Source: Anaerolinea thermophila (GTDB lineage: Bacteria; Chloroflexota; Anaerolineae; Anaerolineales; Villigracilaceae). From it: a stretch of 33,374 bases of DNA. Where the stretch lies: the NCBI GenBank assembly GCA_020721605.1, contig DYML01000016.1, positions 1 through 33,374 of the forward strand, read 5' to 3'. The position numbers and the translations under genes are program-made. The notes under the pieces were generated by a model. The model was not told where the DNA came from and ran no database searches. It saw only the letters and a program-made list of their open reading frames with translations. This document shows, piece by piece, positions 1-33,374 of the stretch; the first letter of the stretch is position 1, and each line of letters starts with the position of its first letter.

Positions 1-55
1 ACTGCCTCGCTTATTGCCTCTTACGCGTTCTTTACCAAATTTGGAACAGTCACAA

Positions 56-90
56 AGGATGAAAGAATTCTTCTTTCATCCTTTTTTTTA
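56..90 (+). terminator. Rho-independent terminator of a gene left of the window
   Basis: A perfect 12-bp stem (56-67 with 71-82, arm AGGATGAAAGAA, loop TTC) is followed by a run of eight T on the plus strand, the classic intrinsic terminator layout. It probably ends a plus-strand gene whose body lies off the left edge. Positions 1-55 hold no recognisable gene; one frame is open from 3 to a TGA at 60-62, but nothing identifies it as coding. The minus-strand gene ending at 96 also runs into this hairpin, but on that side it is followed only by TTTG, so termination there would be weaker. Confidence 0.8.
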
Positions 91-95
91 TTTTC

Positions 96-3000
96 TTACG
101 GCAGGGTATATCTTCTTAGTCGCTGGTTTAGGCTGTCTGTGACCCAGATATGACCATCATTATCAATGGCAATGCCTGACGGTGACCCAAGGCTTTCGCT
201 GGACTCCAAGTCATCCCAAACACGAAGAATTGCGCCATTTTGGTCAAATTCCATAATTCGATACCCATCTGGGTCTGTAATAAATACATGCAGGTTTTCA
301 TCAACGGCAATGAAGGGTTTGTTATCCAGCGATTGACCAAACCAACCGTACACGTCCCATTGTTTTTCTGGCAGAAATGATAGGCTGTCTTCGGTTTCAA
401 TGGGTGTAAATGTCTGAATGCGGCGATTCCATGTATCTACCACATAAACTGTGCCATTTTTATCAATTGCGACGCCAACAGGTTCGTCAAACTGACCGGG
501 ATCAAACCCTGCGGAGCCAAAATCTGTGATGAAGTTTCCGTCTTCATCAAATACGGCGATGCGTTTATTGCCGGTATCGGTCACATATACGCGTCCTTTG
601 GCGTCTACCGCCAGTCCGCGCGGTCCGTAGAACGAATCGGGGGTTTCACCCTGACCGAAAATTCCCCAGGCAGCAATAAATTTTCCCGATGAGGTGAACT
701 TTTCTACACGATGGTTCCATGTATCTGTTACATAAATGGAGCCACCATCAGGCGCTATGGCAATACCCCAAGGTTCGTTGAATGTCCCTTCTCCTATCGG
801 GGTGCTGACTCCGTCTGCAAAGGAACCCCATTCGTGCAAGGTATTTCCTTCCATATCCAGGTGAAGTATGCGGTGGTTGCGCGAATCTGCAACGTAGACT
901 GTGCCGTCTTTTGCAAAGGCAAGTGAGCGCGGGGCATTTAAGCCGATCGGGTTTTTTAATGCCGCATCCAAGACAAGGTCGGCGGCAAGGGGTGTGTATT
1001 TTGTTTCTGTTGGGTCTTCGTCTGCTTGAAGAATGGTTGGGGCTACGCCATAATTCCATATCTTTGCGGCGACATCCTGTCGAATGTAAAGCCGCATTTT
1101 GTCTGAAGGATTCCATGTGGCGAGAGTAAGGTCTGTGCGTCCTTTTGCTTCTGCGTATTTTGTATAGTCGCGGTTTAACCAAATTTGAATAATTCCGGCG
1201 CGAATGGCTGGGTTGGTAAATGCTTCGCAGAAGGGGGTGTAGTCTTTTGTTTTGGCTAATTTTAAGAACCCAAGCACTCCGCTGCAGGCATAATCTTCTG
1301 AAAATGGTTGGCTTGGATCGCGGTCATAAGACAGACTAAAGTAGTCTTGCATGGGCCACCACATGCGAATGTAGTCTATGCGGTAGTATCCGGGTCCGAG
1401 CGCAGGTTCAATTTTTTCGAAATTCTTTTCATCTACAATGACAAGCACAGATTCGCGCAAAGCGCGGGTTGGCTGGTCGAAGGAGGTTTGTTGGGTGAAA
1501 TCTCGCAGATACCAGACAAAGGGCCATGAAACGCCGGTATCTGGCGCGCTGGCATCGTAGGCGAGCGCTACTCCTGTGCCGCCTGTGGTGCGCTCAGAAA
1601 TTTCCTTTGCTTGTGTGATGATTTCTTTAATGCCTGGTGCGCCGTGCGCGTACACGAGAAATTCAGTTGCCTGATCGTAGGTGATGTAATTTGTGCGGAA
1701 TGAAGCGCGTGCTGTCAGTACCGCCAATAAGCCAAAGAATACCAGAACGAACATATATCTTACTTCCTGAAATGCCCATTCCCGAAAAAGATAAGTGACG
1801 GCAATCGCGCTTATGATTGTTGCGATCATTGGTAAGAGAAATGTGCTGGTGGCTTGTAATTGCGCAAGTTCTTTGCCTTGGAATGGGGGAGTAGACCCAT
1901 TTAATGCAAGCACCATACCCATAACGCCGACTGTAAATATGGTAAGCGTGGCAATTGTTAATGGCGCACGCTTTTCCCTTAATTCTAGCCAGTTGATGCC
2001 GTCTAAAATTCGCCCCAGCGCCCAGCCTGTGATCAAAATCATCGGCAGGGTCATGTGGTAGGTAAGCCAGGGCATTTTTTCGCCCGCGTAAGAAAATGCA
2101 AAAATACTGCTAATGCTCCACCAGAGCAACAGGCTAAACAGGTTGGGGAAATTTCTTTCTTCAGACTCTGACTCTTCAAGCAGTCCGATGATTTCATCTT
2201 CTTCTGCTTTTGGCGTGAACTTTCTGCGTAAGCCAAGAATAATGGCAAGAATAAGCCCTAGTGCGGGTAGGAACTCATAGATGGGAATTTGAATGAGAAC
2301 ATAAAAATACCAGGGCTGACTGCCGCGCGCCACATCTTGTTGGGCAAGCCAATATCCAAGCGACCCTATTGTGCCTGTAAAAAAGCCAGCGCCTTTTGTA
2401 AAGATAGTTGTGTATAAAATGGTGAATGGAACCCAAAAGACCAGCGCGGTCTGCCACCATTTTTCTCTGTTCCACAACAGCCCTGCTGCCGCAGAGAGAA
2501 CAAACATCAAGACCAGAAACCCAAAAATAATAAGGATTGATCGGATGTCTGTGCTTATTGCTTGTACCTCTGCCGCCGTTGTTGGAATTGTGACGTTCAA
2601 CCAGTTCTTTAATAACGTGACAGGAAATGGAGAAAGCATGGGCAGCACAATCGTTCCTGAAACCATAAGTAAATCAAACGAACGCTCGTTACGAATTTTC
2701 TCCCATGAGTATCCGCGAATTAAGAATATAGCAGCGACTACGAGCGCTACAAAAATTGCCAATACAAGCACAATCAATGTGGGGGAAATAGAAGCAGATT
2801 CAGGAGCGGTAATGGGTGCGGCGATTGTGCCGGGGTCGCTAGGTACGGCTGTTTCACTCCCGCCAAGGGTGGCTGTGTCGCGCATATATAGCCCGTAGCC
2901 TACAGTTAAACCGGTGAATAAAACTGCAATGCCAAGCGCGATAATAAATGAGCGATAGGCTTTCTCTGCGTTTTTCCACGGGCGGCGTGTCACCTGAGCT

Positions 3001-3611
3001 ATAAAATACACGGCAAGATAAATCAACGCTTGCGCAGTGTATATGAAGGCTGTTTCTTTTGCGGTATAGTGCAGAACAAGCGCTGCGGAAAGAAGCAGAA
3101 GATATTTCTTTCCACCTACTTCAAGATGGCGAAGAATGGCGTATAGCATAACAATGCCAGAAAATCCTGCAAATGATTCATTACGAACATAGCGCCCGTA
3201 ATAAAGCATGTACGGCGAAATGACCAACAGCAAGCCGGCTGTCAATGCACCCCATTTTCCAAGATATCTGCGCCAATACCAAATCATCCAGATGGTGGCA
3301 ATACTAAACAGTACGGATGGAATGCGGGAAGTGAAATCATTTGCGCCAAGTAAAAAGTAAGATAGCGCAACTGCATGAAACTGAAATGGACCGTGCATCA
3401 TGGGGGAGTGTTCGTAGCCCTGACCACGATACAGGAGCCATGAAAAGTAGGTGTGCAAACTTTCGTCGTGACTCATCACACGCGATTCAAGGTCATAAAA
3501 ACGGGTGACAATTGCAAGCAGAATGACAGCGGCAAAGACCAGAATTTCATTTGTTAAATTAGGAAGTGCCGGATGAATGGGGCGGTTAAGCCAATTTTGT
3601 TTTTGTTCCAT
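96..3611 (-). CDS. Agl23-like (TIGR03663) membrane glycosyltransferase fused to a C-terminal NHL propeller
   Basis: A 1171-residue integral membrane protein. Residues about 25-640 carry many hydrophobic helices. Between the first helices lies the acidic loop SHDESLHTYFSWLLYRG followed by a His-rich HSPMMHGPF stretch, typical of the GT39/GT-C-like TIGR03663 family ('flippase activity-associated protein Agl23'). The C-terminal 280 residues contain six NHL repeats (endings such as DSRNHRI, DTWNHRV, DTGNKRI, DTWNRRI), which should form an extracytoplasmic six-bladed propeller. The family is thought to act on lipid-linked sugars during surface glycosylation; the substrate is unknown. The chosen ATG has GGTGA six bases upstream. 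An in-frame ATG four codons earlier has no Shine-Dalgarno sequence. The gene has its own promoter and does not appear to be co-transcribed with rlmN. Confidence 0.85.
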   Translation of the reverse strand: MEQKQNWLNRPIHPALPNLTNEILVFAAVILLAIVTRFYDLESRVMSHDESLHTYFSWLLYRGQGYEHSPMMHGPFQFHAVALSYFLLGANDFTSRIPSVLFSIATIWMIWYWRRYLGKWGALTAGLLLVISPYMLYYGRYVRNESFAGFSGIVMLYAILRHLEVGGKKYLLLLSAALVLHYTAKETAFIYTAQALIYLAVYFIAQVTRRPWKNAEKAYRSFIIALGIAVLFTGLTVGYGLYMRDTATLGGSETAVPSDPGTIAAPITAPESASISPTLIVLVLAIFVALVVAAIFLIRGYSWEKIRNERSFDLLMVSGTIVLPMLSPFPVTLLKNWLNVTIPTTAAEVQAISTDIRSILIIFGFLVLMFVLSAAAGLLWNREKWWQTALVFWVPFTILYTTIFTKGAGFFTGTIGSLGYWLAQQDVARGSQPWYFYVLIQIPIYEFLPALGLILAIILGLRRKFTPKAEEDEIIGLLEESESEERNFPNLFSLLLWWSISSIFAFSYAGEKMPWLTYHMTLPMILITGWALGRILDGINWLELREKRAPLTIATLTIFTVGVMGMVLALNGSTPPFQGKELAQLQATSTFLLPMIATIISAIAVTYLFREWAFQEVRYMFVLVFFGLLAVLTARASFRTNYITYDQATEFLVYAHGAPGIKEIITQAKEISERTTGGTGVALAYDASAPDTGVSWPFVWYLRDFTQQTSFDQPTRALRESVLVIVDEKNFEKIEPALGPGYYRIDYIRMWWPMQDYFSLSYDRDPSQPFSEDYACSGVLGFLKLAKTKDYTPFCEAFTNPAIRAGIIQIWLNRDYTKYAEAKGRTDLTLATWNPSDKMRLYIRQDVAAKIWNYGVAPTILQADEDPTETKYTPLAADLVLDAALKNPIGLNAPRSLAFAKDGTVYVADSRNHRILHLDMEGNTLHEWGSFADGVSTPIGEGTFNEPWGIAIAPDGGSIYVTDTWNHRVEKFTSSGKFIAAWGIFGQGETPDSFYGPRGLAVDAKGRVYVTDTGNKRIAVFDEDGNFITDFGSAGFDPGQFDEPVGVAIDKNGTVYVVDTWNRRIQTFTPIETEDSLSFLPEKQWDVYGWFGQSLDNKPFIAVDENLHVFITDPDGYRIMEFDQNGAILRVWDDLESSESLGSPSGIAIDNDGHIWVTDSLNQRLRRYTLP

Positions 3612-3639
3612 TGATTTCACCATTAGAAAAAGATAACTG

Positions 3640-3668
3640 ACTATACTTTAATCAAGCGGTTCTGACAA
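3640..3668 (-). promoter_or_regulatory. Sigma-70 promoter of the Agl23-NHL gene
   Basis: On the minus strand TTGTCA (3663-3668) is separated by 17 bp from TATAGT (3640-3645). The predicted transcription start is near 3633, giving a leader of about 22 nt that includes the GGTGA ribosome binding site before the ATG at 3611. Confidence 0.65.
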
Positions 3669-3675
3669 GAAATAA

Positions 3676-3713
3676 AATTTGCCATTGCAGTAGGTCTCAT
3701 GCAGTGGCAAATT
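3676..3713 (-). terminator. Terminator downstream of rlmN
   Basis: A 14-bp inverted repeat (3676-3689 with 3700-3713, arm AATTTGCCATTGCA, one G.U-type mismatch, 10-nt loop) lies 70 bp past the rlmN stop. Read on the minus strand it is followed by TTATTTCTT, a T-rich tail. It therefore probably ends the rlmN transcript just before the promoter of the next minus-strand gene. Confidence 0.6.
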
Positions 3714-3782
3714 GACATATCTATTGTTGGCAAATGATATTTGTATTTAAAGAAAATTGGGTGATGAATTGACCACAAAAAA

Positions 3783-4847
3783 CTATATTGATTCAGAATG
3801 AAGAACAGACCCAGCCAACTGACCGCACCCGGCTTGAATGTCTATGCCGCGCCGCATACGGATTGTGCATTCAATGCCAGATTGTTCAAGGATTTCTTTG
3901 AATGCCATTGCCCGCTGTCTGTCTGTTGCTTCACCATCATAGCCTTCGGTGGGATTAAGCGGGATTGCATTGACGTGACACAACAAGCCTTTAAGCCGTT
4001 TTGCAAGTTTGTGGGCTACTTCGGGAGTATCGTTTACGCCGTTAATCAGCGCCCATTCAAATGTTACACGGCGATGAGTCTGTTCAACGTAATATCGGCA
4101 GGCTTGAAGTATGTCTTCAATTTTATAGCGTTTATTGATTGGCATAATTTCAAGCCGCTTGGCATCATCTGCTGCATGAAGCGAAATGGCAAGATTCACT
4201 TGTCGTTTTTCATCTGCAAATCTTTTAATTTGTGGCACCAGACCAACGGTTGAGATGGTGAAGCGGCGCGCGCCAAAGTTGTACCCATCAGGATCATTAA
4301 GGATGTCTATGGCTGCCATTGAGTTTTCATAATTGTGGAACGGTTCGCCCATGCCCATAAAGACAACATTGGTGACGGTAAGCCCTTCATCTTGTAACAT
4401 GCGGGCATAATAGATTACCTGGGCAACAATTTCGCCGCTGGATAAATGTCGGCTGAATCCCATTTGACCTGTGGCGCAGAATACGCACCCCATGGCGCAG
4501 CCGGCTTGTGTGGAAATACATAGCGTACGCCTGCCCTTGCCTGAATTGGTGTTTGGGTCGTAGCGCATTAGCACGGCTTCTATTAAATGACCGTCGTATA
4601 GTTCAAAGAGTGTTTTACGTGTTTGCCCATCTGACGATTCTTGAAAAAGTTTTACTTTTATGGGTGAAAATCCAAGCCGTTCGGCTATTTTTTCACGCAG
4701 TGGTTTCGGCAGGTTTGTGAACTCGTCTGGCGAGTTATACAATTGTTGATAGACACCCTGCCAGATTTGCTTGGCACGGTAGGCGGGTTCGTTCCATTGC
4801 TGGAGCAGGTTTGTAAGAGTGGGGAGGTCAAGATCGTAAATAAACAT
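3783..4847 (-). CDS. rlmN: 23S rRNA (adenine(2503)-C(2))-methyltransferase RlmN
   Basis: A radical-SAM methyltransferase of 354 residues, full length for the family. It methylates C2 of A2503 in 23S rRNA and, in many bacteria, A37 of some tRNAs. The CxxxCxxC cluster motif is C117-AMG-C121-VF-C124. The conserved Cys seven residues upstream (C110, in LCISTQAGC) and the C-terminal methyl-carrying Cys (C341, in QAGCGQLAG) are both present, so the ping-pong mechanism is intact. The GEPFHNYENSM segment matches the family SAM-binding region. The ATG at 4847 has only GAAGGC between it and a -10 box, so translation may begin on a leaderless mRNA. Confidence 0.97.
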   Translation of the reverse strand: MFIYDLDLPTLTNLLQQWNEPAYRAKQIWQGVYQQLYNSPDEFTNLPKPLREKIAERLGFSPIKVKLFQESSDGQTRKTLFELYDGHLIEAVLMRYDPNTNSGKGRRTLCISTQAGCAMGCVFCATGQMGFSRHLSSGEIVAQVIYYARMLQDEGLTVTNVVFMGMGEPFHNYENSMAAIDILNDPDGYNFGARRFTISTVGLVPQIKRFADEKRQVNLAISLHAADDAKRLEIMPINKRYKIEDILQACRYYVEQTHRRVTFEWALINGVNDTPEVAHKLAKRLKGLLCHVNAIPLNPTEGYDGEATDRQRAMAFKEILEQSGIECTIRMRRGIDIQAGCGQLAGSVLHSESI

Positions 4848-4853
4848 GCCTTC

Positions 4854-4883
4854 ATTTTACTCTACGCAGCCGTTGGCAGACAA
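4854..4883 (-). promoter_or_regulatory. Promoter of rlmN, likely leaderless
   Basis: On the minus strand TTGTCT (4878-4883), an 18-bp spacer and TAAAAT (4854-4859) lie immediately before rlmN. Only six bases separate the -10 box from the ATG at 4847, so a normal start site would fall on or next to the A of the start codon. Confidence 0.5.
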
Positions 4884-4995
4884 CTGGTTTTACAATTAAT
4901 ATTAAGTTTATTAATTATTCGTTTTTATAATCTGCATATATTAAGCGCAGGGTTAATGATAGGTGAGTTAATGCTTTCTGTTTTTCCATTCACAC

Positions 4996-5020
4996 TATAA
5001 TCTGTGTCTTATAAAAGGAG
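4996..5020 (+). promoter_or_regulatory. -10 box and ribosome binding site of the NBR1-Ig gene
   Basis: TATAAT at 4996-5001 is a consensus -10 box. AAGGAG at 5015-5020 is a strong Shine-Dalgarno sequence five bases before the ATG at 5026. No good -35 is visible at the usual distance. The AT-rich stretch 4890-4995 between the divergent genes shows nothing else recognisable. Confidence 0.5.
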
Positions 5021-5025
5021 AAAAT

Positions 5026-5775
5026 ATGATGAATAAAAAAACAAAAACGCCTCTTTTGTGGTCAGGCGTTGTCTTTCTTTTTGCCGCTGGAATCACCATG
5101 ATTTCCCTGTATTTTGGCAACGTAGAAGATACCGCCACAAAAGATATTAATGCGGTCTATACCCATGCCGCATTGACGGTGGCTGCGCAGCAACAAACCA
5201 TGCAGGTTGAGATTCTTTCTGCAACGCCCAATGCGATATTAAGTTCGCCGACTGCGCTGCTGCCTGTTGCCAGCCAGCCGCAAACACCCGCTTTGCTGCC
5301 GAGCGTTCCTTCCACTGCGGTTTCTATTGCTTGCGATGTTGCGGTATACGTCAGTGATGTATCTATTCCAGACGGTACCACAATTGCCGCTGGTGAATAT
5401 TTTACAAAAACGTGGAAAGTCTCCAACCTTGGCGCCTGCACTTGGACGGAAACATATCAACTTGTTTTTGTTGCTGGAGATAGTTTAGGCGGCAAGGCAA
5501 CCGCCATTGGGAAGATTGTAAAACCAGGAGAATCTGTAGATGTTTCAGTCGTGCTGACTTCTTCTGCTGCTGCGGGAAGTATTACAGGCTCATGGCGATT
5601 GGCGAATGATCAGGGACAGACATTTGGAGATGCACTGACTGTGGTAATCAATTCTGGAGTGGATTACACTGCCACTGTCGGCGTGGCTGAGACCGCTCTA
5701 CCAACTTCTACTTCGGCAGCCGCCACTGAGATTCCCGCTGAAACGCCGGCGCCAACAGAAACTCCAGTAGAGTAA
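5026..5775 (+). CDS. Membrane-anchored NBR1-type Ig-like domain protein
   Basis: A 249-residue surface protein of unknown role. Residues 9-30 form one hydrophobic signal-anchor after a Lys-rich start (MMNKKTKTP). A Thr/Ala/Pro-rich spacer follows. From about residue 102 to 213 there is an NBR1-Ig-like beta-sandwich, recognised by the order DGT...AGEYFTKTWKVSNLGACTW, then GDSLGG, VKPGESVDVSV and GSWRL. These are the hallmarks of the 'Ig-like domain from next to BRCA1' family, common in Chloroflexota exported proteins. The last 30 residues are a Thr/Pro/Glu tail. It is transcribed alone, between a divergent rlmN and a convergent permease. The start is fixed by the strong AAGGAG. The ligand cannot be deduced. 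Confidence 0.8.
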   Translation: MMNKKTKTPLLWSGVVFLFAAGITMISLYFGNVEDTATKDINAVYTHAALTVAAQQQTMQVEILSATPNAILSSPTALLPVASQPQTPALLPSVPSTAVSIACDVAVYVSDVSIPDGTTIAAGEYFTKTWKVSNLGACTWTETYQLVFVAGDSLGGKATAIGKIVKPGESVDVSVVLTSSAAAGSITGSWRLANDQGQTFGDALTVVINSGVDYTATVGVAETALPTSTSAAATEIPAETPAPTETPVE

Positions 5776-5791
5776 ATTTGGTCTTTTAAGG

Positions 5792-5831
5792 AATAAAAGC
5801 GGCATCTCGCTAGTGAGATGCCGCTTTTATT
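5792..5831. terminator. Bidirectional terminator between convergent genes
   Basis: A perfect 17-bp stem (5792-5808 with 5815-5831, GC-rich core GCGGCATCTC, 6-nt loop GCTAGT) is flanked by A-rich sequence on the left and T-rich sequence on the right. It can therefore stop transcription from both the NBR1-Ig gene and the convergent permease gene. Confidence 0.9.
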
Positions 5832-5853
5832 GTTACAAAATCAAGTGGGTAGT

Positions 5854-7401
5854 TTAATCTTTATATCGTGATTCAATTTCGGCAATTTTGGCTTGATTCG
5901 CCTTAATTTTTTCACCTTCAGGAACACCTTCAAAGCGTTTGTTTTCGCCAAAGACAAACCAAATAATTGGCAAAACGACAATCATGCCAATGGTAAAGTA
6001 AAACACCTTCTCATTGGGCGGGAAGAATCCGCTAATGGCTAGGGTAATACCAAAAATGATGGCAATCACCGCGTTGATTTTTGAGAAAACGCCGAGGTTA
6101 AAGGGTCCTTTTTCTGCCCATTTGGAGGTGCCTTCAGCAAGTAGACCTGCCGCAATCGGCATAACCATGGAGATGTATAAAAAGACTGCACAAGCAACAG
6201 CCAGAACAAGATAAGCGGGCGCGTATACCATACTAAGAAGCGCCAAAGTTGCTGAGACCCAAATTGAGTAGGTGGGTGTGCGATAGGTGGTGCTAACGTG
6301 TGCAAGAGTCTTCGAGGCTGGCAGCCCGCCGTCTCGCGCGAAAGCGTACATCATGCGTGAGGTGGAGGTAAGCCCGGCAAGCGCGCAGAGATAATTTACT
6401 ACAACCAATCCGATGGCAAGGAAAAGGCTTAAACCATACGGCATTCGAGATGCGCCCCACATATAGAAGAAGGAACCCCAGCCCGCTGCGCCGGCTTCGT
6501 CAATGCTGGGCATTGTCAAAATATAAGACGCCACAGCAACGAGACCAAATACCCAAGACCAGAATACGGCAGTCCACATGCCTTTGGGCACATTGACTTG
6601 GGCGTCTTGCGTTTCTTCGGCAGTATGCGCCGATGCATCAAACCCTGTAATCGTATAGCAAACATAAGAGAGACCAAGCAGAAAAGCAAAGGCTACATTC
6701 TCAGTGCGGAAGGGGACAACTGCGCCGCCTGCATCACCTGTGAAGTTTTTAAACGTCCAAAGTCGCGTAATATCCATTTCGCTAAATGGAACTGGGCTGA
6801 ATGCAAATAAAGAGACAATCAAGATGACTGACAATCCGAGGATTAAGTAACCGCTCAGGTCTGTCAATTTGGTGGTAAGTTCAATGCCGTAGTGATTGAG
6901 CATGGCTTGGGTGATCAGCACAACTGCAACAAAGAAAAACTGGTGCCAGTAGCCAAAAGTAGAAACATCTACGCCCATCACCGTTCCCAACAGCAGGTCT
7001 TTGAAAAATACCGTATACAGTAATACATCAACAGATGAAACCACTGCAATTAACCCAACGAGATTAAACCAAGCAGTTGCCCAGCCCCAGGCTTTTCCGC
7101 CCAAGTGGGAACTCCAATGATATAAGCCGCCAGCCGTTGGGAAGGAAGAAGCAATTTGCCCCATGCCGACAGCAACGCTCATGGCAAGCGCCCCGCCAAT
7201 CAACCAGATAAAGAACGCACCACCAGGTCCCAGCGAATTGAACGCGGCAGGAAATGCAGAAATGCCGCCAGCCAGAATACAAATGATCGCGAATGAAATT
7301 GCGAAATTAGAGAAGCCGCTCATGCGGCGTGAAAGTTCTTGCGCATACCCCATCTTATGCAATATTTGTTTGTCATGCTCTTGCACACTATTTTTGCTCA
7401 T
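5854..7401 (-). CDS. APC-superfamily amino-acid permease
   Basis: A 515-residue membrane transporter with about 12 hydrophobic segments. The N-terminal signature (YAQELSRRMSGFSNFAISF, then ILAGGISAFPAAFNSLGPGG) is typical of the amino-acid/GABA permease branch of the APC superfamily. These carriers usually import amino acids or polyamines by H+ symport or exchange. The loop GFDASAHTAEETQDA before helix 6 is also characteristic of this group. Substrate specificity cannot be read from the sequence. The ATG at 7401 is preferred because AAGGAG lies eight bases upstream; an in-frame TTG 23 codons earlier has no ribosome binding site. It is monocistronic, with a terminator shared with the convergent NBR1-Ig gene. 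Confidence 0.9.
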   Translation of the reverse strand: MSKNSVQEHDKQILHKMGYAQELSRRMSGFSNFAISFAIICILAGGISAFPAAFNSLGPGGAFFIWLIGGALAMSVAVGMGQIASSFPTAGGLYHWSSHLGGKAWGWATAWFNLVGLIAVVSSVDVLLYTVFFKDLLLGTVMGVDVSTFGYWHQFFFVAVVLITQAMLNHYGIELTTKLTDLSGYLILGLSVILIVSLFAFSPVPFSEMDITRLWTFKNFTGDAGGAVVPFRTENVAFAFLLGLSYVCYTITGFDASAHTAEETQDAQVNVPKGMWTAVFWSWVFGLVAVASYILTMPSIDEAGAAGWGSFFYMWGASRMPYGLSLFLAIGLVVVNYLCALAGLTSTSRMMYAFARDGGLPASKTLAHVSTTYRTPTYSIWVSATLALLSMVYAPAYLVLAVACAVFLYISMVMPIAAGLLAEGTSKWAEKGPFNLGVFSKINAVIAIIFGITLAISGFFPPNEKVFYFTIGMIVVLPIIWFVFGENKRFEGVPEGEKIKANQAKIAEIESRYKD

Positions 7402-7787
7402 ACGATTGGATCTCCTTGGCGAAAAGTTTTGATACAGATACGATGAGAAAACAAAATACTTGTGGTGCAATACACTAAATCAATATGGGCTCCCTACCTC
7501 CTCCTAATCCTTTCACAAATACTGAAAGACCCCTCTTTAAACAGTCTATTTAGTAAACGCTGACAAAAGCAGGAAGGTTTGAATTGCTGCATTTTTTTGC
7601 CAGAATTTGAAGCATTATGACACAAAAGTATATTTATGAAAATAGAATATTTATTCTATTTCTCGCCGACTTCAAGGCTTGCAAGCGGCGGGGCAGAAGA
7701 TAAGGCACTGCCTTAATGGGTGAACATGAACAGGGTATGATTTTTGCTTCCATAACCTTAAAGTATTTTATATTTTAAGATAAAACC
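7402..7787. other. Non-coding region between permease and SET genes, with three palindromes
   Basis: No gene is supported here. Three inverted repeats stand out: 7640-7661 (arms AAATAGAATA and TATTCTATTT around TT), 7677-7686 (GCTTGCAAGC, self-complementary) and 7702-7714 (AAGGCA C TGCCTT). None is followed by a T-run, so they look more like protein-binding sites or a structured leader than terminators. The divergent promoters of the permease and SET genes must lie in this region. I do not recognise a known riboswitch. Confidence 0.5.
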
Positions 7788-7815
7788 TTGTAATATATTT
7801 CATAGTCGCTATACT
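7788..7815 (+). promoter_or_regulatory. Promoter of the SET-domain gene
   Basis: TTGTAA (7788-7793), a 16-bp spacer and TATACT (7810-7815) form a plausible sigma-70 promoter. The expected start near 7822 leaves a 45-nt leader ending in AAAGGAGA before the ATG at 7867. Confidence 0.5.
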
Positions 7816-7866
7816 ACGTTAAATAAATTTATGTTGTATGTGTTTGTAAAAAAGGAGATTACAAAA

Positions 7867-8355
7867 ATGTCATCAATAATGGATACGCTCACAATCCGAA
7901 CTGAAAATAAATTCAGAACGCTTGTTACAAAGCAGTCCTATAAAAAAGGTGAGGTTATTTGCTCTATACCCAGTGAAAACATTGTAGATAAGCCAACCCG
8001 CTTTACGGTACAAATTGCAAAAAACAAACATACCCATGTCGGAAAACTTGCCGCGCTTAATCATTCCTGCGACCCCAATGTCATACTGGATACAGAAAAT
8101 ATGTTAATGATTGCCCGCCGTAATATAGAAAAAGGAGAAGAATTATCTTTCTTTTACCCTGCTACTGAATGGGAAATGCAAGCGCCGTTTATCTGTCTTT
8201 GCGGAGCGGCAAACTGCATTCACGTTGTTGCTGGCGCACGCTTTTTGCCCTTATCCACACTGGAGATGCATTATCTTAGCAAACACGTCCGTGAGGCTGT
8301 GATCGAAACGCTTAATACCACCGAATTACATTTAAAAAAATTACAGAAAGCCTAA
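7867..8355 (+). CDS. Small SET-domain protein (putative lysine methyltransferase)
   Basis: A 162-residue protein that is essentially a bare SET domain. The key signature LNHSCDPN (SAM- and substrate-binding NHS motif) lies near residue 64. It is followed by GEELSFFYPATEWEM, matching the GEEL-Tyr catalytic region, and by a post-SET-like Cys cluster (CLCGAANC). SET enzymes methylate lysines using SAM. In bacteria their targets are mostly unknown, and single small forms are often thought to be acquired horizontally. Residues 1-55 hold the split N-terminal SET strands. The start is set by AAAGGAGA eight bases before ATG 7867; an in-frame ATG at 7831 lacks a ribosome binding site. It is monocistronic, with its own promoter and terminator. 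Confidence 0.85.
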   Translation: MSSIMDTLTIRTENKFRTLVTKQSYKKGEVICSIPSENIVDKPTRFTVQIAKNKHTHVGKLAALNHSCDPNVILDTENMLMIARRNIEKGEELSFFYPATEWEMQAPFICLCGAANCIHVVAGARFLPLSTLEMHYLSKHVREAVIETLNTTELHLKKLQKA

Positions 8356-8357
8356 AC

Positions 8358-8394
8358 AAAAATCTCCGAAGCCATAAAGACTTCGGAGATTTTT
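8358..8394. terminator. Bidirectional terminator between SET and hypothetical genes
   Basis: A 14-bp stem (8358-8371 with 8381-8394; core ATCTCCGAAG, 9-nt loop) has A-rich and T-rich flanks, so it should terminate both convergent transcripts. The left arm starts just after the SET gene stop, and the right arm ends three bases from the end of the facing gene. Confidence 0.88.
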
Positions 8395-8397
8395 TAT

Positions 8398-8820
8398 TTA
8401 CAATTTGCGATGCAAAGCCAACAATGAATAAGCGCCAACCCAAGGCTTGCCTAGCCGGTGATTGTCTGAAACTTCGACCTTATTAAACCTGGATGCGATT
8501 TGCGGCATTAGCAAGGCAATTGCAGCCCAATCACTTGTTAGCACGGCAGTTTTCATCTTTTCCGCCGAGAGACCAGTCCACATCCACTCCATGCGGAATT
8601 TATCTGCCTTGACCCAGTAATCGCGTTTTTCCCATGCTGCAACAGAAACGTCTACACCATCAGAAATGGATTGAAGCGCCAAAGCAATAAACGAAGCCAT
8701 GTCTTTTGTTTCTGATGTAACATTTGTCTGCTTGGCTAATTCGCGGATGCACAAGACAATAGATTTTATTAAGCGGGTACGTTCTTTTCCAACAGAATCA
8801 GGATTAATAACACGGCTCAA
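8398..8820 (-). CDS. Conserved-looking hypothetical protein
   Basis: A 140-residue soluble protein that I do not recognise. It is predicted mostly helical (LIKSIVLCIRELAKQT, ASFIALALQSISDGVDVS) and rich in Trp in the middle (AAWEKRDYWVKADKFRMEWMW). There is no signal peptide or membrane segment. It starts with TTG, supported by GGAG nine bases upstream. The clean ribosome binding site, the shared terminator and the lack of any overlapping rival frame make it a credible gene. It is divergent from the tRNA-Leu/tig unit; nothing in the context assigns a role. Confidence 0.7.
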   Translation of the reverse strand: MSRVINPDSVGKERTRLIKSIVLCIRELAKQTNVTSETKDMASFIALALQSISDGVDVSVAAWEKRDYWVKADKFRMEWMWTGLSAEKMKTAVLTSDWAAIALLMPQIASRFNKVEVSDNHRLGKPWVGAYSLLALHRKL

Positions 8821-8900
8821 GAAAAATTCTCCAAGATCAAAATAGAAATTGCAAGAGCGGGATTATACCCAGCAATTAAAAATCGTCAATTGAAAATTGG

Positions 8901-8927
8901 TTGAAATTTCCAAATTGGCAGTATAAT
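8901..8927 (+). promoter_or_regulatory. Promoter of tRNA-Leu (and probably tig)
   Basis: TATAAT at 8922-8927 is a consensus -10 box. The best -35 candidate is TTGAAA at 8901-8906, with a short 15-bp spacer. The expected start near 8934 lies about 11 nt before the mature tRNA 5' end. Confidence 0.55.
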
Positions 8928-8944
8928 TTCGCCCGTTACAACGT

Positions 8945-9028
8945 GAGGACGTGTCGGAATTGGCAGACGAGCATGACTTAGGATCATGTGCCTTAATAGG
9001 CGTGTGGGTTCGACTCCCACCGTCCCCA
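8945..9028 (+). tRNA. tRNA-Leu (anticodon UAG)
   Basis: An 84-nt class II tRNA. The anticodon stem CATGA/TCATG encloses loop CTTAGGA, giving anticodon TAG (reads CUN leucine codons). A long variable arm (TGCC...AGGC) and the T arm GTGGG-TTCGACT-CCCAC confirm a leucine isoacceptor. The discriminator base is A, as LeuRS requires. CCA is not encoded. The acceptor stem GAGGACG/CGTCCCC has an A.C mismatch at position 2:71. Only 50 nt separate it from tig, so the two are probably co-transcribed and processed. Confidence 0.95.
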
Positions 9029-9078
9029 CTAAAATTTATTAGACTCTAAAAGGATAGCCTTTGAGTCTGGAGGAAACT

Positions 9079-10473
9079 TTGAATATCGAAAAACAATACC
9101 AAGAAGACCATTCTGTAAAACTGATTGTTGATGTAGATCAGGAAAAAATGAATATCTATAAGCGCCGCGCTGCAACAAAGATTTCATCACGCAGTAAAGT
9201 GCCTGGGTTTCGACCGGGCAAAGCTCCGTATGAAATTGTTGTGCGCACAGTCGGCGAAGCCGCTGTCACAGAACAGGCTGTGGATTTGTTGATTGACGCA
9301 GAATACTCCAATATTCTTAAAGATGCGGATATAAATCCGGGCGCTACAGGAACGCTTGAGTCCGTAGAAAGCATTGATCCTCCAAAACTAATATTCCGTG
9401 TACCACTTGCGCCAGAAGTAAACCTCGGTGACTATCACTCAGTTCGTATGCCTTATGAATGGGTGACTCCTGGCGAAAAAGATGTTGAAGACGCACTTGA
9501 AGAATTACGCCAAAGGTATGCCGCCACCGAAAATGTAGATCGCCCAATTGACGTGGGGGATTATGTGCTGGTAGATGTAAAATCTGAAACAACAGAACTC
9601 AACCGCACAGGGTTTGCGACCTTTGTTCGCAGTGAAGACCGTGACACCGAATGGCCCTATAACGGTTTTGCAAAAGAACTAACTGGCTTAAAGGCTGGAG
9701 AAAACAAGACAATTCAACATACCTTCCCTGAAGACTGGGAAGTGGACGCGCTAAAAGGCAAGAGCGTTGAAATTGAAGTTGCCATTAAAACTGTACGAGG
9801 CGTAACTCTGCCTGATCTTGATGACGAACTGGCAAAAATGACGGGCGCAGGCGAAACACTCGAAGCGCTTAAAGAAGCCATCAAAACGGATGTGGAAAAA
9901 CGATCCCAAGATTCTTACGACGACAAATACTTTGTTGATCTTATTGAAAAAGTCAAAGAAGGCGCAACGATTAAATACCATGAACACGCCATCGAGCATG
10001 AAAACGAACATGTTTTATCTGATCTTTCCAACCGCCTTGCCCAACAAAGTATGGACTTGGAAACTTACTTCAAAATTCGTGAAACAACACGCGAAAAATT
10101 TATTGCAGAAGAAGTAGCCCCAGTCTCTAAAAAACGGCTGGAACGCGGTCTTCTGCTAGATGAAATTGTTCGCAAAGAAAAAATACAAATTGACAACGCC
10201 TCGCTTGAGGCTGAATATAACGAGACTCTCATGGGACTTGCTCAACAAGGCATGGACTTCTCAAAAATGCCTGGCGGCAAAAAAGGGCAGAAGCAATTAA
10301 GCGAAGCCATTGCCATGGAATCAGCCAGCCGCGTGATGACTCGCAAAGCGCTGGATATGCTCAAAGCAATTGCAATGGGCGAATACAAGCCTGTTGAAGA
10401 AACACCCATGATTGATGCTGTAAAAACAGAAATAGATTCAGCCGAAAGTGAGCAGGAAACGCCCTCAGAGTAG
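9079..10473 (+). CDS. tig: Trigger factor (ribosome-associated chaperone / peptidyl-prolyl isomerase)
   Basis: A 464-residue trigger factor, slightly longer than the usual 430-450. The N-terminal ribosome-binding domain carries the signature GFRPGKAP (43-50), which docks on L23 at the exit tunnel. A divergent FKBP-type PPIase domain follows at about 145-245 (IDVGDYVLVDV, then NGFAKELTGLKAGENKTI). The helical SurA-like C-terminal arms fill the rest, ending in a Glu-rich tail. Start choice: GGAGG at 9069-9073 sits five bases before TTG 9079. An upstream in-frame TTG at 9061 would place that ribosome binding site inside the gene. tRNA-Leu precedes it and clpP follows, matching the frequent tig-clpP pairing in bacteria, although no clpX follows here. 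Confidence 0.96.
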   Translation: MNIEKQYQEDHSVKLIVDVDQEKMNIYKRRAATKISSRSKVPGFRPGKAPYEIVVRTVGEAAVTEQAVDLLIDAEYSNILKDADINPGATGTLESVESIDPPKLIFRVPLAPEVNLGDYHSVRMPYEWVTPGEKDVEDALEELRQRYAATENVDRPIDVGDYVLVDVKSETTELNRTGFATFVRSEDRDTEWPYNGFAKELTGLKAGENKTIQHTFPEDWEVDALKGKSVEIEVAIKTVRGVTLPDLDDELAKMTGAGETLEALKEAIKTDVEKRSQDSYDDKYFVDLIEKVKEGATIKYHEHAIEHENEHVLSDLSNRLAQQSMDLETYFKIRETTREKFIAEEVAPVSKKRLERGLLLDEIVRKEKIQIDNASLEAEYNETLMGLAQQGMDFSKMPGGKKGQKQLSEAIAMESASRVMTRKALDMLKAIAMGEYKPVEETPMIDAVKTEIDSAESEQETPSE

Positions 10474-10522
10474 TATCTGCACAGGGCGAGGGGGCAGGCG
10501 CAAGGCTTAAGTTTTATTACTT

Positions 10523-10561
10523 GTCATTGCAGGCGCACATTCCAAATGCGTTTGCAATGAC
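10523..10561. repeat. Strong hairpin between tig and clpP (REP-like or terminator)
   Basis: Two 15-nt arms (10523-10537 GTCATTGCAGGCGCA; 10547-10561 TGCGTTTGCAATGAC) pair with only two C-to-T differences, which stay paired as G.U in RNA. The loop is 9 nt. The tail on the plus strand is only ATTTTG, a weak T-run. The outer GTCATTGC/GCAATGAC ends resemble the dispersed palindromes found in many bacterial intergenic regions. It may end the tig transcript or stabilise its 3' end. Confidence 0.55.
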
Positions 10562-10632
10562 ATTTTGTATCAAACTTTAATAAAAATCCAATACACCTTG
10601 TGTATCATCGCTTCATCAAAAAGGAGACAAAC

Positions 10633-11241
10633 ATGATTCCAGACTTTAAAAATGTAGTGCCAATGGTTGTTGAAAATACGGGTCGCGGCGAGCGTGCTTA
10701 TGATATTTACTCACTTCTACTAAAAGAACGGATTATCTTTCTTGGCACACCAATTGACGACCAGGTTGCAAATGTAATTGTCGCACAATTACTCTTCCTC
10801 AATCACGAAGACCCCGAAAAAGAAATTCGTATGTACATCAATTCACCTGGCGGGCAAATTTATGCCGGACTTGCCATTTATGACACAATGCAAATTATTA
10901 CAAATCCAATCAGTACGGTGGCAGTTGGCGTGACCGCTTCTTTTGGAACTGTTTTACTGACGGCAGGAACAAAAGGCAGGCGCTACGCCTTGCCGCACGC
11001 CACTGTTCACATGCACCAGCCGTTAGGCGGGGCGCAGGGTCAGGCAACTGATATTGCCATTCAAGCCAAGCAAATTATGAGTTTGAAATCATTGCTAAAT
11101 GGCATTATGTCAAAACATACCGGGCAGCCGCTCGATGTCATTGAGCGTGACCTTGACCGCGATTATTATCTCGATGCGCAACAAGCGGTAGATTACGGTC
11201 TGGTAGATCAGATTATCGAAATGCCCGAAAAAAAGAAATAG
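10633..11241 (+). CDS. clpP: ATP-dependent Clp protease proteolytic subunit ClpP
   Basis: A 202-residue ClpP, standard size. The Ser-His-Asp triad is at S103 (TASFGTVLL), H128 (HMHQPLGG) and D177 (DRDYYL). The S-to-H spacing of 25 and H-to-D spacing of 49 are identical to those of the E. coli enzyme. ClpP forms a double heptamer that degrades unfolded proteins fed by ClpX, ClpA or ClpC. The oxyanion segment reads ASFGT rather than the common ASMGA, a conservative change. The start is ATG 10633 with AAGGAG six bases upstream; an in-frame start 11 codons earlier is not supported. It follows tig, with a hairpin between them. No chaperone partner is encoded in the window. Confidence 0.97.
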
Positions 11242-11257
11242 ACAGGATAAATTAAGC

Positions 11258-11288
11258 AGACCCTGAGACAACCCTCAGGGTCTTGTCT
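11258..11288 (+). terminator. Terminator of clpP
   Basis: A 10-bp stem (11258-11267 AGACCCTGAG with 11274-11283, loop ACAACC) is followed by TGTCTTTAT. It lies 17 bp after the clpP stop. Confidence 0.75.
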
Positions 11289-11328
11289 TTATACTAAATC
11301 AACTACTAATACAAAGTAAAGCAAAAAT

Positions 11329-12114
11329 ATGATTCCCTCAAATATAAAAGCACTTATTCTGGATATGGATGGCGTTATATGGAAGGCAGATGCGCCAATT
11401 GGAAATCTGCCTCAAATCTTCGCCCGTATTCGCCAGCGCGGACTAAAATTTATTTTTGCCACCAACAACGGCACAAAAACCCCCGAAGACTATCAACAGA
11501 AGTTACAAGACCTGGGCGTGAGTATTGATCCCGCACAAGTTGTTACCTCGGCTTTGGGGCTTGCTTTTATGCTTTCGCAAAAATACCCCAAAGGAACAAA
11601 AATATTTATGATCGGCGGCGATGGTGTACGAATCGCGCTGGAAGAAAAAGGATTTAAAATCTTAAGCGTAGAAAATGCATCCGAGGCACAAGTCTTTGTC
11701 ATGGGCATTGACCGGGAAATCAATTTCCAAAAAATTGCCGAAGCGGCTCTGTTGGTGCGGGCTGGAATCCCATTCTACACAACCAACACAGATCGCACCT
11801 TTCCCACGCCGCGCGGAGAAATTCCAGGGTCGGGCGCTTGGGTTTCGGTCATTGAAACAGCAACGGGCGTATCTCCCATTATTGCCGGCAAACCTTTTCC
11901 GTATTTAATGGAACTCTCTCTCGAAAGACTCGGAACCAAAAGAGAAGAAACCCTCATCGTTGGAGACCGTCTTGAAACCGACATCGCAGCCGGGCAAAGC
12001 GTTGGTTGCCCAACTGCGTTGGTTCTAAGCGGGGTTTCATCCAAAGCGCAAGCAGAAGCCTGGATACCGACACCAACAATCATCGCCGAAAATTTAACCA
12101 CACTGGTTCGATAA
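11329..12114 (+). CDS. HAD-superfamily subfamily IIA phosphatase (NagD / phosphoglycolate-phosphatase-like)
   Basis: A 261-residue HAD hydrolase with all four motifs: DMDG with nucleophile D12 and acid/base D14, motif II in FATNNGT, motif III Lys K188 in IIAGKP, and motif IV GDRLETD (D213, D218). The C2a cap between motifs II and III and the short LDMDGVIW start place it in subfamily IIA, with NagD, AraL and 4-nitrophenyl phosphatases. It removes phosphate from a small molecule such as a sugar phosphate, nucleotide or phosphoglycolate; the true substrate cannot be read. The ATG at 11329 has only a weak purine stretch upstream. It is separated from clpP by a terminator, and its own hairpin follows. 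Confidence 0.92.
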   Translation: MIPSNIKALILDMDGVIWKADAPIGNLPQIFARIRQRGLKFIFATNNGTKTPEDYQQKLQDLGVSIDPAQVVTSALGLAFMLSQKYPKGTKIFMIGGDGVRIALEEKGFKILSVENASEAQVFVMGIDREINFQKIAEAALLVRAGIPFYTTNTDRTFPTPRGEIPGSGAWVSVIETATGVSPIIAGKPFPYLMELSLERLGTKREETLIVGDRLETDIAAGQSVGCPTALVLSGVSSKAQAEAWIPTPTIIAENLTTLVR

Positions 12115-12150
12115 ACCCCGATGGGGGAGGGGCTGAAATTTGGAACGCAC

Positions 12151-12197
12151 AAATGAGGAATGCAGCAAAAATAAGCAACGGGCTGCACTCCTCATTT
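12151..12197 (+). terminator. Terminator of the HAD phosphatase gene
   Basis: The arms 12151-12166 and 12182-12197 pair over 15 of 16 positions (AAATGAGGA/TCCTCATTT plus TGCAGC/GCTGCA, one A.C mismatch) around a 15-nt loop. The right arm ends in TTT and is followed by TCT. It lies 37 bp after the stop codon. Confidence 0.6.
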
Positions 12198-12286
12198 TCT
12201 CCGGCACTTTTCGTTCACAATAACAAACTGAGTACTGAAAGAAATAGGGGAGGGCTTTTTTTGATTGCATTTTCCAATTTTGAAGT

Positions 12287-12318
12287 ATGCTTTCGATAAG
12301 TATTATTATCGAAAGCAT
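12287..12318. other. dif-like recombination site candidate upstream of the xer gene
   Basis: A perfect palindrome has 13-bp arms ATGCTTTCGATAA (12287-12299) and TTATCGAAAGCAT (12306-12318) around a 6-bp asymmetric centre GTATTA. This is the layout of Xer recombination sites: two inverted 11-bp binding arms, inner ends ATAA and TTAT, and a 6-8 bp central region that gives polarity. E. coli dif has the same inner ATAA-(6)-TTAT. The position directly beside a Xer-family gene recalls difSL/xerS and difH/xerH. The last T is also the first base of the xer -35 box. It could instead be only an operator. No T-run follows, so it is not a terminator. Confidence 0.6.
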
Positions 12319-12345
12319 TGACAAGGATAAGAAAATCTATATAAT
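12318..12345 (+). promoter_or_regulatory. Near-consensus promoter of the tyrosine recombinase, overlapping the dif-like site
   Basis: TTGACA (12318-12323) and TATAAT (12340-12345) are both perfect sigma-70 hexamers, with a 16-bp spacer. The expected start is at about 12352-12353, exactly the ATG chosen for the recombinase, so the mRNA is probably leaderless. Protein bound to the adjacent palindrome would block the -35 box, suggesting autoregulation. Confidence 0.75.
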
Positions 12346-12352
12346 GAGCGGT

Positions 12353-13375
12353 ATGACCGATGTGCCACATCCATCCCCGACTATTTCTGAAGTGATAACC
12401 AGTTATTTGCGCATGGTGGAGCGCGCACGCAGCAAACACACCATGCTTGCGTATAAAACCGCTTTACATGTTTTTAGTAACCTTTTAGAAAAAAAATCCC
12501 TCCACCCTAATTTCACCCCCATTGAAAAATTAACCGAGGATTCCTTTGCGAAATTTGTAGACTATCTCAACATCTACTCCACTGCCACCGAACAATTATA
12601 TTTGCAAGCGATCAAAGGCTTTTACTTGTACGCTGATTCGGAAAAACTAATTGATATAAATCAGTCTCGCTTAATTGTGCTGATACGACAACGCTCACGC
12701 CGCGCAGGAACCCGTCTGCCGCAGTTCCCTGTTAATGATATTGAGACGCTTTTGGAAAGTATGCAAGACGTTAGCAGCCTAAAAACTTCAATTTCCAGCG
12801 AAGATGAGGCATTCAATAATAATCTACGCGCATATCGCGATCGTGCCTTTATCATCACCCTGGCAGACACGGGATTCCGCGTTCATGAAGCCTGTAATCT
12901 TCGGCGCGGCGATATTGACTGGAACGAAGGACGGGCGGTCATTATTGGCAAAGGGAATAAGCAGGCTGTCGTTCGTTTTACTGCGCGTTCTTTGCAAGCC
13001 ATAAAAGAATATTTAGCGCAACGCGCCATATTGGATGGAAGTTCGGGAAAGCAACTCAGTTCACTGCCTCTTTTTGCCCGTCACGATAAAGGCGCTGGCA
13101 AAAAGATAAAACCAATGACCCCCACCACCGGGCGTAATATTATTAAAGAGCGTGTGAGACAATTTTTAGGAGACGAAAAAATTGGGAACATTACCCCTCA
13201 CTCCTTCCGACACTATTTTGTCACGTCAGTTTTACGCGGCACGGGGAATTTGCGTATTGCGCAAGAACTTGCGCGGCATAAGAATATTCAGGTGACACAA
13301 AGATACACGCATCTTTCAGATGATGAGTTGGACAAGGCGTACTATGAAGTGTTTGAAAAAAAATCAAAACATTAA
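12353..13375 (+). CDS. Xer-family tyrosine recombinase
   Basis: A 340-residue site-specific recombinase with a complete catalytic set: R176 (DTGFRVHEA), K200 (GKGNKQ), H283 and R286 (HSFRH), H309 (ARHKN) and nucleophile Y318 (QRYTHLS). The H-to-Y spacing of 9 equals that of XerD. Residues 8-110 form the SAM-like core-binding domain (YLRMVERARSKHTMLAYKTAL). Size and layout fit chromosome-dimer-resolving Xer proteins better than phage integrases. No second recombinase or phage gene is nearby. The start is ATG 12353 because the -10 box ends at 12345. An ATG at 12344 lies in the promoter, and a longer frame would translate the palindrome. The stop overlaps that of the convergent aminotransferase gene. 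Confidence 0.9.
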   Translation: MTDVPHPSPTISEVITSYLRMVERARSKHTMLAYKTALHVFSNLLEKKSLHPNFTPIEKLTEDSFAKFVDYLNIYSTATEQLYLQAIKGFYLYADSEKLIDINQSRLIVLIRQRSRRAGTRLPQFPVNDIETLLESMQDVSSLKTSISSEDEAFNNNLRAYRDRAFIITLADTGFRVHEACNLRRGDIDWNEGRAVIIGKGNKQAVVRFTARSLQAIKEYLAQRAILDGSSGKQLSSLPLFARHDKGAGKKIKPMTPTTGRNIIKERVRQFLGDEKIGNITPHSFRHYFVTSVLRGTGNLRIAQELARHKNIQVTQRYTHLSDDELDKAYYEVFEKKSKH

Positions 13376-14190
13376 ATAGGTTCACAACGGCTTTCAATGT
13401 AATTTGCATACGCCCGCATCAACTTTTTCGTCCAGTCCCCCACTTGCCCCTGCCCTACCGGGTTTTGGCTAATAGAAATAATTGGCACAATACCGCGCGA
13501 ACTGGATGTAAGAAATGACTCGTCAAATCTCTGGCTGAGAACTGGTGCGCGGTATTCGATGGACATCCCCTGCCCTCGCGCCAGGCGCAAGACAACACGG
13601 CGTGTAACCCCAAGTAAAATTCCACTGCGGGCGGTAATGAGTGTACGCTCTTTGATTGCATAAAAATTAGAAGTCATGCCCTCCAAAATTTTTCCGTGGT
13701 GTGTTAATAAAACTTCAAAAATAGCCCCTTGCACTAATTTTCTTTGCTCCACGCTCTTGGTGATAAAATCTGTACCTTTTACGCGTGGAGCGCCGCGCGC
13801 AATATTGGCGCTAATGACCTGCACCCCATCTCGATAAACTGCTTCTGGCAGTGGGCTAAAAGGTTGAATACCGATATATATCGCTCCATCGTGTTTGGTT
13901 AGAATTAAGCGAACACGCGATTCATCTGGCAGGTTTATCTTTACGAGGCTGGCAACTTGAGCTCTTAGCGCCGCCTCATTTACTGCGGGGTTCAGCCCTA
14001 TCTCTGCTGCGGGATGGTACAGCCTGCGTAAATGCGCCGATAGACCTAAAACTTTTGTTCCGCCTGCAAGCGTGCTAAAAGTTGTGTAAAACCCGTAGGG
14101 CAGTCCGCGTGTCATTTCATCAAGTGTGCCTGCCTGTGTGGAGAACGGCACAATGCTCAGGCGAGTAATTTTATAGGCAATTATGCTCAT
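13372..14190 (-). CDS. Class IV PLP-dependent aminotransferase (BCAT / D-amino-acid aminotransferase / ADC lyase group)
   Basis: A 272-residue fold-type IV PLP enzyme. Conserved features are the N-terminal RGLPYGFYTTF segment, the Schiff-base Lys in TDFITKSVEQRK, the PLP-contacting Glu in EGMTSNFYAI, ARSGILLGVTRR around the phosphate-binding region and TSSSRGIVPI near the end. The length suits 4-amino-4-deoxychorismate lyase (PabC) or D-amino-acid aminotransferase better than the longer BCATs, but no pab genes are adjacent and specificity stays open. The ATG at 14190 has no clear Shine-Dalgarno sequence but lies six bases after a TAGAAT -10 box. It is convergent with the recombinase gene, and the stop codons overlap by four bases. 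Confidence 0.88.
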   Translation of the reverse strand: MSIIAYKITRLSIVPFSTQAGTLDEMTRGLPYGFYTTFSTLAGGTKVLGLSAHLRRLYHPAAEIGLNPAVNEAALRAQVASLVKINLPDESRVRLILTKHDGAIYIGIQPFSPLPEAVYRDGVQVISANIARGAPRVKGTDFITKSVEQRKLVQGAIFEVLLTHHGKILEGMTSNFYAIKERTLITARSGILLGVTRRVVLRLARGQGMSIEYRAPVLSQRFDESFLTSSSRGIVPIISISQNPVGQGQVGDWTKKLMRAYANYIESRCEPI

Positions 14191-14196
14191 GCGCCA

Positions 14197-14202
14197 ATTC
14201 TA
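14197..14202 (-). promoter_or_regulatory. -10 box of the aminotransferase gene
   Basis: TAGAAT on the minus strand ends six bases before the ATG at 14190, the same geometry as at rlmN. No convincing -35 is visible. Confidence 0.35.
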
Positions 14203-14259
14203 GCGTATTTTCAGGCGTCTGTTTGCGCTTTTGGTAGAAAAATAAAGATTGGGAAGAGA

Positions 14260-14265
14260 TATAAT
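14260..14265 (+). promoter_or_regulatory. -10 box of the acyltransferase-like / kinase operon
   Basis: A consensus TATAAT sits ten bases before the ATG at 14276. The start site would be near 14272, leaving a leader of only a few bases. No matching -35 was found at 16-18 bp. Confidence 0.4.
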
Positions 14266-14275
14266 TCGTGAGCCT

Positions 14276-16699
14276 ATGGACAAAAAGCCAAGTTATCAGC
14301 AAGCAACTCAAGCCACTGCAAAAGATTTACAAACTGTCGCGCGGAAAATTTCAGTCCAGCAACTATCTCGCCTTTCCCTGCCCGAAGTAGATGCCGTTGT
14401 TGAAATGATCTCCAGGGTTATTCCTGCGGGAAATGTGCCAGGGATGATTTTGAGCGGGCTGGCGCGCCTGCCAGGGCGCCGCATTCCCGCCGCAAAAATG
14501 CAGCAAGATGTAAACGCTTTGTTTAGCGGGGTTGAACAAATTTTAGATAAAGCCGTCTACGGGGCAATCTTTGCTGGTCCCGCCGCTATTATTTGGGGGT
14601 ATCAAAATCTGCTTAAATTGGCGGGCAAAGACCCCGAAACCGCATTCCCAGAAGGCGTATGGCAATTTTATGCTGGGTACGCGCTACGCGAAGACACAGC
14701 CCGCCACACCAACGAAACAGACGGATTCGACACGCTGCTTGACGAACACCATATTTACCTCAGCCCCAGCGACCGCCTCACCGCCTGGCTGATGGCGGCG
14801 GTTACGTGTCTGCATCAATACAGCGCTCTGCTTGAAAATGAATGGCGTGAACGAGTATCTATTTCTCTCATGGAAGAAACAAGCATTCCCCGCGCCAAAC
14901 TGCTGCACCGTGACTGGCAAACTCGCCTCCCCTATCGCCGCGAAGCAGACGCGCCCGAACTGAATTACCCTGCCTATCGGCGTTATAAATTTGATCAATT
15001 TCTAAAAAACGACTTAAATTCTTTGTCGGCTTCTGAACGCCAAAAATGGCTGGAAAAAATGGATTTATTGACGACCCGCGACCTTGCCGCGTATCAGCAT
15101 CAAATGTCTGTTTTGGCTTATCTGGAGCCTGGCTTGTACGGTGAAACCCGCATCCCATTTAATGTGACCGAAACACAAATTGGAATCATCCACCGTCACA
15201 GTTATTATCTCATTCCAATTTGCGAGCCAGGGTCAAACAAACCACTGGACGTACTGACAGCCCGCGCCCAACTTGCAACTTTGTTTCGATCTTCGGCTTC
15301 GTCGCCGACACAATTGGCGGCTTTGGCGCAGGTTCAGCGCTCTGCCCTGCCAGACTTGCGCAACAGGCTCACCCCCATGCTGGTAAATGACTTGGATAAT
15401 TTGCGTTTTGCGCCCATCTTAATTTCAACTGATATTCGCTCGCGGGCGCTGCCACTTTCTGAACTGCGGCAGGCAGAGCGCGGCATTGGCTCACACGCAC
15501 TGACCATCTTCGACACCGGCGAAAGCATTGTTTTTGATCAGTCGCACATTTTTTTTGATGGAGCCTGGGGAACGGCTCTTTCTGAAATTATGACCAACGA
15601 AGCCCTATCTTGGGCGCGTTATTTAAGTATGCTCCCCGCCCCTGTTTTAAGTGATAGCCGCATTTACACCTCACTCACGCTTCAGATGCAAAAAACAGAC
15701 CTGGACTTAATTCAAAAAGCGCCGCGCGTTTCAGTGGAAGCCTGCGCAGAAAATGAAAATATACGACTTAAAGACTGCCTCAGCCTGCGCCGACAGTTCA
15801 AACAGCGAAACGACCTGCTGCAACTCACCATCAACGATCTGTTAATTTTGTACCGCGCCATTCATGCCGTAACTTACAAGCCTTCTCAAAAACTACTTGC
15901 CGAAATAAAACACCTCGCCGCCGCCGAACCAGAAATTGCGGCGGCTCTTCGCCAAATGTTGGAAGAAGCAAGCCGCACCAATCCTGCCATTCTCATCCCC
16001 ATGGATGCCAGCCTCAAAATTCCGCGCGAGCGCATTTACCCGCTCAACATGGAAGTGCCGCTCATTGAGTTAAATTTGCTCAACCTACACGCGCAAACCA
16101 TGAAACTGCTCGCCGCCTACGAAGATTCCACAGAAGACCTGGGCGCCATGTATGCCAGTTTTGATCAATCACAACGCTTGTATCTTGCCTCGCTGGCGGG
16201 GTTTGGCGCAATCCTAACTCGCGCAAAAGAAATTGCCATTCAGGGTGAAAGCGCCAGCGTCGGCGCCATTAAACTACTTGCGCACCTGCCGCTTTCACTT
16301 CAACGCATCTTAGATAAAATCCCTGAGCGATTTGAACTGCTCAACAACATCCTCAAAGGACGTGAGGTATTTTCCAATGTCGGCGCAGTGGCAGAAACCA
16401 GCACATTAACGCGCTTCATCACCGCCAAAGACGATAACACCCAAAAACAACTTGCCTGGGGTGTAATGACTGACGCAAATGGCGTTATGCGTATTTCCCT
16501 GCGCGACTTCCGCCCACATGTAGCAAGCCTGGTTTCCATTGGGCGCAGAGACCTGGCAAATGGAATCACCCAAGACTATCTAAATGCCTATGCCGAAGGC
16601 TTCAACACCTTCGTATCTGACCTATCTAAAATTACACGCGCCAGCAGCAGAAAAACACTACCCTCTGCCAACGCCAAACAACGGAATACACGAAAATGA
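14276..16699 (+). CDS. Large protein of unknown function, possible choline/carnitine-acyltransferase-like
   Basis: An 807-residue soluble protein without signal peptide or membrane helix. The centre resembles CoA-dependent acyltransferases of the carnitine group in the order of its motifs. Around residue 310 lies HRHSYYLIPICEPGSNKPL, followed by a QRSALPDLRNRL segment like the R-x-W-A helix of that family. Then comes DTGESIVFDQSHIFFDG, with a perfect HxxxDG whose His is residue 424, where these enzymes place the catalytic base. This comparison is from memory and is inference. The N-terminal 250 residues (WQFYAGYALREDTARHTNE) and the C-terminal third are unrecognised and mostly helical. ATG 14276 is preferred over an in-frame TTG at 14249, which precedes the -10 box. 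Its stop overlaps the kinase start (ATGA), so the two are translationally coupled. Confidence 0.65.
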   Translation: MDKKPSYQQATQATAKDLQTVARKISVQQLSRLSLPEVDAVVEMISRVIPAGNVPGMILSGLARLPGRRIPAAKMQQDVNALFSGVEQILDKAVYGAIFAGPAAIIWGYQNLLKLAGKDPETAFPEGVWQFYAGYALREDTARHTNETDGFDTLLDEHHIYLSPSDRLTAWLMAAVTCLHQYSALLENEWRERVSISLMEETSIPRAKLLHRDWQTRLPYRREADAPELNYPAYRRYKFDQFLKNDLNSLSASERQKWLEKMDLLTTRDLAAYQHQMSVLAYLEPGLYGETRIPFNVTETQIGIIHRHSYYLIPICEPGSNKPLDVLTARAQLATLFRSSASSPTQLAALAQVQRSALPDLRNRLTPMLVNDLDNLRFAPILISTDIRSRALPLSELRQAERGIGSHALTIFDTGESIVFDQSHIFFDGAWGTALSEIMTNEALSWARYLSMLPAPVLSDSRIYTSLTLQMQKTDLDLIQKAPRVSVEACAENENIRLKDCLSLRRQFKQRNDLLQLTINDLLILYRAIHAVTYKPSQKLLAEIKHLAAAEPEIAAALRQMLEEASRTNPAILIPMDASLKIPRERIYPLNMEVPLIELNLLNLHAQTMKLLAAYEDSTEDLGAMYASFDQSQRLYLASLAGFGAILTRAKEIAIQGESASVGAIKLLAHLPLSLQRILDKIPERFELLNNILKGREVFSNVGAVAETSTLTRFITAKDDNTQKQLAWGVMTDANGVMRISLRDFRPHVASLVSIGRRDLANGITQDYLNAYAEGFNTFVSDLSKITRASSRKTLPSANAKQRNTRK

Positions 16700-18441
16700 A
16701 AGACCCTATGATCGGACAACAACTTGCAAACTTTCGCGTGGAACGCCTGCTTGGACAGGGCGGCATGGCTACCGTCTACTACGGGCGAGACGTAAGCCTT
16801 CAACGCGCCGTCGCCATTAAGGTAATTGATAAACGCTACAGAAGCGACCCAGCCTACACCACGCGCTTCCTTAATGAAGCGCGGATGATGGCAAAATGGC
16901 GGCACGAAAACCTGATTCAAATTTATTATGCGGGCGAACAGCAAGGCTACTCCTACTATGTTATGGAGTATATAGATGGCGAAGACCTTTCAATGGTCAT
17001 GGCAGCCTACGCTGAAGAAAACGCGCTAATGCCCAATAAAGATGTCTTACGAATTGGCAACGCAATTGCCCGCGCGTTAGATTACGCTCACGCACAAGGC
17101 ATCATTCACCGCGACGTAAAACCTTCCAACGTGATGATTGCCAAAGACGGGCGCGTACTGCTGGGAGATTTTGGCATGGCGCTTGAAGTTAGCGACGGTT
17201 CAATGGGCAATATTTTTGGCACACCGCACTACATTTCACCCGAACAAGCCAAACGCTCAGCAGATGCTGTGCCGCAATCGGACTTATATTCGCTGGGGAT
17301 TATTCTCTACGAAGCCCTCAGCGGCGCAGTGCCTTTCGACGACTCATCCCCCGCCAGCATTGCACTCTTGCACATTACTCAAGCCCCGCCGCGCCCACGC
17401 AGCATCAACCCCCAAATCAGTGCGGCAGTTGAAACCGTCATTCTCAAGGCGTTAGATAAAAAACCGCAAAACCGCTACCAATCGGGCGCGCAATTAATGT
17501 CGGCATTGCAAGAGGCATTCAAAGCCTCGGCGCCTAAAATGTCGTTGCCGCCCTTGCCAGTTGGCGCGCCAACCATTGTTCAGGGCAAACAACCCGCCGA
17601 CCCAATGCCAACGCGCCTTGTAACCGATAAAAAAGAGAACCTAAAACCAGCGCCCGCTAAAAATAAAAAAAACAAATGGGTGATCATTCTGCTCCTGCTG
17701 CTGCTCTTGCTGGGGACTGGAGGATGGTTCTGCGCGAAGAGCGGACTCTTCCCAATGGCAGTTGCCGCCGCCCCAACTTTCTCCCCCTCCCCCACCGAAT
17801 CTGCGCTTCAACCTGTTCAACCGACCCAGACATTAATTCCCCCGTCTGCCACCTCAACTGCAAATCCGCCCACCTTTACAGCAACGGCTGCCGCAACTAG
17901 AACCGCAACTGCAACCATCACTGCAACTGCAACTGCAACTGCAACGACTCAACCATCTGCTACTGCAACGATACAGCCGCCCAAGCCCAACCCCACCACA
18001 GAAATGATCGGCGTGCCAACCGTCAAATATCCAAATGGAAACAATCTGACCCTATTTTGGAATGAAACCAGTTTTGTCATGCTTAACCGCTCGCGCGCAT
18101 CACGCAGTTTGTCCGGTTTTACTTTTGAACGCCTCGATCTAAACGACCAGCCAGCCGAAACCCTGCCAGGCTTTCGGCTGGAAAATCATCGTTTTAAATA
18201 TATTCCGGGCAAAAATTGCATCAGCGTTAAATCTTATAAAGATCAAACCCCGCCCTACCTGGACCCGATGGATTGCGCGGGCAGTTATTCGAGTATTATT
18301 CAGCCCGATAAAATAGTAGAACCTGAAATATTCTTTTGGGATATTAAGGAAGGCTCAACCCAATTTCGCGTATTATGGGTTGGAGAAGAAATTGCCCGCT
18401 GTGAAATTGGCGCGGGCGCCTGTGAAATATACATCCCATAA
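16696..18441 (+). CDS. Transmembrane PknB-type Ser/Thr protein kinase
   Basis: A 581-residue Hanks-type kinase. Cytoplasmic catalytic domain, residues 12-275: Gly loop LLGQGGMATVYYG, ATP-binding K42 (AIKVIDK), HRDVKPSN (catalytic loop near 138), DFG at 158 and GTPHYISPEQA in the activation/P+1 segment. All key residues are present, so it should be active. A Lys-rich stretch and one membrane helix of Leu/Ile (about 328-347) follow. Then come an external Thr/Ala/Pro stalk and a C-terminal domain of about 135 residues with four Cys that I do not recognise, probably a sensor. There are no PASTA repeats. The start overlaps the stop of the upstream acyltransferase-like gene, pointing to a joint function. 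Confidence 0.93.
   Translation: MKDPMIGQQLANFRVERLLGQGGMATVYYGRDVSLQRAVAIKVIDKRYRSDPAYTTRFLNEARMMAKWRHENLIQIYYAGEQQGYSYYVMEYIDGEDLSMVMAAYAEENALMPNKDVLRIGNAIARALDYAHAQGIIHRDVKPSNVMIAKDGRVLLGDFGMALEVSDGSMGNIFGTPHYISPEQAKRSADAVPQSDLYSLGIILYEALSGAVPFDDSSPASIALLHITQAPPRPRSINPQISAAVETVILKALDKKPQNRYQSGAQLMSALQEAFKASAPKMSLPPLPVGAPTIVQGKQPADPMPTRLVTDKKENLKPAPAKNKKNKWVIILLLLLLLLGTGGWFCAKSGLFPMAVAAAPTFSPSPTESALQPVQPTQTLIPPSATSTANPPTFTATAAATRTATATITATATATATTQPSATATIQPPKPNPTTEMIGVPTVKYPNGNNLTLFWNETSFVMLNRSRASRSLSGFTFERLDLNDQPAETLPGFRLENHRFKYIPGKNCISVKSYKDQTPPYLDPMDCAGSYSSIIQPDKIVEPEIFFWDIKEGSTQFRVLWVGEEIARCEIGAGACEIYIP
17920..17943 (+). repeat. Hexanucleotide microsatellite in the kinase stalk
   Basis: Four perfect tandem copies of ACTGCA, flanked by degenerate copies over 17870-17975, encode a Thr-Ala dipeptide repeat in the external linker. 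Changes in copy number would alter stalk length without shifting the frame. Confidence 0.8.
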
Positions 18442-18557
18442 AAAATTATTTTTTCATGCAAATATGAGCGCCTTTACAAAAGAAAATATCTTATTCTTCG
18501 CCAAAGGCAAATTCCGCACTGATTGTTTATAGACCAGTTTTTTCAAAAGAGGTATTT

Positions 18558-21500
18558 ATGATTGCACCAAATCTTTCTGTTGATTTTTATGTAGTGGGAA
18601 TTGGCGCATCTGCTGGCGGGTTGGAAGCGCTCGAAAAATTTTTTAGCAACGCGCAACCTGATAGCGGCATGGCGTATGTGGTGATTCAACACCTTTCACC
18701 CGACTACAAAAGTCTGATGGCTGATTTGCTTTCCAGACGAACAGAATTACCCGTGCTGGTTGCCCAAGACGGTATGCTTGTTGAGCCAAATCACGTTTAC
18801 CTCATTCCCCCCAAACAAAGCATTACCATATTTCACCGCAAACTTTTTTTGACCGACCGCGAAACAGGGCTGCTGTATTTACCGATTGACATTTTTTTTC
18901 AATCGCTGGCACAAGACCTGGGAGAAAAAGCCATTGGCGTCATTCTTTCTGGCACTGGCAGTGACGGCTCGCGCGGTTTGCGCGCCATTAAAGAAAATGG
19001 CGGCTTGGTAATAGTTCAAGATGAGAAATCTGCCAAGTTTGATGGAATGCCGCGCAGCGCCATTGCCACCAATCTTGTTGATTATATTTTGCCGCCAGAA
19101 CACATGGCGCGCGAAATGCTCAATTATGTTCAACATCCCTGCCTAATCAGCGACCCGGCGGTAAAGCGCGTTATCTCGCAGGATGATGACAGCCTGAGCA
19201 AAATATTTGCACTCCTGCGCACCAGCAGCAGCGTAGACTTTACTTATTACAAACAGACCACCATGGTGCGGCGAATTGAGCGGCGCATGGGCATTAAGCA
19301 GATTGAAAAATTAAGCGACTATCTTCACTTTTTATACCAAACGCCCTCAGAAGTAAACACACTCTTTCGAGAATTTCTAATTGGCGTTACCCGATTCTTC
19401 CGCGACACAGAAGCATTTGAAGAAGTTAAAAAGGTGGTAATTCCGTCAATTTTTGCAAACAAACATCGCGGCGACACAATCCGCGTTTGGGTGGCGGCAT
19501 GTTCCACAGGTGAAGAGGCTTACTCCATTGCCATTCTCTTAACAGAGTACATGGAGACCACAGGTCATCACATGGACATTAAGGTTTTCGCTACTGATTT
19601 GGATAAGAACGCGCTGGAATTTGCCGGTAAGGGAATTTACCCCGAAAGTATTGCCGAGGATGTCTCTCCCGACTACCTGCAAAATTATTTTGTTAAAAGC
19701 GGCGAGAGTTATTGCGTTTCCAGGCGCGTGCGTGAAATGGTGATCTTTGCCCAACAAAATATTATTACCGACCCGCCCTTCTCAAAAGTAGATTTAATCT
19801 CCTGCCGCAATGTCTTAATTTATTTACAGCCAATCTTGCAAAAGAAGGTGATCTCTGCCTTTCAATTTGGATTAAACCCTGACGGTTTTCTTTTTCTTGG
19901 CACGAGCGAAACCATAGGCGACTCGGATGACTTCTTTCAAAATCGGCACATCAAATGGAAGATTTATCAATACAAAGGCGGGTTTCGCCCATCACTAGAT
20001 GATAATCGTCTGGTGCGCTCGCCAATACCAATTCAACCAGGCTTGGGGCAACGCTATCGTCAGAATCCAGCCGCGCGTGATGATCTACGTCTCATTGAAG
20101 GAATTCAGCGCGGAGTAATTCAGGCATTTTTGTACCCAACCGTGGTGGTAGATGAAAACCAAGACGTGATTTATGTTGCGGGAAATATGGATGCTTATTT
20201 ACGAGTATCAAGCGGCGGAATGTTCAGCGCCAATATTTTAAAGCAGGCACGCGAAGGACTTTCTGTTCCACTCAGCACGGCAATTCACAAGGTATTTAAT
20301 GATCAGCAGGAAATAATTTATAAAAATATCCGCCTGACCGAACAACCTGCCGAAACAAATTTGATAGATATAAGAGTCAAGCCGTTTGTTGAGCCAGCCA
20401 GCCGTCAGAAGATGGCAATCATTCAATTTGTCCCAATCGTACAGTCTCACATCCCTGATACTACCGCAACACAATCATTTGATGTAAACGCCGGCGCACA
20501 ACAGCGGATTCAAGACTTGGAACACGAATTGCAATTTACGCGCGAAAGTCTGCAAGCCACTGTCGAAGAACTGGAAACCTCCAACGAGGAACTGCAAGCC
20601 ACCAACGAGGAGTTGTTTGCATCAAACGAAGAATTACAAAGTACCAATGAAGAACTGCATTCCGTCAATGAAGAACTGATTACAGTGAATGCAGAATATC
20701 ACGCCAAGATACAAGAGCTGACCAAACTTAACGAAGACATTAACAACTTATTAAGCAGCGCCGATATTGGCATCATCTTTCTCGACCGCAATCTGCGCAT
20801 CCGCCTATTTACCCCATCGGTTCAACATGAAATTCATCTGCTTGAACAGGATATTGGGCATCCGATCAACCATGTTACACATACAATTATTAACTGCAAC
20901 CTGGCGCATGAAGCCCAGCAGGTATTAACGACTCTTATGACAAATGAAATGGAAGTGCAGAACACAAACGGGCGCTGGTATCAAATAAAATTTTTACCCT
21001 ATTACACGTTACAACAGCAAGTTGGCGGCGTGGTCATTACCCTATTAGATGTTACTGAGTTTAAACGGGCAAATATGCAGTTAGCCCGCTTGTCTGCCGC
21101 AGTAGAACAAAGCACCGCGTCCATTGTCATCACCGACACAGAAGGCAACATTGAGTATGTCAACCCGCGTTTTACGCAAACCACAGGCTACAGCCTGCAA
21201 GAGGCGCTCGGTAAGAATCCGCGCATTCTAAAAACAGATAAAACCCCACCAGAGACATTTCGTCAATTGTGGGAGACGATTAGCAACGGCAAGGTCTGGA
21301 GCGGAGAATTTATCAATCAAAAGAAAAACGGCGAAATATTCTATGAATACGCCAGCGTATCGCCCATCCTTGATGAAAAAGGCAAAACCACCCAGTACTT
21401 AGCCGTCAAGGAAAACCTGACTGAAAGAAAAACAATGGAAAAAGCGCTGGGTGAAAGTGAACAGCGCTACCGAATGTTATTTGATTCCTTTCCGCAGGGA

Positions 21501-21857
21501 TTGACAGTTGCCGACCGAAATGGAAAAATATTGGAAAGCAACCGCGAAGCCGAGCGTATTTTAGGACTAAAAAAAGAAAGCCAGCAAAAACGCAATATTC
21601 ACGACCCTGAATGGAAAGTTGTCCGCCCTAATAATTCACCCATGCCGCTGGAAGAATACGCTAGTTTCCGCGCGCTAAAAGAAAACAAGATCATTGAAAA
21701 TGTCAAAATGGGCATTATCAAAGAAAATGGGCAAGTCACTTGGATTACCGTATCTGCCGCTCCACTCGGCAAGATCGGCGTTATCATTACCTACAAAGAG
21801 ACAGGCTCCAACCTTGAAGAGAAAAATACAAAAATGTTAGACAGAAAGACAGTATGA
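18558..21857 (+). CDS. CheB-CheR fusion with coiled coil and PAS domains
   Basis: A 1099-residue cytoplasmic signalling protein. Order: CheB methylesterase (about 10-190) with triad S18 (GASAGG), H45 (IQHLSP) and D136 (GSDGSRG), but no receiver domain; CheR methyltransferase (about 215-480) with [13 protein letters not shown] (SAM site) and [11 protein letters not shown]; a long Glu/Asn heptad coiled coil (about 650-730, repeated EELQATNEE-type units); then three PAS domains (about 735-1085). It has no kinase or GGDEF output. In the family, CheB removes and CheR adds methyl groups on receptor glutamates, but no chemoreceptor or CheA is encoded here. In such fusions the pair may modify PAS proteins instead. 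ATG 18558 has AGAGGT upstream. The 3' end overlaps the next gene by ATGA. The 116 bp before it hold no visible promoter or terminator. Confidence 0.92.
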
Positions 21858-23425
21858 AAAAACAAGATTTAAACCCCATTAATATGGATTTTTCTGATCT
21901 CAGGCGGCAGGCTGAGAAAATATTACCCGAAGCGGCGCTGCCAGCAATACCGATAAATTCCATTGAAGATGCAGAGCGATTGATCACAGAATTGCAAGTG
22001 CATCAAATTGAGTTGGAATTACAAAACGATGAGCTACGAAAAATGCAGGATCAACTATTTGGTGAAAGGGAAAAATATGCCGACCTCTACAATTTTGCCC
22101 CGGTGGCTTATTTTACGTTTGATGAACGGGATGTAATTTTAGACCTCAATCAGGCTGCCGCCGACCTATTGGGAAATGACCGCAAATTTTTAATAGGGCA
22201 TCCGCTCACACCGTACATCACCCCTGCTTCACTGCAAATATTTATCAGACACCGCCAGCTATCTTTGGAGACAAAAGTTCCACAGGTCTGTGAGTTAATC
22301 ATTCGCTTGCGAAGCGGCTAAACAAGCTGCGTCCATGTGCGGACTGTGGCGCTGGAAACAGCGCCCGATGCGCCGCAGGCTTGGCGTTCAGTGATGACCG
22401 ATATTACTGAAAGAAAATATGCGGAAAATGAATTACAAAAGTTGAACGAACACCTGGCGGCTACCCTTCACGCACTGCCAGACTTGGCATTTGAAACAGA
22501 CCTCAACGGAGTAATTTATGATTACCATGCATCCCGCCCCGAATTGTTATACCTCCCGCCGCAACAATTTATTGGAAAAAAACTCGATGACCTATTACCC
22601 TCAAGCGCCGTTCAAAGTATTAGATCGGCGCTAAAGGAAGCCTCAGAAAAAAGCGTATCTTTTGGCGAAACCTATTCCCTGCCCATTCAAAATAAAACTG
22701 CCTGGTTTGAATTATCTATTGCAGTGGTGGGCGATATAAAGTCCAGCGACAAGCGCTTTATTGTTTTAGCCCGTAATATTACCGACCGCAAAAAAATTGA
22801 AGAAGATCTAACCTTATCGAATAACGCTCTTCAAACTCACATTTTGGCAATTGAACAGTTGCATGACCAATTGCGCGAACAAGCCATCCGTGACCCGCTA
22901 ACGGGATTATTTAATCGGCGGTATTTGCAGGAAACCCTTGACATTGAAGTCTCACGCGCACAACGATCAAACAGCCCAATTGGTTTTATCATCATAGATT
23001 TGGATTATTTTAAGCAAGTCAATGATTCGTATGGACACAAAGCAGGCGACTTGGTGCTGCAAAAACTGGGCGGGCTGATTCTCCGAAACTTACGCATGGG
23101 GGATGTCTCCTGCCGTTATGGCGGCGAAGAATTTACGATTATGATGCCGGGCGCAACGCTAAACATTACTGTTAATCGTGCCGAACACCTATTACGTCAA
23201 ATAAACAAAATGGATATTGAATACCATGGCGCAACAATAAAAATTACAGCATCCATGGGGGTTGCCGTGTTTCCCGACCACGATACAGGCAGCGAGGATG
23301 TATTAATCTGCGCAGACCGCGCTCTTTACCGCGCCAAGTCGCTTGGACGCAATCAGGTCGTTGTATACCAAAATAATAATTACCTGATTAAAAATCCTTT
23401 GACGATAGAAAAACATAAAAAATAG
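21854..23425 (+). pseudogene. PAS-PAS-GGDEF diguanylate cyclase gene interrupted by an in-frame TAA
   Basis: Read as one frame this is a 523-residue cyclase: coiled-coil start (HQIELELQNDELRKMQDQL), PAS 1 (about 75-190), PAS 2 (about 200-320), then GGDEF. Codon 156 (22319-22321) is TAA inside PAS 1, between RLRSG and TSCVHVRTVALE. Homology resumes directly in the same frame, and a single G-to-T change in GAA would explain it. The GGDEF domain looks active: DPLTGLFNRR, metal-binding DLDYFK, catalytic GGEEF at 423-427, and an RMGD inhibitory site five residues before it. The 155-residue N-terminal product would be a half PAS. A GTG at 22337 could in theory restart a PAS-GGDEF product, but has no ribosome binding site. 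The start overlaps the CheB-CheR stop. Sequencing error is possible. Confidence 0.85.
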
Positions 23426-23489
23426 TGGATACCCAGGCGAGCGGCGCAGCAAAATCGTATTGCAAACACCACCCGTTTTTACTTTGAGT

Positions 23490-23822
23490 TTATCCCTCGC
23501 CTTTAAGCAAGCCCATGAATATATTTACCAAGAGGGGTTCAAAATGAGAGCCAGATTGACTGCGAATATATTCAATTACCTCGGCTTTCGACATGGCGGC
23601 GCGATAGGGGCGGTCTGAACTTAACACATCCCAGACATCCACAATGGCAAACAGGCGGGCAAAAAGCGGAATCTCTTCGCCACGCAATCCGCGCGGGTAG
23701 CCGCTGCCATCCCATTTTTCGTGGTGACAATAAGGAATATCCACAGCGTTTTTAAGAAAAGTGATTGGAGAAAGCCTGCGAATCGAAGCGTAGTTTTGCC
23801 ATGACGTGCGCGCGGTGTTCAT
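23490..23822 (-). pseudogene. 3' remnant of an HD-GYP phosphodiesterase gene
   Basis: The 110 codons match only the C-terminal half of an HD-GYP domain: LSPITFLKNAVDIPYCHHEKW, then DGSGYPRGLRGEEIP and LFAIVDVWDVLSSDRPYR, ending normally. The GYP signature is intact. The first half, including the HD metal ligands, and any receiver domain are missing, so c-di-GMP hydrolysis is not expected. It lies 13 bp after the hybrid kinase on the same strand, where a complete response-regulator phosphodiesterase would fit. The kinase stop overlaps an ATGA that opens a seven-codon frame (MSGIGE, stop), perhaps the relic of the original start. A deletion of the 5' part is the simplest reading. The 64 bp to the convergent cyclase gene hold no clear terminator. 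Confidence 0.8.
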
Positions 23823-23835
23823 TCTCCTATGCCGC

Positions 23836-26800
23836 TCATTTCCTGCCTCTCGTCCATTGATTCAGCAGTTCGCTTAAATCTCTAAGTTTGAGCGGTTTGC
23901 TGATGTAGTCATTTGCGCCAGCCTCCAAACAGAGTTCCTTGTCTCCGGGCATGGCAAGGGCGGTGATGGCAATGATGGGCGCGGATGCAATTTCCGCGTT
24001 GGGGTGGGCGCGGACGCGGCGGATGGTTTCCAGCCCATCCATGCCGGGCATTTGAATATCCATCAGAATGACATTTGGCTTGATGCTTTCAATTTTTTCC
24101 AGAAGTTCCCTGCCGCTTTGGCTTTGGGCGGTGCGAAAGTGCTTTGCCTCCAGAAAGTCGCACATCATCTCCAGCAGCACTTCATTGTCATCAACAATCA
24201 AGATCATGGGAGAGGATGGGTCTTCATCCACCGCGCCCTGTGGCAATTCAGCGCCAACCGCCGCTGCTGAAGCGTTAGGCAGCGGATTCTTCAGGTACGG
24301 CAGGGTGACAATAAAACGGCTGCCTTCGCCAAATTTGCTTTCCACTTTCACGCTGCCATTGTGCAGTTCCACCAAACGCCGCACGAGGGCAAGCCCCAAG
24401 CCGGTGCCGGAATATTCGCGCGCCAGGCTGCTGTCAATTTGGGTAAAAGGCTTGAAGAGTTTCGGCAGGTTTTCCGACTTGATGCCGATGCCCTTATCCC
24501 AGACCGCCAGCCTGACCTGCTGGTTTGCTTCGTCGGGTTCGACGGTGAGTCCCAACTCGCCAGATTCGGGGGTAAATTTGATGGCATTACTAATGAGGTT
24601 GACGATGACCTGTTTGATGCGCCGCGAATCCACATTGAGGAAAATGGGATCAATTGGCGCGGAGTATCTGACTTGCTGGCGTTTTTGATGCGCCATGCCC
24701 TTGGTCAAATGCAAGCTGGATTGAGAAATATCTTTTAGTGAGCAGCGTTCAATCTGTAATTCCAATTTGCCCGCTTCAACCTTCGACAAATCCAGCACAT
24801 CGTTGATCAATTCCAAAAGATGCCTGCCGCTGTTTTCGATATTTTTGATTGTCACAATCTGACGGTCGCTCAGGCTGCCGTAGGTTTCCAGTTGCAGCGC
24901 TTCAGACAAGCCGAGAATGCCGGTGAGCGGGGTGCGTAGTTCGTGGCTCATGGTGGCAAGGAATTCGTCTTTCATACGCATGGCGCGTTCCAATTCCAGG
25001 TTAACGCGCAGCAGGGTTTCTTCGGCTTTTTTGTGCGCGGAAATATCGCTGGTGGTGACGAGGATATGATTGATGGAGTTGATTTGCAAAATAAAAATAC
25101 GGCTTTCTACAATTCGCTTTGTCCCGTCCGCGCTGGTTAGGAAGTGTTCCACAAGGGCGAAGTTTTCCTGCCGCGAGAGGGCATCAATCATTGATTCCGT
25201 CAGGCGTGTGGTTACATCTGGCTCAACCAGTCCCGTCTCTTCGGCGGTTTTACCGTACAATGCAGAACGTGGAAAACCAGTCAGTTCTGCATAGACACGA
25301 TTGGCGTGGATGATATGCCCGGTTTCATCCAACAATGCGATGGGGATTGGCGATTCTTCAAAGAGCAGGCGGTTTTGTTCTTCGTTCTCGCGCAGGGCGC
25401 GTTCCGCTTTTTTGCGTTCGGTAATGTCAAAGATGGTGGAACGGCTCATCACAAACTTGCCAAATTCATCATACAGCGCGGTGGCGTTAAGCGAGACCGG
25501 CAGGAGCGAGCCGTCTTTGCGCATGAAATCAAGTTCTAGGTCTTTCAGCCAGCCGCGCTGGAGGAAAAGCGGAAAGTTCTTTCGGAAGATTTCCCGACTC
25601 TCTTCGGGTAAAAATTCCTGGGCGGTATGGCCTATCATTTCTTCACGGGTGTAGCCCATCCAGTTCAACTCGGTTTGGTTCACCAGAATATAATTTCCGT
25701 TGATGTCGAGGGAGTGATAGCCTGAAGGCGCGTTGTCGTATAAATCTTGCACCTCGGCAGCGCGCTGGGCAACCTTTTCCTCCAGCGTGTGGTTCAACTC
25801 CTGAAGTTCCTGCTGGGCAGTCTTGAGATCGTGAATGTCGGTGACATTGACCAATACCTGCGCCACTTGACCGGCTTCATCGTGGAGCGGTTGGAAGGCA
25901 GCGCGATACCAGCGCAGTCCATTTTTGACCATGCTTTGGGTTTCGTACACGGTTTCGCGGTTAATTTGGAAGACCTCTTGAACGGCTGCCATCTGGCGCG
26001 AAGCAAAAGGCTCTGGGAATGTTTCTTGAATCTTTTTGCCAATCAATTCCTGCGGCGTTCCTCCCAGGCTTTCCGCCGCCCTGTCGTTCATGTATAAAAA
26101 TGTTCCATTCTGATCTACGGTGGAAATGGCATTGTTTAAACTTTCCATCAAGCCGCGATATTTTTCCTCGCTTTCGCGCAGAGATTCTTCGGCTTGTTTG
26201 CGCTCGGTCACATCCTGAATGATGGCGATCATGCGCGCGGGCGCGCCGTTTTGGTCATAGGTGATTCTGCCTATTTGATGAATCCAGCGCTCGCTTCCAT
26301 TTTTCAGGCGGATTCGGTATTCGTAATTCATTTCCTCGCGCTGCTGGATGAACTGCAAGTCCAATTGCTGAATCCTGTCTTTTTCCTCGGACGTCATCAT
26401 CTCGGTCAGCAGTTTTTGGGTGATGACTGTTTCGCGCGGCAAATTGAGGATGTTGTACACCTCGTCGGAGCAGATGAGCGTGCTTTCTCCGCTGCGCCAT
26501 TCCATGTGACCAATATGCCCAATGCGCTGGGCTTCGGTCAAGAGCGTCTGGCTCTTTGTCAGCGCTTCCTCCGCCTGTTTTCGTCCGGTAATTTCAATGC
26601 CCATACATTGAATTTCAGCAGGCGCTTTGTTTTCGTCCGTGAGGCAGATGAACTCCCATAACGTAGTGCGAACCCCGCCATTTTTTGCGGGTTTGTCTAT
26701 CTCAACAGAAAACACCTGCCCCGGCTGGGCAACACATTTGGCGACAACTTCTTTTACCCGTTCATGGTGATATGAACACACGGCGGTTAGCACACTGGAT

Positions 26801-28698
26801 TTTGACATCCCCTCTGCCGCATATAGCCAGCCAAATTCCCTCTCAAAACTTTGATTCCAATAGGAATATTTTCCTTCCATATTCACGCGAATCACAAAAT
26901 GCGTTTCCGAGTCGATCAGCGATTTGAGTTTCTGTTCGTTTACCACCAGCGCATTTTCAAAATTCCTACGCTCGCTGATGTCGCGCGCAATGCTCATAAT
27001 GACGGTCTTGCCGAGGTATAAAACAAGGCTGGAACTAATTTCAAATGGAAGTTTTTTGCCGTCTTTTGTGGCGTGCCATGTTTCAAATATCTGCGCCTTG
27101 TCTGTAAGCATGGCGGCGATCAGCCGCTGAATTTTTTCGGGAGCCAGTTCAGCGTCAATATCCGAGATTTTCATTGAAAGGAGTTCTTCGCGGGTATAGC
27201 CCAAGACCATCGCGGCGGCATTGTTCACGTCTAAAATCCTTGCGTCAGAGTCAATGACCCAGACGGTGTCGTTCATGCCATTAATCAATTCCCGATACTT
27301 TATCTCGCTTTCGCGCAGTTTATCTTCCATCACCTTGCGTTCAGTGATGTCTTGAATCAACCCCATAATGGTCTGCTGCGGGTTTCCCTCCGTGTCGCAT
27401 TCCACTTGCCCATAAATGGCGACCCAGCGCATATTCCCTTTGACATCAAACATGCGATATTCCATGCGCAGGATTTTCTTTTGGCTCAACGCCTCTTGCA
27501 GCGCGGCAATTGTCCGCACCCTGTCATCGGGGTGAAATTGCGCCAAAATTGCGCCGAAGTCGTTCTGTTGGTTTTCGATGCCAAAAATGCTGGCGGCTTC
27601 AGGCGACCAGTCAATGCGGGCGGTGGGAACATGATAGCGCCAGGTTCCCATGTGGGCGGTCACCAGCGCGCGGCTTAATTGCTTGCTGCTGCTTTGCAGA
27701 GATTCCTCCATGCGCCGATGGGTAATGATATTTCCAATTTCCAAGGCAACGATTTCGAGCGCAGTGCGCGACCAGTCGGGGATGTTGGGTAAAGTGTGCG
27801 AAGCAATATTTAAACAGCCAAGAACCCGCCCGTGGTGTTGAATGGGAATGACTACCGCTGAACGCAAGCCCTCGGCGCGATGATAACTTTTTACTTGAAG
27901 GTCAGATTCTGTAAAGTATATGGCGTTGCCGCTTAAAACCATTTTCGCGCTGGGCGTGTCTTCCCCGAACCGCGCCGTTGCGTCGGCAAATTTCACGCTC
28001 AAGCCTTGCTGACGAACAAGATTAAATACGCGGGAATCTTCATCAAAGAGATATAAGCCCCCGCTATCAAAGCTGGAAACGCGCATAACCTCCCGCAGGC
28101 ACAAGTCCCAGACCTCTTCCTTCGGCAGATTGGCGCTGGCTAATTTTGCAAGGTCGCGCTGGCTGGCAATTAAATCGGCAGAGCGGTTTCGTTCGGTCAC
28201 ATCGCGGATGGCGCACAAGACAACCACCTCGCCGTTCGTCAGTTTGTGATAACTCAGGCTAATCTCGGCTGGAAATTCTTGCCCACCCTGCCGCAGCCCG
28301 AAAATTTTGCGGTTGCCGCTGGTCGTTACGCTGTGGGGTTGCTGCATGAATTTGGCGCGATTCTCCACATGCCCGCCGCGCAGGGAGTTGGGAATCAAGG
28401 TTTCCACCGCCGCGCCGACCAGTTCTTTTTGAGAATAGCCGAACATTTTTTCCGCTTGCGCATTTGCCATCAGGATTTTGCCGTCTGCATCAATGGTGAA
28501 AATTGCGTCAGGCATGACTTCCAGCAATTCCCTTGTGCAGGCTTCGCTTTCTGCCATTGTCACAGGCAATGGGCTGGCATCGAAGGCGGAGGCAGGAAGT
28601 TCCTCTCTCCTCGTTGCGGCGGATTCCAATTCGGCAATCCGCTTATGCGCCTGTTCCAACTCTGCCTGAAGTTCGTTTTTTGTTTTTGCTTTGCTCAT
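23836..28698 (-). CDS. Soluble hybrid histidine kinase with GAF and eight PAS domains
   Basis: A 1620-residue cytoplasmic sensor kinase without membrane segments. Order: short coiled coil, PAS (about 60-180), GAF (about 195-335), seven further PAS domains ending in linkers such as DITERK (about 345-1225), HisKA with H1252 in ATMSHELRTPL, HATPase (NAIKFTPESG, DKGIGI, GTGLGLALV) and a C-terminal receiver with phospho-acceptor D1547 (LMDIQMPG) and Lys in YISKPLK. All catalytic residues are present. The start is ATG 28698, with GAGG six bases upstream; an in-frame TTG 16 codons earlier is unsupported. The receiver probably hands phosphate on to another protein. The adjacent HD-GYP gene would have been a natural partner but is truncated. 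The gene looks more G+C-rich than the left half of the window. Confidence 0.93.
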   Translation of the reverse strand: MSKAKTKNELQAELEQAHKRIAELESAATRREELPASAFDASPLPVTMAESEACTRELLEVMPDAIFTIDADGKILMANAQAEKMFGYSQKELVGAAVETLIPNSLRGGHVENRAKFMQQPHSVTTSGNRKIFGLRQGGQEFPAEISLSYHKLTNGEVVVLCAIRDVTERNRSADLIASQRDLAKLASANLPKEEVWDLCLREVMRVSSFDSGGLYLFDEDSRVFNLVRQQGLSVKFADATARFGEDTPSAKMVLSGNAIYFTESDLQVKSYHRAEGLRSAVVIPIQHHGRVLGCLNIASHTLPNIPDWSRTALEIVALEIGNIITHRRMEESLQSSSKQLSRALVTAHMGTWRYHVPTARIDWSPEAASIFGIENQQNDFGAILAQFHPDDRVRTIAALQEALSQKKILRMEYRMFDVKGNMRWVAIYGQVECDTEGNPQQTIMGLIQDITERKVMEDKLRESEIKYRELINGMNDTVWVIDSDARILDVNNAAAMVLGYTREELLSMKISDIDAELAPEKIQRLIAAMLTDKAQIFETWHATKDGKKLPFEISSSLVLYLGKTVIMSIARDISERRNFENALVVNEQKLKSLIDSETHFVIRVNMEGKYSYWNQSFEREFGWLYAAEGMSKSSVLTAVCSYHHERVKEVVAKCVAQPGQVFSVEIDKPAKNGGVRTTLWEFICLTDENKAPAEIQCMGIEITGRKQAEEALTKSQTLLTEAQRIGHIGHMEWRSGESTLICSDEVYNILNLPRETVITQKLLTEMMTSEEKDRIQQLDLQFIQQREEMNYEYRIRLKNGSERWIHQIGRITYDQNGAPARMIAIIQDVTERKQAEESLRESEEKYRGLMESLNNAISTVDQNGTFLYMNDRAAESLGGTPQELIGKKIQETFPEPFASRQMAAVQEVFQINRETVYETQSMVKNGLRWYRAAFQPLHDEAGQVAQVLVNVTDIHDLKTAQQELQELNHTLEEKVAQRAAEVQDLYDNAPSGYHSLDINGNYILVNQTELNWMGYTREEMIGHTAQEFLPEESREIFRKNFPLFLQRGWLKDLELDFMRKDGSLLPVSLNATALYDEFGKFVMSRSTIFDITERKKAERALRENEEQNRLLFEESPIPIALLDETGHIIHANRVYAELTGFPRSALYGKTAEETGLVEPDVTTRLTESMIDALSRQENFALVEHFLTSADGTKRIVESRIFILQINSINHILVTTSDISAHKKAEETLLRVNLELERAMRMKDEFLATMSHELRTPLTGILGLSEALQLETYGSLSDRQIVTIKNIENSGRHLLELINDVLDLSKVEAGKLELQIERCSLKDISQSSLHLTKGMAHQKRQQVRYSAPIDPIFLNVDSRRIKQVIVNLISNAIKFTPESGELGLTVEPDEANQQVRLAVWDKGIGIKSENLPKLFKPFTQIDSSLAREYSGTGLGLALVRRLVELHNGSVKVESKFGEGSRFIVTLPYLKNPLPNASAAAVGAELPQGAVDEDPSSPMILIVDDNEVLLEMMCDFLEAKHFRTAQSQSGRELLEKIESIKPNVILMDIQMPGMDGLETIRRVRAHPNAEIASAPIIAITALAMPGDKELCLEAGANDYISKPLKLRDLSELLNQWTRGRK

Positions 28699-28937
28699 GT
28701 TTTGCCTCACGCGCAGAAGATAAAAGGGCTTCGGTTTTTTCTTCAATGAATCGATTTTAACGTTTTATTTATTCACTTGAGCCTGTCTTCAGGATATGCT
28801 TGGATATGGTAATTTCCCTTCCTTAAGTCTACCATCCGTATTGCTACTTAATTCTACCGTCTTTTGGCAATGCGGCAATATGCGGAGTAAAGATCAAGTT
28901 CAGTGTTTTTTCGCAGTCACCTCCCGTAATTAAACAC
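28699..28937. other. Intergenic region between the divergent kinase and riboswitch transcripts
   Basis: No gene, repeat or structured element is recognised here. It must hold the minus-strand promoter of the hybrid kinase. A TAAAAT on the minus strand at about 28752-28757 is a weak -10 candidate, but no matching -35 is clear. Confidence 0.4.
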
Positions 28938-28967
28938 TTACATATATTTCGCTCTTCTTCTTATACT
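28938..28967 (+). promoter_or_regulatory. Promoter driving the c-di-GMP riboswitch transcript
   Basis: TTACAT (28938-28943), an 18-bp spacer and TATACT (28962-28967) place the transcript start near 28974, about ten bases before the conserved riboswitch sequence begins. Confidence 0.55.
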
Positions 28968-28983
28968 CCCGTTTACAAAAAAG

Positions 28984-29065
28984 AAAAAGGCAAACCTGTC
29001 GAAAGGCAGGGACGCAAAGTCATGGGTCTAAAGGCGCAACAGCGCCCACGATTGCCAGATTGCCA
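28984..29065 (+). ncRNA. c-di-GMP-I (GEMM) riboswitch
   Basis: The sequence matches the GEMM consensus in order. GGCAAACC is followed by the P2 stem CCTGTC-GAAA-GGCAGG (28995-29010), which has the GNRA tetraloop that docks in its receptor. Then come the hallmark GGGACGCAAAGTC and GGGTCTAA, the variable P3 hairpin GGCGC-AACA-GCGCC (29033-29046), and a 3' segment ending in TTGCC that closes P1 with the 5' GGCA. The G at the guanine-contacting position before CAAACC is kept, which favours c-di-GMP over cGAMP, although I aligned this by eye. The aptamer lies about 98 nt before the ATG at 29163. No terminator with a T-run follows, so control may act on translation or an unseen structure. Confidence 0.88.
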
Positions 29066-29162
29066 AATCTACAAATGCTGGTTGTACACGCAAATTTATA
29101 CAACTGCCCCTGATGTGGCGTCTGGATTTTCCGACCCAAATTGGTTCGTAACAGAGGCAAAT

Positions 29163-30638
29163 ATGTATAAATTTTTTGTTCAGGCAACTCTGATAATCAG
29201 CATGGCAATCTCTCCCTTCCTTGCTTTCCCTTTGGAAAAGCCAATCGAAGGAACGAAGGTCTCCGGCGTTGCGCAAACTTTACGTCTCCCCACACAACAA
29301 GTTAATGCGGATACATTATCTTTTGTGGATCTTCCATCGGCATGGGAATCCCAGCCTGCGCCGTCGCCTGCCCATACGTTTGGAAATCCCGCCGGGTGCG
29401 CCGCATCCGCGCCGACTCAGTCCCCGGTGGAAATGCTGGAAAACGTCCAGGCGCAACTCCCCGAACTTGATCTCGCCTCGCGCAGGCTGGGTTACATCTA
29501 TAACGGTACGCTCGATAGCATGGTCAGCGTGGGGGACGATCCGTTTGTTTATGAATTCTCTGTCAACTTGTATCAATCTCCCTTTACCTATCTTGCCGAT
29601 CAAACGGTGACGGTTTTCCTGCAAAACGGATTTGTCGTCTGGCTGCGTAACTACGGAGGGCATTTCCGCCTGACCGCCATTCCGATGGTGGACGGTGTGT
29701 ACGAATCACGTTGGGGTGAATACATAAGCGCCTACTGGTCTACAGGTCTGCCGAATGATAAATATCTTTACCCTGTGATGAAGAAACTCCCCTGCCATTG
29801 GATGATTGACGAAGGCTGGGTCAGCGATGAAACGATTGGCAATATGTTTGATCTCGATTGGCAAATTCCCGACTACCTGACCGATGGGCGCAAGTATCTC
29901 GCCTCCAATTGTGAAGAGGCAAATCGAATATCACAGGAGCAGATCGGTTTCTGGGATGCGGCTTCCATGTGCGGACCCCTCGCCTGGACGTTGATCAAGA
30001 ATGCCAATTCCTTTCCGTATCGCATTGGCAGTTGGTACGCAAGCGCCCACATCTTTGAAGACGCCAATCCCAAGTGGAACGGGCGTCCGTGGGCGGGTTT
30101 CGATCCTGAGACCTACGATGTCATCCACACCGACAGCCCCATGCCTGGTTACGACTTTGCAGAAAACGGCAACATGGAAAAGGGCGACATTATTTATTCC
30201 TATTCCACGCTTTATGCCAGCAACGATGAACGCTTCGACCACATCTTTCTTGTTGCTGATGTCAATCAGAAAGGCGAGCGCATCAGTATTAGCAACATGG
30301 TGCAGAACAAGCCTGAATGGGATTGCTTCATTCAGGAGGTAGTCTTGTACACTCCCAGTGACTTGGTGGATGGGGTGATTAACAAACAATGGAATAGTTT
30401 TGAGAATGGGCGCACCGGCGTGATGGGTTTCGACATTTTCCGCTGGAAGTGGATCACCTATCACCTGGATGGGCTGCCTGTTTCGTACACCGTGCGGATT
30501 GGTGATACGCTCGAAACCATCGCCTTTGATTGGAAGGTCTCCCCGCAGGAAGTTGCAGCGTATAACCAGATTTCGATCACATCCCAATTAACCCCTGGTC
30601 AAATCATTACGCTCCCCGCTTTGTTGAGTTCGTTGTAG
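29163..30638 (+). CDS. Secreted cysteine-peptidase-like protein with C-terminal LysM domain
   Basis: A 491-residue exported protein. Residues 1-22 form a signal peptide (MYKFFVQATLIISMAISPFL). The middle holds a probable papain/NlpC-P60/CHAP-like catalytic core: C270 in ASMCGPLAW, H360 in FDHIFLVADV and N378 in ISNMVQN. The spacing and local motifs suit a Cys-His-Asn hydrolase acting on peptides or peptidoglycan, but the family is not certain. Residues about 440-487 are a LysM domain (YTVRIGDTLETIA, then LTPGQIITLP) that should bind glycan. The region 55-250 is unrecognised. ATG 29163 is chosen because it starts the signal peptide and has GAGG upstream. A longer frame opening at 29022 would begin inside the riboswitch. 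The context implies c-di-GMP-controlled surface or wall remodelling. Confidence 0.82.
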   Translation: MYKFFVQATLIISMAISPFLAFPLEKPIEGTKVSGVAQTLRLPTQQVNADTLSFVDLPSAWESQPAPSPAHTFGNPAGCAASAPTQSPVEMLENVQAQLPELDLASRRLGYIYNGTLDSMVSVGDDPFVYEFSVNLYQSPFTYLADQTVTVFLQNGFVVWLRNYGGHFRLTAIPMVDGVYESRWGEYISAYWSTGLPNDKYLYPVMKKLPCHWMIDEGWVSDETIGNMFDLDWQIPDYLTDGRKYLASNCEEANRISQEQIGFWDAASMCGPLAWTLIKNANSFPYRIGSWYASAHIFEDANPKWNGRPWAGFDPETYDVIHTDSPMPGYDFAENGNMEKGDIIYSYSTLYASNDERFDHIFLVADVNQKGERISISNMVQNKPEWDCFIQEVVLYTPSDLVDGVINKQWNSFENGRTGVMGFDIFRWKWITYHLDGLPVSYTVRIGDTLETIAFDWKVSPQEVAAYNQISITSQLTPGQIITLPALLSSL

Positions 30639-30884
30639 GATAAAAAATAATGTTTTTAATTACGCTGTTTGAGGCGGGTTGTTTTTATGACCGTATCCTC
30701 GCTATGCTATTATTTATTGTTATTTTCTAATTTACCTTATTGGCTACGCGCAATTTAGAAACAAACTAATTTCTCGGAATAAAAACAGAATTTATTTCTT
30801 TTTCAAATAAGAGGTAGGGTTCGTAAAAATATAATTTCCCCACCCGCCAACAAACAGCGCAAGTGTTACGCATACAATGCAGAA

Positions 30885-30947
30885 ATTGATTTGCCGCCCA
30901 ATCACACCTGCCCTAACGAGCGGCGCAAAGGAAGGCGGCAAATCAAT
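30885..30947. repeat. Perfect 14-bp inverted repeat in the 30639-30971 intergenic region
   Basis: Arms ATTGATTTGCCGCC (30885-30898) and GGCGGCAAATCAAT (30934-30947) are perfectly complementary around a 35-nt interior. Neither strand has a T-run next to it, so it is not a standard terminator. It may be a tiny mobile-element relic or an RNA structure at the 3' ends of the two convergent genes. The rest of the 333-bp gap is AT-rich in its left part and shows no gene. Confidence 0.6.
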
Positions 30948-30971
30948 GACCGAGAAGGAAGTTAATGACCC

Positions 30972-33374
30972 TTAATGAATATGGGTTGCCGTTCCAGCCA
31001 CAACCGTGTAAGTGGTCTGCGGGAAGCCTGTGAAAGTGAATGCGTAACTGGCGGGCAGGAGTTCCATATCCTGCGTGAAGGGCTTGTAGCCGCTGGCATA
31101 ATACTGGGTGCAGGTCGCGCTATCGGAGTGGACTTCGCCAGTCTTGAATACCACCAGCGGATTGGTCGAGACATTCTGCGAGAATTCCTGCCGCGCCCCG
31201 ACGTAGTTCATGCCGAAGGAATAATTTAGCGGCAAAAGTTCAATGCTGACTTTGCCGTCCACCGTTGCGCCGATGTCCTTCCAGCCGCTGGCATAATATT
31301 GCGCGGCTCCCTCGGCGGGAAGTTGATCGAGCAGCCCCGCGCTGTTCTGCAACTGTACCTCAACCAATTTGGTCTTGAATACCACCAGCGGATTGGTCGA
31401 GACATTCTGCGAGAATTCCTGCCGCGCCCCGACGTAGTTCATGCCGAAGGAATAATTTAGCGGCAAAAGTTCAATGCTGACTTTGCCGTCCACCGTTGCG
31501 CCGATGTCCTTCCAGCCGCTGGCATAATATTGCGCGGCTCCCTCGGCGGGAAGTTGATCGAGCAGCCCTGCGCTGTTCTGCAACTGCACTTCGACTTTGG
31601 CGGTTTGATAAACCACAAAGGAATTTGTAGCGATGTTTTGAGTCTTGTCCACTGCGGCGCCTGCGTAGTTCATCTTGAACGTGATCGAACTCTTCAAGCC
31701 AGGCAGGAAGCCAAGCGTAATTCCATTGGAATTCGTGACCTCAGAAATGGGTTTCCATCCGCCGTCATAATATTGAGCGCTGCCGCCTGCAATCCCATTT
31801 TCTTTACTATTGATCAAGCGCAGGTAGGCAACGCTGTTCACGATCTCATCTGCGCCAACCACAAAGTTGGTTTGAATGGCTGGGAATCCCGTCCCTGAAA
31901 AGCGGAAGGGATACGTCCCCGGCAAGAGGTTGGTCGTCGGCTTGGTGAAGGTCTTCCAGCCGCCAGCGTAGTATTCGATATTACCGCTGAATTGCAGTGT
32001 GACCTTGCTGCCGGTGAAAATCACCAGCGGGCTAGCCGACACATCTTGATTCTTTTGCAATCCCGCTCCGTTGTAAGTCACCTTGAACGGATAGGTGGTG
32101 GGCAGCAACTGCATGGTGGTAGTCGTTGTGCCGCCACCAAAGGTCTTCCAGCCGCTGGCATAGTATTGTGAGCCGCCCGCCAATTCCGCGCCTGCCGCAT
32201 CAAGCAATTTCATTGTGACAAGCGTGGTGTTGAAGATGACTTCCCGTTTATCAACCGCTGTGACATCCTGATTCTTCTGGATGCTCGCGCCGCCATAGGT
32301 CACGCGGAACGGGTAAGTGGTCGGGAGTAATTCTGCGACCTCGGTTGTTGTGCCGCCGCCGAAGTCCTTCCAGCCGCTAGCGTAGTATGCCGCGACACCT
32401 TCGAGTTCTGCACCCGTCGAGTCAAGCAGTTTGAAGGTCACTGCCACCGTGTTGAAAGTAACCAACGGGTTATCCGCCACGTTTTGATTCTTCTGAATGC
32501 TCGCGCCGAGATACGTCACCTTGAAGGGGTAGGTCGTCGGCAGCAGTTCCAGCGTGGCGGGAGTTGTGCCAAAGTCCTTCCATCCGCTGGCATAGAACTG
32601 TCCCGCGCCCGCCAATTCCGCCGCAGTGGAACTGAGCAGTTTCATCGCGACAGATGTGGTGTTGAACACAACCAACGGGTTCGCAGCCACATCCTGATTC
32701 TTTTGGATGCTCGCACCGAGATAGGTAACGCGGAAGGGGTAGGTCGTCGGCAGCAGTTCCAGCGTTGCGGGAGTCGCGCCAAAGTCCTTCCAGCCGCCGG
32801 CGTAGAAATCAGCCTCGGCGGTCAGGTCGGTATCGCCTGCTTCGTTGAGCAATCTCACCGTCACCGCTTTGGTATTGAAGATGACCAGCGGATTATCCGC
32901 CACGTTTTGATTCTTCTGAATGCTCGCGCCGAGATACGTCACCTTGAACGGGTAAGTCGTCGGCAGCAGTTCCAGCGTGGCGGGAGTTGTGCCAAGGTCC
33001 TTCCAGCCGCTAGCGTAGAAATCAGCCTCGGCGGTCAGGTCGGCATCGCCCGCCGCATTGAGCAGTTTGACAGTCACCAGTTTGGTCTGGAATTTCACGT
33101 TCGGATCATCGGCAACATTTTGATTCTTCTGAATGCTCGCGCCGAGATACGTCACCTTGAACGGGTAGGTCGTCGGCAGCAGTTCCAGCGTTGCGGGAGT
33201 CGCGCCAAAATCCTTCCAACCGCTAGCGTAGAAATCAGCCTCGGCAGTCAGGTCGGCATCGCCCGCCGCATTGAGCAGTTTCACCGTCACCGCTTTGGTA
33301 TTGAAGATGACCAGCGGATTATCCGCCACGTTTTGATTCTTCTGAATGCTCGCGCCGAGATACGTCACCTTGAA
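30972..33374 (-). CDS. Tandem-repeat surface protein, N-terminus beyond the window
   Basis: A partial gene, open to the right edge with 800 codons visible and no start seen. It consists of 11 units of about 60-77 residues, most built as [VM]TYxGASIQKNQ, then NPLVxFNT, VTVKLL, an acidic loop, FYASGWKDFG, ELLPTTYPF. The alternating hydrophobic pattern suggests beta-sandwich (Ig-like) modules. The YYASGWK and LLPxxYPF motifs recur in nearly every unit. Units near the right edge are almost identical (213-bp period); those toward the C-terminus diverge. Units 9-10 repeat at 231 bp. A short C-terminal cap ends in GTATHIH. There is no LPXTG or membrane anchor at this end. An adhesin or sheath/S-layer-like role is inferred only from the architecture. 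Confidence 0.8.
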   Translation of the reverse strand, partial: FKVTYLGASIQKNQNVADNPLVIFNTKAVTVKLLNAAGDADLTAEADFYASGWKDFGATPATLELLPTTYPFKVTYLGASIQKNQNVADDPNVKFQTKLVTVKLLNAAGDADLTAEADFYASGWKDLGTTPATLELLPTTYPFKVTYLGASIQKNQNVADNPLVIFNTKAVTVRLLNEAGDTDLTAEADFYAGGWKDFGATPATLELLPTTYPFRVTYLGASIQKNQDVAANPLVVFNTTSVAMKLLSSTAAELAGAGQFYASGWKDFGTTPATLELLPTTYPFKVTYLGASIQKNQNVADNPLVTFNTVAVTFKLLDSTGAELEGVAAYYASGWKDFGGGTTTEVAELLPTTYPFRVTYGGASIQKNQDVTAVDKREVIFNTTLVTMKLLDAAGAELAGGSQYYASGWKTFGGGTTTTTMQLLPTTYPFKVTYNGAGLQKNQDVSASPLVIFTGSKVTLQFSGNIEYYAGGWKTFTKPTTNLLPGTYPFRFSGTGFPAIQTNFVVGADEIVNSVAYLRLINSKENGIAGGSAQYYDGGWKPISEVTNSNGITLGFLPGLKSSITFKMNYAGAAVDKTQNIATNSFVVYQTAKVEVQLQNSAGLLDQLPAEGAAQYYASGWKDIGATVDGKVSIELLPLNYSFGMNYVGARQEFSQNVSTNPLVVFKTKLVEVQLQNSAGLLDQLPAEGAAQYYASGWKDIGATVDGKVSIELLPLNYSFGMNYVGARQEFSQNVSTNPLVVFKTGEVHSDSATCTQYYASGYKPFTQDMELLPASYAFTFTGFPQTTYTVVAGTATHIH
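31141..31568 (-). repeat. 231-bp direct duplication within the repeat gene
   Basis: Positions 31141-31337 and 31372-31568 are identical over 197 bases at an offset of 231 bp (77 codons), and the flanks differ by scattered substitutions. Synonymous sites are also unchanged, so the copy arose or was homogenised recently. Confidence 0.9.

Follow-up and report, generated by a model that had tools for sequence, protein, structure and literature searches.

A c-di-GMP-I aptamer upstream of a putative exported LysM hydrolase gene in Anaerolineales: a probable translational OFF switch

Among c-di-GMP-I riboswitches, Vc2 of Vibrio cholerae is a translational OFF switch, for which folding order was argued to matter, and Cd1 of Clostridioides difficile is a transcriptional one (PMC9262584). 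Multiple aptamers were described in the triple-tandem switch Bc3-5 of Bacillus thuringiensis (PMC4759541) and, in Bacillota, in the tandem c-di-GMP-I switches located before yebA, which codes for a transglutaminase-like putative cysteine protease (PMC12452182). The position of Vc2 G20 plays a role in selectivity (PMC9262584) and is occupied by A in GEMM-I members of the cGAMP type (PMC6274999, PMC9262584). No paper on c-di-GMP or its riboswitches in Chloroflexi, Anaerolineae or Villigracilis was found in the open-access literature, and the host group is represented here solely by metagenome-assembled genomes. The present locus lies in a window of 33,374 nt (the whole stretch of DNA analysed), where a c-di-GMP-I riboswitch probably turns off translation of an exported LysM hydrolase at high c-di-GMP, through a kinetic mechanism.

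Aptamer identity and surroundings

An earlier note had proposed a GEMM-I aptamer in this window, a claim that passed the Rfam covariance-model check decisively. The match (cmscan) to RF01051, Rfam c-di-GMP-I, extended over 28979-29067 (+ strand) and the complete model (positions 1-87 of 87), with 86.6 bits and an E-value of 5.3e-16, the gathering score (the curators' cut-off) being 35 bits. RF01051 was still the top clan member with permissive filters. At the sequence level, the element is confirmed as a genuine c-di-GMP-I riboswitch aptamer. It does not belong to the c-di-GMP-I-GGC variant (RF03167), since RF01051 was the best match and the core reads CGCAAA, as opposed to the RF03167 consensus CGCGAA. 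The GGC ligand variant was also considered for several orthologue aptamers and dropped, the standard CGCAAA core being kept.

Binding of c-di-GMP is expected from the base at 28989 (+ strand, model position 11 in the alignment), which by our own reading of the numbering would be the equivalent of Vc2 G20 and is a G, as in the c-di-GMP type, and not the A of cGAMP-type members. That the ligand is instead 3',3'-cGAMP appears very improbable: same-genome aptamers C155, C46 and C146 have A or C in place of the selectivity base, so that a mixed set would be conceivable, but the window aptamer itself has G and the adjacent GGDEF protein carries the canonical Asp rather than the Ser of Hypr enzymes. 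This protein, a PAS-GGDEF diguanylate cyclase with a GGEEF motif (22337-23425, + strand; PF00990, E-value 7e-48), is encoded about 5.5 kb upstream of the aptamer, as context outside the switch; its Hypr position was assigned by the Asn-to-Asp spacing relative to Asn339/Ser348 of PMC6456294.

Six c-di-GMP-I matches were recorded in the window's genome. At one of these loci (L072, G000:C46:84-342, - strand), three c-di-GMP-I aptamers followed each other head to tail, almost without spacer, with a strong hairpin and then the contig end on their 3' side. Two of the three displayed A at the selectivity position, a base that goes with cGAMP in other GEMM-I RNAs. Likewise, A or C replaced the selectivity G in L002 (G000:C155), L004 (G000:C146) and L059, and a mixed c-di-GMP/cGAMP aptamer set in the window genome and in the family is possible.

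Beside the switch, a run of large signalling genes occupied 18558-28746, namely a CheB-CheR-PAS fusion, a PAS protein, the PAS-GGDEF cyclase and, divergent to the riboswitch, a multi-PAS hybrid kinase of 1636 aa. Immediately after the PAS kinase stop codon, at 23490-23822 (- strand), there was a match to positions 85-168 of PF13487, the C-terminal half of an HD-GYP-like phosphodiesterase domain; it looks like a remnant because its first half is missing.

A promoter-like site of weak consensus was read from the sequence at 28938-28967 (+ strand), composed of TTACAT (28938), 18 nt and TATACT (28962-28967). The latter is located 11 nt upstream of the aptamer and is conserved in G173, the closest orthologue, at almost the same position. 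Given this placement and conservation, transcription is predicted to begin at about 28974, so that the transcript would open with the aptamer. A generic promoter/terminator scan of the window returned nothing on the + strand and did not flag this site. The earlier description of the aptamer as lying between a promoter and a signal-peptide gene was nevertheless borne out, with this weak site upstream and the ATG of the exported-protein gene (29163) downstream.

The LysM gene and its product

The longest mechanical ORF of the LysM gene opens at 29022, inside the aptamer, as the earlier note had warned of the usual gene start. This start codon was rejected: it is not conserved, because the 75%-identical orthologue has a stop at the end of the aptamer. 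The conserved start is ATG 29163, common to the window gene and this orthologue (both proteins begin MYK-F), with a Shine-Dalgarno-like AGAGG read from the sequence 5 nt upstream (29153-29157, + strand).

Eleven genes of this LysM family were found in ten genomes. The named relatives are metagenome-assembled genomes of Chloroflexota, Anaerolineales, one of them labelled Candidatus Villigracilaceae. The aptamer-gene link is conserved, since an upstream aptamer was present at seven of these 11 orthologues from Anaerolineales (Villigracilaceae and relatives), the window included, in a 5'-leader position. It was single in the window, G173, G022 and G078 and occurred as two tandem copies in G031, G154 and G142. 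The four genes without aptamer are among the more diverged ones.

The gene (29163-30638, + strand) codes for a protein of 491 aa whose N-terminus is hydrophobic and, by inspection, signal-peptide-like. The combination of a Cys-His-Asn core with LysM claimed earlier was upheld by comparison of 13 sequences, in which Cys270 (within an invariant CGPL motif; codon 29970-29972), His360 (30240-30242) and Asn378 (30294-30296, all + strand) were invariant and in the same order across the 13 relatives, at identities down to 21%. The LysM domain (aa 442-485; 30486-30617, + strand) matched PF01476 with an E-value of 1.8e-9 and 37.9 bits against a cut-off of 20.9. No catalytic-domain model of Pfam or NCBIfam matched the window protein, and no Amidase_6 or CHAP-like match above cut-off was obtained; single-domain distant relatives from the same genus do match Amidase_6 (PF12671), one of them scoring 25.1 bits (cut-off 23.2). 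An AlphaFold model built from 13 sequences was of low confidence (mean pLDDT 59.5). A fold search of the PDB with this model retrieved mainly LysM, the core giving no significant match. A PDB profile search retrieved LysM only, together with weak unrelated matches. As the structure model is poor, a papain-like fold is proposed from sequence motifs.

The LysM protein is likely an exported hydrolase. It would be held on peptidoglycan by LysM and would probably cleave a wall or surface polymer via a papain-like Cys-His-Asn site; LysM, the export signal and the conserved residue set together suggest a role in wall or surface remodelling. On its far side, a gene of 213-bp and 231-bp tandem repeats occupied 30972-33368 (- strand) and reached the contig end. 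Its 231-bp repeat pair was 99% identical, and no convincing family match was obtained for this gene.

Leader strands, folding and direction of switching

The earlier note had described a leader of about 98 nt without terminator and an unexplained expression platform. The leader measures 95 nt from the aptamer end to ATG 29163, and the generic scan found no terminator-like site in it; the platform, on the other hand, can now be given a comparative explanation, a predicted sequestration of the start that is coupled to the aptamer 3' strand. Strand a (CCAGATTGCC, 29055-29064), the aptamer 3' strand formed by the base of P3 and the P1 side in the RF01051 structure line, can pair with the anti-aptamer strand b (GGCGTCTGG, 29117-29125) over 9 bp with one bulged base. 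The anti-start strand e (AAATTTATACA, 29092-29102) is the 11-bp complement of strand f (TGTATAAATTT, 29164-29174, all + strand), which belongs to the start-codon region. The helices a:b and e:f cross and therefore exclude each other in any nested fold.

The order a<e<b<f was shared by the window, G173 and the second aptamers of G031, G154 and G142. In these five translational leaders, which are partly homologous and not independent tests, a:b comprised 8-9 bp with one bulged base and e:f 8-11 bp. The arms of a:b read GTCTGG/CCAGAT in the window versus GCCTGGC/GCCAGGC in G173, an A-U pair of the window being G-C in G173. Similarly, matched differences separated the e:f arms of G031 (TGGCATTCC/GGAATGCCA) from those of G142 (TGACATTCC/GGAATGTCA), and ATTTATACAAC of strand e was kept in G173.

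Folding was computed without ligand and without tertiary contacts. In growing transcripts, a:b was the main fold once b was made, and e:f appeared only after f was made. The highest probability of a:b at intermediate lengths was 0.94 in the window, 0.80 in G173, 0.90 in G031, 0.89 in G154 and 0.91 in G142. With the aptamer held folded, e:f reached a probability of 0.9 in the window. At ligand-free equilibrium, e:f was preferred by about 2.6 kcal/mol in the window and by more in G173 and G142. In shuffled-leader tests, whose p values take the strands as picked after inspection of the sequences, the window gave p 0.015 for a:b and 0.19 for start sequestration; a:b failed in G142 (p 0.56) and start sequestration in G154 (0.22). 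The RNAduplex energy of the window aptamer 3' strand against the leader was by itself not unusual (p 0.17), and holding a:b left the Shine-Dalgarno unfreed in G031 and G154.

Control by Rho-dependent or coding-region termination, or by RNA stability, with a 95-nt leader that is itself no switch, would suit the lack of an intrinsic terminator in the window. It would also suit the behaviour of non-terminator leaders as a class, in which matched a:b pairing was not above permutation (p 0.31). We consider it unlikely, since five orthologous leaders, whose arm sequences differ, all show the a-e-b-f order and partial transcripts fold as this order predicts.

In the translational OFF reading that we favour, polymerase would pass about 29125 at low c-di-GMP, b would pair with a and the aptamer would open; strand e would then be enclosed in the a:b loop, leaving the start codon free for ribosomes. 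At high c-di-GMP, the ligand would lock strand a in the aptamer and b would stay free, so that the emerging strand f (29164-29174) could pair with e and hide the start codon together with part of the Shine-Dalgarno. As e:f is also the more stable ligand-free end fold, the switch has to act kinetically, during transcription; if there were no kinetic trapping, neither state would allow expression. The hydrolase would accordingly be made mainly in low-c-di-GMP cells. The aptamer, its conserved link to the gene and the two mutually exclusive helices are results of computation, from which we infer ligand binding, switching direction and enzyme activity; direction and mechanism are predictions from computed folds.

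The leaders of G022 and G078 displayed a plain intrinsic terminator between aptamer and ATG. Its 5' arm, GGCCTGGC or GGTCTGGC, complements the aptamer 3' strand GCCAGGCC, so that ligand binding would favour termination, i.e. OFF. This design was shared by the first aptamer of each tandem pair (G031, G154 and G142). Eighteen leaders of the family, including the sole aptamers of the LysM orthologues G022 and G078 as well as first aptamers of tandem pairs, were classed as terminator-type by a loose simple rule, which may have admitted a few that lack a true terminator (L058, L061 and the second G142 aptamer, for example). In these 18, the aptamer 3' strand paired with its own arm at a mean of -16.5 kcal/mol, against -14.1 kcal/mol with the arms of other leaders, a fit that none of 5000 permutations reached (p < 2e-4).

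This matched antiterminator geometry, LysM orthologues included, predicts OFF and thereby bears on the opposite reading, a translational ON switch in which c-di-GMP exposes the start site and more hydrolase is made. GEMM-I switches of both kinds are known (PMC9262584), and the full-length ligand-free RNA is start-sequestered at equilibrium, which would let another route make the ligand activating. Yet, the start is not released when the aptamer is kept folded: accessibility of the window ATG was 0.35 with the aptamer held and 0.37 when free, as compared to 0.73 with a:b held. An ON switch is therefore improbable, and the OFF direction is retained below.

Targets in the family and comparison with known systems

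Aptamers of class c-di-GMP-I were common in the family, with at least one in 114 of 150 genomes and up to 13 per genome. Among the 35 loci that were read out, which are the highest-scoring ones and not a random sample, the downstream genes mostly coded for exported proteins: twelve were sortase-like, four belonged to the LysM family and several others had signal-peptide-like starts, one of the latter showing a glycosyl-hydrolase model match. Within the window's genome, a sortase gene (NF053836) follows one aptamer and a gene for an exported protein another.

At four loci with sortase-like genes (L043, L049, L062 and L063), the leaders were devoid of terminators and displayed a hairpin in which CTGGATGC pairs with the start ATGGCATCC and the loop contains the Shine-Dalgarno; this appears to represent a second kind of platform that sequesters the start.

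Villigracilaceae and related Anaerolineales may use c-di-GMP-I riboswitches as a dedicated OFF regulon that covers sortases and exported proteins, in which the platform was repeatedly replaced at the orthologous hydrolase gene (terminator, terminator plus start-sequestering tandem, or start-sequestering alone) with aptamer and logic kept constant. This combined proposal is put forward tentatively, with a little less than even confidence. Such a regulon, listing c-di-GMP-responsive exported proteins, would offer an initial, testable picture of how these bacteria control their surface, and the orthologue series would constitute a small natural experiment in which expression platforms were exchanged and the aptamer was kept.

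The closest parallel is Vc2, with which the window shares the aptamer class and, by prediction, the use of the aptamer end strand as switching strand and a translational control thought to be kinetic. Gene and phylum differ, the start-codon helix and leader sequence are unrelated, and the mechanism is here a predicted one. Cd1 resembles the orthologue leaders of G022 and G078, where OFF logic would be exerted through an antiterminator and a terminator, in contrast to the terminator-less window leader. As for Bc3-5 and yebA, c-di-GMP-I aptamers, single or tandem, again precede surface or cysteine-protease-like genes; yet the window displays one aptamer, tandem pairs being encountered in three orthologues, and protein family and phylum are others. 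At the protein level, the distant single-domain relatives that match Amidase_6 (PF12671, a putative amidase domain) share Cys, His and Asn with the window protein, which itself misses this model, is extended by some 240 residues at the N-terminus and bears a LysM domain. Aptamer class, OFF logic and translational mode are already known elsewhere; what this locus adds is a new member, whose expression platform has a history that can be read by comparison.
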